Source: Ulvibacter algarum (lineage in GTDB: Bacteria; Bacteroidota; Bacteroidia; Flavobacteriales; Flavobacteriaceae). Taken from it: DNA of 64,000 bases. Location: positions 1 to 64,000 of the forward strand of contig CANLBJ010000010.1 of assembly GCA_947488905.1 (NCBI GenBank), in the 5' to 3' direction. Below, piece after piece: positions 1-64,000 of the stretch (the first letter of the stretch is position 1; every line of letters starts with the position of its first letter). The notes beneath the pieces were generated by a model that was given only the letters and a program-made list of their open reading frames with translations, was not told where the DNA came from and did no database searches. A program made the position numbers and the translations under genes.

Positions 1-2358
1 TGTACCATCCATATCAGGATCTACTTCTGTTCCGTTTGAAACACCATCACCATCACAATCGGCCATATACCAATCTGAATTGTTATCTGATAAATCAACG
101 TTAGCTAAGTTTCCACCATCACAAGGATCGTAAGGACTTGGATCATCTCCGTTTAATTCACCATCTCCATCACAGTCTGCTGCTGCCCACACATCGTAGT
201 TTGCATCGCCTGGCATTGGGTTAGTTGTTGTATCTGTATCTCCATCACAAGGATCATTTGGTGCTGTATCCATATCGTTTGGTGTTCCATCACCATCACA
301 ATCGGCTGCTGCCCAATCTCCACCTTGAGGTAAAGTAACATCTGCTTCATTATATTCACACGGATCGTTAGGGTCTGTTCCGTTTGGTCCAGCTGTACCA
401 TCCATATCAGGATCTACTTCTGTTCCGTTTGAAACACCATCACCATCACAATCGGCCATATACCAATTTGAATTGTTATCTGATAAATCAACGTTGGCCA
501 AGTTTCCACCATCACAAGGATCGTAAGGACTTGGATCATCTCCGTTTAATTCACCATCTCCATCACAGTCTGCTGCTGCCCACACATCGTAGTTAGCATC
601 TCCTGGCATTGGGTTAGTTGTTGTATCTGTATCTCCATCACAAGGATCATTTGGCGCTGTATCCATATCGTTTGGTGTTCCATCACCATCACAATCGGCT
701 GCTGCCCAATCTCCACCTTGAGGTAAAGTAACATCTGCTTCATTATATTCACATGGATCGTTAGGGTCTGTCCCATCAGGACCAGCTGTACCGTCTCCGT
801 CAGGATCTACTTCTGTACCATTTGGTACTCCGTCACCATCACAATCTGTTGTGTACCATTCTGAAGTGTTATCTGATAAATCAACGTTTGCAATGTTTCC
901 TCCAACACACACATTATATGGTTCTGAATCAGTACCATTTGGTGTTCCATCTCCATCACAGTCTGCTGCTGCCCACACATCGTAGTTAGCATCACCTGGC
1001 ATTGGGTTAGTTGCTGTATCTGTATCTCCATCACAAGGATCATTTGGCGCTGTATCCATATCGTTTGGTGTTCCGTCACCATCACAATCGGCTGCTGCCC
1101 AATCTCCACCTTGAGGTAAAGTAACATCACCTTCATTATATTCACATGGATCGCTAGGGTCTGTTCCGTTTGGTCCAGCTGTACCATCCATATCAGGATC
1201 TACTTCTGTTCCGTTTGAAACACCATCACCATCACAATCGGCCATATACCAGTCTGAGTTGTTGTCTGATAAATCAACGTTGGCCAAGTTTCCTCCATCA
1301 CATGGATCGTAAGGACTTGGATCATCTCCGTTTAATTCACCATCTCCATCACAGTCTGCTGCTGCCCACACATCGTAGTTAGCATCACCTGGCATTGGGT
1401 TAGTTGCTGTATCTGTATCTCCATCACAAGGATCATTTGGTGCTGTATCCATACCATTTGGAGTTCCGTCACCATCACAATCTGCGGCTGCCCAATCTCC
1501 ACCTTGAGGTAAAGTAACATCTGCTTCATTATATTCACATGGATCGTTAGGGTCTGTTCCATTTGGTCCAGCTGTACCGTCTCCGTCAGGATCTACTTCT
1601 GTACCATTTGGTACTCCGTCACCATCACAATCTGTTGTGTACCATTCTGAAGTGTTATCTGATAAATCAACGTTTGCAATATTTCCTCCAACACACACAT
1701 TATATGGTTCTGAATCAGTACCATTTGGTGTTCCATCTCCATCACAGTCTGCTGCTGCCCACACATCGTAGTTAGCATCACCTGGCATTGGGTTAGTTGT
1801 TGTATCTGTATCTCCATCACAAGGATCATTTGGTGCTGTATCCATATCGTTTGGTGTTCCATCACCATCACAATCGGCTGCTGCCCAATCTCCACCTTGA
1901 GGTAAAGTAACATCTGCTTCATTATATTCACATGGATCGCTAGGGTCTGTTCCGTTTGGTCCAGCTGTGCCATCCATATCAGGATCTACTTCTGTTCCGT
2001 TTGAAACACCATCACCATCACAATCGGCCATATACCAATCTGAGTTGTTGTCTGATAAATCAACGTTCGCTAAGTTTCCACCATCACAAGGATCGTAAGG
2101 ACTTGGATCATCTCCGTTTAATTCACCATCTCCATCACAGTCTGCTGCTGCCCACACATCGTAGTTAGCATCTCCTGGCATTGGGTTAGTTGCTGTATCT
2201 GTATCTCCATCACAAGGATCATTTGGTGCTGTATCCATATCGTTTGGTGTTCCGTCACCATCACAATCGGCTGCTGCCCAATCTCCACCTTGAGGTAAAG
2301 TAACATCACCTTCATTATATTCACATGGATCGCTAGGGTCTGTTCCGTTTGGTCCAGC
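1..2358 (-). repeat. Tandem 393-bp modules in the giant gene
   Basis: Six consecutive 393-bp (131-residue) modules, each with three DCDGDG units, start at 1, 394, 787, 1180, 1573 and 1966. Modules come in two flavours. Type A carries a Met in the PDMDG segment and a YMADC segment. Type B carries PDGDG, YTTDC and an extra cysteine (VCVGG). B copies lie near 777-970 and 1563-1760 and alternate with A copies, giving a 786-bp A-B dimer. Confidence 0.85.
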
Positions 2359-5300
2359 TGTACCATCCATATCAGGATCTACTTCTGTTCCGTTTGAAAC
2401 ACCATCACCATCACAATCTGCCATATACCAATCTGAGTTGTTATCTGATAAATCAACGTTAGCCAAGTTTCCACCATCACAAGGATCGTAAGGACTTGGA
2501 TCATCTCCGTTTAATTCACCATCTCCATCACAGTCTGCTGCTGCCCACACATCGTAGTTAGCATCGCCTGGCATTGGGTTAGTTGCTGTATCTGTATCTC
2601 CATCACAAGGATCATTTGGTGCTGTATCCATACCATTTGGAGTTCCGTCACCATCACAATCGGCTGCTTGCCAGATTGGATTTGTTACATCTGGTGTACT
2701 TCCTTCAGCAAACACACAAGGGTTTGTTGGGTCTGTATCTGTTCCATTTGGAGTTCCGTCACCATCACAATCGGCTGCTTGCCAGATTGGATTTGTTGGG
2801 TCAGGTGTACTTCCTGCTACAAACACACAAGGGTCTGTTGGATCTGTATCCATACCATTTGGAGTTCCATCACCATCACAATCTGCGGCTGCCCATATAT
2901 CATAAGCAGTTTGAGCAGCTGTTCCTGGCATTGCAGGATCAACTGGTATTGTTGGGTTAGTTACTTCACAAGGATCAAATGGATCTGTACCATTCATTAC
3001 TTCTTCTCCGTTTGTTTCACCATCACCATCACAATCTGCGGCTGCCCACACACTATAATTAGGATCTGATGGACTTGGAATTGTTTGTACGCCACTTACA
3101 CTACAAGGATCTGTAGGATCTGAACCGTTCATTTCTTCTGTTCCATTTGTCTCACCGTCGCCATCACAATCGGCTGCTTGCCAAATTGGATTTGTTACAT
3201 CAGGTGTACTTCCTGCAGCAAAAACACAAGGATCTGTTGGATCTGTATCTGTACCGTTTGGTGTTCCGTCACCATCACAATCGGCTGCTGCCCAATCTCC
3301 ACCTTGAGGTAAAGTAACATCTGCTTCATTATATTCACATGGATCGTTAGGGTCTGTTCCGTTTGGTCCAGCTGTACCATCCATATCAGGATCTACTTCT
3401 GTTCCGTTTGAAACACCATCGCCATCACAATCGGCCATATACCAATCTGAGTTGTTATCTGATAAATCAACGTTGGCCAAGTTTCCACCATCACAAGGAT
3501 CGTAAGGACTTGGATCATCTCCGTTTAATTCACCATCTCCATCACAGTCTGCTGCTGCCCACACATCGTAGTTAGCATCTCCTGGCATTGGGTTAGTTGT
3601 TGTATCTGTATCTCCATCACAAGGATCATTTGGTGCTGTATCCATACCATTTGGAGTTCCGTCACCATCACAATCGGCTGCTTGCCAGATTGGATTTGTT
3701 ACATCTGGTGTACTTCCTTCAGCAAACACACAAGGGTTTGTTGGGTCTGTATCTGTTCCATTTGGAGTTCCGTCACCATCACAATCGGCTGCTTGCCAGA
3801 TTGGATTTGTTGGGTCAGGTGTACTTCCCGCAGCAAACACACAAGGGTCTGTTGGATCTGTATCTGTTCCGTTTGGAGTTCCATCACCATCACAATCTGC
3901 GGCTGCCCATATATCATAAGCAGTTTGAGCAGCTGTTCCTGGCATTGCAGGATCAACTGGTATTGTTGGGTTAGTTACTTCACAAGGATCAAATGGATCT
4001 GTTCCATTCATTACTTCTTCTCCGTTTGTCTCACCATCACCATCACAATCTGCGGCTGCCCACACACTATAATTAGGATCTGATGGACTTGGAATTGTTT
4101 GTACGCCACTTACACTACAAGGATCTGTAGGGTCTGAACCGTTCATTTCTTCTGTTCCATTTGTTTCACCGTCACCATCACAATCAGCTGCTTGCCAAAT
4201 TGGATTTGTTACATCTGGTGTACTTCCTGCTATAAAGACACAAGGATCTACTGGATCTGGGTCTGTACCATTTGGAGTTCCGTCACCATCACAATCAGCT
4301 GCTTGCCAGATTGGATTTGTCGGGTCAGGTGTACTTCCTGCAGCAAACACACAAGGGTCTGTTGGGTCTGTATCTGTTCCATTTGGAGTTCCGTCACCAT
4401 CACAATCAGCTGCTTGCCAGATTGGATTTGTTGGGTCAGGTGTACTTCCCGCAGCAAACACACAAGGGTCTGTTGGATCTGTATCTGTTCCGTTTGGAGT
4501 TCCATCACCATCACAATCTGCGGCTGCCCATATATCATAAGCAGTTTGAGCAGCTGTTCCTGGCATTGCAGGATCAACTGGTATTGTTGGGTTAGTTACT
4601 TCACAAGGATCAAATGGATCTGTTCCATTCATTACTTCTTCTCCGTTTGTCTCACCATCACCATCACAATCTGCGGCTGCCCACACACTATAATTAGGAT
4701 CTGATGGACTTGGAATTGTTTGTACGCCACTTACACTACAAGGATCTGTAGGGTCTGAACCGTTCATTTCTTCTGTTCCATTTGTCTCACCGTCGCCATC
4801 ACAATCAGCTGCTTGCCAAATTGGATTTGTTACATCTGGTGTACTTCCTGCTGTAAAGACACAAGGATCTGCTGGATCTGGATCTGTTCCATTTGGAGTT
4901 CCATCACCATCACAATCTGCGGCTTGCCAGATTGGATTTGTTGGGTCAGGTGTACTTCCTGCAGCAAACACACAAGGGTCTGTAGGGTCCGTATCTGTTC
5001 CATTTGGAGTTCCGTCACCATCACAATCGGCTGCTTGCCAGATTGGGTTTGTTTCATCTGGTGTACTTCCTGCAGCAAACACACAAGGGTCTGTTGGATC
5101 TGTATCTGTTCCGTTTGGATCACCATCACCATCACAATCTGCGGCTGCCCATATATCATAAGCTGTTTGAGCAGCTGTTCCTGGCATTGCAGGATCAACT
5201 GGTATTGTAGGATTAGTTACTTCACAAGGATTAAATGGATCTGTTCCATTCATTACTTCTTCTCCGTTTGTCTCACCATCACCATCACAATCTGCGGCTG

Positions 5301-8300
5301 CCCACACATTATAGTAAGGATCACTTACTTGAGGTATCGTTGGGAAACCACTTACACTACAAGGGTCTGTTGGATCTGAACCATTATTATTTTCTGTTCC
5401 GTTTGTTTCTCCATCACCATCACAATCGGCTGCTTGCCAAATTGCACTAGTTGTATCTGGCACACTACCAGCTGTAAATACACAAGGATTACTAATATCA
5501 GGATCTGTTGAATTTGGATCTCCATCGCCGTCACAATCAGCTGCTTGCCAGATTGGATTAGACGTATCTGCTACACTTCCAGCTGCAAAAACACAAGGGT
5601 CATAAGGAGCTACATCTGTTCCATTTGGATCACCATCACCATCACAATCGGCTGATTGCCAAATTGGATTTAGTCTGTCTTCATCACCTATTGTTCCATC
5701 ATCTACACAAGGATCATAAGGAGCTGGATCTGTTCCGTTTGGTGTTCCATCACCGTCACAATCTTCTGCTGCCCAAATATCATAAGCTGTTTGTTCTGGT
5801 GTTCCAGGCATTGCAGGATCAACTTGAACAGTACCATTAATCACACTACAAGGGTCAAATGGATTTGTTCCATCTAATACTTCTGTTCCATTTGTCACAC
5901 CATCACCATCACAATCAACAGCAGCCCAAACATCATAATTTGGATCTGATGGTCTTGGTTGAGTTGGCACACCGCTTACGCTACAAGGATCTGTAGGATC
6001 TGAACCATTATCATTTTCAAAACCATTTGTCTCTCCATCACCATCGCAATCAGCTGCTTGCCAAATTACATTAGTTGTATCTGCTACACTTCCGGACGCA
6101 AAAACACAAGGATCAAAAGGCTCTGTGTCTGTTCCGTTTGGATCACCATCACCATCACAATCTGCAGCTGCCCACACACTATAATAAGGATTACCTGCTA
6201 AAGGTACTGATGGTAAACCACTTATACTACAAGGGTCTGTAGGATCTGAACCATTATCATTTTCAAAACCATTTGTTTCACCATCACCATCACAATCGGC
6301 TGCTTGCCATACTGGACTTGTTGTATCTGGAGTACTTCCCGCTGTGAAAACACAAGGATTATTTGGTTCTGAATCAGTTCCGTTTGGATCTCCATCACCG
6401 TCACAATCTAACATATTCCATTCAGCGCTTGGTGGCAACGTCATATTAGCAGTTTCAAAATCACAAACTTCTGTAGGATCTGTACCGTCTAATATTTCTT
6501 GTTCGTTCGTTACTCCATCACCATCACAATCTGACGTTGGCCAATCATTGGTAACTGTTACTGAAGCAAAAACATCTGGACAAGGAGCATCTCCATTAAT
6601 TGTATATGTATAAACTCCTGAAGGATTAACCGTAGGATCAAACATTCCTCCAATTAGGTTTGGACTCCAAGTCCCACCTGAATCAGCAGTTCCTAATGTT
6701 GCAAATAAATCTACAGGATCACAAGTTGCTGTTACAGCTGCATCCGTACCAGGATTAGCAGTTGGTACAAAAGAAACAATTACTGTAAGTAAATCTACAC
6801 TTTCACAACCAGCTGCATTAGATTGACTAATTACAACTAAATCGTCTGTCAATGCAGTTAACAAAGTTGTTGAAGGCAATGGCACTTGTGGATCAGCTTG
6901 ATAATCTGCCAAGCTATCGTAATAGTTTAATGTTAATGTTTGACCATCTGTTGTAACTTCTAAATCTGCTAAAGTTAATGTTGCCATATCAGATTCACAG
7001 AATTCTTGAAGTGTATCTCCGTTTGGATCTTCTGGTTCTGGACTAACAGTAACTGTAAATTCTAGTCTATCTGAAACATCTGACATACACGTTGAAGGTG
7101 AATCTTCCGCAAAACCTGCATAATACATTACACCGTCTGATAAGACTGTAGTATTTGACAATACGTTGCCCGCACCATCATACCAAACTAGACTCGCACC
7201 TGCTGGTATATTATTTACAACTAAATCACTTAATGTACTTGCATCAGAAACACAAAACATTGGTGTTACGTCTGGAGATGTAGGTGGATCTAAATCACAT
7301 AGATATGTTATCGTTATTAAAGCATTATCTGCCGGTAAATTAACATTTCCGTCGTTATCCTTAATAGTATACCCTATTGGGGTTGGATTACCTGTAAATG
7401 TTGGCAACGGAATAAATGTTACTTCTCCATTAAAAGGATTAAGACTCCAAGTTCCTTCACCAGGAACATCAAATCCTGTTACATTTCCATTTACTACAGT
7501 AATACCTGTAGCACCTGAAGGTATAATTAAACTTACTGAAGTTATATCTACAGTACCGTCTGCATCATCATCTACTAAAGGATTTGGATTACTTGGATCT
7601 TGATTATTAGCAAATAGATCTATTGTAACATTAGAACCAGCTACATTATCTAAATCATAATCATCTTGAGGTACTGGTGGAACTTTTACATAAGTTATAG
7701 TTAGAGTCGCTTCATTTACTGAAGTTAAACCACCTAGATCGTTTACCACATAATTAATAGGAGTTGGATCTGCTGTAAAACCTGGTTCAGGTTCAAACAT
7801 CACTTCACCCGTTAAAGATACCGTCCAAGTTCCTTGACCCGGAACTACTAATGTGTCATTAAAACCATCACCATTTGAATCTGTAGCATTTGGATCTACA
7901 AAATTCACTGTTGCTGGATCAATAGCATTTAAAGGATCTGCATTTGTATCTGCAATATCATTATCTCCAATTAAAGTGTCCATTGTTACAGGACCTGCTG
8001 GGTTCAATAAATCTTCATCATCTACAGCTTCTGGACCCATTGGGATACGAATTGTTACTGTAGTTGTACTTGTATTACCGTCTTCATCTGTAATTGTATA
8101 TTCAAATGACGTTTCACCTGACCAACCTGGAGCTGGAATAAAAGTCATTGTTCCATCAGGATCTATAAAAACTGTACCATTTGGTGGTTGCGTATAACTA
8201 GATACTACAGTATTACCTTCTCCTAAAATATCTTCGTCATCATGATCATCACCAAAACCATCATTCACTTCAAATAAATTTGCAACGATAGACTGATCGA

Positions 8301-11300
8301 TTGCAGTAATGAAATCATCTGGCATAGCTTGTATTGGGGCTCTACTTAAAGCCATTGGTATTTGAGTAGGTGCACACATACAGTTTGCATCACTTGGCAC
8401 CATAACAAATACAAGACCTGTAGTCTCATCACAAGCCTCAGTACCATTAAACTCAATACTTTCAGTTAAAGAACCTCCGGCTGGAATCGCTCCTACTAAG
8501 TTACCAGTAAAAATACTAGCGCCCGTAGGCTCTCCTAACGCATCTGCACAGTAAAAATCAAACTCTGCACCTGCTGGCATATCTAATTCACCTGAGTTCT
8601 CAATAGTTATAGTCGCTAAAGAATATCCAAATGTTGAAACTGTCTCTTCTAATACTGCTTCTGAAGAACTTAAAGTTGCTGGCGTAGGCTTACGTATAGC
8701 AACATCTTTCTCTCTACTTCCTGTTTGAATAATAGCAGCAGTACAAATAACACCCCCGTTAGCTACACAAGCAGAACCTGACCCTTCTAAATAATTACTT
8801 ACTTTTACATTAGCTGCATCAGAACAGATTCCATTAATAGGAGTTACGTCAAATGAGAATACCACCGTATCTTCATTAGTCATACCCGCTGGATATTTAA
8901 ATATCAATTCATTTGGAGATTCAGAATCTAAAGTAACCAGATCTGAACCAGGATTTCCATCAGCTGGCCATGAAGCATTAGCAAAAGTACCCGGCACATA
9001 TTCTAAACCTAAAGGTATTTCAACTTTAATATAATCTTCTGTACCAGTTATTGCTGTAGGACCTGATGCATTATCTCTAATTGTAGTTTTATCATATATC
9101 GTAAAGTTTCCTCCACAGCCATCTATAGGATCTGGAATAACTAATTCTGGTAAAGCTCTATAAGGAGCGTCTAAGCCCTCAACAGATACTCCCTCACTTA
9201 AAACCCTTGTATTATCACCTATTACAGGATCTCCACAAGGCGCATTACCATTTACCTTAAAACTTATAGGCGCATTTGACTGATAATCACAAGTTGTCTG
9301 TAACGTATAGCGAACTACAACTTTTCTAGCATCTTCATCTACACCTACAGCACCTGTACCAGGAATACCTCCGAAAGTATCCATTATTGTGTGATTTATA
9401 TCTATTATATAATCAGTACCATTATCAACAATGTCATTAACTAAATCTAAATCCTCCCATTGATTTGATCCTCTTGGATACTCAACCTCGACTCTATTAA
9501 TATTTAAAGCAGCAGTACCACCAAACGGTGATAATGTAGACACTGGATCAACTACCGTAGCATTTAGACCAGAATTAAACTCTAACACCATAACAAAAGG
9601 TGAACAATTATTAACTGAATTAGTAGGCTGAACAGTAATCTCTTGTTGAACTAAACCATCTGCTGGAATTAATGCTATTGTCGCAATTTCTTTATAACAA
9701 TAGTCTGTAGTTGTACTATAATCAGCAGGATAATAATCACAATCATAAGCAAGATAAAAATCAATATCTCTTCTTTCACAGAAATTATATGTAGCAGCGA
9801 TTCGTACATTTTTAGTACCTCCTGCAGCTATAGAACCAATTTGCACATAAAAATTTCCATCTGCATCTGTAATAATTTCTGTTGCAGGATCTACAGCCGT
9901 TCCTCCAGAACCATCTACAGCAATATCAAGGTTAGCATTTGTTACTACTATGTCACCAGCAGGTACTTTTATCCAATGATAATCTATAGTTGAACTAGAC
10001 GTATTTACCACTTGTAAATCAAAGAAAGCCTCTGGACCAAACCCTGTTGTACTTGAACCTAATAAAGGTTGAAAATTATACGTTGGAGCTGTATAATTTA
10101 ATCTAATTGCCGCTCCAGCATCTCTATTTCCTGCTACGCCTGTTAAATCATTCGCATTTATTCCATCATCTGAAAAGGTTACGTCTTGAATTCTTGTAAG
10201 GTCTTCACCATACTTAGCTGGATCAGCATATACGTTATGCGCCCATGGATATAAATCCATTCTAGTAAACACATCTATTTGTGTTGTTTCAGCTAATTCG
10301 CAAGTAGCTTTTACTGTAATGTTCGTTCTATATGAAGCCTGAGACGTTTGATCAGTATTCCTATAATTACTTCCAGGCACAGGCGTGGCTGTCCAATTAT
10401 TAGGGCCAGTTTGAACTAATTGTAAATCTCCAGTACTTGCAGAGAAAAAACCTTCAGAAGTTTGTTGACGTACATCTAGTACTCTAAGTCCATCTGGCAC
10501 AACATAATCTATCTGTTTTATAGCTGCAAATGGTCTAAATTCTCCTGGATGTATATGTCCAATTGAACCTCTTATATATTGGTTATAATCAATTGCTGAA
10601 AGTTCTGTACAATCTGAAAACGCATGACTTGCTCCTCCTGTTATCAAATTAGGTCTCGTAAACTCTACAGAGTCTCCCCAATCATCACAACTCACCTCGT
10701 TTGCTGCATTTGCATTATCATGACCCGCCTGGATAGTATAGAAACGTCCTCTAAAGCCCATTACATTAAAATTGTTTGCATAAAATGTATCTACCATAAA
10801 ATGCCAATCTACTGTTATAAAAAACTCATCTCCGTTATCAACAGTACCTGAATCTAGAGTAGATAAAGCATTAGAAAAATCAAAATCTGCAATAAAATCA
10901 TTATCTGGTCCGTCTGCATAAATTGTCGGAGGATCTAACGCTGTTACAGCTGTTGGCAGCCCTGTAGAAGCATCTATAAAGTAGACTTCCGCCTCTATAA
11001 ATCTAATAGTTTCTTGACCTAAAGTTGCAGATGCTGGTAAATCATATTTTTGTCTAAAATAAAGATTATCACCATCTATAGGATCTGTAATATCAGAACT
11101 GTTCATATACCCTTCTGCCTCTACACGCATATCATCTCCAGCCAAATACTTATCCATCTCATGTATTGCAGGATCTAGAGTAACCAATGTTGTCATTGTA
11201 TTATCAGTATAACCCGGTGTTATTCTGTAAGAGTCAAATGCGGTAATGTTTGGCCCTTGACAAGGCTCACATCCATGAAGCAAAACTGGAAGAAAAGTAT

Positions 11301-13386
11301 CACAATGTACATCTATAGTTTTACAAGGAGCATCTAAAAGTGGATCTGCCGTATCTTCATACCAATTGTAGGTAGTTTTGTAATCAACTAAAATAGGATT
11401 AGGCGTTGCACAAGTTGCAATTAAAGGGAAACGGATATATCTATCATCATCACCACCATTACGATTATTATATCCATTAATTAAATCTGATGTCTTGTAA
11501 AAAATAGGCGTACCAGGACCTGCCGGCTGACTGTACAACAAAGGATCTGCTGTTGGAGCTAGAGATACTCCCGCAGGAACATCTAACTCTACAAGCATTT
11601 CACTATCTGCACCAGTTGTAAACAAACCAGACCCGTTATTTCTGTATGCTGTTCCAGCATTAACAAAATAAGGGTTTAAAGCCAACTCAAAAATCTCTCC
11701 ATCTGATGTATCGGTATCTTGCTCTCTTAAAGTAGGATTGATATAATCTCTACCTAAGTTACCATACCCTAAATCTGTACCCGCTACTCTTGTAACATCG
11801 CATTGTGTTTTTGCTAACGCATTAAGGTAAATATGCTCCCAATCTTGCACTTGATCATATCCTGAACTACAAGAAAAAACATCATCATCAACAAACGTAA
11901 TATCATACGTTAATGTCACAGTAGCGCCGGCAGGTATATCATCAAAACTCAAATCACCATCAACATCATCAAAACCAACACCCACTCCATCAGGATCAGC
12001 TAGTAAAGTATTTTCTGCCAGAACTTGCGTGTCTCCATATGCAGCATAAGTAGGATTGTCTGGTGTCCACCCTGAAATATCACCAGATACATTTGTTTGA
12101 TCTCCACCTACTCCTAATCTAAAGTTTGTAAATATCTTTTGGTCATAAAATTCACTAGGCCAACGGTTATTATAATTGTAATCTAAATTTAATAATTGAC
12201 TATTTGAACCTAAACCAAAAGAAAGCTTAACATCCTTAGCAAAAGCCGCTGGACCTACACCAGTATTTGTTATTTCTACAACCACTGTATTAGTTTCACA
12301 AATCTCTCTTGGATTGTCAATTACAGTAAAAACTAAATTAGGAACCGCTGCTCCAAAAAGAACAGAACCAATTCCTTCAGCAGATAAGTAACAATCCCAA
12401 CCTGCTTGATGCGTTACATTTGTATCTGCTGTAGTAGCACCACATGAATCAAGACTAAATTCTTCTGTAAAAACAAGTGTTTCACCATCATTAAAAACAC
12501 CGTTACCATCTTCAAAAGATGCACCAGCATCACTTACCACATCAAATGGAGCAACACCCATAGTATACCTAAAGATTAATGGGTTAGCCATTGGATCATC
12601 TGCTACAAGCGGTGTACCATTATATGACAATTGATAACCAGTTACGTTATCACCTATAAGAACTGAATGATACCCTTCTACAGTACCAGAATTACCTGCA
12701 TTAATATCTGAAATTTCTCTAATATGAGTACCACCTACTACAGCTGGAACTGATAAAATAGGACCATCAACTAATAATGAAGGAGCTATTAAATTATAAG
12801 TACCACCTATATCACTTGTATCTTCACCAGAACCATCACCACCTACATAAGTAAAAGCTGCTTTATCTTTAAATGTACCCTGCGCTTCACTATGCACTAC
12901 CGCATCACAATTTGCACTTCTTAAGAATAAGAAAGACACATTATCTCCTGCTCCCCAATTAGTTGTAGCTGCGCCTTTGTTTATAGCAAAAACAGGATTA
13001 CTCGCGTCTGTTACATCAAATTCGGTAACTGTAAAAGCCCCTGAAGGATTAGACGCAGTAATGATTATACTTCCTGCACCATCAACATACTCAACACCTG
13101 GAGCCAATTTCATTGTAAGCAAGACCGTATTAGTGCTAGAACCAAGCGCAAGGATATTAACCTCGTTAAATGCTTCATTACCTGCACCAATACCAACACC
13201 TGCAGCTGCAGACGTAGTAGTTGGTTGATATGTTATCTCAAAATCCTCATTGATATAATCCTGAGCAAATGTAGAAGTGACAAAACCTACACTAAATAGC
13301 AGTATAAGCAATAAAGCTCTTTGCATCAATGTATTCATTGCGGTTAGTCTGGTTCTTAAAACGGAAGTTTGGGTAGTTTTTCCCAT
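1..13386 (-). CDS. Giant secreted surface protein with TSP3-like Asp-rich repeats (3' end outside window)
   Basis: One minus-strand frame stays open from an ATG at 13386 to base 1, 4462 codons, with no stop seen; the C terminus lies left of the window. I confirmed phase at several points (about 10258, 8704, 7864, 5761, 304 and 1). The N terminus has a basic stretch and a hydrophobic core ending in STFAQ, a clear signal peptide; ATGs at 13338 or 13326 would give a more usual signal peptide. Residues to about 1700 are adhesin-like beta domains. About 1700-2100 are cadherin/Ig-like domains of the type TFIPAPGWSGETSFEYTITD. From about residue 2280 onward come about 50 units with DCDGDG and DPC motifs, resembling thrombospondin type 3 calcium-binding repeats, with two cysteines per unit. 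Such proteins are usually exported by type IX secretion and anchored outside the cell; the sorting domain would be in the unseen C terminus. Adhesion or gliding is inference. Confidence 0.9.
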   Translation of the reverse strand, partial: MGKTTQTSVLRTRLTAMNTLMQRALLLILLFSVGFVTSTFAQDYINEDFEITYQPTTTSAAAGVGIGAGNEAFNEVNILALGSSTNTVLLTMKLAPGVEYVDGAGSIIITASNPSGAFTVTEFDVTDASNPVFAINKGAATTNWGAGDNVSFLFLRSANCDAVVHSEAQGTFKDKAAFTYVGGDGSGEDTSDIGGTYNLIAPSLLVDGPILSVPAVVGGTHIREISDINAGNSGTVEGYHSVLIGDNVTGYQLSYNGTPLVADDPMANPLIFRYTMGVAPFDVVSDAGASFEDGNGVFNDGETLVFTEEFSLDSCGATTADTNVTHQAGWDCYLSAEGIGSVLFGAAVPNLVFTVIDNPREICETNTVVVEITNTGVGPAAFAKDVKLSFGLGSNSQLLNLDYNYNNRWPSEFYDQKIFTNFRLGVGGDQTNVSGDISGWTPDNPTYAAYGDTQVLAENTLLADPDGVGVGFDDVDGDLSFDDIPAGATVTLTYDITFVDDDVFSCSSGYDQVQDWEHIYLNALAKTQCDVTRVAGTDLGYGNLGRDYINPTLREQDTDTSDGEIFELALNPYFVNAGTAYRNNGSGLFTTGADSEMLVELDVPAGVSLAPTADPLLYSQPAGPGTPIFYKTSDLINGYNNRNGGDDDRYIRFPLIATCATPNPILVDYKTTYNWYEDTADPLLDAPCKTIDVHCDTFLPVLLHGCEPCQGPNITAFDSYRITPGYTDNTMTTLVTLDPAIHEMDKYLAGDDMRVEAEGYMNSSDITDPIDGDNLYFRQKYDLPASATLGQETIRFIEAEVYFIDASTGLPTAVTALDPPTIYADGPDNDFIADFDFSNALSTLDSGTVDNGDEFFITVDWHFMVDTFYANNFNVMGFRGRFYTIQAGHDNANAANEVSCDDWGDSVEFTRPNLITGGASHAFSDCTELSAIDYNQYIRGSIGHIHPGEFRPFAAIKQIDYVVPDGLRVLDVRQQTSEGFFSASTGDLQLVQTGPNNWTATPVPGSNYRNTDQTSQASYRTNITVKATCELAETTQIDVFTRMDLYPWAHNVYADPAKYGEDLTRIQDVTFSDDGINANDLTGVAGNRDAGAAIRLNYTAPTYNFQPLLGSSTTGFGPEAFFDLQVVNTSSSTIDYHWIKVPAGDIVVTNANLDIAVDGSGGTAVDPATEIITDADGNFYVQIGSIAAGGTKNVRIAATYNFCERRDIDFYLAYDCDYYPADYSTTTDYCYKEIATIALIPADGLVQQEITVQPTNSVNNCSPFVMVLEFNSGLNATVVDPVSTLSPFGGTAALNINRVEVEYPRGSNQWEDLDLVNDIVDNGTDYIIDINHTIMDTFGGIPGTGAVGVDEDARKVVVRYTLQTTCDYQSNAPISFKVNGNAPCGDPVIGDNTRVLSEGVSVEGLDAPYRALPELVIPDPIDGCGGNFTIYDKTTIRDNASGPTAITGTEDYIKVEIPLGLEYVPGTFANASWPADGNPGSDLVTLDSESPNELIFKYPAGMTNEDTVVFSFDVTPINGICSDAANVKVSNYLEGSGSACVANGGVICTAAIIQTGSREKDVAIRKPTPATLSSSEAVLEETVSTFGYSLATITIENSGELDMPAGAEFDFYCADALGEPTGASIFTGNLVGAIPAGGSLTESIEFNGTEACDETTGLVFVMVPSDANCMCAPTQIPMALSRAPIQAMPDDFITAIDQSIVANLFEVNDGFGDDHDDEDILGEGNTVVSSYTQPPNGTVFIDPDGTMTFIPAPGWSGETSFEYTITDEDGNTSTTTVTIRIPMGPEAVDDEDLLNPAGPVTMDTLIGDNDIADTNADPLNAIDPATVNFVDPNATDSNGDGFNDTLVVPGQGTWTVSLTGEVMFEPEPGFTADPTPINYVVNDLGGLTSVNEATLTITYVKVPPVPQDDYDLDNVAGSNVTIDLFANNQDPSNPNPLVDDDADGTVDITSVSLIIPSGATGITVVNGNVTGFDVPGEGTWSLNPFNGEVTFIPLPTFTGNPTPIGYTIKDNDGNVNLPADNALITITYLCDLDPPTSPDVTPMFCVSDASTLSDLVVNNIPAGASLVWYDGAGNVLSNTTVLSDGVMYYAGFAEDSPSTCMSDVSDRLEFTVTVSPEPEDPNGDTLQEFCESDMATLTLADLEVTTDGQTLTLNYYDSLADYQADPQVPLPSTTLLTALTDDLVVISQSNAAGCESVDLLTVIVSFVPTANPGTDAAVTATCDPVDLFATLGTADSGGTWSPNLIGGMFDPTVNPSGVYTYTINGDAPCPDVFASVTVTNDWPTSDCDGDGVTNEQEILDGTDPTEVCDFETANMTLPPSAEWNMLDCDGDGDPNGTDSEPNNPCVFTAGSTPDTTSPVWQAADCDGDGETNGFENDNGSDPTDPCSISGLPSVPLAGNPYYSVWAAADCDGDGDPNGTDTEPFDPCVFASGSVADTTNVIWQAADCDGDGETNGFENDNGSDPTDPCSVSGVPTQPRPSDPNYDVWAAVDCDGDGVTNGTEVLDGTNPFDPCSVINGTVQVDPAMPGTPEQTAYDIWAAEDCDGDGTPNGTDPAPYDPCVDDGTIGDEDRLNPIWQSADCDGDGDPNGTDVAPYDPCVFAAGSVADTSNPIWQAADCDGDGDPNSTDPDISNPCVFTAGSVPDTTSAIWQAADCDGDGETNGTENNNGSDPTDPCSVSGFPTIPQVSDPYYNVWAAADCDGDGETNGEEVMNGTDPFNPCEVTNPTIPVDPAMPGTAAQTAYDIWAAADCDGDGDPNGTDTDPTDPCVFAAGSTPDETNPIWQAADCDGDGTPNGTDTDPTDPCVFAAGSTPDPTNPIWQAADCDGDGTPNGTDPDPADPCVFTAGSTPDVTNPIWQAADCDGDGETNGTEEMNGSDPTDPCSVSGVQTIPSPSDPNYSVWAAADCDGDGETNGEEVMNGTDPFDPCEVTNPTIPVDPAMPGTAAQTAYDIWAAADCDGDGTPNGTDTDPTDPCVFAAGSTPDPTNPIWQAADCDGDGTPNGTDTDPTDPCVFAAGSTPDPTNPIWQAADCDGDGTPNGTDPDPVDPCVFIAGSTPDVTNPIWQAADCDGDGETNGTEEMNGSDPTDPCSVSGVQTIPSPSDPNYSVWAAADCDGDGETNGEEVMNGTDPFDPCEVTNPTIPVDPAMPGTAAQTAYDIWAAADCDGDGTPNGTDTDPTDPCVFAAGSTPDPTNPIWQAADCDGDGTPNGTDTDPTNPCVFAEGSTPDVTNPIWQAADCDGDGTPNGMDTAPNDPCDGDTDTTTNPMPGDANYDVWAAADCDGDGELNGDDPSPYDPCDGGNLANVDLSDNNSDWYMADCDGDGVSNGTEVDPDMDGTAGPNGTDPNDPCEYNEADVTLPQGGDWAAADCDGDGTPNGTDTDPTDPCVFAAGSTPDVTNPIWQAADCDGDGETNGTEEMNGSDPTDPCSVSGVQTIPSPSDPNYSVWAAADCDGDGETNGEEVMNGTDPFDPCEVTNPTIPVDPAMPGTAAQTAYDIWAAADCDGDGTPNGMDTDPTDPCVFVAGSTPDPTNPIWQAADCDGDGTPNGTDTDPTNPCVFAEGSTPDVTNPIWQAADCDGDGTPNGMDTAPNDPCDGDTDTATNPMPGDANYDVWAAADCDGDGELNGDDPSPYDPCDGGNLANVDLSDNNSDWYMADCDGDGVSNGTEVDPDMDGTAGPNGTDPSDPCEYNEGDVTLPQGGDWAAADCDGDGTPNDMDTAPNDPCDGDTDTATNPMPGDANYDVWAAADCDGDGELNGDDPSPYDPCDGGNLANVDLSDNNSDWYMADCDGDGVSNGTEVDPDMDGTAGPNGTDPSDPCEYNEADVTLPQGGDWAAADCDGDGTPNDMDTAPNDPCDGDTDTTTNPMPGDANYDVWAAADCDGDGTPNGTDSEPYNVCVGGNIANVDLSDNTSEWYTTDCDGDGVPNGTEVDPDGDGTAGPNGTDPNDPCEYNEADVTLPQGGDWAAADCDGDGTPNGMDTAPNDPCDGDTDTATNPMPGDANYDVWAAADCDGDGELNGDDPSPYDPCDGGNLANVDLSDNNSDWYMADCDGDGVSNGTEVDPDMDGTAGPNGTDPSDPCEYNEGDVTLPQGGDWAAADCDGDGTPNDMDTAPNDPCDGDTDTATNPMPGDANYDVWAAADCDGDGTPNGTDSEPYNVCVGGNIANVDLSDNTSEWYTTDCDGDGVPNGTEVDPDGDGTAGPDGTDPNDPCEYNEADVTLPQGGDWAAADCDGDGTPNDMDTAPNDPCDGDTDTTTNPMPGDANYDVWAAADCDGDGELNGDDPSPYDPCDGGNLANVDLSDNNSNWYMADCDGDGVSNGTEVDPDMDGTAGPNGTDPNDPCEYNEADVTLPQGGDWAAADCDGDGTPNDMDTAPNDPCDGDTDTTTNPMPGDANYDVWAAADCDGDGELNGDDPSPYDPCDGGNLANVDLSDNNSDWYMADCDGDGVSNGTEVDPDMDGT
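2359..4204 (-). repeat. 1014-bp compound duplication (393 + 621 bp modules)
   Basis: The segment from about 2359 to 3190 recurs at about 3373 to 4204, offset exactly 1014 bp with few substitutions. 1014 equals one 393-bp module plus one 621-bp module, so a compound block was duplicated in frame. Confidence 0.8.
3780..4811 (-). repeat. 621-bp module duplication
   Basis: About 3841-4190 matches about 4462-4811 at an offset of 621 bp (207 residues) with only a few differences. It encodes the segments containing WQAADCDGDG, DPAMPGTAAQTAYDIW and EEMNGSDPTDPC. A more diverged related copy follows at about 4813-5400. Confidence 0.8.
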
Positions 13387-14088
13387 AGATTTAATAAATA
13401 AAATTATTATATATAAATAAAACTCTCATGCTTTCACAAAAGATTCAATTTCAACTAGTTACGGAGATAAAATAGCCTGAAACTCTTGGGGAAGAGCATT
13501 TCAAGCAGATAAATAGGTTTATTTTGATCTTAATCCATAAGACGTTGTAAAAGTACGTTAAAAAACTCTTTCAAAATTTTAACTTTTCTATAACATATAA
13601 AGTATTCGATAAAGTGCTGTTTTATTCGCTAAAAAACACTAATTAAGGCTATTTACCGACAAGAACACTCTTTTGTTAACATCATAAAAACACATTACGT
13701 CTTGAAAAATAGCACTTTCACAGATATATAATTATAAAAATCTTAAAAAAATAGTCCTTTTCCTACACGTCAAATTTTTGTGAACGCTAAAAGTATTCGT
13801 TTATTTTAATTAATAATATAATTTAAATTCACTCAGATTTTTAGCAGAAATTAAAAATAGCAAATTGTCAATTGATAAAATGTCGAAACATGTCAAAAAG
13901 CCAAACAAGGATATCTAAAGACTTAATTTAGCTAAAACCTACATATATATAAGAAAAAATTAAAACTTCATTAAAAAGTCTCTTAGAGCTTCATTTTATA
14001 TTTGTTTTAATGATTACATAATTTATATTATAAGAAAAAACTATAGTTTAGGGTTTGAAAAAAAAATAAAATATTCTGTTTTTTTTGT
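13387..14088. other. AT-rich intergenic stretch upstream of the giant gene
   Basis: About 700 bp without a credible gene. It should contain the promoter and leader of the giant minus-strand gene. The only clear structure is a hairpin near 13479-13504 (GAAACTCTT, loop GGGG, AAGAG-CA-TTTC), about 95 nt upstream of the giant gene's start. The rest is A/T tracts with no repeat or RNA gene that I recognise. Confidence 0.5.
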
Positions 14089-14117
14089 TTGTCATTCTCA
14101 TAAAAGTATTAAATTTG
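14089..14117 (+). promoter_or_regulatory. Bacteroidota-type promoter for the tRNA genes
   Basis: TTG at 14089-14091 and TAAATTTG at 14110-14117, 18 bases apart, match the -33 TTG / -7 TAnnTTTG consensus of the Bacteroidota housekeeping sigma factor. Transcription would start about 35 nt upstream of the tRNA-Gly gene. Confidence 0.65.
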
Positions 14118-14157
14118 CCATCTCTTTAAAAAGAGAAACGTTCTTAAATAAAAATTC

Positions 14158-14230
14158 GCGAAAATAGCTCAGCTGGTAGAGCGCCACCTTGCCAAGGTGG
14201 AGGTCGCGGGTTCAAATCCCGTTTTTCGCT
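14158..14230 (+). tRNA. tRNA-Gly (GCC)
   Basis: A 73-nt cloverleaf. The acceptor stem is GCGAAAA/TTTTCGC, the D arm is AGCTCAGCTGGTAGAGC, the anticodon stem is CCACC/GGTGG with loop TTGCCAA (anticodon GCC), and the T arm contains GGGTTCAAATCCC. The discriminator is T at 14230. CCA is not encoded. Confidence 0.95.
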
Positions 14231-14359
14231 CTGCTTCGATAAAACTTTATAAAACTTAGGCTTTATAAAATATTCTCAGCAACCGATTAATTGGTTAAAG
14301 AATTTGAAAATCGAATAAACACATACCAATATTGACAATGTTTTATACATAGTCAAGCT

Positions 14360-14445
14360 GCTCGAGTGGTGGAATTGGTAGACACGCTGGACTTAAAATC
14401 CAGTGGTCAGTAATGGCCGTACGGGTTCAAGTCCCGTCTCGAGTA
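14360..14445 (+). tRNA. tRNA-Leu (TAA)
   Basis: An 86-nt class II tRNA with a long variable arm. The acceptor stem is GCTCGAG/CTCGAGT (first pair G-U), the anticodon loop CTTAAAA has anticodon TAA, the variable arm spans about TGGTCAGTAATGGCCGT, and the T arm is CGGGTTCAAGTCCCG. CCA is not encoded. It is probably cotranscribed with the tRNA-Gly 129 bp upstream. Confidence 0.95.
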
Positions 14446-14447
14446 CT

Positions 14448-14480
14448 AAAGCCTCGTTTCTTACGAAACGGGGCTTTTTT
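14448..14480 (+). terminator. Rho-independent terminator of the tRNA operon
   Basis: A hairpin AAAGCCTCGTTTC / GAAACGGGGCTTT with a TTAC loop runs into a T tract directly after tRNA-Leu. Confidence 0.85.
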
Positions 14481-14636
14481 TATGCAATAATTTATAAAAA
14501 TTATTATGTATTTCTACTTAAAAAAGGTGTGTAACACTTAATAAAGTAGAGCAATCACACTCATAATCAGCGCAATAAAACTACTAGGTAAAGCTCTCGG
14601 TAGCTAAACTATGACTTGGTAAATTTTAGAAAGATT

Positions 14637-17276
14637 TTACTTATTAACTTTAACACTTGCACTTTTAACAAGCATTCTTTTCATTTCATTTAACTTCATC
14701 AATGCTTCAACAGGTGTCAGGGTGTCTATGTCAATTCCAGAAATTTCATCCCGTAGCTCTTCCAGCAAAGGATCATCTAGTTTAAAGAAACTAAGCTGCA
14801 TTTCATCTTCAGATATTTGCTTCATTTTATCACTCAGTTCTTCAGAAGAATGAGATTTCTCTAAACGTTTTAAAATTTTATTAGCACGGTTTAAAACAGC
14901 TTGCGGCATTCCTGCCATCTTAGCTACGTGTATTCCAAAAGAATGATGTGATCCACCCGGAACCAATTTCCGAAGAAACAAAACATCATCTTTTAATTCT
15001 TTTACAGATACATTATAGTTTTTAATACGAGTAAATGTTTCTGTCATTTCGTTAATTTCGTGATAATGCGTTGCAAACAAGACCTTTGCATGACTAGGGT
15101 GTTCGTGCAGATATTCACTTATAGCCCAAGCAATTGATATCCCATCATAGGTGCTTGTACCTCGCCCTATCTCATCAAGTAGCACGAGACTACGCTCACT
15201 TATGTTATTAAGTATACTTGCCGTCTCATTCATCTCTACCATAAAAGTAGATTCTCCCATACTTATATTGTCACTAGCACCCACACGTGTAAAGATCTTA
15301 TCTACAACACCCATACGCACAGCACCCGCAGGAACAAAACTCCCCATCTGTGCTAATAACACAATCAAAGCTGTTTGTCTTAAAATGGCACTTTTACCAC
15401 TCATATTAGGCCCGGTAATCATAATTATTTGTTGCTGCTCGCGATCAAGAAAAACATCATTACTTATAAAAGGGGCATCTGGTGGTAGCTGTTTTTCTAT
15501 CACAGGATGACGACCGTCTTTAATATCAAGGTCTGTAGTTTCATCAAATAAAGGTCGTGTATAGTTTGCTTCACTAGCTTGAGTTGCAAAAGAACAAAGA
15601 CAATCCATCTCTGCGATTAGTTTTGCATTTTGCTGTACTGGACCTATATATTGCATCATCCATTGGACTAACTTAACAAAAATCTCTTGCTCAAGTGCTC
15701 CTATCTTCTCTTCTGCACCTAATATTTTAGACTCATATTCTTTAAGTTCTTCTGTAATATAACGTTCTGCATTTACTAACGTTTGTTTACGTATCCACTC
15801 TTCTGGCACCTTATCTTTATGTGTATTGCGCACCTCTATATAATACCCAAAAACATTGTTACTCGCTATTTTTAATGAAGTTATCCCGGTACGCTCTGTC
15901 TCACGCGCAAGCATTTGATCAAGATAATCCTTACCATCTGTTGCTAGCCCTCTTAGCTCATCAAGTTCTTTATGAAAACCGGCAGCAATCGCATTTCCTT
16001 TTGCAATATTTACAGGCGCTTCTTCATTTATAGTAGCAATTATTTTATTACGGAGCACCTCACATTCTTGTAACTGCTCCCCTAATATTTTTAAAGATTC
16101 ATTTTTACTTGCTTCGGAAATATGCTTCACCGGAACAACTGCTTCTAAAGAATTTTTAAGCTGTATCACCTCGCGAGGAGATATTTTACCAGTCGCTACT
16201 TTTGAAATTAAACGCTCTAAATCACCTATGCGTTTAATATTGGTTTTAATTTTATCTAAAACCTGTGGCTCTTCTAATAAGTAACTCACCACCTCATGAC
16301 GGCGCGTAATGGTTTCTACATTTTTTAGCGGTAATGCCATCCACCTCTTTAACATACGACCACCCATAGGTGATATAGTTTTATCTATAACATCTAGTAG
16401 CGTTACTGCATTTTGCTGACTGCTGTGATATAACTCAAGATTCCTTATTGTAAAGCGATCCATCCACACATACTCATCTTCGGCAATACGAGCCACTCTT
16501 GTAATATGCTGTAATTTATTGTGCTGCGTCTCACTTAGATAATGTAAGGCAGCTCCACTAGCTATGATTCCTTGTTTTAGGTGATCAATACCAAATCCCT
16601 TTAAATTTTTAGTATCAAACTGTTTGTTTAAAGTTTCATCTGCATAATCTTTCTGGAACACCCAATCTTCTAAATGAAAGACGTGAAAATTATCTCCAAA
16701 GGTGTCAGAAAACAACTTTCTCTTTTGCTTACTAAAAAGAACCTCGCTTGGGTTAAAATTTTGAAGTAACTTATCTATATATTCTGCACTACCCTCTGAG
16801 GTTAAAAACTCACCGGTTGATATATCTAAAAAAGAAACACCTATTCTCCCCTCTTTTGTGCCGCTTTTAGGGCCAAAATGTACTGCTGCAAGAAAGTTAT
16901 TAGATTTAGATTGTAATATGTCATCATTTAAAGCAACACCTGGAGTAACAAGTTCTGTAACACCACGTTTCACTATGGTCTTTGTCATTTTTGGGTCTTC
17001 CAGTTGGTCACAGATAGCAACACGACAACCAGCCATCACTAGTTTAGGCAAATACGTATTTAATGAATGATGTGGAAAGCCAGCAAGTTCTATTTTTTCA
17101 CCACCATTATTTCTGGCAGTTAATGTTATATTTAAAATGCCTGCCGCTTTTATAGCATCTTCGCCAAAGGTCTCGTAAAAATCTCCTACTCTAAATAATA
17201 ATAACGCATCAGGATATTTTACCTTGATGGTATTATATTGTTTCATTAATGGGGTGACTTTTTTTGGCTTGCTCAT
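14637..17276 (-). CDS. mutS: DNA mismatch repair ATPase MutS
   Basis: MutS dimers find base-base mismatches and small loops and recruit MutL in post-replicative repair. The 879-residue length is normal. The N-terminal domain I carries the mismatch-wedging Phe-x-Glu motif at residues 33-35 (DFYETF). The clamp and lever region follows. The C-terminal ABC ATPase has Walker A GPNMSGKS near 621, the STFMVEM signature, Walker [17 protein letters not shown] and the FATHYHE switch. The start is the ATG at 17276, where MKQYNTIK follows as in homologues. It stands alone, separated from the thr operon by a 340-bp gap holding a large inverted repeat. Confidence 0.97.
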
Positions 17277-17475
17277 GGTTCGACTACGCTCACCAAGCGG
17301 GGCGTATTTGGTTTTATTAATTTTAGATAAAAATAGTGAAACCCTTAAAATTTCCGCAGCTACACTAGCTATGAGTTATACACTTTTTACTGCAGAAATG
17401 TTCGTTTTATCAACAATCTCTTCTCTAAAAATTATCTGCTCAAGCTAATAGGCAGTTTGGTGTAAAACTGTTAAA

Positions 17476-17601
17476 GGGTTGGACGTTTAGAATCACAATC
17501 GTCCTACAAGCAGGACTACACGAATCATGACTAAATTTTAAAAACTGTCTTGATTCGTGCAAGGTGTAAAGCACCTGATCGTGATTCTAAAAGTCCAACC
17601 C
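17476..17601. repeat. 126-nt cloverleaf-shaped inverted-repeat element
   Basis: The outer stem pairs GGGTTGGAC (17476-17484) with GTCCAACCC (17593-17601), then TTTAGAATCAC (17486-17496) with GTGATTCTAAA (17581-17591), then ATC with GAT. Inside are three hairpins: GTCCT/AGGAC (17501-17516), CACGAATCA/TGATTCGTG (17519-17559) and AGGTG/CACCT (17562-17576). The rest of the 17277-17616 gap shows no gene. No T tract follows on either strand, so it is not a simple terminator. It may be a structured RNA, a MITE/REP-like mobile repeat or a cruciform site; I do not recognise the family. Confidence 0.8.
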
Positions 17602-17616
17602 GAGAATGAGTGTCAA

Positions 17617-18057
17617 TTAACTAACCATTTCCCCATTCACGAGAACACTGTAAGTAATTTTCACTGTAGCTTCCATTGTCATAGAAACCGAACAATACTT
17701 CTCAAAACTAAGCTCTGCAGCACGTTTTGCTTTTGATGGATCTATGTTACCTTCTAAGTTAATTGTCACGTGCATTGTAGAAAAAGGTTTTGCATCTCTT
17801 ATCTCTTCACGTTGCCCTTCAACCTCCATAGTATAACCCGTCACCTCTTGACGTTGTTTTTTTAAGATATATATAATGTCTATTGCGCTACAACCACCAA
17901 CACCCATTAAGAGCAACTCCATTGGGCTTGCACCTTTTGCATTCTCTTGAGATGTATTATCTATAAGTACTGAAGTTCCTAATTTTCCTTTGGCTTCAAA
18001 AAGATAGTTTTCATCTTTACGCTCTAGGGTTACTTTTAATGGTGGTATCGTGCTCAT
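17617..18057 (-). CDS. OsmC family peroxiredoxin-like protein
   Basis: A 146-residue OsmC/Ohr-fold protein. These enzymes reduce organic hydroperoxides with two cysteines, and both are visible here: GVGGCSAID near residue 56 and YCSVSM near 122. The glycine-rich ASPMELLLMGVGG segment before the first cysteine is typical. It begins 9 bp after the thrC stop on the same strand, so it is probably the last gene of the thr operon. A second OsmC gene lies at 25145-25597 in the met operon. Its link to threonine synthesis is unknown, and peroxidase activity is inferred from the family. Confidence 0.88.
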   Translation of the reverse strand: MSTIPPLKVTLERKDENYLFEAKGKLGTSVLIDNTSQENAKGASPMELLLMGVGGCSAIDIIYILKKQRQEVTGYTMEVEGQREEIRDAKPFSTMHVTINLEGNIDPSKAKRAAELSFEKYCSVSMTMEATVKITYSVLVNGEMVS

Positions 18058-18066
18058 ATTGTTTAA

Positions 18067-19365
18067 TTATTTTAATAAAAAAGTCTTTAACTCTCTGTAT
18101 TCAAAAATACGCTCTGCTTTCTTTTCTTTCTTTATTATTTGTAAAATACTTTCTGGAATTATCACGGCCTCTTTAATCGCTTCTGGTAATACATCTAAAA
18201 ATTTTACAGGGTGAGCGGTTTCTAAAAACACACCCACAATATCTTTTTTAGTTGAAAGGTATTTTACTAAAGCCGCATAGCCTATTGCTCCATGAGGATC
18301 AGAAATATAGTCGTACTCATTAAACAAAGCTAACATTGACGCTCTTGTTTCATTATCTGTAAAACTATAACCAGTAAGGTTTAATCGTAATTTTGCAATA
18401 TCCCGATTATATATTTCTTGTATGCGAATAAAATTACTAGGATCACCTACATCCATTGCATTACTAATGGTTGCTACACTTGGCTTTGCCACATAATCTC
18501 CCGCTTCTAAATAATGAGGGACGGTGTTGTTTGCGTTGGTCCCTGTTACAAAATGTTTTACCGGCAGTCCCATTTTCTGCGCCATCATCCCTGCGCAGAT
18601 ATTTCCGTAGTTACCACTTGGGACACTAAACACTATGTCTTTGTTAATGTGCTTTAAGGTTTTATATGTAAAAAAATAGTAAAACATTTGTGGCAGCCAC
18701 CTCGCAACGTTTATAGAATTTGCAGACGTTAAATTACGCTTACCTTTAAAATCACCGTCTAAAAAAGCTTGTTTTACCATTGCTTGACAATCATCAAAGG
18801 TACCCTCCACTTCTATGGCTGTAATATTTTTACCCATTGTTGTCAATTGCTTTTCTTGTATATCACTCACCTTACCACTAGGATACAAAATAACCACCTC
18901 AACACCTGGCACATTATAAAAACCGCTAGCAACAGCACCTCCCGTATCTCCAGAAGTTGCCACTAAAACAGTTACTCCTTCTTGTTGAGCATCTTGATTA
19001 TTAAAATACCCAAGACAACGTGCCATAAAACGAGCCCCCACATCTTTAAATGCTAAAGTTGGGCCGTGATACAACTCTAATGCAAACACATCCTTTTTTA
19101 CCTCAACTAATGGAAAATCAAAATTAAGCACATCTGCTAAAATCTCTTTTAAATCTTGTTCAGGAATATCATTGCCTACATAGCTTTCAATGACTTTAAA
19201 AGCAATCTCTACATTACTCATTTCTGAAATAGCATCAAAAAAAGTATTGTCAAGTTTTAAAATTTCAGAAGGAAAATAAAGCCCTTTATCTGGTGCTAAT
19301 CCTTTTATTACGGCTTCTTTAAAACTTACGTTTGGAGCCTGCTTATTTAAACTGTAATACTGCAT
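18067..19365 (-). CDS. thrC: Threonine synthase
   Basis: A PLP enzyme converting O-phosphohomoserine to L-threonine, the last step of the pathway. The N terminus QYYSLNKQAPNVSFKEAV and the segment LAFKDVGARFMARCLG, which holds the PLP-binding lysine, are characteristic. VATSGDTGGAVASG and VPSGNYGNICAG are the phosphate- and PLP-binding loops. I chose the ATG at 19365 (432 residues), 4 bp after the thrB stop. An in-frame ATG at 19386 adds seven unusual residues and would overlap thrB. Confidence 0.95.
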   Translation of the reverse strand: MQYYSLNKQAPNVSFKEAVIKGLAPDKGLYFPSEILKLDNTFFDAISEMSNVEIAFKVIESYVGNDIPEQDLKEILADVLNFDFPLVEVKKDVFALELYHGPTLAFKDVGARFMARCLGYFNNQDAQQEGVTVLVATSGDTGGAVASGFYNVPGVEVVILYPSGKVSDIQEKQLTTMGKNITAIEVEGTFDDCQAMVKQAFLDGDFKGKRNLTSANSINVARWLPQMFYYFFTYKTLKHINKDIVFSVPSGNYGNICAGMMAQKMGLPVKHFVTGTNANNTVPHYLEAGDYVAKPSVATISNAMDVGDPSNFIRIQEIYNRDIAKLRLNLTGYSFTDNETRASMLALFNEYDYISDPHGAIGYAALVKYLSTKKDIVGVFLETAHPVKFLDVLPEAIKEAVIIPESILQIIKKEKKAERIFEYRELKTFLLK

Positions 19366-19369
19366 ATTG

Positions 19370-20290
19370 TTAGATTTTGCGAACACCTTGGGTTCCTATT
19401 TTTGACACATAAGTTGTAAACTCAATGCCTTTATTTGTATATGTTTTTTTAAATGATTCTGCCACACTTTTTGCTTGCGCCTCACCTTTAGACAGTGCAA
19501 AAATAGAAGGTCCAGAACCAGAAATACCTACCGCTAATGCGCCATCTGCAAGAGCAGCTTTCTTAACAGCATCAAAATGAGGAATCATCTTTTTACGTAC
19601 CGGCTCTATAATATGATCAACTACAGAACGCCCTATCAAATTATAATCTGAAGTATGCAAACCGCTAATTAGCCCGCCCACATTAGACCATTGTGCCACC
19701 GCCATTTTTAATGGAATATCTTTAGGTAATATGGCACGACCTTCTTCTGTTCTCAATTCTATTTGAGGATGTAAAACAGAAACATATAATTCTGTTGGTG
19801 TTGGTATAGAAACAATATCTAATGGCTCATAATTACAAATCAGCACAAAGCCACCAAAAATGACTCCCGCTACATTGTCTGCAATCTGCGAACCACAAGC
19901 AACTTCTTCACCGAGCATCGCAAATTTTGTGAGTTGCGTTTTATTATATGGTCTACCCAACAACTCATTGATAGCATAAGCTGCTCCAGCACTGCTGGCT
20001 GCACTACTGCCTAAACCACTACCCGGTTTGTAGTTTTTTATAATCTCAATCTCTACACCAAACGTTGCATTGCTATCTTTTAACATTGCATCTGCTACAA
20101 AACTTGCTGCGTTTTTTTGTGTTTCAAAAGGTAACTTTGCGCCTTCTATTTTAGAAATAGAAACCTTACCGCTATCATTTTTAGTGAAGAGCATATCATC
20201 GCCCAAATCTTCTAGTGCAAAAGCCATCGCATCAAAACCGCAAGACACATTAGCCACTGTGGCTGGCGCAAATATTTTTATCTTATTCAT
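19370..20290 (-). CDS. thrB: Homoserine kinase
   Basis: A GHMP-family kinase phosphorylating homoserine with ATP to feed threonine synthase. The 306-residue protein shows the GHMP ATP loop PGSGLGSSAASSAGAAYA and the C-terminal GISGSGPSIFAL motif. Its start codon overlaps the thrA stop (TAATG at 20288-20292), implying translational coupling, and thrC follows immediately. Both proteins share the operon governed by the upstream threonine attenuator. Confidence 0.95.
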   Translation of the reverse strand: MNKIKIFAPATVANVSCGFDAMAFALEDLGDDMLFTKNDSGKVSISKIEGAKLPFETQKNAASFVADAMLKDSNATFGVEIEIIKNYKPGSGLGSSAASSAGAAYAINELLGRPYNKTQLTKFAMLGEEVACGSQIADNVAGVIFGGFVLICNYEPLDIVSIPTPTELYVSVLHPQIELRTEEGRAILPKDIPLKMAVAQWSNVGGLISGLHTSDYNLIGRSVVDHIIEPVRKKMIPHFDAVKKAALADGALAVGISGSGPSIFALSKGEAQAKSVAESFKKTYTNKGIEFTTYVSKIGTQGVRKI

Positions 20291-22728
20291 TATTGATTTT
20301 TTAAACTAATAATATCTCCAAACAACCCTGATGCCGTCACATCTGCTCCCGCACCTGCGCCTTTAATAATTAAAGGCTGATCTACGTAGCGATTTGTGTA
20401 AAATAACACAATATTATCTTTTCCTTCCAGATTATAAAATGGATGATCTGCAGGTATTTCTTGTAAACCTACACTTGCTTTTCCATCCTTAAATGAAGCT
20501 ACATATTTTAATCTACTGTTATTTTCTGATGCCTTTTTATAGAGTGCTTCATAATGTGATGCATCTGTTTTTAGAGTTTCTAAAAAATCTGGTACCGAAT
20601 CTGCTTTATTACCAGAAACAGACAAAAATGTGTTATTAACTATAGCATCCATTTCTATCTCATAACCGCTTTCTCTTGCAAGAATCACAATCTTTCTTGC
20701 AACATCTACTCCACTTAAATCTATGCGAGGGTCTGGCTCTGTGTACCCTTCTTCTTGAGCCTGTAATACCACATCATAAAATGAGTGCTTGCTATCAAAA
20801 TTATTAAATACAAAGTTTAAACTCCCAGAAAGGACAGCTTGTATTTCGTTGACTTTATCACCAGAGTTGATAAGATTATTTAATGTATTTATTACCGGTA
20901 GTCCTGCACCCACATTTGTTTCAAATAAAAATGGCGCGTGGTATTTTTTAGACAAATCTTTCAATTCCTTATAATTTCCGAAGTTATCTGAACAGGCAAT
21001 TTTATTACACGCCACAACCGCGATACTCTCTTTTAAATAACGGCCATAGCTATTTGCCACACTTGCATTTGCAGTGATATCTACAAAAACACTGTTAGGC
21101 AAATTGAGTTGACATATGCTATTAAACCAAGCATCATCTTTATTTGATTCTCCATTTTCTATTTGTTCTTGCCAGTTATTAAGATTAATACCCGCTGTAT
21201 TAAACACCATTTTACGAGAATTACTTAAGCCCACCACGTGTATCTGCAACATCAAATGATCTATTAGATATTTCTGCTGTTGTGCAATCTGTGCCAACAA
21301 TCTAGCCCCCACATTACCTACACCCACAACAAAAAGATGAATGGTTTTAATCTGCTTTTCAAAAAACCTATAATGCAATACGCTAAGCGCTTTATCAACA
21401 TCTTTTTGTGCGATTACTGCAGAAATATTACGCTCTGAGGCACCTTGTGCAATGGCACGAATATTTACATTATTATTACCCAAAGCGCTAAACATATCGC
21501 CACTAATACCTTGATGATTTTTCATGCCATCACCAATAACTGCAATTACAGAAAGATTTTCTTCTATAATTGTGGGCTGCAATTCTGCACTAGAAATTTC
21601 ATATTTAAACATTTTATCTATTGCAGCTGCAGCCTGTTTGCTATCTGCAGCATCTACGGCAACACAAATAGAATGCTCAGAAGAGGCTTGTGTTATTAAT
21701 ACAATATTGACCTGTTTTGAAGCTAATGCCTCAAAAAGTCTTTTTGAAATCCCTGGAATTCCCACCATTCCGTTGCCTTCTATGGTTAGCAATGCAATAT
21801 CGCCTAGATGAGTAATTCCCTTTACAGGGTTTTGATTAGCAACGCTATTATTTGAAATTTTTGTTCCAGGATCTGCCGGACTAAAAGTGTTTTTAATTAT
21901 AATAGGAATACCCTTTTGCATCACAGGTCTTATTGTGGGTGGGTACAACACTTTTGCCCCAAAATGAGACAACTCCATAGCTTCGTGATAAGAAATTTCT
22001 GGAATCGCAAATGCCTGAGGCACCAACCTTGGGTTTGCTGTAAACATACCGCTTACGTCTGTCCATATTTCTAGCGCCTCTGCCTCAAGTGCTGCCGCAA
22101 TAATTGCAGCTGTATAATCTGACCCTCCTCTACCCAAAGTAGTCGTATCTCCCGCCATTGTGCTCGCTATAAAACCAGGCATAATGGTTAATTGTGCTTT
22201 TTCACTTCGGAAATATTCTTGAATCAAGCTATTTGATGTAGGTTGTAAAACTTCTGCTTGCGTAAAGTGATTGTCTGTTTTTAGCAACTCACGACTATCT
22301 TTAAATGTTACAGAAATATTCTGGTTGTTTGATATTTCAGAAATAATAAAAGCAGAAAGTAGCTCTCCATAACTCAAAACCTTATCTCTAGTTTTACCCG
22401 AAAACTCATTGATTAAATAAACACCTTGCAAGATATTTTTTAGCTCATCTAATAATCTATTGATATAATCTATTGAAGTTGAATCAAGATTTAAATCACT
22501 TGCTGTTATCATGTGACGCTTCCCTATTTTTTTCCAGGTTTTAATATAGGTCTCTTCTTTTCTATTAGCTTGCTCGCCCGCTTTTTGCAATAAATCTGTC
22601 ACTCCTCCTAATGCAGAAACCACAACAATTATCTTGTTATTTATTGACGTATTTAAGGCAATACCCCAAACTTTTTTAATACTCTCTGCTGTTGCAACAG
22701 AGCTCCCTCCAAATTTTAAAACCTTCAT
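20290..22728 (-). CDS. thrA: Bifunctional aspartate kinase / homoserine dehydrogenase
   Basis: Catalyses the first and third steps from aspartate to threonine. The 812 residues start with the aspartokinase motif MKVLKFGGSSVA and include TLGRGGSDYTAAIIAAAL. Central ACT regulatory domains follow (VIAVIGDGMKNHQGISG and neighbours), which usually give feedback by threonine. The homoserine dehydrogenase half has the nucleotide-binding VVGVGNVGARLLAQ, the ETNVGAGLPVINTLNNL segment, and GYTEPDPRIDLSGVDVARK. The ATG at 22728 follows the attenuator terminator by about 17 nt. A second, stand-alone homoserine dehydrogenase lies at 22980-24119. Confidence 0.97.
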   Translation of the reverse strand: MKVLKFGGSSVATAESIKKVWGIALNTSINNKIIVVVSALGGVTDLLQKAGEQANRKEETYIKTWKKIGKRHMITASDLNLDSTSIDYINRLLDELKNILQGVYLINEFSGKTRDKVLSYGELLSAFIISEISNNQNISVTFKDSRELLKTDNHFTQAEVLQPTSNSLIQEYFRSEKAQLTIMPGFIASTMAGDTTTLGRGGSDYTAAIIAAALEAEALEIWTDVSGMFTANPRLVPQAFAIPEISYHEAMELSHFGAKVLYPPTIRPVMQKGIPIIIKNTFSPADPGTKISNNSVANQNPVKGITHLGDIALLTIEGNGMVGIPGISKRLFEALASKQVNIVLITQASSEHSICVAVDAADSKQAAAAIDKMFKYEISSAELQPTIIEENLSVIAVIGDGMKNHQGISGDMFSALGNNNVNIRAIAQGASERNISAVIAQKDVDKALSVLHYRFFEKQIKTIHLFVVGVGNVGARLLAQIAQQQKYLIDHLMLQIHVVGLSNSRKMVFNTAGINLNNWQEQIENGESNKDDAWFNSICQLNLPNSVFVDITANASVANSYGRYLKESIAVVACNKIACSDNFGNYKELKDLSKKYHAPFLFETNVGAGLPVINTLNNLINSGDKVNEIQAVLSGSLNFVFNNFDSKHSFYDVVLQAQEEGYTEPDPRIDLSGVDVARKIVILARESGYEIEMDAIVNNTFLSVSGNKADSVPDFLETLKTDASHYEALYKKASENNSRLKYVASFKDGKASVGLQEIPADHPFYNLEGKDNIVLFYTNRYVDQPLIIKGAGAGADVTASGLFGDIISLKNQ

Positions 22729-22745
22729 ATATTTAATTTTTGCGC

Positions 22746-22775
22746 AAAAAAAAACCTTTCTAAAAAAGAAAGGTT
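22746..22775 (-). terminator. Attenuator terminator in the thr leader
   Basis: On the minus strand AACCTTTC (22768-22775) pairs with GAAAGGTT (22753-22760) and runs into a tract of nine T, just upstream of thrA. The upstream strand can instead pair with GAGGGGTT (22798-22805), an antiterminator, which in turn competes with pairing to the threonine codons of the leader peptide. Confidence 0.85.
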
Positions 22776-22806
22776 ACATATCTAAAAGACAACAAACAAC
22801 CCCTCC

Positions 22807-22854
22807 CTAAATAGGAACTGTGGTATTTGTTGATGTTGTAAAGTTGTTTTGCAT
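22807..22854 (-). CDS. thrL: Threonine-rich leader peptide of the thr operon
   Basis: A 15-codon reading frame starting with ATG at 22854 and ending with TAG encodes MQNNFTTSTNTTVPI, five threonines in fifteen residues clustered at positions 6-12. It sits between the presumed promoter and a terminator hairpin upstream of thrA, the layout of the enterobacterial thr leader. Ribosome stalling at the Thr codons when threonyl-tRNA is scarce would free segment 22798-22805 to block the terminator. The peptide has no role beyond its translation. The gene symbol is by analogy. Confidence 0.75.
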   Translation of the reverse strand: MQNNFTTSTNTTVPI

Positions 22855-22979
22855 TGTGATGTAAATATATAAAAGTATTTGGTTTTTGCTAATAATCCCT
22901 TCGCAAATTCTTGAGACCAACTTTAAATACAAATTCAAAAAAAGGCACCCGTCTAAAAAAAAATGATGGTAATGATATT

Positions 22980-24119
22980 TTATCTTATCTGCTCACTCAA
23001 CCTCAATATATCTCCAAAAACACCTCTCGCGGTAACCTCTGCACCTGCACCAGCACCTTGAATCACAATAGGGTTTTTAACATAATTATCTGTGTATACC
23101 TCAAATATAGTATCACTCCCTTTTAACTGACCAATGGTAGAATCTTTAGAAACCTCTACCAACCTTACGGCTAATTTTGCACCATTGTTTTTAGATAAAT
23201 CACCAGACAACTCTGCCACATACCTAAGCACATTATCTTTGCGGCAATTTTTTTTCTTAATTTGATAAGGAACATCAAGTTGATTTATAGACGTTAAAAA
23301 ATCTTCTTTTGAGCTTAATCTTAAACTTTTTGGCACTAGATTTTCAACTTTCACATCTTCTAGTTCGTTATGTAAATCTAATTCTCTTGCCAGAATTAAT
23401 AATTTTCTTGCTACATCGTTTCCATTTAAATCTTCTCTTGGGTCTGGCTCTGTGTATCCTTTTCTTATGGCCCTGCTTAGCACTTCACTAAAAGGTAAAT
23501 TGCCGTTACTGTACGTATTAAATATATAGCTTAGTGAACCAGAGAAAACACCTTTAATTTTTGTGATATTCTCACCACTTGCATGTAGCAGAGCAATAGT
23601 ATCTATTAAAGGTAAACCTGCCCCAACATTAGTCTCATATAAGTATTTTTTATTATTTGCCTTGAGGGTAGCTCTCAAGTTTTTATAGAAATCTAGAGAT
23701 TGTGTGTTCCCTTTTTTGTTTGAAGACACTAAATGAAACCCTGCTTCTACTAGCTTATTATATGCATAAACAACGGCATCATCTGCTGTATTATCTATTG
23801 CTATAAGGTTATCAAAGTCATGGTCTTTTACATAATCTAAAATTGACTGTACCGAGTCTTTAGTTGATACAGCCTTTTTACTTGACTGCCAGTTTTCATC
23901 TACACCTTCTGGAGCTAAAAGTACTTTTGTTGTATTTGTGACAGCAATAATTTTCACTATTAAATCTCTACGGTGTAAAAGTGATTCTTGCTTCTTTAAT
24001 ATTTGTGTGATTAAAGCCCCACCAACTAAACCGTGACCAAAAATGACCAAGTTAATCTCAGTTTTTTTTAATGAATCTAAATTTATTTTTTTTTGTTTAA
24101 TTTCTATACTTGCACTCAT
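22980..24119 (-). CDS. Stand-alone homoserine dehydrogenase, methionine branch
   Basis: Reduces aspartate semialdehyde to homoserine. About 379 residues hold the dinucleotide-binding segment LVIFGHGLVGGALITQ, the ETNVGAGLPLIDTIALL segment and GYTEPDPREDLNGNDVARK, closely paralleling the C-terminal half of ThrA but without its kinase and ACT domains. The ATG at 24119 overlaps the metX TGA (ATGA), implying coupling, so I prefer it to the ATG at 24125. It is last in the metY-osmC-metX operon behind a SAM-I riboswitch, so it probably feeds methionine synthesis and escapes threonine control. Confidence 0.92.
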   Translation of the reverse strand: MSASIEIKQKKINLDSLKKTEINLVIFGHGLVGGALITQILKKQESLLHRRDLIVKIIAVTNTTKVLLAPEGVDENWQSSKKAVSTKDSVQSILDYVKDHDFDNLIAIDNTADDAVVYAYNKLVEAGFHLVSSNKKGNTQSLDFYKNLRATLKANNKKYLYETNVGAGLPLIDTIALLHASGENITKIKGVFSGSLSYIFNTYSNGNLPFSEVLSRAIRKGYTEPDPREDLNGNDVARKLLILARELDLHNELEDVKVENLVPKSLRLSSKEDFLTSINQLDVPYQIKKKNCRKDNVLRYVAELSGDLSKNNGAKLAVRLVEVSKDSTIGQLKGSDTIFEVYTDNYVKNPIVIQGAGAGAEVTARGVFGDILRLSEQIR

Positions 24120-25135
24120 AAACATCTTTTTAAATAATAGTTTTCTTTTTCATTTAAAGCCTCATCCTTTTTTTGAAAGATAGGCCTAAGTATTTTTGAC
24201 AATTGATCAAACTCTATTAAAAAAGCATCGTGCCCGTGAATAGATTTAATCTCGTTAATGGTAACATTGTCTTTAATTGTGATTAAGTCTGCGTATGTTT
24301 TCCAATTCTCTTCTGTCTTAAAAAATAAATCTGAATTAATCGTAACTATATGAATGTTAGAAGAAATTTTTGATGCTACTTTAATAAAACCAGCTCTTCC
24401 TCTTGTAATATCTACAGTTCTCAATATTTGATTCATCAGTTTATAAGCTGATAGTTGAAACCTATCATTCAAAGAATTACCATGATAATTGAGCCAACTC
24501 TCTACTTTAAACACATCTGTTTCCTCTTGTGCTCTTTTAAATTTTTGAGTAAAGGACTCTGGTGTTCTATATAAAGTCATTGCGTGTAGCCTAGCATCAA
24601 ATAATGGATTTACTGAGTTATTTAAAATACTATCTTGTATATGACAATTAGCAAGTAGCCAGTCTGTAGATTTCCAGTCTGTAGCCACAGGAATTAAATT
24701 CTCTATAAAACTAGATTTAATAGCAGCCATCTCCCAGGCAACACCCCCTCCAGTAGAACCGCCTATAACAGCAAAAAGTACATCTACTTTTAATTGCTCT
24801 AATCCTAATAAAAACAGTTTTGCAATATCTCTCGCAGTAAAATCTTTATAATTATCAATGGTGTTTTCTGGCTTTTCATCAAAACCATTTCCTGGCACAT
24901 TAAAAGCTAAAATGGTATACCTCTCAGTATCGATACATTTTCCTTTTCCAATAAGATCATTCCACCAACCAGAAACCCCAATTACGTTTGAATTTGCAGT
25001 GAGGGCGTGATTTACTAGTACGATGGGCGCATCACCTAAGGGTTTACCAAAAGTTTGGTAAGACAACGTAATGTTTGTTGCCTTACCACTTTCGGTGCTG
25101 TATTGTGGTAATTTTATGTACTGCAATTGTTTCAT
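24116..25135 (-). CDS. metX: Homoserine O-acetyltransferase-like alpha/beta hydrolase
   Basis: MetX activates homoserine by acylation for sulfhydrylation by MetY. The 339-residue protein has an alpha/beta-hydrolase layout with the nucleophile elbow AVIGGSTGGGVAWEMAA (Ser near residue 133), an acid in the TINSDLFF segment and the catalytic His in SIHGHDAFLIE, which matches the MetX GHDAFL signature. The early ALTANSNVIG segment also fits. The elbow is GGSTGG rather than the usual GGSMGG, so acyl donor and substrate are inferred. Context between metY and homoserine dehydrogenase under a SAM riboswitch supports the role. Confidence 0.88.
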   Translation of the reverse strand: MKQLQYIKLPQYSTESGKATNITLSYQTFGKPLGDAPIVLVNHALTANSNVIGVSGWWNDLIGKGKCIDTERYTILAFNVPGNGFDEKPENTIDNYKDFTARDIAKLFLLGLEQLKVDVLFAVIGGSTGGGVAWEMAAIKSSFIENLIPVATDWKSTDWLLANCHIQDSILNNSVNPLFDARLHAMTLYRTPESFTQKFKRAQEETDVFKVESWLNYHGNSLNDRFQLSAYKLMNQILRTVDITRGRAGFIKVASKISSNIHIVTINSDLFFKTEENWKTYADLITIKDNVTINEIKSIHGHDAFLIEFDQLSKILRPIFQKKDEALNEKENYYLKRCL

Positions 25136-25144
25136 TATAGAATC

Positions 25145-25597
25145 TTAATTAAAACTATATTGTTTTTCTAATGCAACTTTAACGGGTGTACTATTTTGAA
25201 GGTTATCTTTTACTGGACAACGTTTTTCTACAATTTGCAACCACTCCGCTAGAGTTTCTACATTTGCGTCAGTTTCAGGAATAAGATTAAGACTAATAGA
25301 CTTAAAACCTGCTCTCTCTTCATAAGAAGTACCTAAAAGTCGCTGAGGGTTTAACTCACCAGAGACCTCAATCTTCAAATTCTTAATTATAAAACCTAAT
25401 TCTTTTGCAACTAGGTGCCCCACAACATTAATGCAACCCGCAAATCCAGCGAGTATATATTCAACTGGGTTTGCGCTTACATCTGTACCTCCAAAACTTT
25501 CTGGCTCATCAACTACTATTGAAAACTGCCTTGCTTTTCCTGTAAATTGTGTTGCAGAAGAACTCTCTCCTGCAACTGTAAATTTTAAATCACTCAT
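25145..25597 (-). CDS. OsmC family protein in the met operon
   Basis: A 150-residue OsmC-fold protein with the two redox cysteines in AGFAGCINVVGHL (near residue 55) and KRCPVKDNL (near 131). It lies 31 bp after metY and 9 bp before metX, inside an operon controlled by SAM. This is a diverged relative of the OsmC at the end of the thr operon rather than a recent duplicate. Its role next to O-acetylhomoserine sulfhydrylation is unknown; handling of reactive sulfur or hydroperoxides is one possibility. Confidence 0.88.
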   Translation of the reverse strand: MSDLKFTVAGESSSATQFTGKARQFSIVVDEPESFGGTDVSANPVEYILAGFAGCINVVGHLVAKELGFIIKNLKIEVSGELNPQRLLGTSYEERAGFKSISLNLIPETDANVETLAEWLQIVEKRCPVKDNLQNSTPVKVALEKQYSFN

Positions 25598-25628
25598 CGC
25601 TCTATTATATTTAATGATACACTAATTA

Positions 25629-26921
25629 CTACTGAAGCACTTTTTGCTTAACAACAACAAAAGCCTCTTTTAAATCAGATTTTAAATCTTCAATATTTTC
25701 AATACCAACAGATAATCTAATTAGATCTTTAGTTACCCCTGTCGCCTCTTGCGCCTCATCACTTAGTTGCTGGTGCGTTGTACTTGCAGGATGTATAATA
25801 AGTGATTTTGTATCCCCTATATTAGCCAGTAATGAAAACAGTTTTGTAGTATCTGCAATAGTTTTTGCGGCATCATAACCACCTTCAACCCCAAAAGTGA
25901 CCACACCACTTTGTCCTTCTGGCAAGTATTTTTCGGCAAGTTTTTTATAGGCGCTGGTTTCTAAGCCTGGATAATTAACCCAAGTAACTTCTGGTTGTTC
26001 TTGCAACCACTTTGCGAGCTCTAAAGCGTTTTCACTATGTTTTTTAATTCGTAGTTCTAATGTCTCAAGACCTTGAATAATTTGAAACGCATTAAAAGGA
26101 CTCAGTGCACCACCATAATCTCTAAGTCCCTCGACTCTTACCTTTGCAATAAACGCAGCGGCTCCTATTGCTTCACTATACACTAAACCGTGATAACCAG
26201 CAGAAGGCTCTGTAAATTCAGGAAATTTTCCATTTGTCCAGTCAAAGTTTCCAGCATCAATGATAGCCCCACCTAAGGCAGTACCGTTTCCGTTAATGTA
26301 TTTTGTGAGTGAATGTATTACAATATCTGCCCCATACTCAATAGGGTTTAGCAAATAAGGAGTCGCCACCGTGTTATCAACTATAAAAGGTACTTTATAA
26401 GCCTTAGCTTCTTTTGAAATAGCTTCAAGGTCTAGCACATCTAACTTCGGGTTACCAAGAGATTCTACAAAAAAGGCTCGTGTGTTTTCTTGAGCAGCTT
26501 TGTTAAAATTCTCTGGATCTGAAGGGTCTACAAATGTGGTTGTTATACCGTGACGAGGTAGTGTAACACTAAGTAAATTATAGGTACCACCATACAAACT
26601 GCTAGAAGCTACTATGTGATCTCCGGCTTTTAACAAGGTTAATAATGTAGTAGAGATTGCCGCAGTACCAGAAGCTGTCACCACAGAGGCTATACCCCCT
26701 TCTAGTGCTGCAAGTCGCTGTTCTAAAATGTCGTTTGTTGGGTTGTTTAATCTAGTGTAAATAAAGCCAGGAACAGTTAAGTTAAATCTACCGGCTGCAT
26801 CATCAGAATCGTCAAAGACATATGCCGTAGATTGATAAATAGGTACAGCTCGTGTTCCTCCTGTTTGTTTTACATCGTGTCCTGCGTGCAACGCTTGGGT
26901 TGCAAATTTTTGTGTACTCAT
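25629..26921 (-). CDS. metY: O-acetylhomoserine aminocarboxypropyltransferase / sulfhydrylase
   Basis: A PLP enzyme making homocysteine from O-acylhomoserine and sulfide. The 430 residues show the Cys/Met-metabolism PLP fold: TRALHAG-like N terminus (ATQALHAGHD), YTRLNNPTNDILEQRLAALEGG, and the PLP lysine in IHSLTKYINGNGTALGG. The length and the ATLQ-type insertions fit MetY rather than MetB/MetC. It is the first gene of the operon and follows a SAM-I riboswitch, so high SAM should repress it. Confidence 0.94.
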   Translation of the reverse strand: MSTQKFATQALHAGHDVKQTGGTRAVPIYQSTAYVFDDSDDAAGRFNLTVPGFIYTRLNNPTNDILEQRLAALEGGIASVVTASGTAAISTTLLTLLKAGDHIVASSSLYGGTYNLLSVTLPRHGITTTFVDPSDPENFNKAAQENTRAFFVESLGNPKLDVLDLEAISKEAKAYKVPFIVDNTVATPYLLNPIEYGADIVIHSLTKYINGNGTALGGAIIDAGNFDWTNGKFPEFTEPSAGYHGLVYSEAIGAAAFIAKVRVEGLRDYGGALSPFNAFQIIQGLETLELRIKKHSENALELAKWLQEQPEVTWVNYPGLETSAYKKLAEKYLPEGQSGVVTFGVEGGYDAAKTIADTTKLFSLLANIGDTKSLIIHPASTTHQQLSDEAQEATGVTKDLIRLSVGIENIEDLKSDLKEAFVVVKQKVLQ

Positions 26922-27047
26922 TTTTCTAATTTTTAATTTGAGTTAATAAATAATTAAGTCAAAAGTCAAAATGCGCCTGTTAGCGTACTTCAATAGAAAA
27001 ATGTTATAAGAATAGACTACAACACCTTGTACAGGTATTGGGTTGTC

Positions 27048-27172
27048 GTTATCTATCGCAGATTTTTATAAAAATCATTGTAGAATGTAGCACCTTCTTG
27101 TATCCTATCGCTAGGGAGTACAAGGGTTGCTAAGGTATCAAAGGGTCTAATCCCTCCACCTTTCTTGATAAC
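27048..27172 (-). ncRNA. SAM-I (S-box) riboswitch upstream of metY
   Basis: The minus strand holds the S-box core AAAGGTGGAGGGATTAGACC followed by ACCTTAGCAACC and GAAGGTGCTACATTC. P1 is closed by GTTATC (27167-27172) and GATAAC (27048-27053). This binds S-adenosylmethionine. The 5' P1 region (27168-27176) could alternatively pair over 9 bp with 26999-27007, a possible switch. No strong T-tract terminator follows, so control may be translational. Confidence 0.93.
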
Positions 27173-27418
27173 ATTTCAATAAAGCTTTGAACTTTGTGAA
27201 TGCAAATATTGTGAAAAATAAACTACACTTCCTAATTAAAAAGAATATTTTTCTGTTAAATATATTTTTAAACCTCAATTTAGATGTATTTTCTTTTAAA
27301 TTATGAATGTGTAGTTTTTACTTCGGAAATATTCAACTTTTAATAACTCTTATTCTTTTATCATATTTCCGAAGACTTAATTCTATGTTAACTCTTTTTA
27401 GAATGAAAAGATTCACAC

Positions 27419-27426
27419 TATCTTTG
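27419..27426 (+). promoter_or_regulatory. -7 box TATCTTTG of the metK promoter
   Basis: TATCTTTG matches TAnnTTTG. It places transcription start a few bases before the SAM-II aptamer at 27437, so the aptamer would be at the very 5' end of the mRNA. No clear TTG -33 element is seen. Confidence 0.55.
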
Positions 27427-27436
27427 CGGCTTAATT

Positions 27437-27509
27437 GAGAGGATAGATTTGACTGATTGCGACCTCTTCTGATAGTTTTAGAACATTTCAGAAAAAATGC
27501 TAAAAAGAA
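27437..27509 (+). ncRNA. SAM-II-type riboswitch upstream of metK
   Basis: P1 pairs GAGAGG (27437-27442) with CCTCTT (27463-27468). The loop carries GATTTG and, after five bases, TTGC; downstream comes GCTAAAAAG (27499-27507). These are the conserved SAM-II blocks in the right order. The linker is longer than in minimal SAM-II RNAs and holds a CTGA/TCAG hairpin. The core segment TAGATTTGAC (27444-27453) is perfectly complementary to GTCAAATCTA (27545-27554). Confidence 0.82.
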
Positions 27510-27589
27510 ATATTACTTTATTGTAATCTTAGCTGACGATTCCCGTCAAATCTACCCAACAACAACACACATATATTTAAACCCATACT

Positions 27590-28846
27590 ATGGCGTATTT
27601 ATTTACTTCAGAAAGTGTTTCTGAAGGACACCCAGATAAAGTAGCAGATCAAATAAGTGATGCTTTAATTGATAATTTTTTAGCCTTTGACCCACAGGCA
27701 AAAGTAGCTTGCGAAACACTTGTAACTACAGGACAAGTGGTACTTGCAGGAGAAGTAAAATCTAATGCGTATTTAGATGTACAAGGCATCGCTCGTGATG
27801 TGATAAATAAAATAGGGTATACAAAAAGTGAATACCAGTTTGACGGTAACTCTTGTGGTGTACTTAGTGCTATACATGAGCAAAGTGATGATATTAATCG
27901 CGGTGTAGATCGTGATAATAAAGAAGAACAAGGTGCTGGTGATCAAGGGATGATGTTTGGTTATGCAACTAGAGAGACAGATAATTATATGCCTCTAGCA
28001 TTAGATTTATCTCACAACTTACTTAAAGAACTTGCGGTTTTACGTAGAGAAAATGATGAGATTACCTATTTACGCCCAGATAGCAAAAGCCAGGTAACTA
28101 TAGAGTATAGTGATGATAACAAGCCTGTGCGTATAGACTCTATAGTAATCTCTACACAACACGATGATTTTGATGCTGATGATAAAAGAATGCTTGACAA
28201 AATAAAAAGCGATCTTATCAACATCTTAATTCCGCGTGTAAAAGCACAACGCAAACCAGAGATACAAGCATTATTTAATGATGACATTACATATCACATT
28301 AACCCAACAGGAAAATTTGTAATAGGTGGACCACACGGTGACACAGGTCTTACAGGACGTAAGATTATTGTAGACACTTATGGTGGTAAAGGAGCACACG
28401 GTGGTGGTGCCTTTTCTGGAAAAGACCCAAGTAAAGTAGACCGTTCTGCAGCATACGCGACTAGACATATTGCTAAAAATATGGTAGCCGCAGGTATTTG
28501 TGATGAGTTACTTGTGCAAGTAAGTTACGCCATAGGTGTAGTAGAACCTATGGGGATTTTTGTAGACACATATGGCACTAGCAAAGTAGACCTTACAGAT
28601 GGAGAGATTGCAAAAAAAGTAAGCTCAATATTTGATATGCGCCCAGCAGCAATTGAAGAACGCCTTAATTTACGCCAGCCTATGTACAGCGAGACTGCAG
28701 CATACGGCCATATGGGTCGTAAAAATGAGAAGGTAACAAAAACTTTTACTATTCCTAATGGAGAACCTAAAACAATGGACGTAGAGCTATTTACTTGGGA
28801 GAAGTTAGATTATGTAGAGAAGGTAAAAGCCGCTTTTAAACCTTAA
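27590..28846 (+). CDS. metK: S-adenosylmethionine synthetase
   Basis: Makes SAM from methionine and ATP. The 418-residue protein begins [20 protein letters not shown] with the ATP-binding His-Pro-Asp near residues 15-17, and has the conserved loops [12 protein letters not shown] and [19 protein letters not shown]. It is divergent from metY, with a 668-bp intergenic region that carries a SAM-I riboswitch for metY and a SAM-II riboswitch for metK. Both arms of the divergon should thus respond to the enzyme's own product. Confidence 0.97.
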
Positions 28847-28872
28847 TAACAAATTAAAAATAGTTTAGTCTT

Positions 28873-28907
28873 AACGGCGCTATTTTTTAATAGCGCCGTT
28901 TTTTTTT
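28873..28907 (+). terminator. Rho-independent terminator of metK
   Basis: AACGGCGCTATT pairs with AATAGCGCCGTT around a TTTT loop, followed by nine T, 26 bp after the metK stop. Confidence 0.92.
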
Positions 28908-28990
28908 ACAAAAAATGAACTCATTTTTTTTCAACAACAAAACAGTAGTTTACAACTATGTCTATTATTATTTAAGCATTTTTAAAACAA

Positions 28991-29012
28991 AGCAACCACA
29001 AGCGTGGTTGCT
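28991..29012 (+). promoter_or_regulatory. Leader hairpin upstream of lysA
   Basis: AGCAACCAC and GTGGTTGCT form a perfect 9-bp stem around AAGC, 40 nt before the lysA ATG. There is no T tract on the plus strand. It could be an mRNA 5' element; no lysine leader peptide or L-box is recognisable. Confidence 0.45.
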
Positions 29013-29051
29013 CATTATTTATATTTACTAATTTTTAAAACCATCTACAAG

Positions 29052-30257
29052 ATGACAAACAAAGACCTATTATCTGTCGCACAAGAATACGGAAGTCCCG
29101 TGTATGTTTACAATGCTCATAAAATTGAAGCACAATATAAACGCTTAACAAACGCATTTAAAAAGGTCAAACAATTAGAAATAAAATATGCAGTAAAAGC
29201 ATTATCTAATGTTTCAATTTTATCTTTTCTACACGGCTTAGGAGCAGGTATGGATACAGTTTCAATTCAAGAAGTTCAGCTAGCGATTGCTGCTGGAGTT
29301 CCTGCAGATCAAATTATATTTACCCCTAACGGTGTTTCTTTAAAAGAACTTGAGGCAGCAATGAATCTTGGTGTTCAAATAAACATTGACAATCTATCTA
29401 TTCTTGAACAATTTGGCACAAAATACCCTAAAGTTCCTGTGTGCGTAAGAGTAAATCCTCACGTAATGGCTGGCGGAAACACCAACATATCTGTAGGACA
29501 TATTGATAGTAAATTTGGTATTTCTATTCACCAGTTACCCCTGCTACATCGCATTGTAGAAAACACGGGAATGCTAATTAACGGAATACACATGCACACC
29601 GGTAGTGACATTCTAGATATAGAAGTTTTCTTATATGCATCAGAGATTTTATTTGAAGCAGCATTAAGCTTTAAACAATTAGAATTTATTGATTTTGGTA
29701 GCGGTTTTAAAGTGCCTTATAGCCAAGGAGACATTGAGACTAACATTGAAGAGATGGGAGACAAGCTTAGTAAGCGTTTTAATAAATTTTGTAAAACCTA
29801 CGGTAAAGACCTTACATTAACTTTTGAGCCTGGTAAATTTTTAGTGAGTGAAGCAGGACATTTTTTAGTTAACGTCAATGTTATTAAGCAAACAACCTCT
29901 ACGGTTTTTGCTCAAGTAGACAGTGGTTTTAATCACTTTATAAGACCTATGCTCTATGGTAGTCAACACCAGATTACTAATATTTCGAGCCCAAAAGGAA
30001 GCGAGCGCTTTTATAGTGTTGTGGGGTACATTTGTGAGACAGATACTTTTGCTACAAACCGTCGTATTGCAGAAATCACTGAAGGTGACATCATTTCTTT
30101 TAGCAATGCAGGAGCATACTGTTATAGTATGGCAAGCAACTACAACAGCCGTTATCGCCCGGCAGAGGTATTATGGCATAATGATAAGATGCACTTAATA
30201 CGTAAGCGAGAAAGCTTTGAAGATATATTACAGAATCAAATTGTAGTCAATTTATAA
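29052..30257 (+). CDS. lysA: Diaminopimelate decarboxylase
   Basis: The last step of lysine synthesis, meso-diaminopimelate to L-lysine, also setting the DAP pool for peptidoglycan. The fold III PLP enzyme has the PLP lysine in IKYAVKALSN, HMHTGSD after the beta-barrel centre, and FEPGKFLVSEAG and YICETDTFA, the last supplying the active-site Cys-Glu. I chose the ATG at 29052 (401 residues, MTNKDLLSVAQEYG). A GTG 48 bp upstream lies in a leader hairpin and adds a non-homologous hydrophobic tail. It is monocistronic, with terminators on both sides. Confidence 0.94.
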   Translation: MTNKDLLSVAQEYGSPVYVYNAHKIEAQYKRLTNAFKKVKQLEIKYAVKALSNVSILSFLHGLGAGMDTVSIQEVQLAIAAGVPADQIIFTPNGVSLKELEAAMNLGVQINIDNLSILEQFGTKYPKVPVCVRVNPHVMAGGNTNISVGHIDSKFGISIHQLPLLHRIVENTGMLINGIHMHTGSDILDIEVFLYASEILFEAALSFKQLEFIDFGSGFKVPYSQGDIETNIEEMGDKLSKRFNKFCKTYGKDLTLTFEPGKFLVSEAGHFLVNVNVIKQTTSTVFAQVDSGFNHFIRPMLYGSQHQITNISSPKGSERFYSVVGYICETDTFATNRRIAEITEGDIISFSNAGAYCYSMASNYNSRYRPAEVLWHNDKMHLIRKRESFEDILQNQIVVNL

Positions 30258-30260
30258 TAC

Positions 30261-30290
30261 AAAATGCAGTCTCTCGAGGCTGCATTTTAT
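30261..30290 (+). terminator. Terminator of lysA
   Basis: AAAATGCAG pairs with CTGCATTTT just after the lysA stop; an AT-rich tract follows. Confidence 0.7.
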
Positions 30291-30330
30291 ATTTTATACA
30301 ATCTCATTACTATCTTAGATTGTATAAAAT
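30291..30330. repeat. 14-bp inverted repeat between lysA and the amidase
   Basis: ATTTTATACAATCT (30291-30304) and AGATTGTATAAAAT (30317-30330) are perfectly inverted around a 12-nt spacer, immediately after the lysA terminator. It could be a second terminator-like hairpin or a dimeric regulator site. Confidence 0.6.
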
Positions 30331-30405
30331 GTATTTATCACCACCTCAACAAACGACACCTAAAATTATAATTTTCATCTATCTTTATACTGAAATTTTC
30401 TACAT

Positions 30406-32058
30406 ATGAAACTGCAGCAGCACACCTTAATAATCATCATTTCTCTACTCACATTCCTTTCTTGCAATTCTCAAACAGAAAAACCAGAAGAAGAACACAA
30501 CGACTCGCACCACAATAATGGTGGATGGGTGGTTAGTGAAAATGAAATGCTCTATAAAAATAGAAAGCACGAGAGCGAACGAATGCATTTTAAACTAGTA
30601 AACTCTAAATATCAAAATGAAGAGTATGTGTTTGATGATGTTTTAGAAGACATAAAACAACTTAGCGATGCGCGTTATAAAGCACTTGCTCCAATGATTC
30701 TTGAGCAGGATATTGCAACACTACAAGATTATGTGGCAGCAAGTAAGTTCACGTATGAAGAACTAACCCTATTCTACTTAAAAAGAATGTTTATCTACGA
30801 GACAAACCCTTCTACTTCACTACACAGTATCATCTCTATTAATCAAAACGTAGTAGCGCAAGCCCGTGAAAAAGACAAAAACAAAAATCTGAAAAACAAT
30901 GCTATTTTTGGGATGCCTATTTTATTAAAAGATAACATAGACACTAAAGAAATGAAAACCACAGCGGGCGCTTTTGTTTTAAAAGACAATCAGCCTACTG
31001 AGAATGCAACCATCGTTGATAATATTATCGCAAATGGAGGTTTAATTATTGGGAAAGCAAACCTCAGCGAATGGGCATATTATTTTTGCGAAGGTTGCCC
31101 ACTAGGTTATAGCGCTATTGGAGGGCAAACCTTAAACCCTTACGGTCGTGGCATATTTGAGACTGGCGGAAGCAGTGCAGGAAGCGGTGTCGCTACAACA
31201 GCAAATTATGCCGTAGCAGCAGTAGGATCTGAGACCTCAGGCTCTATCATTTCTCCTTCAAGTCAAAATAGTGTGGTTGGTTTAAAGCCAACAACAGGAG
31301 CATTAAGCGGCGAAGGGATTGTGCCTATTTCTCATACCTTAGACACGGCAGGGCCTATAGCAAAAAATGTTGCAGACGCAGCCATATTATATTGGGCGAT
31401 GAAGAACAACCCAAATATGGATGCTCAAAAAACGACAAAAACTACTGCTCCTAAAGACATTCGCTTAGGTGTTTTTAAGACACTATTAGACGACCCAACT
31501 TATAGTAAAGCGATTGAAAAACTAAAAGTAAAGGGTGTTCAAGTTATTGAGATTGACCCAGAACAAATCTCTTTACCAGGTTTTCTTACTTTGCTCAATA
31601 TTGAGATGCGAGATGATTTACCCAAATATTTAAAGAGTCGTGCATCACAGAATATTTCAGAAAAAAACATGCAAGATGTAATGACTACTAACCGAATAGA
31701 TAGCGTACAAAGAATGCCTTACGGGCAAGGCTTATTTGAAGGTATTATTGCAGATAAAACTACCCAAGATGAGTTTATTAAAATCAAAGAAACATTATTA
31801 AAAAACGGAAATGATTACTTTGAAGGACCTATGAAAAAACACAACCTTGACGCTATTGCAACCATCAACAATTATCATTCTGGGTATGCTGCCGTAGGTA
31901 TGCGCCCCTGTCTTGCTATCCCTATGGGTGTTCAAGAAAATGGCGAACCAAAAGCGATGACATTAATCACAGATTCAAATACAGAGGGATATTTATTACA
32001 AATAGGAAAAACTATAGAAAAGATTTTAAAAGGGCGAGTTGCTCCTAGAGAGTATTAA
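30406..32058 (+). CDS. Amidase-signature lipoprotein
   Basis: A 550-residue exported amidase. The signal peptide ends in the lipobox LSCN (Cys near residue 20), so it is a lipoprotein, followed by a His/Glu-rich linker. The amidase signature family uses a Ser-cisSer-Lys triad: the lysine in MPILLKDNIDTKE, the GGSSAGSGVATTANYAVAAV core, and the nucleophile region GSETSGSIISPSS. Members hydrolyse diverse amides, and substrate cannot be told from sequence; it is not GatA, because of the export signal and lack of gatBC. Its 3' end overlaps the convergent GSCFA gene by a few bases. Confidence 0.9.
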   Translation: MKLQQHTLIIIISLLTFLSCNSQTEKPEEEHNDSHHNNGGWVVSENEMLYKNRKHESERMHFKLVNSKYQNEEYVFDDVLEDIKQLSDARYKALAPMILEQDIATLQDYVAASKFTYEELTLFYLKRMFIYETNPSTSLHSIISINQNVVAQAREKDKNKNLKNNAIFGMPILLKDNIDTKEMKTTAGAFVLKDNQPTENATIVDNIIANGGLIIGKANLSEWAYYFCEGCPLGYSAIGGQTLNPYGRGIFETGGSSAGSGVATTANYAVAAVGSETSGSIISPSSQNSVVGLKPTTGALSGEGIVPISHTLDTAGPIAKNVADAAILYWAMKNNPNMDAQKTTKTTAPKDIRLGVFKTLLDDPTYSKAIEKLKVKGVQVIEIDPEQISLPGFLTLLNIEMRDDLPKYLKSRASQNISEKNMQDVMTTNRIDSVQRMPYGQGLFEGIIADKTTQDEFIKIKETLLKNGNDYFEGPMKKHNLDAIATINNYHSGYAAVGMRPCLAIPMGVQENGEPKAMTLITDSNTEGYLLQIGKTIEKILKGRVAPREY

Positions 32059-32996
32059 AAATTAGCCCAAGAAAGCTCCTTTTTTACTTCGGAAATTTTC
32101 TGTTGTAAATTATTTAAGAATTTTTGATGACCCTCACTATCTTTATTAAAAGGCCTATGAGCTAGCCCTTGTTTTATTGCACTTATTTTTTTTTGAAGTG
32201 GTAACGTTTCCGAAGCAATCCATGCGGCATTAAATTGCTCCCAAATATGGTCTATGGCAACTTGAGAGGGATGTATCATATCTGCATCATAAAACCTATA
32301 ATCTCTCAACTCATCCATCATTATTTCAAACGAAGGAAAGTAGAATGATTTTTGGTTTATTATAGCATGAATAGCCGTTAACAAAAGTGCCTTACTTCGT
32401 GAATTTTCTACAACGCCATCTTTAATGTGACGCACAGGCGAAACCGTAAAAAGGGTAGTTGCTTTTGGGTTATACTGAGATAAAAGATTTTGAATTCTCT
32501 CAAGGCTTTTTTCAATTTCTGAAATCTTTAAAAGTCTTTTTTGAAACTCTTTTTGAGGAATTTTGTGGCAATTTGCAACTACAACTTTCGTTTCTTTTTG
32601 CTCATAAACCCAAGCAGTACCAAGTGTAATTATCACATGAGAAGCAGACATTAAATAGTCTCTAAGCTGAGTTAACTTTTCATTTAAGACCTTTATATAG
32701 TCATCCTTATTTAACTGGGATAACTCACTGTGTACTTCATAAGATTGCCAACGTTCATTGTGATAAAAAACATCTTTTTCTGTGAAAAGGTCTCCTTTTA
32801 ATGCACGTTCTATTAGCGCAGATATTGACACTGGGTTAAATATAATCCCAAAAGGATTTGACAATGCTTTAAACTGAAAATACGACAACTTCTCTGCATT
32901 ATTCTGCGAGAAACAACTCCCCAACAAAAGCACCTTAGACGAGTAGTCTATTTGAGGTTCTTGTTGAGGGATTGTTATTTGTGTTTGCAGTTTCAT
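32055..32996 (-). CDS. GSCFA domain protein
   Basis: A 313-residue protein with the family signature VLLLGSCFSQNNAEKL near residues 22-38 and FNPFGI-type segments (ALSNPFGIIFNP). GSCFA proteins are common in Bacteroidota and are related to SGNH hydrolases; GSCF would hold the serine-like nucleophile position. A late DADMIHPSQVA segment fits an SGNH Asp/His block. No signal peptide is visible. The biochemical role is unknown. Confidence 0.88.
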   Translation of the reverse strand: MKLQTQITIPQQEPQIDYSSKVLLLGSCFSQNNAEKLSYFQFKALSNPFGIIFNPVSISALIERALKGDLFTEKDVFYHNERWQSYEVHSELSQLNKDDYIKVLNEKLTQLRDYLMSASHVIITLGTAWVYEQKETKVVVANCHKIPQKEFQKRLLKISEIEKSLERIQNLLSQYNPKATTLFTVSPVRHIKDGVVENSRSKALLLTAIHAIINQKSFYFPSFEIMMDELRDYRFYDADMIHPSQVAIDHIWEQFNAAWIASETLPLQKKISAIKQGLAHRPFNKDSEGHQKFLNNLQQKISEVKKELSWANF

Positions 32997-33053
32997 TTAT
33001 TCTATAAATTCACAATTATCGAGTAGAGATCTATAATTTTATTTCTCAATTAT

Positions 33054-35672
33054 TTACTCAAGATATTTTACAACCTCTTCAAGTGCCTTTGCAATACCAT
33101 CAGGGTTTTTACCACCAGCAGTTGCAAAGAAAGGTTGTCCTCCACCTCCACCTTGTATATGCTTCCCTAATTCTCTTACAATAGTCCCAGCATTAAGGTC
33201 TTTTTCTTTTGCTAGGTTTTTATCAATATAACAAGTTAAAAGCGCTTTCCCTCCTGCTTTGCTTCCGAAGAGAATAAATAGATTTTCTATCTCGCCACCA
33301 AGCTCAAATGCTAAATCTTTTAAGCCACTAGCATCTAAGTCAAGTTCTTTTGCTAAAACATTTGCTCCATTTATTTGAACAATTTCGTTTTTAAGGTCGC
33401 CTTTTATATTCTTAGCTTTATCTTTTAACAGTTGCTCTATTTGCTTTTTGAGTTCGCTATTTTCTAATTGCATTTTCTCAATAGCATCTGCAGGTTTTTT
33501 AGCATTATTAAGTAGCGCTCTCACTTCATTGAATGATTTATCTACTTCAGAAAAATGATTTTTTACTGCGTCATTTGTTATTGCCTCAATACGTCTAATA
33601 CCAGAGGCTACAGCACCTTCACTTTTAATTTTAAAGTGCCAGATATCTGCAGTGTTCTTTACGTGTGTACCACCGCATAACTCCATAGACTGACCAAAAC
33701 GTATGGTACGTACGGCATCTCCATATTTTTCTCCAAATAATGCCATCGCCCCATCTGCAATAGCCTCTGCCATAGGGACTGCTCTGTTTTCTTCTAGGCT
33801 TAATTTACCTGCAATTCTTGCATTTACAAAGTCTTCTACTTCTTGCAATTCTTCTGCAGTAACCTTAGAGAAATGAGAAAAATCAAAACGTAGATATTTG
33901 CTATGTACAGCGCTCCCTTTTTGCTCAACGTGCGTACCTAATATCTCACGCAATCCTTGGTGCAATAAATGTGTAGCTGTGTGATTACATTCTGTTCTAA
34001 AACGTTGCTTCTCATCTACTACTGCCTTAAAAGTTGCTGTTAAATCTTTTGGTAAGTTTTTTGCAAAATGAATAATAACATTGCTTTCTTTTTTGGTATC
34101 AAGAATATACACAACGCCTCCATCTGCAGACTCTACATACCCCTTATCACCTACTTGCCCTCCTCCTTCTGCATAGAATGGAGTTAGATTAAAAACAAGT
34201 TGATACATCTCACCATCTTTCTTTGAGGTCACTTTACGGTAACGTGTTAACTTCACGTCTGCAGAGAGTCTATCATAACCCACAAACTCTTCTACTGCAT
34301 CATCCATTAATATGGTCCAGTCATCACTTTTAGACTCACTAGCTTCTTTACCTCTTGCTTTTTGCTCGGCAAGCTTTTGCTCAAACTCTTTGTGATTATA
34401 TGTATATCCTTTTTCTCTAAGAATTAAGTCTGTTAAGTCTTCTGGAAAACCATAAGTATCTTTTAACTCAAAGACTTTAGCTCCAGAAATCTCTAGAGAT
34501 TTATCTTGCCCATCTATCATTCTATCAAGCAAAACTAGACCTTGATCTAAAGTGCGTAAAAAAGAAGATTCTTCTTCTTTAATTACATTTTCTATTAATT
34601 GCTTCTGCTCTTTAATTTCTGGGAATGCTTCACCCATTTTTGAAGAAAGCACTGAAACTAATCTGTAAATAAACGGCTCTTTTTTATCTAAAAATGTAAA
34701 ACCATAACGCACGGCACGTCTTAAAATACGTCTTATTACATAACCAGCTCCATTATTACTAGGCAACTGCCCATCTGCAATAGAAAATGCAACCGCTCTC
34801 ACGTGATCACTAATTACTCTAATTGCTATATCCTTCTTTTCATCTACACCATAATCTGTATGAGTAATAGTTTCTATCTCTCTAATAATAGGCGTAAAAA
34901 CGTCTGTATCATAATTAGAAGTCACGCCCTGTAAAGCCATGCATAAACGCTCAAAACCCATTCCGGTATCTATATGCTTATTAGGTAACTCTTCTAGTGA
35001 TCCATCTGCTTTACGGTTGTACTGCATAAAAACCAAGTTCCAGATTTCTACCACTTGAGGGTGATCCATGTTAATAAGCGTCTTACCGTCTACTTTTGCT
35101 TTTTCTTCTGCAGAGCGTATATCAACATGTATTTCGCTACAAGGACCACAAGGACCTTGATCTCCCATCTCCCAGAAGTTATCTTTTTTATTTCCGTTAA
35201 TTATTCGGTCTGCAGAGATATATTTTTTCCAGATATCTGCAGCTTCTGTGTCTCTTTTTAAATTATCTGCATCGTCGCTTCCTTCAAAAACAGACACATA
35301 CAAGATATCTTTATCAAGCTTATACACTTCTGTAAGAAGCTCCCAAGCCCATGCAATTGCTTCTTCTTTAAAGTAATCACCAAAACTCCAATTACCTAAC
35401 ATTTCAAATAAAGTGTGGTGATATGTATCATAACCTACCTCTTCAAGATCGTTATGCTTACCAGAAACACGAAGACATTTTTGTGAATCTGTTAAGCGAG
35501 TATTTTTAGGCTGGGCGTTTCCGAGGAAAAACTCTTTAAACGGGGCCATCCCACTGTTTACAAACATTAAGGTTGGGTCATCTTTTAATACCATAGGTGC
35601 AGATGGCACGATGGTGTGCTTTTTAGATTCAAAAAATTCTAAAAATTTTGAGCGTATTTCGTTTGCTTTCAT
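33054..35672 (-). CDS. alaS: Alanyl-tRNA synthetase
   Basis: Charges tRNA-Ala and edits mischarged Ser/Gly. The class II core begins [17 protein letters not shown] and has motifs including [14 protein letters not shown] and [14 protein letters not shown]. The editing domain has [11 protein letters not shown] and the CGGTH zinc/active-site motif. The C-Ala domain ends with a glycine-rich [15 protein letters not shown] segment. I chose the ATG at 35672 (872 residues), the family's usual start; an upstream ATG at 35723 adds 17 residues without homology. Confidence 0.96.
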
Positions 35673-35727
35673 AAGTTGTTTTAACTTCGGAAAAGTTCTG
35701 GAAATATTAATAACCAAAAACAATTTC

Positions 35728-35735
35728 TATATTTG
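35728..35735 (+). promoter_or_regulatory. -7 box TATATTTG for the M23 peptidase gene
   Basis: TATATTTG matches TAnnTTTG, 58 bp before the start codon. A GACGTTT/AAACGTC hairpin (35739-35759) lies at the expected 5' end of the transcript. Confidence 0.6.
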
Positions 35736-35793
35736 TAAGACGTTTAACATTGAAACGTCAATTAATCGAGCAAAAATAAGTTTTTTATAACAG

Positions 35794-36771
35794 ATGTCGA
35801 AGGTTAAATATTACTATGATAGCGAGACACTTTCTTACAGAAAGATAGAACGCAAAAAAGGGAGAAAACTAAGTATAATACTACTTAGTATTGTTGGTAT
35901 GTTTTTGAGCGGATTTCTCTTACTTATTTTATTTCTAAACCTCCCTTACATAGAGACTCCTAAAGAGAAAAGAATAGCTAGAGAACTTAATAATGCAGAG
36001 CTACAGCTTGAATTAATAAACAAAAAACTAGACGAAGCAACCGTCATCCTTGACGAGGTAGCAGAGCGAGACAATAACCTTTACCGCGTTTATTTTGAAG
36101 CAACACCCATACCAGAAGAACAGCGTAAAGCAGGTTTTGGAGGAGTAAATAGATATAAAAACTTAGAAGGTTATGACAACTCTGAGATGATAATTGATGC
36201 GCATAAAAAACTAGACATACTAACAAAACAGATAGTTGTACAGTCTAAATCTCTTGACGAAATTGCTCAACTAGCAGAAGAAAAAGAAGCTTTATTACAA
36301 GCAATCCCCGCAATACAACCCGTAAACAATGAAGACCTAACGCGTATGGCGTCTGGATACGGATATAGAAGCGACCCTTTTACCAAAGCAAGAAAAATGC
36401 ACTGGGGTATGGATTTTACAGCACCTAGGGGAACACCTGTTTATGCTAGTGGTGATGGTAAAGTAACACGCGCAGACAATAGCGCATCTGGTTACGGAAA
36501 CCATATACGTATTGATCACGGTTTTGGGTATGAGAGCTTATATGCCCATCTTTATAAATACAATGTACGCAAAGGCAACACAGTAAAACGTGGAGACCTC
36601 ATTGGTTTTGTAGGCAGCACTGGCCGTAGTGAAGCACCTCACTTACATTATGAGGTATTTAAAGATAAAGAACGTATCAACCCTATTAATTTCTACTACG
36701 GAAACTTGAGCCCTGAAGAATTTGACATTTTATTAAAGAAAAGTCAACAAGAGAACCAGTCGCTTGATTAA
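35794..36771 (+). CDS. M23 family murein endopeptidase, membrane anchored
   Basis: A 325-residue cell-wall peptidase. One transmembrane segment lies at about residues 28-50 (IILLSIVGMFLSGFLLLILF), followed by a coiled coil (about 60-90, and again 135-175) and a C-terminal LytM/M23 zinc peptidase domain. The zinc ligands are visible in HWGMDFTAPRGTPVYA (His, Asp) and HLHYEVF (last His), with LYAHLYK between. It is expected to cleave peptidoglycan cross-links, or to act as a division or morphogenesis activator. It is divergent from alaS and has its own promoter. Confidence 0.92.
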   Translation: MSKVKYYYDSETLSYRKIERKKGRKLSIILLSIVGMFLSGFLLLILFLNLPYIETPKEKRIARELNNAELQLELINKKLDEATVILDEVAERDNNLYRVYFEATPIPEEQRKAGFGGVNRYKNLEGYDNSEMIIDAHKKLDILTKQIVVQSKSLDEIAQLAEEKEALLQAIPAIQPVNNEDLTRMASGYGYRSDPFTKARKMHWGMDFTAPRGTPVYASGDGKVTRADNSASGYGNHIRIDHGFGYESLYAHLYKYNVRKGNTVKRGDLIGFVGSTGRSEAPHLHYEVFKDKERINPINFYYGNLSPEEFDILLKKSQQENQSLD

Positions 36772-36948
36772 TTTTTGAAGATTTGAAGCGTATTCGCAAA
36801 AAAAATCACTTAGCAAATTTATTGCTCTAGACAACTGAACTTCAATAATCATAAACTAGCTCTATATTTAATAGAAACAACTTATCTTTATACACATTAA
36901 AGAATAAGGCTCAGCCACTTAAAGCTTGAGTTATAAAACAAACCCTGC

Positions 36949-37278
36949 ATGCACTTAGAACTCCCAGAAAAAAGGTATTATGGCATAGGCGAAGTCGCTG
37001 AAGCCTTTGGCGTTAACACGTCTTTAATACGCTTTTGGGAAAAGGAGTTTGACGTTTTACAACCTAAGAAAAATGCTAAAGGGAACCGGAAGTTTACACC
37101 AGTAGATATAAAGAATCTCGAGCTTATTTTTTACTTAGTTAAAGAACGTGGTTTTACTCTTGACGGCGCAAAAACGCATCTCAAAGAAAACAAACAGAAA
37201 ACGCTAGACAACTTTGATATTATCCGTAAATTGGAGACGGTGAAAGCCGAATTATTGAAAATTAAAAATCAACTTTAA
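36949..37278 (+). CDS. MerR family transcriptional regulator
   Basis: A 109-residue protein whose residues 8-80 form a MerR winged helix: YYGIGEVAEAFGVNTSLIRFWEKEFDVL, then GNRKFTPVDI and LIFYLVKERGFTLDGAKTHL. A short coiled-coil dimerisation helix ends the protein, with no effector domain or metal-binding cysteines, so it is not a metal sensor. It lies 10 bp upstream of lemA and probably heads this operon. Its target is unknown. Confidence 0.9.
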   Translation: MHLELPEKRYYGIGEVAEAFGVNTSLIRFWEKEFDVLQPKKNAKGNRKFTPVDIKNLELIFYLVKERGFTLDGAKTHLKENKQKTLDNFDIIRKLETVKAELLKIKNQL

Positions 37279-37288
37279 AATACACCCC

Positions 37289-37909
37289 ATGAAAAAAGGA
37301 GCATTAGGCTGCGGTATAGCAGCAATTGTAGGAATAGCCATTGTAGTCATAATTGGCTTTATGGTTGGACCAAAATTTTACAATACCGCTATAGATTTAC
37401 AAGAGAACGCAACAGCACAATGGGCAAATGTAGAAAGCTCTTACCAACGTAGAGCAGATCTTATTCCTAATATTGTAAACACAGCAAAAGGGTATGCAGA
37501 GTTTGAACAATCTACAATGATTAAGGTAATAGAAGCTAGAAGTAAAGCAACCTCTATCACTATAGACCCATCAAATATAACGCCTGCTCAATTAAAACAA
37601 TTTCAGCAAGCACAAGAAGGTTTATCTTCTGCTCTATCTAGACTACTTGCCGTATTTGAACGCTATCCAGATTTAAAAGCTAATGAGAACTTTAAAGAAC
37701 TTATTAATGAACTTGAGCGTACAGAAAACCGCATAAATGTTGAGCGTAATCGCTTTAACGAATCTGTAAAACCTTTTAATAAGCACCTTAAAACATTCCC
37801 TAATAACATTATCAATAATTTTATAGGGAAATTTGAAGAGATGGGATACTTTGAGGCAGATGCAGGATCTGAGAATGCTCCCGAAGTTGAATTTGACTTT
37901 GGTAGTTAA
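37289..37909 (+). CDS. LemA family protein
   Basis: A 206-residue LemA protein: an N-terminal transmembrane helix (about residues 7-28, GIAAIVGIAIVVIIGFMVG) and then a helical bundle with the signature NATAQWANVESSYQRRADLIPNIV, as in family members. LemA proteins are often next to TPM-domain proteins, as here. Function is poorly defined; envelope or stress roles have been suggested. An acidic tail ends the protein. Confidence 0.92.
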   Translation: MKKGALGCGIAAIVGIAIVVIIGFMVGPKFYNTAIDLQENATAQWANVESSYQRRADLIPNIVNTAKGYAEFEQSTMIKVIEARSKATSITIDPSNITPAQLKQFQQAQEGLSSALSRLLAVFERYPDLKANENFKELINELERTENRINVERNRFNESVKPFNKHLKTFPNNIINNFIGKFEEMGYFEADAGSENAPEVEFDFGS

Positions 37910-37934
37910 AAAACAAATAATAATTGCTAATTAT

Positions 37935-37980
37935 ATAATTTTAGAGATTAAGTAATCAAATACTTAATCTCTAAAATTAT
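37935..37980. repeat. Perfect 20-bp hairpin between lemA and the TPM gene
   Basis: ATAATTTTAGAGATTAAGTA (37935-37954) and its exact inverse complement (37961-37980) flank a six-base loop ATCAAA. There is no T tract and the two genes are in the same direction, 87 bp apart. It could tune mRNA stability or readthrough. Confidence 0.8.
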
Positions 37981-37996
37981 TACTGAAACATTCAAA

Positions 37997-38434
37997 ATGA
38001 GCAAAGTAGAAGACTTTTTAACTCGAGAGCAAGAAGCTAAGGTGGTTGAAGCCATTAGACAAGCAGAGCTAAACACAAGTGGTGAAATTCGTGTTCACCT
38101 AGAAGCCCACGCCTCGATAGATGTTTTTGAGCGTGCTGTGGAGGTTTTTGACTTTTTACATATGAACAATACTAAGCGAAGTAACGGTGTTTTAATATAT
38201 GTAGCAGTAGAAGATAGAGAGCTAGTTATTATGGGTGATAAAGGCATCAATGATGTTGTAGGACCTACCTTTTGGGAAAGCACAAAAAACACAATTATTG
38301 ACCACTTTAAAAATGGAGACACGAGCCAAGGCTTAATAGACGGAGTTATAAAAGCTGGCGAACAATTAAAAAAATATTTCCCTTACAAAAAAGGAGATAC
38401 AAATGAGCTACCAGATGATATCTCAATTGGCTAG
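37997..38434 (+). CDS. TPM domain protein (short, cytosolic)
   Basis: A 145-residue protein starting MSKVEDFLTREQEAKVVEAI. It carries a TPM domain: IRVHLEAHA, VLIYVAVEDRELVIMGDKGI and the C-terminal IIDHFKNGDTSQGLIDGV segment. There is no signal peptide or membrane helix. It lies between lemA and a second TPM gene with an export signal, a common three-gene arrangement in Bacteroidota. TPM proteins have been linked to photosystem repair in plants and to acid phosphatase activity; the role here is unknown. Confidence 0.88.
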   Translation: MSKVEDFLTREQEAKVVEAIRQAELNTSGEIRVHLEAHASIDVFERAVEVFDFLHMNNTKRSNGVLIYVAVEDRELVIMGDKGINDVVGPTFWESTKNTIIDHFKNGDTSQGLIDGVIKAGEQLKKYFPYKKGDTNELPDDISIG

Positions 38435-38494
38435 TACAACAGAATTACAAACGTCAGTCTGACGTTAATAGCACATCGCAAAAATCAAATTTTC

Positions 38495-39310
38495 TTGAAT
38501 TTATATTTTAAACATATTCTACATATTTTAATTCTTGGACTTCTCTTTACAAGTTCGGGTCTTGCTCAATTTGATATTCCCCCTATACCAGAAAAACAAA
38601 CCTCTCTTTATGACTATGCACAACTTTTAAGTACTGGTCAAAAACAAGCCTTAGAACAAAAGCTAATTAGGTATGCAGACTCTACCTCAACACAGATAGT
38701 CGTAAGTATTATAGAATCTAGTAATGGCGAAGGCCTTGATATGCTAGGCGCAAAGTGGGGACAAAAATGGGGTATTGGGCAAGCAGGAGAAGACAATGGT
38801 ATTTTAATACTACTCGCCACAAAGGATCGCAAAATAGATATAAATACGGGTTATGGTATTGAATATAGAATCTCAGATAGAGATGCAGAACAAATTATTA
38901 ACCGGGTGATGATCCCAGAGTTTAAAAACGGTAATTTTTATGCCGGATTAGACAAAGGGAGTGATGCAATTTTTGCGGCTCTAAATGGAGAATTTAAGGA
39001 AGACCGCGACTTTAGCAATGATGGCGGTGGGTTTCCTATAGAGTTAATTGTATTTATCATTTTTATTATTCTGTTTATAGCACTTAGCGCAAAGAGAAAC
39101 AATGACAATGACAACAATAACAATGGAGGCAAGCGCAGAGGCACTAGTTTACTAGATGTTATCATATTATCTAACATGGGCCGAACAGGTGGTTTTGGTG
39201 GTGGTAGCGGAAGCGGAAGTTTTGGTGGAGGTTTTGGCGGTGGCGGAGGCTTCGGTGGTGGTTTTGGCGGCGGAGGCTTTGGCGGTGGTGGAGCATCTGG
39301 AGGCTGGTAA
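38495..39310 (+). CDS. TPM domain protein with export signal and Gly-rich tail
   Basis: A 271-residue protein. The signal peptide (FKHILHILILGLLFTSSGLA, cut near residue 24) is followed by a TPM domain (YDYAQLLSTGQKQALEQKL, GILILLATKDRKIDINTGYG, YAGLDKGSDAIFAAL), a transmembrane helix at about 185-202 and an extreme glycine/phenylalanine tail ending in GGASGGW. No ATG precedes the signal peptide in frame; the best start is TTG at 38495, though an ATT six bases upstream is possible. The tail is typical of YgcG-like TPM proteins. Confidence 0.88.
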   Translation: MNLYFKHILHILILGLLFTSSGLAQFDIPPIPEKQTSLYDYAQLLSTGQKQALEQKLIRYADSTSTQIVVSIIESSNGEGLDMLGAKWGQKWGIGQAGEDNGILILLATKDRKIDINTGYGIEYRISDRDAEQIINRVMIPEFKNGNFYAGLDKGSDAIFAALNGEFKEDRDFSNDGGGFPIELIVFIIFIILFIALSAKRNNDNDNNNNGGKRRGTSLLDVIILSNMGRTGGFGGGSGSGSFGGGFGGGGGFGGGFGGGGFGGGGASGGW

Positions 39311-39390
39311 TTTTTATATTATTTACACTATAAGCAGACCTGTATTCACAAAAACTCTATTGCATTAAAATCTAACTTCTAATTACCTAA

Positions 39391-39446
39391 TATAGCACAT
39401 AAAAAAAGCCGCAACATAAATGTTGCGGCTTTTTTTATGTGCTATA
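39391..39446. terminator. Bidirectional terminator between the TPM gene and dps
   Basis: A perfect 26-bp inverted repeat (39391-39416 and 39421-39446) around TAAA, with GC core GCCGCAACA/TGTTGCGGC flanked by A and T tracts on both sides. It serves both convergent genes. Confidence 0.93.
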
Positions 39447-39453
39447 ATTCTTG

Positions 39454-39933
39454 TTAATCATTAGCTACAAAAGCAGAATACATCCAGATTAATTTTTCTT
39501 GTTCACCTATGTAATCACTCATTAACGAGTTTGTACCTTCATCATCACTATCTGCAGAAAGTTGCAATAACTCTCTTTCTAGAGGGAGTAAAACCTCATA
39601 AGCTTCAAGAATTTTCTTAATAGCTTGAACCCCATCAGAAACATCCTTTACAGCCTTAATTTTTGAAATTTTTGCATAGTCTTCAAACGTATGCAATGGA
39701 GCTTGTCCTAGTGTAAGAATACGCTCTGCAATCTCATCAATTTTTAGTTGAGAGTCTGTATATAATTCTTCAAACTTTACGTGTAATTCAAAAAATTTAT
39801 CTCCTTTAATATTCCAGTGAAAACCACGAGAATTCATATAGAAGAATTGATAATTAGCAAGAAGCTCATTAAGCTTTTCACTAAGTAAAGTTACATCCTT
39901 GTTGTCTAAACCTATGTTGTTGTTCTTTTTCAT
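39454..39933 (-). CDS. dps: Dps family ferritin-like DNA-protection protein
   Basis: A 159-residue protein. Dps forms a dodecamer that oxidises and stores iron using peroxide and protects DNA. The ferroxidase signature is clear: FHWN at 38-41 with His39, His51 eleven residues later, and the IDEIAERI segment around 66-72. The lysine-rich N terminus (MKKNNN) is short. It stands alone between a strong bidirectional terminator and der. Confidence 0.92.
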   Translation of the reverse strand: MKKNNNIGLDNKDVTLLSEKLNELLANYQFFYMNSRGFHWNIKGDKFFELHVKFEELYTDSQLKIDEIAERILTLGQAPLHTFEDYAKISKIKAVKDVSDGVQAIKKILEAYEVLLPLERELLQLSADSDDEGTNSLMSDYIGEQEKLIWMYSAFVAND

Positions 39934-40006
39934 AATCTTTTCATTTTAGAATACAAAATTTAACAAAATTAAGGACAACACCAACAAGTTTAGAATACTT
40001 TAACGT

Positions 40007-41308
40007 CTACTTCTTTCTTATGTATATAGTTACAGGCACCCCTTTAAAGTCAAACTCCTCACGAAGCTTGTTCTCAAGAAAACGCTTATAGGCTTCTTTT
40101 ACATATTGAGGTAAATTTGCAAAAAATGCAAATGCTGGATATGGCGTTGGCAACTGTGTGATATATTTAATCTTAATGTATTTTGCTTTATAAGCTGGCG
40201 GAGGGTAACGCTCTATAATAGGCAACATCTTGTCATTTAAAACACTTGTCTTAATACGTTTGCTACGGTTTTGATACACCTCTACAGCAGTCTCAATAGC
40301 TTTATAAATACGTTGTTTATTCAACACAGACATAAAAACAATAGGCACATCTACCCATGGTTCACATTGCTGACGAATATGCTTTTCAAACTCTTTTACA
40401 GACTCATTATCCTTCTCTACTAAATCCCATTTATTAGCCAAGATCACAACCCCTTTATTATTACGGTGTGCTAACCAAAAAATGCTTTGTACCTGTCCAT
40501 CAAAACCACGAGTGGCATCAAAAACTAAGATAATCACATCACTATGTTCTATAGCTCTTACACTACGCATTACAGAATAAAACTCAAGATCTTCTTTCAC
40601 TTTCGCTTTTCTTCTAATCCCTGCAGTATCTACTAGATTAAACTCAAAGCCAAAACGATTATAACGAGTATCAATACTATCTCTAGTGGTTCCAGCAATA
40701 TCTGTAACAATATATCTGTTCTCGCCAATAAGTGCATTAATAAAAGAAGACTTTCCTGCATTAGGACGACCTACCACAGCAAAACGTGGCAACACCTCTT
40801 CTTCTTTCTTGTCTTCTTCTGGTAAAGAAGCAACAAGATCATCTAGTAAGTCTCCAGTACCACTACCATTAATACTTGATAGCGTGTAATATTTTTCAAT
40901 ACCCATATTGTAGAATTCTACCGCGTCGTTTTGACGATTAGCAGCATCTACTTTATTGACAGCTAAGAAAAAAGGTTTTTGACTTTTCCGAAGTAATTTT
41001 AATACATCTTCATCCATTCCCGTCACTCCATCTTCTACACTCACCATAAAAATAATGGCATCTGCCTCATCTATGGCTAGCTCCACTTGTTTATCGATTT
41101 CTGCTTCAAAAACATCATCACTTCCTTTCACATAACCCCCTGTGTCTATCAACGAAAACTCTCTTCCGTTCCAGTCACTTTTTCCGTAATGGCGGTCACG
41201 CGTAACCCCACTCACAGCATCTACAATCGCCTCACGACGTTGTATCATTCGATTAAAAAACGTGCTTTTCCCTACATTAGGACGCCCCACAATGGCAACA
41301 ATACTCAT
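40007..41308 (-). CDS. der: Ribosome biogenesis GTPase Der (EngA)
   Basis: An essential tandem GTPase for 50S subunit assembly. Starting at the ATG at 41308 it has 434 residues: first G domain with GRPNVGKS at about 8-15, second with GRPNAGKS near 180, NKVD and NKWD motifs, and a C-terminal KH-like domain rich in basic residues ending VTIYIRKK. An upstream ATG at 41353 adds a non-homologous 15-residue leader, so I prefer 41308, where [14 protein letters not shown] begins as in homologues. Confidence 0.96.
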
Positions 41309-41549
41309 AGTCTTTACTTTAGCCTGCAAAAATAGTCTTATTTTATGGAGCATTTACCTTGTTTCTCATTATTGTTGCTTCTGAAATATTAAAAATTTAA
41401 ATATTGCTAAAAAAATCACTAAATCATCTCGTATCGTAGGGATGAACCTTGATTAGATTATCATATTTAAAATTTATTAATCTCATTATTTTCTACTAAT
41501 ACACTATTTAACTTAGAACTTTCAAAATTTACTGCGTACATTCGTGTTA

Positions 41550-41966
41550 ATGTTATCTAGAAAAACAAAATACGGAATCAAAGCACTTACCTTTCTTGCC
41601 CAACAAGATGGGAATGAGCCTACGCAGATTTCACATATAGCGACTTCAGAAAATATATCTCAAAAATTTTTAGAAAGCATTTTACTAACCCTTAGAAAAG
41701 CCGGAATTTTAGGTTCTAAAAAAGGAAAAGGTGGTGGTTATTATTTATTAAAAGAGGCAGACAATATAAAGATTGCTCATGTTTATAGAGTTCTTGAAGG
41801 GCCTATTGCTATGATGCCTTGTGTAAGCCTTAACTTTTATGAGAAATGTGACGACTGTCCAGATGAAGACGCTTGTAGTGTTCATAATCTAATGATTCAA
41901 GTTCGTGATAGCACGTTAAACATTCTTGAAAACACAACACTCACAGACATAATTTCTGAACAATAA
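41550..41966 (+). CDS. Rrf2 family transcriptional regulator with Fe-S-type cysteines
   Basis: A 138-residue winged-helix regulator (LSRKTKYGIKALTFLAQQ, SENISQKFLESILLTLRKAG, GKGGGYYLLKEA). Four cysteines at 91, 100, 103 and 109 (CVSLNFYEKCDDCPDEDAC) could hold an iron-sulfur cluster, as in IscR-like sensors, or sense sulfur status as in CysR/CymR relatives. It lies directly upstream of cysH, with a promoter between, so control of sulfate assimilation is a reasonable inference. The ATG at 41550 is preferred to a GTG at 41544. Confidence 0.88.
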   Translation: MLSRKTKYGIKALTFLAQQDGNEPTQISHIATSENISQKFLESILLTLRKAGILGSKKGKGGGYYLLKEADNIKIAHVYRVLEGPIAMMPCVSLNFYEKCDDCPDEDACSVHNLMIQVRDSTLNILENTTLTDIISEQ

Positions 41967-41997
41967 CAACAACTCTATTTAAATCTAAATTTATTAG

Positions 41998-42005
41998 TAC
42001 CTTTG
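41998..42005 (+). promoter_or_regulatory. -7 box TACCTTTG of cysH
   Basis: TACCTTTG matches TAnnTTTG, 36 bp before the cysH ATG and 31 bp after the regulator gene. cysH can thus be transcribed separately from the Rrf2 gene. Confidence 0.55.
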
Positions 42006-42040
42006 CAAACTCTACTAATATACTAGGGTAATAAATTTTC

Positions 42041-42664
42041 ATGGTAACAATAAATAATATTGACGCAAAAAATCTCGAGCTAAGCAAGTTAAGCCCAGAA
42101 GAGATTATCTTGTTTGCATTACAAATTTCAGAAAAACCAATTTTAAGTACTAGTTTCGGAAAATACTCTGCTAGCATTATGTATGCAGCAACTAAAGTTA
42201 AAAAAGATATTTCTGTAATATGGTGCGATACTGGTTATAATACAGATGCTACCTACGAGCATGTAGCAAATTTGTCTTCAAGGTTTAATCTAAATCTTGA
42301 TGTGGTAACTCCAAAATTTACCACTGCCTTCATTAATAACAAATACGGCACCCCAGAATTTGACAACCCTAATCACGAAATTATTTCTAACCTAACTAAG
42401 GTGAACCCTTTTAAGGATGCAATAAACCGTATTAAGCCTGATGTTTGGTTTACAAACTTACGCAAAGAACAAAATCCATATAGAGAGTCATTAGATATTC
42501 TTTCTTTTTCTGAAGACGGGATTCTTAAAGTTGCTCCCTTCTTTTATTGGGACGAAGCTCAGTTACTATCCTATATGCACAAGAATGATTTAGCTATTCA
42601 CGTAGATTATTACGACCCTATAAAAGCTATGGAACATCGCGAGTGCGGTATTCACTTTGTTTAA
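42041..42664 (+). CDS. cysH: Phosphoadenosine phosphosulfate reductase-type protein
   Basis: Reduces activated sulfate (PAPS or APS) to sulfite in assimilation. The 207 residues show the PP-loop-like ILSTSFGKYSA segment, VIWCDTGYNTDATYEH, WFTNLRKEQNPYR, and the catalytic cysteine in the C-terminal HRECGIHFV. The paired cysteines that bind a [4Fe-4S] cluster in bacterial APS reductases are not present, so a PAPS-reductase-like chemistry is more likely. The protein is shorter than most CysH. It follows an Rrf2 regulator; no cysDN or cysI is in the window. Confidence 0.85.
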   Translation: MVTINNIDAKNLELSKLSPEEIILFALQISEKPILSTSFGKYSASIMYAATKVKKDISVIWCDTGYNTDATYEHVANLSSRFNLNLDVVTPKFTTAFINNKYGTPEFDNPNHEIISNLTKVNPFKDAINRIKPDVWFTNLRKEQNPYRESLDILSFSEDGILKVAPFFYWDEAQLLSYMHKNDLAIHVDYYDPIKAMEHRECGIHFV

Positions 42665-42684
42665 ACAGAGCAAATTAAAGGCCG

Positions 42685-42692
42685 TATATTTG
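42685..42692 (+). promoter_or_regulatory. -7 box TATATTTG abutting the dehydratase start
   Basis: TATATTTG ends four bases before the ATG at 42697. With normal spacing transcription would begin at or next to the start codon, suggesting a leaderless mRNA. Confidence 0.55.
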
Positions 42693-42696
42693 TGTT

Positions 42697-43641
42697 ATGG
42701 CTATCAACTATAAACTAGATTTAATTGACACTGTCGCACGAGTTAAACCTCACGTGCACCAAACTCCTGTTTTAACTTCGTCTCTCATTAACAAACTTAC
42801 GGGAGCTAGTTTACACTTTAAGTGTGAGAACTTTCAGAAAATGGGCGCTTTTAAAATGCGTGGTGCCGTTAATGCGATTATGCAATTAACAGATGCTCAA
42901 AAAAAAGCTGGCGTTGTAACACATTCTTCAGGTAATTTTGCGCAAGCCGTCTCTTTAGCAGCTCGCAATTTAGGTATCAAAGCATACATTGTGATGCCTT
43001 CTAATGCTCCAAAAGTAAAAATGGAAGCCGTAAAAAACTACGATGGCCAGATTATTATTTCTAAACCTACACTCGCCTCAAGAGAAGAAGAAGCAGAAAA
43101 AATTGTCCAAGAAAAAGGCGCAACTTTTATTCACCCTTCTAATAACTACAATGTTATTTTAGGACAAGGAACTGCTGCTTATGAGCTTTTAAAAAAACAT
43201 CCTAATCTTGATGTTATCACTACGCCAGTAGGTGGTGGTGGTTTAATTGCAGGCACTAGCATCGCAGGACAGTATTTTGGGATTAATTGCAAAACAATAG
43301 GTGCAGAACCAGCAACTATGGACGATGCAAAACGCTCATTAAAAGCTGGAAAAATTAAATTTAACGATGGCGGAACAACTGTTGCAGATGGACTGAGAAC
43401 ACATCTTGGTGATATCAATTTTCCAATAATTCAAGAATTTGTAGACGACATTTATCTTGCTGAAGAACAGCAAATAATTGACGCCATGAAGCTTATCTGG
43501 CAATATCTCAAAATTGTGGTAGAGCCTTCTAGCGCTGTCCCATTAGCAGCTATATTAGCAAACCCAGCATATTTCAAAAACAAAAAAGTGGGTGTTATTA
43601 TTTCTGGGGGCAATGTAGATCTTGAAAATTTGGCGTTTTAA
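42697..43641 (+). CDS. Threonine/serine dehydratase-like PLP enzyme (short form)
   Basis: A 314-residue fold II PLP protein. The PLP lysine is in FQKMGAFKMRGAVNA, the substrate loop is HSSGNFAQAVSLAARNLG, and the phosphate loop is TPVGGGGLIAGTS. It lacks the C-terminal ACT-like regulatory domain of biosynthetic IlvA, so it resembles catabolic threonine ammonia-lyase or serine racemase. Which of these applies cannot be decided from sequence. It has its own promoter box directly before the start codon. Confidence 0.9.
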   Translation: MAINYKLDLIDTVARVKPHVHQTPVLTSSLINKLTGASLHFKCENFQKMGAFKMRGAVNAIMQLTDAQKKAGVVTHSSGNFAQAVSLAARNLGIKAYIVMPSNAPKVKMEAVKNYDGQIIISKPTLASREEEAEKIVQEKGATFIHPSNNYNVILGQGTAAYELLKKHPNLDVITTPVGGGGLIAGTSIAGQYFGINCKTIGAEPATMDDAKRSLKAGKIKFNDGGTTVADGLRTHLGDINFPIIQEFVDDIYLAEEQQIIDAMKLIWQYLKIVVEPSSAVPLAAILANPAYFKNKKVGVIISGGNVDLENLAF

Positions 43642-43671
43642 ATTTACACAACTTTTAGATAAGTAAAAGTG

Positions 43672-43679
43672 TATTTTTG
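43672..43679 (+). promoter_or_regulatory. -7 box TATTTTTG before the methyltransferase gene
   Basis: TATTTTTG matches TAnnTTTG and ends five bases before the ATG at 43685, again suggesting a nearly leaderless transcript. Confidence 0.5.
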
Positions 43680-43684
43680 CAGCG

Positions 43685-44224
43685 ATGAAAAACAGAAAAC
43701 TTAAAAATAGTGAACTCGACCGCGTAGATGTTGACGGGTTTAAAGCGGCAGAAAAAACGCCACTTATTATCATTCTTGACAACATAAGGAGCTTAAATAA
43801 CATAGGCTCTGTGTTTAGAACTTCTGATGCTTTTTTGGTTGAAAAAATATATCTCTGCGGCATTACCGCAACACCACCACATAAAGACATACAAAAAACG
43901 GCCCTTGGCGCGACAGAAAGTGTTGCCTGGGAATATGTAGAAAGCACCGATCTACTTATTGATTCTTTAAAAAAAGACGGAGTAACTGTTTGTGCAATTG
44001 AACAGGCAGAGCATTCTGTTTCGCTAGAAAATTATGAAGTTACAGCAGATAAAAAATACGCAATAGTCTTTGGTAATGAAGTAAAAGGGGTGCAACAATC
44101 TATTGTTTCTGCTAGTGATGCTGTGATTGAGATCCCGCAATTTGGGACTAAGCATTCACTCAATATTTCTGTGAGTGTGGGTGTTGTAGTTTGGGACTTT
44201 TTTAAAAAGTTACAACTAAGCTAA
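43685..44224 (+). CDS. TrmH/SpoU family RNA 2'-O-methyltransferase
   Basis: A 179-residue SPOUT methyltransferase, SAM-dependent, acting on tRNA or rRNA ribose. Motif 1 is LDNIRSLNNIGSVFRTSDAF, motif 2 is IVFGNEVKGVQQ, and motif 3 is IPQFGTKHSLNISVSVGVVVWD. There is no N-terminal RNA-binding domain, so the target nucleotide cannot be assigned. The 3' end overlaps the convergent HPPK-kinase gene by 9 bp. Confidence 0.9.
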   Translation: MKNRKLKNSELDRVDVDGFKAAEKTPLIIILDNIRSLNNIGSVFRTSDAFLVEKIYLCGITATPPHKDIQKTALGATESVAWEYVESTDLLIDSLKKDGVTVCAIEQAEHSVSLENYEVTADKKYAIVFGNEVKGVQQSIVSASDAVIEIPQFGTKHSLNISVSVGVVVWDFFKKLQLS

Positions 44225-45343
44225 AATCTGTTTTACAATAGCCAGGTAATCTGCACGATTCTTCACAAAATCCATTTCTGAAATGTCAATTATTTTTACA
44301 TTATCAGTGTGTTGATTTTTTATAAATTCTAGATAACCATCATTAATTTTAGCTAAGTATTCTGCCTTGATGCTTTTCTCGTAGGTACGACCACGCTTTT
44401 TTATGTTTTCTAATAAACGCTCTGTGTTTTGATATAAATAGATATATACATCTGGCTTAGGCAGTTCTTTATGCATTAAAGAGAATAGTTTTTTATAAAG
44501 GCTAAACTCTTCTTCTTGCAATGTGATATTTGCAAATATTAAAGATTTGTACCCATCATAATCTGCAATCACTCTTTCTTTAAAAAGATCAAACTGTTTT
44601 ATATCTTCTAAAAGTTGCTGATATCTGTCTGCTAAAAATGACATTTCTAAAGGGAATGCATATCTAGATTGGTCTTCGTAAAACTTAGGTAAAAAAGGGT
44701 TGTCTTTAAATCTTTCTAGAATCAACTTTGCGTTAAAATCTGCAGAAAGCAAATGAGCAAGACTTGTTTTACCGGCACCAATATTACCTTCTATAGCAAT
44801 ATAATTAATGGCTTTAAAGTCAAAATCTTTGATAGGATTTCTTAACCATTTAGATTGTTTTGTGACTACACTTTCATCTTTTGTAGCGGCAAGAAGTTTT
44901 ACTACATTCTTTTCTAAACCAGGAATAATTAATGCGTTATTAATTTCGGCAAGGGGTTGTAATACAAATTTCCTGTTTGCTATTTGAGGATGGGGCACTT
45001 GTAATTTTGGCTTATCAATCACTTCATTGTTAAATAGCAATATATCTATATCAATCACACGTGAACTATAACCCTCTATTTCACTTCGTTCTCTACCTAG
45101 CTTTTTTTCAATATTTAATATTTCAGTAAGAAGCTTTGAAGAACTAAGATTAGTCTGCAATTGCACTACACAATTAAGAAAATCACCGCCTTCAAAACCT
45201 AATGCAGGCGTTTCATAAACCGCAGAGATTTTAATCACAGAACCTACTCGCTCAAAAAGCATTTGTACAGCAGATTGCATATGCTCAAAACGATTGCCTA
45301 GATTACTTCCGAGCCCTAAATATATGTTGTTAATTGGTTTAAT
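44216..45343 (-). CDS. folK: HPPK-deoxynucleoside kinase fusion, non-canonical start
   Basis: The N-terminal half is 6-hydroxymethyl-7,8-dihydropterin pyrophosphokinase of folate synthesis (YETPALGFEGGDFLN, LGRERSEIEGYSSRVIDIDI, VPHPQIANRKFVLQPL). The C-terminal half is a deoxynucleoside kinase with P-loop IEGNIGAGKTS, the ERF segment and a DRYQQ motif. The first ATG (45280) would cut off the essential HPPK N terminus IYLGLGSNLGNR, which is encoded in frame just upstream (45290-45325). From the in-frame stop at 45383-45385 to 45280 there is no ATG, GTG or TTG, so an AUU or AUA start is likely. I suggest ATT at 45343; this is uncertain. Confidence 0.85.
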   Translation of the reverse strand: MKPINNIYLGLGSNLGNRFEHMQSAVQMLFERVGSVIKISAVYETPALGFEGGDFLNCVVQLQTNLSSSKLLTEILNIEKKLGRERSEIEGYSSRVIDIDILLFNNEVIDKPKLQVPHPQIANRKFVLQPLAEINNALIIPGLEKNVVKLLAATKDESVVTKQSKWLRNPIKDFDFKAINYIAIEGNIGAGKTSLAHLLSADFNAKLILERFKDNPFLPKFYEDQSRYAFPLEMSFLADRYQQLLEDIKQFDLFKERVIADYDGYKSLIFANITLQEEEFSLYKKLFSLMHKELPKPDVYIYLYQNTERLLENIKKRGRTYEKSIKAEYLAKINDGYLEFIKNQHTDNVKIIDISEMDFVKNRADYLAIVKQILA

Positions 45344-45549
45344 AACTGTGTGATTTTTGATACTAATTATGGGTTTGCAATCTTAATACTAATTTAACTA
45401 AATCAAAACTCATGACGGTTATCTTTGTTCACAATTGAAAATAAAGGTCTACTTTTTGATAGATCACACACATATACAGAAACGAGGCCTTGATAGGTAG
45501 CGTCTTTATACTTAACAACATAGTTAATCATTAAATTAAAATTTCAGCA

Positions 45550-48219
45550 ATGAAAAAAATATTTAAAATACTTGGAATCTTTTTACTCATACTTGTGGTT
45601 GCATTAATCGCTGCTCCTTTTTTGTTTAAAGACTCTATAGAAAAAATAGTGAAGAGAACCATCAACGAAAACCTAAATGCAACTGTTGCATGGGAAAGCC
45701 TTGACTTGTCTCTTTTTAAAAGTTTTCCAGATGCAGCTTTAACTATTAATGATTTTAGCGTGATTAACAATGCTCCTTTTAAAGGGGATACACTTGCTAG
45801 TGGTAAAACCTTAAAACTTGATATGGGAGTAACACAACTCTTTAAAAAAGAGAGCGAATCTATAAAAATAGATGCTCTTTTTCTTGACGAAGCATTTATA
45901 AATATTAAAGTAGATAAAGATAAAAACGCCAATTATGATGTGGCTGTAAAAAGTGACGCAACACTTACAGATGACACCGCAGACAATGCTGGCTTTAGTT
46001 TTGATCTTAACCGTTATGAGCTTAAAAATTCACGCATTAACTATCTAGATGAGAGCACAGAAACATTTTTAACCTTATCAGAGTTTAATCATACAGGTAC
46101 AGGAGATTTTTCTTTAGCAACATCAGAGTTAGATACTAACACAGATGCCGTAGTTTCTTATAAAATGGGTGATGTCGCTTATTTAAACAAGAATAAGGTA
46201 ACACTAGATGCTGTTATTTTAATGGATCTTGAAAATCAGAAATACACTTTTAAAGAAAATGAAGCAAAAATTAATCAATTGCCTTTAACCCTTGATGGCT
46301 TTATAAAAGTGAACGAAACAAATAGCGAACTTGACCTTAGTATTAAGACCCCATCTTCAGATTTTAAAAACTTTCTAGCTGTGATTCCAGAGGTGTACGT
46401 GAAAAATCTAGATGCAGTCACTACCACAGGAAACTTTACGGTAAACGGCGCTCTTAAAGGTATTGTAGATGAAACACACATACCTAAACTAGATATTAAA
46501 ATACGTAGCGACAACGCATCTTTTAAATATGCAGATTTGCCTAAAACTGTAGAGAACATAACCATCAGCGCAGATTTATTAAACAAAACAGGACTTGTAA
46601 AAGACACTTACATTATGCTCAATGGCGTGAAGTTTAAAATAGATGACGAACTATTTACAGCAAACGGTAGCATTAAAAACCTAACGACAAATATGCTAGT
46701 AGACCTAGCTTTAAAAGGCACACTTAATCTTGCTAATATAGAAAAAGTCTTACCTATTGAGCTTGACCAAGATTTGACAGGTGTTTTCTTTGCAGATGCC
46801 AAGGTTAACTTTGATATGGAAGCCATAGACAAAGAGCAATACAACCGTATAAACACAGTAGGATCAGCAAGTTTAACTGGTTTTACATATAACGATCCAG
46901 CATTTAAAAATCCTATTAAAATTGATGCTGCATCTATTAACATGAAAGATGGTAACATCCAGTTAACTAAACTAGATGCAAAATCTGGTGACACAGATAT
47001 AGAGGCAACAGGGCAGATAGAAAACCTCATCCCTTTTGTGATGTCAAAACAAGATTTAAAAGGTACGTTTAATGTAAAATCTAAAGTTTTTAACGTTAAT
47101 GATTTTATGACTTCGGAAACGCCAAATAATGAAACTTCTGGTAAGTCATCTGAAGGTATGGCTAAAAATACAGGGGCTAAAATTCCAGATTTTTTAGATG
47201 CTAGACTCAACTTTAGCGCAGATAAAGTGATTTACGACAATCTAGAATTAAAAGAAACTAAAGGGTCTGTAGTTATTAAAAACGAAACGGCAGGTCTAGA
47301 GAATGTAACCTCAAAGATGCTAGGTGGTGATATTGCTTTTGGCGGAAATGTGAATACTAAAGGTAATACCCCAACATTTGCGATGGATCTAGATTTAAGC
47401 AAAATAGATCTTGCAGAATCTTTTAAAGAATTGAAGCTATTAGAATTTCTCGCCCCTATTATGCAAAATCTAGACGGTATTTTAAGCACAGAATTAAAGC
47501 TAAACGGAAATCTAAACTCAGATATGACACCAAACTTACAGTCGTTGAGCGGTGATGCTTTAGCTAACATAATCACCGCAGAGTTTTCTGGAGACAAATC
47601 ACCATTATTATCAAAACTAGATGAGAAACTTAACTTTATAGACTTAGACAAATTAGGTTTAAAAGACGTGACTACCGCCATATCTTTTAAAGATGGTGGC
47701 ATACAAGTAGCACCTTTTGATTTTAATGTCAAAGGAATAAAAGTAACAGCTTCTGGAGGTCATAATTTTGACAAAACAATGGATTATAATATGAGTCTTG
47801 ATGTTCCTGCAAAATACTTAGGCAATCAACTAGGCGGAATGTTAGCAAAATTAAGCGCAGAAGATGCAGAAAAAATGACGGTTGCTTTGCCCGTAACAAT
47901 GAAAGGCTCTTTTGCTAACCCTACAATAGGAATAAATACAAACGCAGCGGTAACACAATTAACACAGCAAATAATCGCTACTCAAACAAATGCGATTAAA
48001 GAAGATGGTATTAATATAATTAAAGACTTAATCAATGGCGGTAAAGATAAACCAGGAGATACAACAACTACCGGCATAACAAAACCTACCATACCAACCA
48101 CAATACCAACTACAATCCCTACCACAGAAGAAGAAGTGAAAGATGAAATCAAAGATGTTATCAAAGAAGGTTTAGGAGGTCTTTTTGGGAAAAAGAAGAA
48201 GGATAGTACGGGCAATTAA
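45550..48219 (+). CDS. AsmA-like envelope protein
   Basis: An 889-residue protein anchored by an N-terminal helix (FKILGIFLLILVVALIAAPFLF). It has the AsmA pattern: long beta-rich repeats with amphipathic strands, an N-terminal TVAWESLDLSLFKSFPDAAL segment and a C-terminal DIAFGGNVNTKG / SGDALANI region. AsmA-like proteins bridge the periplasm and are thought to move phospholipids or help outer-membrane assembly. The tail is low complexity, with three IPTT repeats, an Asp/Glu/Lys helix and a lysine cluster. It is monocistronic. Confidence 0.9.
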   Translation: MKKIFKILGIFLLILVVALIAAPFLFKDSIEKIVKRTINENLNATVAWESLDLSLFKSFPDAALTINDFSVINNAPFKGDTLASGKTLKLDMGVTQLFKKESESIKIDALFLDEAFINIKVDKDKNANYDVAVKSDATLTDDTADNAGFSFDLNRYELKNSRINYLDESTETFLTLSEFNHTGTGDFSLATSELDTNTDAVVSYKMGDVAYLNKNKVTLDAVILMDLENQKYTFKENEAKINQLPLTLDGFIKVNETNSELDLSIKTPSSDFKNFLAVIPEVYVKNLDAVTTTGNFTVNGALKGIVDETHIPKLDIKIRSDNASFKYADLPKTVENITISADLLNKTGLVKDTYIMLNGVKFKIDDELFTANGSIKNLTTNMLVDLALKGTLNLANIEKVLPIELDQDLTGVFFADAKVNFDMEAIDKEQYNRINTVGSASLTGFTYNDPAFKNPIKIDAASINMKDGNIQLTKLDAKSGDTDIEATGQIENLIPFVMSKQDLKGTFNVKSKVFNVNDFMTSETPNNETSGKSSEGMAKNTGAKIPDFLDARLNFSADKVIYDNLELKETKGSVVIKNETAGLENVTSKMLGGDIAFGGNVNTKGNTPTFAMDLDLSKIDLAESFKELKLLEFLAPIMQNLDGILSTELKLNGNLNSDMTPNLQSLSGDALANIITAEFSGDKSPLLSKLDEKLNFIDLDKLGLKDVTTAISFKDGGIQVAPFDFNVKGIKVTASGGHNFDKTMDYNMSLDVPAKYLGNQLGGMLAKLSAEDAEKMTVALPVTMKGSFANPTIGINTNAAVTQLTQQIIATQTNAIKEDGINIIKDLINGGKDKPGDTTTTGITKPTIPTTIPTTIPTTEEEVKDEIKDVIKEGLGGLFGKKKKDSTGN

Positions 48220-48330
48220 AGAAAGACCGCTTTGTTTTTAGATGAAAGACTACTATGTTGAAAGAAGTTAGACTTAAAACAACATTCAGATAAGTACTCT
48301 TAAATAGTAAACTATTTTGATTGCACGATT

Positions 48331-48814
48331 TTATTTAAAAATTAATTTTCTTGTTGAATTTTCAGTCAGCAAAATATAATCTACATTAAATTTTTCCATT
48401 TCAGGTTTAGAGTCAAAAATTAATTTTGAATTCTGAAAGTAATATTCCCTTTCAAAAGATTTACCTCTATACTTCTTACGGTAATAAGTAACGGATAACT
48501 TTGCGAAAATTAAATTACTGTCTGAGTAGTAAAACTCATAAGATTCATAAGATTTTCGAAAAGCCAAATTATAAAGAATTCTTATGGGTTCATTAGGTTT
48601 TTGCTTATTGCGAAGATAATAAGCACCCCAACCTCCATTTTTTTAAACCATCCTTTATAAATTATTGGTCCTTCAACAATACCTTCAGACAACTCACCAT
48701 CAGTATCATTAATATACTTAACTATAGAATCAATTTTCATTAATTCAGAATTAAATTTTGACTAAAAATGATTGTTGGAAAAACTAAAAAAAGTAACCAA
48801 TATTTATTCTTCAT
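48331..48814 (-). pseudogene. Frameshifted small exported protein gene
   Basis: Reading from ATG at 48814 gives a signal peptide (KNKYWLLFLVFPTIIFSQN) that stops soon. A second frame (KFNSELMKIDSIVKYIND, then EGPIIYKGWFKK) and a third (GGWGAYYLRNKQKPNEPIRI, then AFRKSYESYEFYY to the TAA at 48331) continue it. Adding one A at the A4 run (plus-strand T run 48756-48759) and one at the A7 run (48638-48644) restores a single protein of about 160 residues. Both lesions are in homopolymers, so real decay or sequencing error are both possible. The intact 3' part alone is an open frame at 48331-48567. The family is not recognised. Confidence 0.75.
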
Positions 48815-48864
48815 TTTTTAATAGTTATTGTACAATAAATTTGACCCCAGAAATTTAGACAACT

Positions 48865-49659
48865 TTACTCCACCCCTAACTGCACAACAAACCCTTCATT
48901 ACTTCTCACATTAAATACCGTATCATCTTCAAAAATGAGGTACTGTCCTTTAATCCCTTTAAGCACCCCATTGTATTGAGGTGTTTTTTTTAGGTTGAGA
49001 CTTTTTAATTTTTTTGGATATTTCAGCACAGGAAATTCTAAATGCGTTTCTACATTATTTTCTAAAAAATAAGGCAATGCTTCAGCTGGAATATATTGCT
49101 TTAGCTTATCCCGCCACTCAACCAGATTCTCATCTTTTATTTCGTTTTTAAGCATCGTACGCCAGTTAGTCTTATCGCCCACGTGATCTTTTAAGGCTAC
49201 TTCTGCAATACCTGCAAGATATCGGTTAGGAACCTCTAGAATCTCAATAGCTTCGTGTGCACCTTGATCAATCCATCGAGTAGGTACTTGGGTTTTTCTG
49301 GTTACTCCCACTTTTACATTGCTGCTATTTGCCAAGTAAACTATGTGGGGTTTTAATTGCACTTTCTCTTCATAAGCTAGGTCACGATCTTCAATACCTA
49401 GATGCGCTTTACTAAGCTCTGGCTTCATTATCCAATCTGCAGCTTGAGGGATATCAAAAAAGCATTGTTTACAAAAACCTTGTCTATAAATTTCTTTATT
49501 TAAATGACAATTAAGACACTCATAACCCACAAAATTAATAGACAAATGTTTGTCTATTAATTGATTGACATGCAAGAAATCATCTTTAAATACTAAGTAG
49601 TATTGAATAGGACTTCCATTTTCGGTCTGCATTTTTGTAAGAACCCCTTGGTAGTGCAT
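48865..49659 (-). CDS. DUF2797 family protein
   Basis: A 264-residue protein with a zinc-finger-like CLNCHLNKEIYRQGFCKQC cluster (residues about 49-67) and the segment HIVYLANSSNVKVGVTRKTQ, reminiscent of GIY-YIG domains. RWIDQGAHEAIEILEVPNRY follows. The family (DUF2797) is widespread in Bacteroidota, but its role is unknown; nucleic acid binding or cleavage is only suggested by these motifs. It is divergent from the GH3 gene with a 39-bp gap. Confidence 0.85.
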   Translation of the reverse strand: MHYQGVLTKMQTENGSPIQYYLVFKDDFLHVNQLIDKHLSINFVGYECLNCHLNKEIYRQGFCKQCFFDIPQAADWIMKPELSKAHLGIEDRDLAYEEKVQLKPHIVYLANSSNVKVGVTRKTQVPTRWIDQGAHEAIEILEVPNRYLAGIAEVALKDHVGDKTNWRTMLKNEIKDENLVEWRDKLKQYIPAEALPYFLENNVETHLEFPVLKYPKKLKSLNLKKTPQYNGVLKGIKGQYLIFEDDTVFNVRSNEGFVVQLGVE

Positions 49660-49698
49660 AAAATATTGTATTTTTAAACCATAAAGATACTTTAAAAA

Positions 49699-51216
49699 AT
49701 GCCAATCCCTTTAGTCAATTCTGTCGCTTCTTGGTTTCTTAAAAAGCGTTTTCATCAGATAGAATTATTTCTAAAATATCCTAACGAGGTGCAGGAAGAG
49801 CTACTCACGTCTTTACTTTTGCGTGCTCGTTCTACAGAAATAGGAAAGAAACACGACTTTGCTAGTATAAAAAACTATCGCGAATTTACAGAACGTGTTC
49901 CCGTTACTACTTATGAAGAAATACAGAATGACATTGAAAGAGGGCGACGTGGCGAAAGCAATATTTTCTGGCCAACACCTATAAAATGGTTTGCAAAATC
50001 AAGCGGTACTACAAACGCTAAAAGCAAATTTATACCCGTATCTACAGAGTCATTAGAAGGATGCCACTATGCAGCTAGTAAAGATTTGTTGTGTATGTAC
50101 CTCAATAATAATGAAAATGCACAATTGTTTACCGGCAAAAGCTTACGTCTAGGCGGCAGCAAAGAATTATACCAAGAAAACGGTACAAGTTACGGAGACC
50201 TCTCTGCAATACTTATTGATAATATGCCTTTCTGGGCAGAGTACAGCAGCACTCCTAGTAATGAAATATCATTAATGGGTGATTGGGAAATAAAAATGCA
50301 GGCTATTGTAAATGAAACTATTCAAGAAAATGTAACAAGCCTTGCAGGAGTACCCTCTTGGATGCTCGTGTTATTAAACAATGTAATTGAAACCACAGGA
50401 AAAGGCAACCTGTTTGATGTCTGGCCCAATCTTGAAGTGTATTTTCACGGCGGTGTTAGTTTTGACCCTTATCTAGAGCAATACAAAAAAATATTACCTA
50501 AAAACGATTTTAGATACTACGAGATCTATAATGCAAGCGAAGGTTTTTTTGCAATACAAGACAGCAACACAAGCAAAGAGTTACTATTAATGCTTGACTA
50601 TGGCATCTTTTATGAGTTTATCCCAATGGATACTTACGGAAGCTTAGACCAAAGAGTTATCAGATTAAATGAAGTAGAAGTAGGTAAAAACTATGCAATT
50701 GTTATCACCACTAATGCGGGGCTATGGCGTTATAAAGTAGGTGACACCGTTAGGTTTACATCTACAGACCCTTATCGCATAAAAGTTACGGGGAGAACAA
50801 AACACCATATTAATGTTTTTGGCGAAGAACTTATTATTGAAAATGCAGAAGCAGCTTTACGCAAAGTAACTCACGAGACAAACTGCGAGATTGTAGACTA
50901 CACCGCTGCTCCTATTTTTATGGAAGGAAAGGAAAAAGGTGCTCATGAGTGGATCATAGAATTTAAACATCCACCTAAAGACTTTAAATCATTCTCAACC
51001 AAACTTGATAAAGCGTTACAAGAAGTAAATAGTGATTATGAAGCCAAGCGTTTTAACAACACAACACTTAACGCTCCAACCATACATTGCGCACGCAAAA
51101 AATTATTTTATGATTGGCTAAAAGATAAAGATAAACTTGGGGGTCAACATAAGGTTCCTAGATTATCAAATACTAGAGATTATCTTGAAGAATTACTTCT
51201 CTTAAATAAGCAATAA
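49699..51216 (+). CDS. GH3 family acyl-adenylate/amino-acid ligase-like protein
   Basis: A 505-residue member of the GH3 branch of the adenylating superfamily, best known from plants, where it conjugates auxin or jasmonate to amino acids. Seen here: the phosphate loop WFAKSSGTTNAKSKFIP, the YNASEGFFAIQD motif, LWRYKVGDTVRF and the hinge KVTGRTKHHINVFGEELI. Bacterial GH3 substrates are mostly unknown. No signal peptide is present. A structured 227-bp gap follows. Confidence 0.9.
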   Translation: MPIPLVNSVASWFLKKRFHQIELFLKYPNEVQEELLTSLLLRARSTEIGKKHDFASIKNYREFTERVPVTTYEEIQNDIERGRRGESNIFWPTPIKWFAKSSGTTNAKSKFIPVSTESLEGCHYAASKDLLCMYLNNNENAQLFTGKSLRLGGSKELYQENGTSYGDLSAILIDNMPFWAEYSSTPSNEISLMGDWEIKMQAIVNETIQENVTSLAGVPSWMLVLLNNVIETTGKGNLFDVWPNLEVYFHGGVSFDPYLEQYKKILPKNDFRYYEIYNASEGFFAIQDSNTSKELLLMLDYGIFYEFIPMDTYGSLDQRVIRLNEVEVGKNYAIVITTNAGLWRYKVGDTVRFTSTDPYRIKVTGRTKHHINVFGEELIIENAEAALRKVTHETNCEIVDYTAAPIFMEGKEKGAHEWIIEFKHPPKDFKSFSTKLDKALQEVNSDYEAKRFNNTTLNAPTIHCARKKLFYDWLKDKDKLGGQHKVPRLSNTRDYLEELLLLNKQ

Positions 51217-51283
51217 AGTAGTCTATTTCTTAAAATAGCATAAATTTTCACACCTCCTATTTCGATATAAAACACTTTATCTC

Positions 51284-51371
51284 CGCCTAAGGACAAGCCG
51301 GAAAACGTTGATTTTAGGCGCTTTACCGAAGGCCGTAACACGATTTGCATTTCAACGAGTATTCTGTTACG
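51284..51371. other. Pair of hairpins with complementary loops
   Basis: CGCCTAA/TTAGGCG (51284-51290, 51314-51320) and CGTAACA/TGTTACG (51334-51340, 51365-51371) form two 7-bp stems with loops of 23-24 nt. Loop 1 contains CGTTGA (51306-51311) and loop 2 contains TCAACG (51352-51357), which could pair. They lie between the GH3 gene and a small lipoprotein gene. Significance is uncertain. Confidence 0.45.
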
Positions 51372-51443
51372 TTGGACTAATAGTTTTGGTAGTACTTTTC
51401 TTACGCAGTATGTTTGTAGTGTAAAATAAGACATACCCATACA

Positions 51444-51629
51444 ATGAAAAAAGTAATATTCATCTTAACAGCAGTAATCTTAACATCGACATTTACGTCT
51501 TGTGGGACCACTCAAAAAATTGAGAATAGTGATGCACAAGTTGCAGGATATACTTTAAAAAATAAGAAAGAATTAATGGAGCAGAAGATTCTTAATAAGA
51601 AATCTAAGACCGTTTTAGTAACACCCTAA
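51444..51629 (+). CDS. Small lipoprotein, 61 residues
   Basis: A short exported lipoprotein: MKKVIFILTAVILTSTFTSC, with lipobox FTSC at residues 17-20, then a polar lysine-rich chain of about 40 residues (KNKKELMEQKILNKKSK). It is followed within 35 bp by a good terminator, supporting it as a real gene. The family is not recognised. Confidence 0.8.
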   Translation: MKKVIFILTAVILTSTFTSCGTTQKIENSDAQVAGYTLKNKKELMEQKILNKKSKTVLVTP

Positions 51630-51659
51630 ATAAAACATACATTGAGTTTAGTCTAAGAG

Positions 51660-51684
51660 CCCTCTATTTATAGAGGGTTTTTTT
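51660..51684 (+). terminator. Terminator after the small lipoprotein
   Basis: CCCTCTA/TAGAGGG around TTTA followed by seven T. Confidence 0.9.
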
Positions 51685-51690
51685 ATGCTT

Positions 51691-52500
51691 TTATTTTACC
51701 TGCACGTGCAAATGATCATCGTGACGTACAGCACCACACCCGTGAAATCTTACTTTATTATCAAACAACCTTAGTCTAGCTTTTAAATGAGGCTCTATAA
51801 ACAACTTAGTTACAGCTTGCTGTTTTAAAAAACTTAAAGACAAGGCTTTTGTTCCTTCTTCTGAAATAGTAAGATTTTTATTTATAGTGCCGCAGGTAAG
51901 GTATTTAGGGAAATCATATTGCCAATACCCTTTATCATTACAGATACTAGGCATATTTACTTCTGTCTTTTTTGGAGCTTCATAAACCCCGTAGCCACTA
52001 ATAGCGGGCTTCAAATTTGTGATATTTCCGAAGTTATCATTATAGATAAAGGTTACATCAATCTTCTTACCATCACTATGACTTAAATGAGGCAATAAGG
52101 GAAAACCATCAATAAAGGGAAAGTTTGCATCAAGGTACTGTAGCTTAATTTCAGGATATTTTTGCTGAAAGTCTAGTGCCGTTTTTTCTAACACATTGTT
52201 TAAAGCGGGTGTCACGTAATTTCTATTTGCCAAGATATAAAAGAAAGAATGTGCAGCAATTGTATCTTTATTTGACACACGCTCACGACCAAAAGTATTG
52301 GCCAAGGGTGGTATAATTGCAAAAGTAGCAAGTAGGTAAAGTAGCGTGAACAACGCTAATCTTTTAAGACGATACTTGTAAGATGTACTTTTTACAAATA
52401 ACAACGATATAAAATAAACAACACCACCTATTTGAGTAATAATGGTGAGCATTGCTATAATACAAATGTGAGCTAGTATTTTTAAAAATTTTAAAAGCAC
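51691..52500 (-). CDS. Membrane-anchored LAS-type metallopeptidase-like protein
   Basis: A 269-residue protein with two N-terminal hydrophobic helices (about residues 8-35 and 47-69) and a periplasmic domain. The motifs HLSHSDGKKIDVTF and RHDDHLHVQ at the C terminus resemble the H..D and H.H zinc ligands of LAS (VanX, M15, MepA) peptidases, which cut peptidoglycan cross-links or D-Ala-D-Ala. Four cysteines are scattered and could form disulfides. The assignment is by motif only; a non-peptidase role is possible. Confidence 0.6.
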   Translation of the reverse strand: MLLKFLKILAHICIIAMLTIITQIGGVVYFISLLFVKSTSYKYRLKRLALFTLLYLLATFAIIPPLANTFGRERVSNKDTIAAHSFFYILANRNYVTPALNNVLEKTALDFQQKYPEIKLQYLDANFPFIDGFPLLPHLSHSDGKKIDVTFIYNDNFGNITNLKPAISGYGVYEAPKKTEVNMPSICNDKGYWQYDFPKYLTCGTINKNLTISEEGTKALSLSFLKQQAVTKLFIEPHLKARLRLFDNKVRFHGCGAVRHDDHLHVQVK

Positions 52501-52516
52501 AAAATGAGTTTATATA

Positions 52517-52559
52517 AAAACTCCTCCAAAAGATAAAAAGTATCTCGTGGAGGAGTTTT
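52517..52559. terminator. Bidirectional-type terminator downstream of clpX
   Basis: AAAACTCCTCCA (52517-52528) and TGGAGGAGTTTT (52548-52559) form a 12-bp stem with a 19-nt loop, ending the clpX transcript. The T tract is short. Confidence 0.75.
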
Positions 52560-52581
52560 AATAATATAAGACATTTCTGTT

Positions 52582-53814
52582 TTAAGAAACCGCTTTCAGC
52601 TTTTTAATAGTTGCTTTGTTTAGCTTTTCTTTTACATACTCTTCGTTTACTGTCAACATCTTAACATCTGTACCAGGAAGCTCATACATAGCATCTGTGA
52701 GCACTGCTTCACAAAGTGAACGTAATCCTCTTGCACCTAGTTTATACACAATTGCCTGCTCTACAATAAAGTCTAAAGCTTCTTCTGTCATCACAAGCTC
52801 TATCTCATCCATCTCAAACAATTTTTTATACTGTTTGATGATAGCATTTTTAGGCTCTGTAAGAATAGCTCTAAGCGTTGCTTTGTCTAAAGGATTCATA
52901 TATGTCAATACTGGTAGTCGTCCAATAATTTCTGGAATTAAACCAAAATCTTTTAAATCTTTTGGGATAATATACTTTAGCATATGATCCTTATCTAGCT
53001 GCTCTTGTTTATGGGTTGCACTAAAACCTACAGATTGTAAATTAAGTCTTTTAGATATATGCCTGTTTATACCATCAAAGGCTCCACCAGCTATAAATAA
53101 AATATTCTCTGTATTGACTTCAATAAACTTTTGGTCTGGATGTTTACGTCCTCCTTTAGGCGGCACATTTACTACGGTACCCTCTAAAAGTTTTAATAAA
53201 GCTTGTTGTACTCCCTCTCCACTCACATCTCTAGTGATAGATGGATTATCACTCTTACGAGCAATTTTATCTATCTCATCAATAAAAACGATTCCGTTTT
53301 GAGCTTTTTCTAGGTTATAATCAGCAGCTTGAAGTAGTCTTGTTAAAATACTCTCTACATCTTCTCCTACATAACCAGCTTCTGTTAGTACAGTTGCATC
53401 AACTATCGCTAAGGGTACGTTAAGCATCCTTGCAATTGTTTTTGCCACTAGTGTTTTACCAGTACCCGTTTGTCCCACCATAATGATGTTACTTTTTTGG
53501 ATCTCGATATCGTCATCAGTTTTAGGTTGTAGTAATCGCTTGTAGTGGTTATAAACCGCTACTGCCATCACTCTTTTTGTGTGATCTTGCCCAATTACAT
53601 AATCATCTAAAAATGTTTTAATTGTTTTAGGCTTTTTTAGCATTAACTCTTGCGAGACAGCATCACCTTTTTTATGCACTTCTTCTTCTACTACAATGCC
53701 GTGAGCCTGCTCGATGCAACGATCACAGATATGAGCATCTAAACCTGCAATAAGCAAACTAGTTTCTGGTTTTTTTCTACCACAAAACGAACATTCTAAT
53801 ACTTCCTTTGCCAT
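52582..53814 (-). CDS. clpX: ATP-dependent Clp protease ATPase subunit ClpX
   Basis: A hexameric AAA+ unfoldase that feeds ClpP. From the ATG at 53814 (410 residues) the N-terminal zinc finger has Cys8, Cys11, Cys30 and Cys33 ([12 protein letters not shown]), followed by Walker A GQTGTGKT, Walker [14 protein letters not shown] and the sensor segments. The IGF-like ClpP-docking loop corresponds to GFSATH after the second region ([14 protein letters not shown]), which is not the usual IGF triplet and could be worth checking. An upstream ATG at 53847 adds 11 residues. It lies downstream of clpP on the same strand. Confidence 0.95.
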
Positions 53815-53830
53815 AATCTCCCTTTTTTCA

Positions 53831-53860
53831 TTTTCGTAAATCCGCAAATACGGACGAAAA
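53831..53860 (-). promoter_or_regulatory. Hairpin in the clpX leader
   Basis: TTTTCGT/ACGAAAA encloses TCCG/CGGA (53831-53860), 17 nt upstream of the clpX ATG. A structured leader could affect translation of clpX. Confidence 0.5.
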
Positions 53861-53876
53861 TCTTTAACTCTTTTTA

Positions 53877-53921
53877 ATTATTTCTGAAATAATAATGATT
53901 TTATACTATTTCAGAAATAAT
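53877..53921. repeat. Nested palindrome between clpP and clpX
   Basis: ATTATTTCTGAAATA (53877-53891) and its exact inverse complement (53907-53921) form a 15-bp stem around 15 nt. Each arm is itself a palindrome (ATTTC-T-GAAAT), so either two operator-like sites or one hairpin is possible. Confidence 0.65.
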
Positions 53922-53930
53922 ATACATTTT

Positions 53931-54611
53931 CTATTTTTTACCTCTAGTCAAAATTTCATCAATCATACCGTACTCCATGGCTTTGTCTGCTTTCATCCAG
54001 TAATCACGATCACTATCTTCATATACTTTATCATACTCTTGACCTGAGTGCTTAGAGATGATCTCATATAATTCTTTCTTAAGAGTCACTATCTCTTTTG
54101 CTGTAATCTCAATATCACTGGCTTGTCCTTGCGCTCCACCCATAGGCTGGTGAATCATCACACGAGAGTGTGTTAATCCAGAACGTTTTCCTTTTTCTCC
54201 AGCACATAATAATACGGCACCCATAGAAGCTGCCATACCTGTGCAAATAGTTGCCACATCTGGAGTGATAAATTGCATAGTATCATATATACCTAAACCT
54301 GCATATACACTTCCTCCTGGTGAGTTAATATAAATCTGAATATCTCTTGTTGCATCTACACTCGCTAAAAATAGCAATTGTGCTTGTACGATATTTGCTA
54401 CTTGATCATTGATACCTGTTCCTAGAAAAATGATACGATCCATCATTAAACGAGAGAAAACATCCATTGCAACGGCATTCATCTGGCGTTCTTCAATAAT
54501 GTTTGGCGTAAGCCCTACAGGGTACATACTTGTTAAAATACTATCATAATAAGTACTGCTAACTCCTTGATCCTTAATTGCAAAATTCTTAAATTCTTTT
54601 CCGTAGTCCAT
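53931..54611 (-). CDS. clpP: ATP-dependent Clp protease proteolytic subunit ClpP
   Basis: The serine protease chamber of the Clp system. The 226 residues carry the catalytic Ser129 in GMAASMGA and His154 in [15 protein letters not shown], with the Asp in the later [14 protein letters not shown] region. The INSPGGSV oxyanion segment is near 96. There is an N-terminal extension of about 30 residues before YPVG, longer than in E. coli, which may be a propeptide. Order tig, clpP, clpX is the classical cluster. Confidence 0.97.
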
Positions 54612-54642
54612 AAAATATTATTCCTTTTCTCTTAAAATTAAT

Positions 54643-54672
54643 AAGGCGTTATATGCTTCCATATAACGCCTT
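54643..54672 (-). terminator. Hairpin between tig and clpP
   Basis: AAGGCGTTATAT/ATATAACGCCTT around GCTTCC, in the 83-bp gap. The following minus-strand sequence is AT-rich but without a continuous T run, so it may be a partial terminator or a processing site within a tig-clpP-clpX transcript. Confidence 0.5.
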
Positions 54673-54694
54673 AAAGATACCTAAATTTTAATGT

Positions 54695-56014
54695 TTAAGC
54701 GTAAGCCTCTTTGATAAAAGTATCATAAGAAACTTCCTTTGTTTTTAACTTTGCATTCTCTTTGAAGAAAGTAAGCAATTTATTTGTTGCTAACTGCTCG
54801 CTCATACGCTTTACTTCTTCTTGATTGCTCATTATTCTTGCAGTAATATTGTCTAGTTCTTCTTCTGAAGGATCTAATTGACCAAACTGAGCCATCTGTT
54901 GCTTAATCATCACTTTACTGTGATCTTTAAGCTCATCAAAAGTAACCTGAAGGTTATTCTCTGTTCTTAACTTTCCTTCAATTAACTGGTAACGTAAACC
55001 TTTTTCGCTACGCTCATATTCTGCTTTTGCTTCTTCTTCTGTCATTACCTTATCTCCAGAAACTTGTATCCATTTCTGTAAGAAACTTGCTGGTAAATCA
55101 AACTTTGTATTTTCGATAAGAGAATCTACAACGTCATTAAGTAACTTTTGGTCACTTTGTTGCATAAACTGTCCTTCTGCGTCTTCTTTGATTTTCTCTT
55201 TTAATTCTTTTTCAGACTTAACAACTCCTTCACCAAAAAGCTTATCAAACAACTCTTGGTTTAAGTCTGACATCTCGCGATTGTTAACTTCTTCTACAGT
55301 AAACTCAACTTCTACTTTAAGATCTTTAGCTGCTACTGGGTCTACACCTAAATGACGCTGAAGCTCTACTTCTTCATCAAATAAGCCTTTTGTTTTTAAA
55401 GTAATAACATCACCTACCTTAGCACCTATAAGTGCTTTTGCTTGAGTTTTACCTTTAACAAGATCAAGCTCTAGTGTAGTTTTTTTATCTATTGCAGCAT
55501 CTTCATTTTTAAAAGTACCTGTTATCTCATCGCCTTTTTCAACTACCTCTTTGTTAGTTAACTTTCCGTATTGTTTACGGATAGTCTTAACTTGGTTGTC
55601 AAGCATTTTTGCATCTGCAACCACTTTATATTGTGTCACAGCTTTTTTAGTAACGTCTACTTTAAACTCTGGAGAAAGCCCTAGCTCAAACTCAAATTTA
55701 AAATCTTCACCGTCCCAATCAATTTCATTATCGTTTTTAGGCAATGGATTTCCTAATACATCTAACTTCTCTTCGGTAAGGTATTTATGTAGATTTTCTT
55801 GAAGAATTTTATTCACCTCTTCAAGAAGCACTGCTTTTCCGTATTGTTTTTTGACCATTCCCATTGGAATGTGACCTTTTCTAAAACCTGGGATAGTTGC
55901 AGTTTTTTTATAGTTATTTAAAATACCCTGCACCTTATCTGCATAGTCTTCTTTTTTAACTTCTACTGTAAGTACAGCATTAAGACTATCTATTTCTTTC
56001 TTAGTAATGTTCAT
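54695..56014 (-). CDS. tig: Trigger factor
   Basis: A ribosome-associated chaperone for nascent chains. The 439 residues hold the ribosome-docking signature GFRKGHIPMGMVKKQYG at about residues 43-59, a central FKBP-like region (TKKAVTQYKV, KGDEITGTF) and a long helical C-terminal domain. The PPIase segment is degenerate compared with proteobacterial trigger factors, as is usual in Bacteroidota. It is first in the tig-clpP-clpX cluster. Confidence 0.93.
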   Translation of the reverse strand: MNITKKEIDSLNAVLTVEVKKEDYADKVQGILNNYKKTATIPGFRKGHIPMGMVKKQYGKAVLLEEVNKILQENLHKYLTEEKLDVLGNPLPKNDNEIDWDGEDFKFEFELGLSPEFKVDVTKKAVTQYKVVADAKMLDNQVKTIRKQYGKLTNKEVVEKGDEITGTFKNEDAAIDKKTTLELDLVKGKTQAKALIGAKVGDVITLKTKGLFDEEVELQRHLGVDPVAAKDLKVEVEFTVEEVNNREMSDLNQELFDKLFGEGVVKSEKELKEKIKEDAEGQFMQQSDQKLLNDVVDSLIENTKFDLPASFLQKWIQVSGDKVMTEEEAKAEYERSEKGLRYQLIEGKLRTENNLQVTFDELKDHSKVMIKQQMAQFGQLDPSEEELDNITARIMSNQEEVKRMSEQLATNKLLTFFKENAKLKTKEVSYDTFIKEAYA

Positions 56015-56147
56015 TTTTTTCTTCTAAAAATTCGGACTGCAAAAATAGTGTTTTTTATTGCACTCACAATATGTTTATATACTGTTATTAAGTAGCTTAA
56101 ATATAACTTCGGAAATAGACTACAAATAAAGCCTGTTTCCGAAGCAA

Positions 56148-56489
56148 TTAATCTTTATCTAATATAGAAAAGAGTATAGATTGCACAAATGATAAAAGCA
56201 AACTAAAAAGTAATGCCCACCAAAAACCATCTACTGCAAAATCTGACACAAAATAATCTGCGAGTAAAATAATTATCGCATTTATCACAAGTAGAAATAA
56301 ACCTAATGTGACTACAGTAACCGGAAATGTTAGCAAGACAAGTACTGGCTTTACAATAAAACGCAACAGCGCGATTACTACCGCAACTATTATCGCAGAA
56401 ACATAACCCTCTACAGCTACTCCCGGAAGTATTTTTGACAACAAAACTACTGCGAGTGCAGTTAACAAAACTCTTATAAGTGTTTTCAT
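56148..56489 (-). CDS. Phage holin family 4-type membrane protein
   Basis: A 113-residue protein made of four hydrophobic helices (about 2-22, 26-50, 52-78 and 85-109), with the IVKPVLVLLTFPVTVVTLGLF segment typical of the small chromosomal family named after mycobacteriophage holins (PF04020-like). Chromosomal members are not known to be holins, and no phage genes are nearby. The function is unknown. Confidence 0.85.
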   Translation of the reverse strand: MKTLIRVLLTALAVVLLSKILPGVAVEGYVSAIIVAVVIALLRFIVKPVLVLLTFPVTVVTLGLFLLVINAIIILLADYFVSDFAVDGFWWALLFSLLLSFVQSILFSILDKD

Positions 56490-56540
56490 ATTTAATGTTT
56501 TAGTATTACCGCTTGCCGGCAGGTTAGAAATATAAAGATA

Positions 56541-56577
56541 AAAAAAGCGTCGTTCTCTTTGTAGAAAACGACGCTTA
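56541..56577 (-). terminator. Terminator of the SGNH lipoprotein operon
   Basis: On the minus strand AAGCGTCGTT pairs with AACGACGCTT, followed by a T tract (plus-strand A run 56541-56546), 23 bp after the stop of the SGNH gene. Confidence 0.85.
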
Positions 56578-56599
56578 AAATATTAAGTTTTAAAACTTA

Positions 56600-58126
56600 T
56601 TAGTTATTATGCAATGTTACCGTAGCATAGTTTCCTATGTCTACAGTAGGAATTGTTGATCCGTACTGAGCATTTACAGCTGTAATTATAGCATTTGCAG
56701 TAAAAGCATAACCTCTAGGTGAAGGGTGAACTCCATCAAGTGAAAATGCACCACCTGTTACAAACTGAGATGTTAAAACTCCACCGTTAAAAGCAACACC
56801 AGTTTCTGCAACTCTACCTAAAGCACTTTTTGCATCTACAAAAGCAAGATCATTTTGAGCCGCTAAACCTTCAATAACTGCATTGTAAGCCGCAGCTGCT
56901 GCTGCAACTCTTGCTTGTTCTGTAGCTGTAAGCACAAACTGATCTCCTAATGGCACCGCCACTCCAATTACAGATTGTGGGTTTTCAGGATCTGCTAATG
57001 TACCAATTACACTAGACGCTGTTAAAACAACTAAATCATCTGATTTCACTTGACGTAATTGACCTAGTAAACCAGCAGTAGCTGCAGGGATTCCTTGAGA
57101 TATTAAAATATCTGTAAGGTCTGTTAAATCATCATCCATCATAATAGGAAAGTTCACTCCTGCTTGAAAGTTAATCGCTCTTAAGTCTGCTTCTTCTTGT
57201 GTAAGTAGTCCCGCAGCAACAAAACCTGGCAATACCTGAGTATTATACAATGTAAACTGTGCATTTAATGCCCCAGCTGTAGCAGCATCTAAAGGAATTG
57301 TTTGTGTTGGTACCGTAGTAAAATAAGGAATAGACGTTACATCTGCGATGTTAACTAAAGCTCCTTTTGCTCCACCAGCTGACAAGGCATTTACTTGCGC
57401 ACTATACACAGAAGCAAACACATTAGGATCTGTTATGTCATTAGGCTCATAAGTACTAGGATCTAAATTTCCTGTTTGATCTACACCAGAACCACCAGAA
57501 GTAGCATAAGATAAGATATCATTATTTCCTATCCATAAAGAAAAGAAGGTAGGATTAAGAGAAGCTGCATCACCTATAACCGTAGCATTTGCAGAAGTAG
57601 CAAAACGTGCAAAATAAGGGTTTGCGGCACCACTAGCTACACCAGCAACGTTACCGTAACCAGCTGCTCCTAAATGAAAACTTTTTGCTCCAGGAACTCC
57701 CATATTATTAAAAGGACCTCCTATGTTATTAGCAACATCTGTAGTAGGTGTTCCTTCTAGTCTAACTGGACCAGGATTTCCTTCTGCATCAAAAGCTAAT
57801 ACAAGTCTATTTTCTGTAATTTGTGTTCCTCCTAATAAAAGACCACCTGTATTATCATTTACTAAAGGCTGAGTAAACTCACCACCTCCGGCAAGAGCAA
57901 ACTGGTTTGCCATTATATTAGGATAAGAATTTTCTTGTCCTGTAATATATAGTGCTCCATCAGCATAACCTGCAGTTAACGAGTTACCCACGGCAACATA
58001 GTTAGTAAAATCTGCAGTACCTGATGTATAAAAACCATTATCTTCTACAGGATTATCAAATTCTGGTTCACAGCTAATAAACCCTAAGGCCACTACTGCT
58101 GCTGTAATTTTTATATAATTTTTCAT
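56600..58126 (-). CDS. SGNH/GDSL hydrolase lipoprotein
   Basis: A 508-residue lipoprotein: the signal peptide ends in the lipobox FISC (Cys at about 19). SGNH blocks are clear: AVGNSLTAGYADG (block I Ser near 49), LWIGNNDILSYA (block III Asn) and the C-terminal DGVHPSPRGYAF (block V Asp-His). It is an esterase or lipase by family, located at the outer membrane or surface. It follows an OmpP1/FadL gene by 20 bp on the same strand, which suggests that hydrolysis of lipids is coupled to uptake. Confidence 0.9.
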   Translation of the reverse strand: MKNYIKITAAVVALGFISCEPEFDNPVEDNGFYTSGTADFTNYVAVGNSLTAGYADGALYITGQENSYPNIMANQFALAGGGEFTQPLVNDNTGGLLLGGTQITENRLVLAFDAEGNPGPVRLEGTPTTDVANNIGGPFNNMGVPGAKSFHLGAAGYGNVAGVASGAANPYFARFATSANATVIGDAASLNPTFFSLWIGNNDILSYATSGGSGVDQTGNLDPSTYEPNDITDPNVFASVYSAQVNALSAGGAKGALVNIADVTSIPYFTTVPTQTIPLDAATAGALNAQFTLYNTQVLPGFVAAGLLTQEEADLRAINFQAGVNFPIMMDDDLTDLTDILISQGIPAATAGLLGQLRQVKSDDLVVLTASSVIGTLADPENPQSVIGVAVPLGDQFVLTATEQARVAAAAAAYNAVIEGLAAQNDLAFVDAKSALGRVAETGVAFNGGVLTSQFVTGGAFSLDGVHPSPRGYAFTANAIITAVNAQYGSTIPTVDIGNYATVTLHNN

Positions 58127-58146
58127 CTTAAGTATAGTATTAAAAA

Positions 58147-59397
58147 TTAAAGTTTGTAAGTCAATCCTAATCCAGGAACAAACGCATTAGTCTTGTAAGT
58201 CCCGCCAAATGGTGCCGCAACTCCACCATCTAGGTAGTAGTCATAAGAAGCATCAACTTCAATAGAATGAACAAATAAGAAAGAAGCATCTATATCAAAA
58301 CGATCATTTACTTTAAAAGAAATACCTGCAGTATAATTATTAGAATCGTTACGAGGTGTTTCTGGAGCAAAGTAACCAGCTTGTACTGGAGATTGGTCAT
58401 AATAATAACCACCTCTTAATGTAAATCTATCTGACGCTTCATACTGTAATCCAAAACGAGCATTGATAGAGTTTTTATAGTTACGTGCATTAAAAGAATC
58501 TGGTATTGCAGGATTCTCAAAATCAATATCTAATGATTCATATTCTCCCCAAAATGTTGTGTTTAAGTCAAAAGCAAACAACCACTTTTCACAAAACTCA
58601 TAAGAAAGACCCACTGTCATTTCTGCAGGCATAGGCAATTCTGCCACTGCACCTGTATCAGCAAAAGGAGTTCCTGGTGAGTTAGGAATATTCTCAAATT
58701 CTGCCGTAGCTTCATCTGCCGTTAATCTTATTAGAGAACGGTACGTAGCTCCTAATCTAAATTTTTCTGAAACATTAAACATTGCACTAACAGTCCAACC
58801 TGTGTTAGAAACACCTTTAGCGTCTATAGTAACCTCAGAACGGTTTCCTTCAAGATCTGTTAAAGAACGTGATAGGTTTCTATTAAAGTTAACATTACCT
58901 GTAGCATAAATAAAACCACCACTAAAACTGAAATACTCATTAACCTTAATCGCAGCAGAAGCTTGGATATAAAAAGCCTGCAGCTCAATATTATTAATTA
59001 AGTGAGATCCCGCCCAGTCATCATCATATTTAACAGCACTACCATAAGGAGTATAAACCCCTAATCCAAGTGCTAACCAATCTGTAGCTTGATATGACGC
59101 ATACGCATAAATAGGAGTACTTACTCCACTATCTGTTCTTTCAGAAGCTCCGGTAAGTTCATTATGATAAGCAATTTTAGAAAAGACGCCAAAACCTCCT
59201 ACAGAGACATTTAGTTTATTTTCAAGAAACACTAACCCAGCTGGATTGTGAAACACAAGTTCTGCACTGTTAACAACAGCAACACCCGTATGCCCCATAG
59301 CAAGAGATTTGTTACCCTGCAATGCAACTCTATATCCACCAGCATACATCACAGCAGATGCAAGGGTAAATATGGCAAGAAGTAATACTTTCTTCAT
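58147..59397 (-). CDS. OmpP1/FadL family outer-membrane transporter
   Basis: A 416-residue beta-barrel with a signal peptide (LLLAIFTLASAVMYAGGYRVA, cut near 19). The FadL-like N-terminal hatch has the AMGHTGVAVVNSAELVFHNPAGL signature, and alternating beta strands end in the terminal aromatic-type segment FVPGLGLTYKL. The family imports long-chain fatty acids or hydrophobic compounds. Paired with the downstream SGNH lipoprotein, this looks like a lipid-scavenging unit (inference). Confidence 0.9.
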   Translation of the reverse strand: MKKVLLLAIFTLASAVMYAGGYRVALQGNKSLAMGHTGVAVVNSAELVFHNPAGLVFLENKLNVSVGGFGVFSKIAYHNELTGASERTDSGVSTPIYAYASYQATDWLALGLGVYTPYGSAVKYDDDWAGSHLINNIELQAFYIQASAAIKVNEYFSFSGGFIYATGNVNFNRNLSRSLTDLEGNRSEVTIDAKGVSNTGWTVSAMFNVSEKFRLGATYRSLIRLTADEATAEFENIPNSPGTPFADTGAVAELPMPAEMTVGLSYEFCEKWLFAFDLNTTFWGEYESLDIDFENPAIPDSFNARNYKNSINARFGLQYEASDRFTLRGGYYYDQSPVQAGYFAPETPRNDSNNYTAGISFKVNDRFDIDASFLFVHSIEVDASYDYYLDGGVAAPFGGTYKTNAFVPGLGLTYKL

Positions 59398-59470
59398 AAT
59401 TAAATATTTTGATTAAATTAAATTGTGTTATTATTTATTATGCATACATAATAAAATTAATATGACAATA

Positions 59471-60232
59471 TTATAAAAAATTAATAACAATTTGATAAAA
59501 TTCGGATGGATTCTCTGCGTGTAGCCAATGACCCGCATTTGACACTGTTGCTATTTCTGCTTTTAAAAACTGTCTTTTGATCCCTATTTCATCCATTTGA
59601 TCTATATAACCAGAGTTCTCCCCTTTAACAAATAAGGTCTCCCCACTATAAACAAGTTGTTGTGGCAACTCTTTACCTACTTCGGAAATTTTATGCGTCA
59701 AAACACTTAAGTTAATTTTTAACCCAAGCCTGCCTTTAGACACCCAATAAAGATTTTTTAAGAGAAACTGCCTTGTCCCTAAGTCTTTTATATAGGCACC
59801 TAAAACCTTGTCTGCTTCTCCTCTTGACTTTAAAACATCAAAATCTAAGGAGCCTAAAGCTTTTAAAATATCTTGATGGTGTGAAGGGTATGCTTTAGGG
59901 CCAATATCTGCAATAACTAATTTTTCTACCATCTCTGGATAAGCAACCGCAAAAGACATAGCTGTTTTACCACCCATAGAATGACCCAGTAAACAAATAC
60001 TCCCCAGGGAGTAGTGATCACAATACTCTTTTAGGTCTTTTACCATAAAACCATAATTCCAGTCTTCACTATGAAAACTTTTACCGTGATTTCTTTGATC
60101 AACAAGGTGCACCTGAAAACCATCTTCAGCAAATTTATTTGCTAATGTTTTCCAGTTATCACCAGAACCTAAAAACCCATGTAATATTACAAGAGGCCTG
60201 CCTTCTCCTATTATTTGTGAGTGTAATAACAT
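59471..60232 (-). CDS. Alpha/beta hydrolase (YbfF-like esterase)
   Basis: A 253-residue cytosolic alpha/beta hydrolase. HGFLGSGDNW forms the oxyanion loop, LVDQRNHGKS the following strand, LLGHSMGGKTAM the nucleophile elbow (Ser near 98), and NAGHWLHAENP the catalytic His. Related proteins are acyl esterases such as YbfF. The start directly abuts the pdxJ stop, so the two genes are probably cotranscribed. The substrate is unknown. Confidence 0.92.
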   Translation of the reverse strand: MLLHSQIIGEGRPLVILHGFLGSGDNWKTLANKFAEDGFQVHLVDQRNHGKSFHSEDWNYGFMVKDLKEYCDHYSLGSICLLGHSMGGKTAMSFAVAYPEMVEKLVIADIGPKAYPSHHQDILKALGSLDFDVLKSRGEADKVLGAYIKDLGTRQFLLKNLYWVSKGRLGLKINLSVLTHKISEVGKELPQQLVYSGETLFVKGENSGYIDQMDEIGIKRQFLKAEIATVSNAGHWLHAENPSEFYQIVINFL

Positions 60233-60946
60233 CTATTTTAATTTTTGTAAATACTGCTTAATCACTGGCTCTAAACCTTGATAAATTGCTTCACTTATCA
60301 AAGCATGACCTATACTCACCTCTGCAAGATGTGGTACGTTTTTTTTGAAATACTCAATATTATCGAGTGACAAATCGTGCCCTGCATTAACACCTAACCC
60401 CAATTCATGAGCCCTAACAGCGCAAGCAGAATAAGGTAGTACTGCATCATTATTACCTTTTAAATACCCCACTGCAAAATCTTCTGTATACAGCTCTATC
60501 CTATCTGCCCCAACAGCAGCAGCTCCATCAATCATCTCTAAGACTGGATCAACAAAAATGGAAGTTCTAATCCCGTTTCTTTTAAACTCTGCTATGGTTT
60601 CTGTTAAAAAAGATTTGTGTTTTATAGTATCCCAACCAGCATCTGAAGTAAGAACACCTATTTTATCTGGAACTAATGTTACTTGAGTAGGTGCAATAGC
60701 TAAAACTAGGTTCATAAAATATTTGATAGGGTTTCCTTCAATATTGTATTCTGTCTTAACTACATTTTTTAAATCTCTAGCATCTTGATATGTAATATGT
60801 CTTTCGTCAGGGCGTGGATGAATCGTTATTCCTTCAGCCCCAAATGACTCTATATCTTTAGCCGCTTTTAGCAAATCTGGCACATTTCCGCCGCGAGCAT
60901 TACGCAAGGTTGCTAGTTTATTGATATTTACACTTAACTTTGTCAT
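60233..60946 (-). CDS. pdxJ: Pyridoxine 5'-phosphate synthase
   Basis: Condenses 1-deoxyxylulose 5-phosphate with aminoacetone phosphate in DXP-dependent vitamin B6 synthesis. The 237-residue TIM barrel shows the signature SVNINKLATLRNARG at the start, EGITIHPRPDERHI, and VNAGHDLSLDN with VSIGHALISEAI at the end. The start at 60946 is 20 bp from a promoter box. Several PLP enzymes in this window depend on its product. Confidence 0.96.
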   Translation of the reverse strand: MTKLSVNINKLATLRNARGGNVPDLLKAAKDIESFGAEGITIHPRPDERHITYQDARDLKNVVKTEYNIEGNPIKYFMNLVLAIAPTQVTLVPDKIGVLTSDAGWDTIKHKSFLTETIAEFKRNGIRTSIFVDPVLEMIDGAAAVGADRIELYTEDFAVGYLKGNNDAVLPYSACAVRAHELGLGVNAGHDLSLDNIEYFKKNVPHLAEVSIGHALISEAIYQGLEPVIKQYLQKLK

Positions 60947-60965
60947 ACTTTATATTATTAATTAA

Positions 60966-60973
60966 CAAAAATA
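60966..60973 (-). promoter_or_regulatory. -7 box TATTTTTG of pdxJ
   Basis: The minus-strand TATTTTTG matches TAnnTTTG, 20 bp upstream of the pdxJ ATG, in the short divergent gap to the CBS gene. Confidence 0.6.
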
Positions 60974-61028
60974 CAAAGCTTGTTTTTTGCTATAGGCTTT
61001 ATTTGAGTATTTTGCATAAAAAATATTT

Positions 61029-61685
61029 GTGAACACACATCAATACATAATAAACGACGTTCAACCTTTTGCATCTAACAGTAGCATAAAGGAACTTCAA
61101 TCTGCTTTTAACCAGCTCACTTACAGTCATTTTCCTATTATAAAAAATGATGTATTTGAAGGCTGTATTAGTGGCACAGACGTTCATTGTTTTGAAACTG
61201 ACAAAACAATTGATGACTATTCTTATACAATTGAGCCCTTTTTTGTAAGACTAGACACAAACTGGTTAGATATACTAGAAGCGTTTGCGCTACACAACTC
61301 TAACATCATGCCTGTTCTAGATGAGAACAACCAATATAAAGGATATTATGAACTAGGCGACATTATAGGGATTTTTAATGATACTCCTTTTTTAAATGAA
61401 GCTGGAGGTATCATTGTAGTAGAAAAAGGTGTACGTGACTATTCTTTTAGCGAGATATGTCAAATAGTTGAATCTAATGACGCAAAAATACTAGGGGTTT
61501 TTATCTCTAGCATTAATAGTGACACCATGCAAGCTACAATAAAAATAGGTCATCAAGGTATGAATGAAATTGTACAAACTTTTAGAAGATATAGCTATAA
61601 TATCATATCTAGCCATGATGAAGATTTGTTATTAGAAGATCTAAAAGAAAGGTCTAATTATCTTGACAAATACCTTAACATCTAA
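61029..61685 (+). CDS. CBS domain protein
   Basis: A 218-residue protein with a tandem CBS-like pair (about residues 10-60 and 75-120): FNQLTYSHFPIIKNDVFEGCISGTDV and FALHNSNIMPVLDENNQYKGYYELGDI. CBS pairs bind adenine nucleotides and usually regulate. A C-terminal ACT-like region follows (GIIVVEKGVRDYSF). The start is GTG at 61029; no earlier ATG exists in frame. nadK follows 3 bp later, and this pairing is common in Flavobacteriia. Its job may be to sense nucleotide levels (inference). Confidence 0.85.
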   Translation: MNTHQYIINDVQPFASNSSIKELQSAFNQLTYSHFPIIKNDVFEGCISGTDVHCFETDKTIDDYSYTIEPFFVRLDTNWLDILEAFALHNSNIMPVLDENNQYKGYYELGDIIGIFNDTPFLNEAGGIIVVEKGVRDYSFSEICQIVESNDAKILGVFISSINSDTMQATIKIGHQGMNEIVQTFRRYSYNIISSHDEDLLLEDLKERSNYLDKYLNI

Positions 61686-61688
61686 GCA

Positions 61689-62567
61689 ATGAAGGTCGCA
61701 ATTTACGGTCAATTTTACCATAAAAATAGTGGAAAGCACGTGATGAGCATCATAGAGGCTTTTCAGAAAAAAAACATAACTCTAATTATTGAAGAAAACT
61801 ATAAGAAACTTGTAGAAAAAGAGCTAGACAAATCTTTAGGCGACATTTCTACCTTCACTTCTATTGACAACTCTTATGACCTATTTATAAGTATAGGAGG
61901 TGATGGTACTATCTTAAAATCAATAACTTATGTAGGCGCACTTGGGGTTCCTATTGTAGGTATTAATACAGGACGTTTAGGTTTTTTAGCTACTATTCAA
62001 AAAGAGCACGTTTCAGAAAGTATTGCAAGCATCATTGACGGCGACTACACAATTTCTGAAAGAAGTTTACTGAGTATAGAAACTACGCCTGCTCAAGAAA
62101 ATATTACAAAGCTTAATTTTGCATTAAACGAGGTTGCTGTTAACAGAAAGAACACAACCAGTATGATCAAGGTGGATACACAGGTTAACGGCAAGTATTT
62201 AACGACCTATTTTTCTGATGGTCTAATAGTAGCAACCCCTACAGGGTCTACGGGATACTCTTTAAGTTGCGGAGGGCCAGTTATTGACCCAAGCACAAGC
62301 AATATTGCATTAACGCCTATTGCACCTCACAACTTAAGTGCTCGCCCACTAGTTTTACCTGATGATTGTGAGATTGACCTTGCTGTATCGGGGCGTGAAG
62401 ACGAATTTTTAGTTTCTCTAGATTCTAGAATAATGACGCTTCACATAGACACTACACTACGCATAAAAAAAGCACCATTTAAAATAAAACTTGTACAACT
62501 CAAGGATGAGAGTTTTATAAAAACACTACGAGAAAAGCTGCTTTGGGGAGAAGACAAACGCAACTAG
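61689..62567 (+). CDS. nadK: NAD kinase
   Basis: Makes NADP+ from NAD+ and ATP. The 292 residues carry the GGDGTILKS motif at 70-78, the NTGRLGFLA segment near 98, ALNEVAVN, and the DGLIVATPTGSTGYSLSCGGP active-site segment (key residues Thr-Gly-Ser-Thr-Ala/Gly). It follows a CBS gene and precedes a PorG-like gene and uppS. Confidence 0.96.
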   Translation: MKVAIYGQFYHKNSGKHVMSIIEAFQKKNITLIIEENYKKLVEKELDKSLGDISTFTSIDNSYDLFISIGGDGTILKSITYVGALGVPIVGINTGRLGFLATIQKEHVSESIASIIDGDYTISERSLLSIETTPAQENITKLNFALNEVAVNRKNTTSMIKVDTQVNGKYLTTYFSDGLIVATPTGSTGYSLSCGGPVIDPSTSNIALTPIAPHNLSARPLVLPDDCEIDLAVSGREDEFLVSLDSRIMTLHIDTTLRIKKAPFKIKLVQLKDESFIKTLREKLLWGEDKRN

Positions 62568-62648
62568 GCAATAAAAAGTTCTTATAATTGTTAATCATCT
62601 AGGCAAAACAGTCAGCTACTTAATGATGCTAGTTGCCTTAGTAATTAG

Positions 62649-62656
62649 TATATTTG
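62649..62656 (+). promoter_or_regulatory. -7 box TATATTTG upstream of the PorG-like gene
   Basis: TATATTTG lies 17 bp before the ATG at 62674 and inside a possible upstream start region, so it supports 62674, not 62623, as the true start. Confidence 0.6.
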
Positions 62657-62673
62657 CAAACTTTTACAGAAAA

Positions 62674-63363
62674 ATGAAGTATTACGTAATCATATTATTA
62701 TCATTATTAAGCACCTATAGCTCACAGAGTCAAACCTATGAGGCTGGTGTATTTGCTGGTGGCGCTAACTTTATTGGTGATGTAGGTAGATCAAACTATG
62801 TTTACCCTAATAGTCTAGCTATAGGAGGCATTATTAAATGGAATCGCAGCGAAAGACATTCTTTTAGAGCTAGTGTTATAACAACTAAGCTATCTGGAGA
62901 CGACGCAGACTCTCACGAAACCAGAAGAAATGAAAGAGGCTATACTTTTGAAAATAATATTACCGAGCTTTCTCTTGGGTTAGAATACACCTTTTGGGAA
63001 TTTAACATGAATAATGGTAATCGTGCTCAAACACCTTATTTATACACAGGATTAACATACCTTATGTATGACTCGTTAAGACTAGATAGCGCAAATAATA
63101 CAATGGAAAAATACGACAATACAGGAGATTTTGCTATCCCTATGGTATTGGGCTACAAAACAACCTTTAGCACAAATATGATTGTTGCTTTTGAAATTGG
63201 CGCACGTTATCTACTTAGTGATTCTCTTGACGGAAGTGTTTCACCTAACAACGAATACACCGATAGACAATTTGGAGATACAAATAACAATGATTGGTAT
63301 GTCTTTACTGGTATCACATTTAGCTTTACCTTTGGACGACAACCCTGCTACTGTAATTTTTAA
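62674..63363 (+). CDS. DUF6089/PorG-like outer-membrane protein
   Basis: A 229-residue protein with a signal peptide (KYYVIILLSLLSTYSSQSQT) and a small beta-barrel pattern starting YEAGVFAGGANFIGDVGRSNY and ending in FSFTFGRQPCYCNF. It matches the flavobacterial family DUF6089, to which the type IX secretion protein PorG belongs; the neighbourhood before uppS supports this. A role in T9SS is inference. An ATG 51 bp upstream is open but lies before the promoter box. Its stop overlaps the uppS ATG (TAATG). Confidence 0.8.
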   Translation: MKYYVIILLSLLSTYSSQSQTYEAGVFAGGANFIGDVGRSNYVYPNSLAIGGIIKWNRSERHSFRASVITTKLSGDDADSHETRRNERGYTFENNITELSLGLEYTFWEFNMNNGNRAQTPYLYTGLTYLMYDSLRLDSANNTMEKYDNTGDFAIPMVLGYKTTFSTNMIVAFEIGARYLLSDSLDGSVSPNNEYTDRQFGDTNNNDWYVFTGITFSFTFGRQPCYCNF

Positions 63364-64000
63364 TGGACTTAGAAGCTCAAATAGACGAAAAAAAACTACC
63401 TAAACACATTGCAATCATAATGGATGGCAATGGTCGTTGGGCAAAACAACAAGGTTTTTTAAGAGCCATAGGCCATCAAAATGGCACTAAAGCTGTACGT
63501 GAAACCGTTGAAACATGCGCAAAAATTAATGTGCCTTACCTCACGCTATATGCCTTCTCAACAGAAAATTGGAACCGTCCTAAGCTAGAAGTTGAAACGC
63601 TAATGAAACTTTTAGTGTCTTCTCTAAAGAAGGAGATCAAAACCTTACAGGATAATAACATCAAGCTAAACGCAATAGGCAATCTTGAGTCATTACCAAA
63701 AAAGGCACAAAGAGAACTTCAAGATGTTATAAGTAAGACCAAGGGAAACAGTAGGATGACCCTGACATTAGCACTAAGTTATGGAGCGAGAGAAGAAATC
63801 ACAAAAACTATTCGTGAGATTAGTCTTAAAGTGAAAAATAACCTAATTTCGCCGCTTGATATTGATGAACGTTTAGTAAACGACCATCTGTATACCAATA
63901 ACTTGCCAGATGTAGATTTATTAATACGTACCAGCGGAGAGCAGCGTATAAGTAATTTCTTATTGTGGCAAATTGCTTATGCAGAATTATCATTTACTGA
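63363..64000 (+). CDS. uppS: Undecaprenyl diphosphate synthase (3' end outside window)
   Basis: Makes the C55 carrier lipid for peptidoglycan and other glycans from FPP and IPP. About 212 residues are in the window. Asp21 of the catalytic HIAIIMDGNGRWAKQQG motif, TLYAFSTENWNRP, and the late DLLIRTSGEQRISNFLLWQ segment are present; the C terminus is cut by the right edge. The start overlaps the stop of the PorG-like gene by one base. Confidence 0.95.
   Translation, partial: MDLEAQIDEKKLPKHIAIIMDGNGRWAKQQGFLRAIGHQNGTKAVRETVETCAKINVPYLTLYAFSTENWNRPKLEVETLMKLLVSSLKKEIKTLQDNNIKLNAIGNLESLPKKAQRELQDVISKTKGNSRMTLTLALSYGAREEITKTIREISLKVKNNLISPLDIDERLVNDHLYTNNLPDVDLLIRTSGEQRISNFLLWQIAYAELSFT

Follow-up and report, generated by a model that had tools for sequence, protein, structure and literature searches.

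A Thr-rich leader and a probable ribosome-mediated attenuator before thrABC in Ulvibacter algarum, with a similar layout in a few other Flavobacteriaceae

The window analyzed here (the whole stretch of 64,000 nucleotides from contig CANLBJ010000010.1 of Ulvibacter algarum) belongs to a genome of 3.55 Mb in 33 contigs. It contains a threonine biosynthesis operon, thrABC, preceded by a met-type gene cluster (a lone homoserine dehydrogenase gene, whose end is at 22980, a metX-like gene, and others) that ends 125 nt before the thr leader. The genes and known RNA motifs of this neighborhood are as follows.

20290..22728, minus strand: thrA, bifunctional aspartokinase/homoserine dehydrogenase I (NF006959, 1020.6 bits, cut-off 726)
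19370..20290, minus strand: thrB, homoserine kinase (above the NCBIfam cut-off)
18067..19386, minus strand: thrC, threonine synthase (above the NCBIfam cut-off)
27046-27174, minus strand: SAM riboswitch RF00162, before the first gene of the met-type cluster
27433-27513, plus strand: SAM-II riboswitch RF01726, before the gene at 27590-28846, which we take to be metK

The two riboswitches lie back to back about 260 nt apart, and represent two classes with one ligand. Between the met-type cluster and thrA we delineated the following elements.

22807..22854, minus strand: leader peptide frame MQNNFTTSTNTTVPI* (sequence and short-frame census)
22819..22839, minus strand: control region, codons 6-12 with the five Thr codons (stall scan, in which codons 5-12 favor capture of segment 3)
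22822..22832, minus strand: segment 1 in its lowest-energy register (codons 8-11), pairing with 22790-22801 (minimum-energy fold of the truncated leader)
22790..22806, minus strand: segment 2, its first base directly after the leader stop; GAGGGGTT at 22798-22805 pairs with segment 3
22767..22775, minus strand: segment 3, 5' arm of the terminator (pairing, duplex, and terminator scan)
22753..22761, minus strand: segment 4, 3' arm of the terminator (pairing, duplex, and terminator scan)
22746..22752, minus strand: U-run of the intrinsic terminator (sequence and terminator scan)

The leader frame MQNNFTTSTNTTVPI runs on the minus strand from an ATG at 22854 to a TAG stop at 22809-22807 and has 15 codons, including Thr at codons 6, 7, 9, 11, and 12 and a single Ile codon. 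It is enriched in codons for the amino acid made by the operon behind it, as identified by the NCBIfam models (5 Thr in 15 codons). An earlier note on this DNA had described a 15-codon leader with five Thr codons, and re-measurement bears this out. Counting both strands, the whole window has 656 ATG frames with 10-30 codons. Five Thr codons occur in two of these, and just one frame, the thr leader, combines at least five Thr codons with a Thr content of at least 30%. A terminator follows within 90 nt of this leader.

This intrinsic terminator, recognized by its sequence pattern between the leader and the first structural gene, spans 22746-22775, and 17 nt separate its U-run from the start of thrA. 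Two terminator-like sites were found in 22600-23100 (0.3 on average in shuffled sequences), namely the thr terminator and a hairpin formed by the leader and segment 2 at 22821-22796. On the transcribed strand, GAGGGGTT occupies 22805-22798, AACCTTTC 22775-22768, and GAAAGGTT 22760-22753. Two helices proposed in the earlier note stood up to re-measurement: the 3:4 terminator helix between 22768-22775 and 22753-22760, and the 2:3 helix of GAGGGGTT with AACCTTTC, proposed as 8 pairs with two G-U, for which duplex prediction gave 10 pairs at -10.6 kcal/mol (p=0.011, 1000 spacer shuffles). The proposed register of segment 1 fared less well: pairing of 22828-22839 with 22788-22800 can form, but the fold preferred 22822-22832 with 22790-22801. 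Taken alone, the 1:2 duplex does not exceed shuffled spacers in the window (p=0.29).

In the E. coli thr operon, the attenuator (thrL) consists of a short leader mixing Thr and Ile codons, mutually exclusive pairings, and a terminator before thrA. The window has in common with it a short Thr-rich leader, exclusive pairings, and a terminator before the thrA gene of thrABC, and differs in having five Thr codons and one Ile codon rather than a mixture of both.

We modeled the switch by cutting the leader RNA before segment 4 and folding it at 37 C at equilibrium, with the RNA treated as occupied by the ribosome as far as 14 nt beyond the first A-site nucleotide. With the ribosome stalled at Thr codon 9, upstream sequence captured segment 3 with a probability of 0.97; this fell to 0.04 both for a ribosome at the stop codon and for naked RNA. 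None of 300 dinucleotide shuffles of the spacer matched the lesser of these two drops in capture (0.93). When the stall was moved across 16 codons, capture was at least 0.96 at codons 5-12, which include all five Thr codons of the leader, and did not exceed 0.66 at codons 1-4 or 13-16; with footprints of +11, +13, and +16 nt only the edges of this permissive stretch moved. For the complete RNA, equilibrium folding gave the terminator a probability of 0.96 both in naked RNA and with the ribosome at the stop, and of 0.92, 0.82, 0.23, 0.32, and 0.48 for stalls at codons 6, 7, 9, 11, and 12, respectively. Since the terminator often prevails in the complete RNA at equilibrium, the model needs the 2:3 helix to be formed before segment 4.

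The region is thus very probably, as judged from its sequence, a ribosome-mediated transcription attenuator that ties thrABC expression to charged threonyl-tRNA. In the proposed mechanism, a ribosome would trail RNA polymerase along the 15-codon leader. When charged tRNA-Thr is scarce, it would stall at codons 6-12, covering segment 1 and leaving segment 2 free; segments 2 and 3 would then pair before segment 4 is made, the terminator would come too late, and transcription would read through to thrA. When threonine is plentiful, a ribosome at the stop codon would cover the start of segment 2, so that 3:4 could form and transcription would end. Without a ribosome, 1:2 pairing would lead to the same outcome, termination. 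We infer in this scheme the translation of the leader, the coupling of ribosome and polymerase, termination at the hairpin, and the response to threonine.

A competing explanation is that the hairpin terminates the upstream met-type cluster or acts as a constitutive partial terminator, and that the Thr-rich frame before it arose by chance. It gains from the terminator scan of 22600-23100, which gave no terminator-like site between the end of the met-type homoserine dehydrogenase gene and the leader, and from the promoter scan of the window, which assigned no promoter. We nevertheless hold it to be very improbable, because only one of the 656 short frames is so rich in Thr and because none of 300 shuffled spacers suits the switch as well; the leaders of other loci, described below, also speak against chance. 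Promoter scans were scored against a Bacteroidota consensus of 10 positions, and in the window they gave nothing above chance: the best site, 75 nt before the leader, scores 8/10 and is equaled in 699 of 2000 random 130-mers. In five relatives (L022, L173, L174, L179, and L029), the pattern TTTG-N19/20-AACATTTG is found 7-9 nt before the leader ATG and agrees with 9/10 of the consensus, a level of at least 9 that 116 of 2000 random window 130-mers attain somewhere. In the window, L175, and L030, no site scores above 8, and the top one is placed elsewhere. Should the promoter-like TTTG-N19/20-AACATTTG pattern be genuine, the leader mRNAs would be almost without a 5' untranslated region. Transcripts could also enter the thr leader from the met-type cluster upstream. 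The 17 nt between hairpin and thrA probably leave little room for a promoter starting after the hairpin.

Control of the operon by a threonine-binding or tRNA-binding RNA (a riboswitch or T-box), with an incidental short frame, is the reading we find hardest to credit. RNA sensors are evidently in use nearby, as the SAM riboswitches beside the met-type genes and metK indicate. However, no Rfam family reaches its gathering score in 22650-22980, and the leader region has only about 110 nt, which the attenuator segments account for. In the gathering-score search of the whole window the thr leader received no family match, and with E values up to 5 the six matches listed for 22650-22980 were all far below gathering scores. 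The enterobacterial thr leader family, presumably the one that Rfam names Thr_leader, was not among the matches in either search. Known RNA families were accordingly rejected as an assignment for the leader, none scoring at the gathering level. Nine loci of relatives searched with E values up to 0.5 gave no match either.

To the attenuator reading, the comparison of thrA loci within the family adds further instances of the layout. ThrA was matched somewhere in 293 of 299 family genomes, and upstream sequence was collected for 150 loci among the matches listed, of which 148 were usable (L021 and L120 were left out; L021, read separately, has no leader). A uniform terminator test, requiring a hairpin with a T-run within the last 160 nt before thrA, was positive in 8 of these 148 listed loci, half of them with the window layout and half with a different type of leader, termed class-2 below. 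A looser test gave 13 of 148 among the matches listed, comprising the four loci of the window type, eight of class-2, and L020, which we regard as a random match within the gene upstream. The window layout is shared by seven other thrA loci from three other genera, which makes eight loci and four genera in all. Five of them (L022, L173, L174, L175, and L179) come from the genus of L022, where thrA was obtained from 8 of 9 genomes and the remaining 3 of 8 loci (L176-L178) lack the layout; the L179 thrA is a partial gene. Because L022, L173, and L174 are closely related, the eight loci do not count as independent. Their leader frames and shuffle tests are listed below; duplex p values refer to 1000 spacer shuffles, and the naked-RNA demand is that segment 3 also be free without a ribosome.

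L002 (window): MQNNFTTSTNTTVPI, 5 Thr; 2:3 p=0.011; 1:2 p=0.29; naked-RNA demand p=0.003
L022: MKHIITNTTTTTTGTS, 8 Thr; 2:3 p=0.241; 1:2 p=0.029; naked-RNA demand p=0.093
L173: MKHNITNTTTTTTGTS, 8 Thr; 2:3 p=0.141; 1:2 p=0.063; naked-RNA demand p=0.249
L174: MQNSSINTTTTTTGTS, 7 Thr; 2:3 p=0.152; 1:2 p=0.054; naked-RNA demand p=0.007
L175: MNTTSTITTFTTGSRS, 7 Thr; 2:3 p=0.008; 1:2 p=0.487; naked-RNA demand p=0.668
L179: MRTVSTCTITTTGPKG, 6 Thr; 2:3 p=0.012; 1:2 p=0.637; naked-RNA demand p=0.711
L029: MNITNIISTIITSIP, 3 Thr and 6 Ile; 2:3 p=0.010; 1:2 p=0.03; naked-RNA demand p=0.658
L030: MRQSNITTTIITSIP, 4 Thr and 4 Ile; 2:3 p=0.081; 1:2 p=0.01; naked-RNA demand p=0.030

In silico, 2:3 acts as an antiterminator in all eight loci: it precludes the terminator and becomes available when the ribosome stalls, with a difference in capture between stall and stop that ranges from 0.56 to 0.93 (p 0.003-0.053). 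The strand of segment 2 that enters the helix begins 0-5 nt past the leader stop. With the register set by eye, 2:3 pairs are found in 57 of 64 cells and 3:4 pairs in 61 of 64 despite differing sequences, and several helix positions have changed on both sides. The release of segment 3 by a 1:2 hairpin without translation is less uniform. In the window the naked RNA gives a capture of 0.04, but the 1:2 duplex has p=0.29; the demand that naked RNA free segment 3 is not significant in L022, L173, L175, L179, and L029, and the 1:2-dependent part of the switch amounts to little or nothing in L173, L175, L179, and L029 and is weak in L022. In the complete RNA of L022, L175, L029, and L030, the terminator keeps a probability of at least 0.72 for a stall at every Thr codon.

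A Thr or Thr/Ile frame at the matching place in seven other thrA loci argues against a chance frame in the window. The earlier note had suggested checking relatives for a conserved Thr-rich frame and conserved pairings; these do recur, in eight loci of four genera, but the layout is rare, with 4 of 148 loci among the matches listed (L002, L022, L029, and L030) and none of the 79 loci with upstream sequence among 80 named loci from an alignment query. A contig scan with the window ThrA as the single query confirmed no relative, whereas the nearest ThrA relatives among the named loci are Flavobacteriaceae. In several relatives, thrA is preceded by a gene that, judging from its C-terminus, is presumably ilvA.

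In the 10 other genomes from the genus of the window, one full-length ThrA homolog was found (G005, 35% identity), the remaining matches being partial. No thrC match was obtained in G001, G002, G004, G005, and G009, of which G004 is 77% and G005 59% complete. The genomes G001, G002, and G009, which are 96-100% complete, have neither a thrC match nor a full-length ThrA match. The thr genes look patchy in this genus, and loss or transfer is possible. Two small genomes of the genus have thrC matches with one in-frame TAA (L278 and L280).

Most of the listed thrA loci are preceded by the other type of leader, for which we coined the label class-2: a Thr/Ile leader that runs into an ACCC-GGGT hairpin followed by A(C/T)AT. 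The bare ACCC-GGGT motif is present upstream of thrA in 120 of the 148 loci among the matches listed, and 101 of the 148 have a slightly less strict version of the hairpin, followed by A(C/T)AT at a distance of up to 25 nt. The leader is positioned at about -190 to -60 before thrA (in loci among L031-L168), and the frame running into the hairpin is open across the 16 codons examined in all 101 loci. Thr makes up 33.7% of this frame but 1.5% and 0.9% of the two alternative frames; the ACCC-GGGT motif itself adds one Thr codon per locus, and is the sole Thr of the last eight codons in 2 of the 101. Among the 80 named loci, this second pattern was found in 58 and was absent in 21, with one locus lacking upstream sequence; 9 of the 21 still show such a frame by eye. 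RNAalifold detected no common fold in class-2 leaders beyond the short ACCC-GGGT hairpin, which was invariant in the 37 loci checked pair by pair and hence gave no covariation.

Both types place a Thr-containing leader upstream of thrA, but class-2 has the ACCC-GGGT hairpin and mostly lacks a terminator. By the uniform test, 97 of the 101 class-2 loci among the matches listed were without one, and a class-2 leader in 101 of 148 listed loci with 97 of them terminator-less was the less expected outcome of the survey. Terminator-like sites occur in 4 of these 101 listed loci and in 4 of the 58 named ones. In 7 of these 8, what scores as terminator-like is the ACCC-GGGT hairpin together with a T-rich tail, and this hairpin may have a weak terminator role. 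Runs of at least six T are found downstream in 29 of 78 aligned loci.

The class-2 loci bear on a further alternative for the window, in which leader translation acts mainly on thrA translation or on RNA decay, as class-2 leaders may, rather than on termination. The 97 of 101 listed class-2 loci with a Thr/Ile leader but no terminator lend it some plausibility. We give it very little credence for the window, where, as in the seven look-alikes, a hairpin with a U-run is located near thrA, and where the spacer switches this hairpin in the model. For the family as a whole, it is possible, although we stop short of calling it probable, that Flavobacteriaceae have two designs of Thr leader. Class-2 would respond to threonyl- and isoleucyl-tRNA by way of the ribosome, at a step different from intrinsic termination (Rho, thrA translation, or decay), and the window type would mean that a few lineages either switched to classical attenuation or retained it. 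We rated this two-design reading slightly lower because the ACCC-GGGT hairpin is itself the terminator-like site in 7 of 8 loci. With about 100 natural variants, the class-2 leader, mostly terminator-less, lends itself to a search for another mechanism.

Returning to attenuation in the window genome, we searched it for four gene families (hisG, pheA-type, trpE-type, and ilvD). Three of them have a leader rich in the matching amino acid before a hairpin with a T-run.

L283, hisG: His-rich leader MNNQVHHHHLHTGLQSSRK*
L284, pheA-type gene (prephenate-dehydratase-type, PF00800): Phe-rich leader MNNNATFFNFWYFYFTERSGFAM*
L285, trpE-type gene (anthranilate-synthase-type, PF04715): Trp-rich leader MKTTNNLTWWWNNSRQ*

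That the his, phe, and trp genes of this genome each show the matching amino acid again speaks against a chance frame before thrA. The shuffle test of the switch gave p=0.306 for his, p=0.488 for phe, and p=0.050 for trp, and is uninformative for his and phe because segment 2, as read, lies inside the leader frames. A second, weak match to the trpE-type family was also present (L286). No ilvD match was found in the window genome, whereas a control was matched in 14 of 14 genomes; this is in keeping with the one Ile codon of the window leader. Together with the operon identity, the modeled switch, and the seven relatives, these leaders support, at the level of sequence, the attenuator logic that the earlier note had proposed for thrABC. 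With thr, his, phe, and trp leaders in one genome, there is now comparative evidence, down to single segments, in favor of classical leader-peptide attenuation in Flavobacteriaceae; an E. coli-type control device thus seems to be in use in this bacterium too. Shine-Dalgarno sites are seldom used in Bacteroidota, and the leaders make ribosome-polymerase coupling there testable.

Leader-peptide attenuation in Flavobacteriaceae has already been proposed in print. A 2021 transcriptome study of F. psychrophilum, also of this family, gave strong clues for it at amino-acid operons, with 5' elements at pheA, hisG, and others that are present in other genera; in the parts available to us it has no segment-level analysis, and the word 'threonine' is absent from its main text (PMC9723704). 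A 2020 study of Bacteroides mentioned short frames reminiscent of leader peptides (PMC7366714). PMC1262725 concerns Actinobacteria and PMC4833913 leader-gene distances. Among the literature matches listed, from a search with most subscription journals outside its reach, no title or opening of an abstract names a thr leader in Bacteroidota; a dissection of the thr leader was thus not found in the literature searched, beside the attenuation suggested by the transcriptome study.

The his leader recurs outside the window genome. In 20 of 20 further family genomes, hand-picked among those with a Thr/Ile leader before thrA and read by eye, a frame with a His run and then a hairpin with a T-rich tail precede hisG. 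At 5 of 20 ilvD loci (L289, L290, L292, L294, and L295), inspection by eye showed I/V-rich leaders with terminators upstream of the gene.
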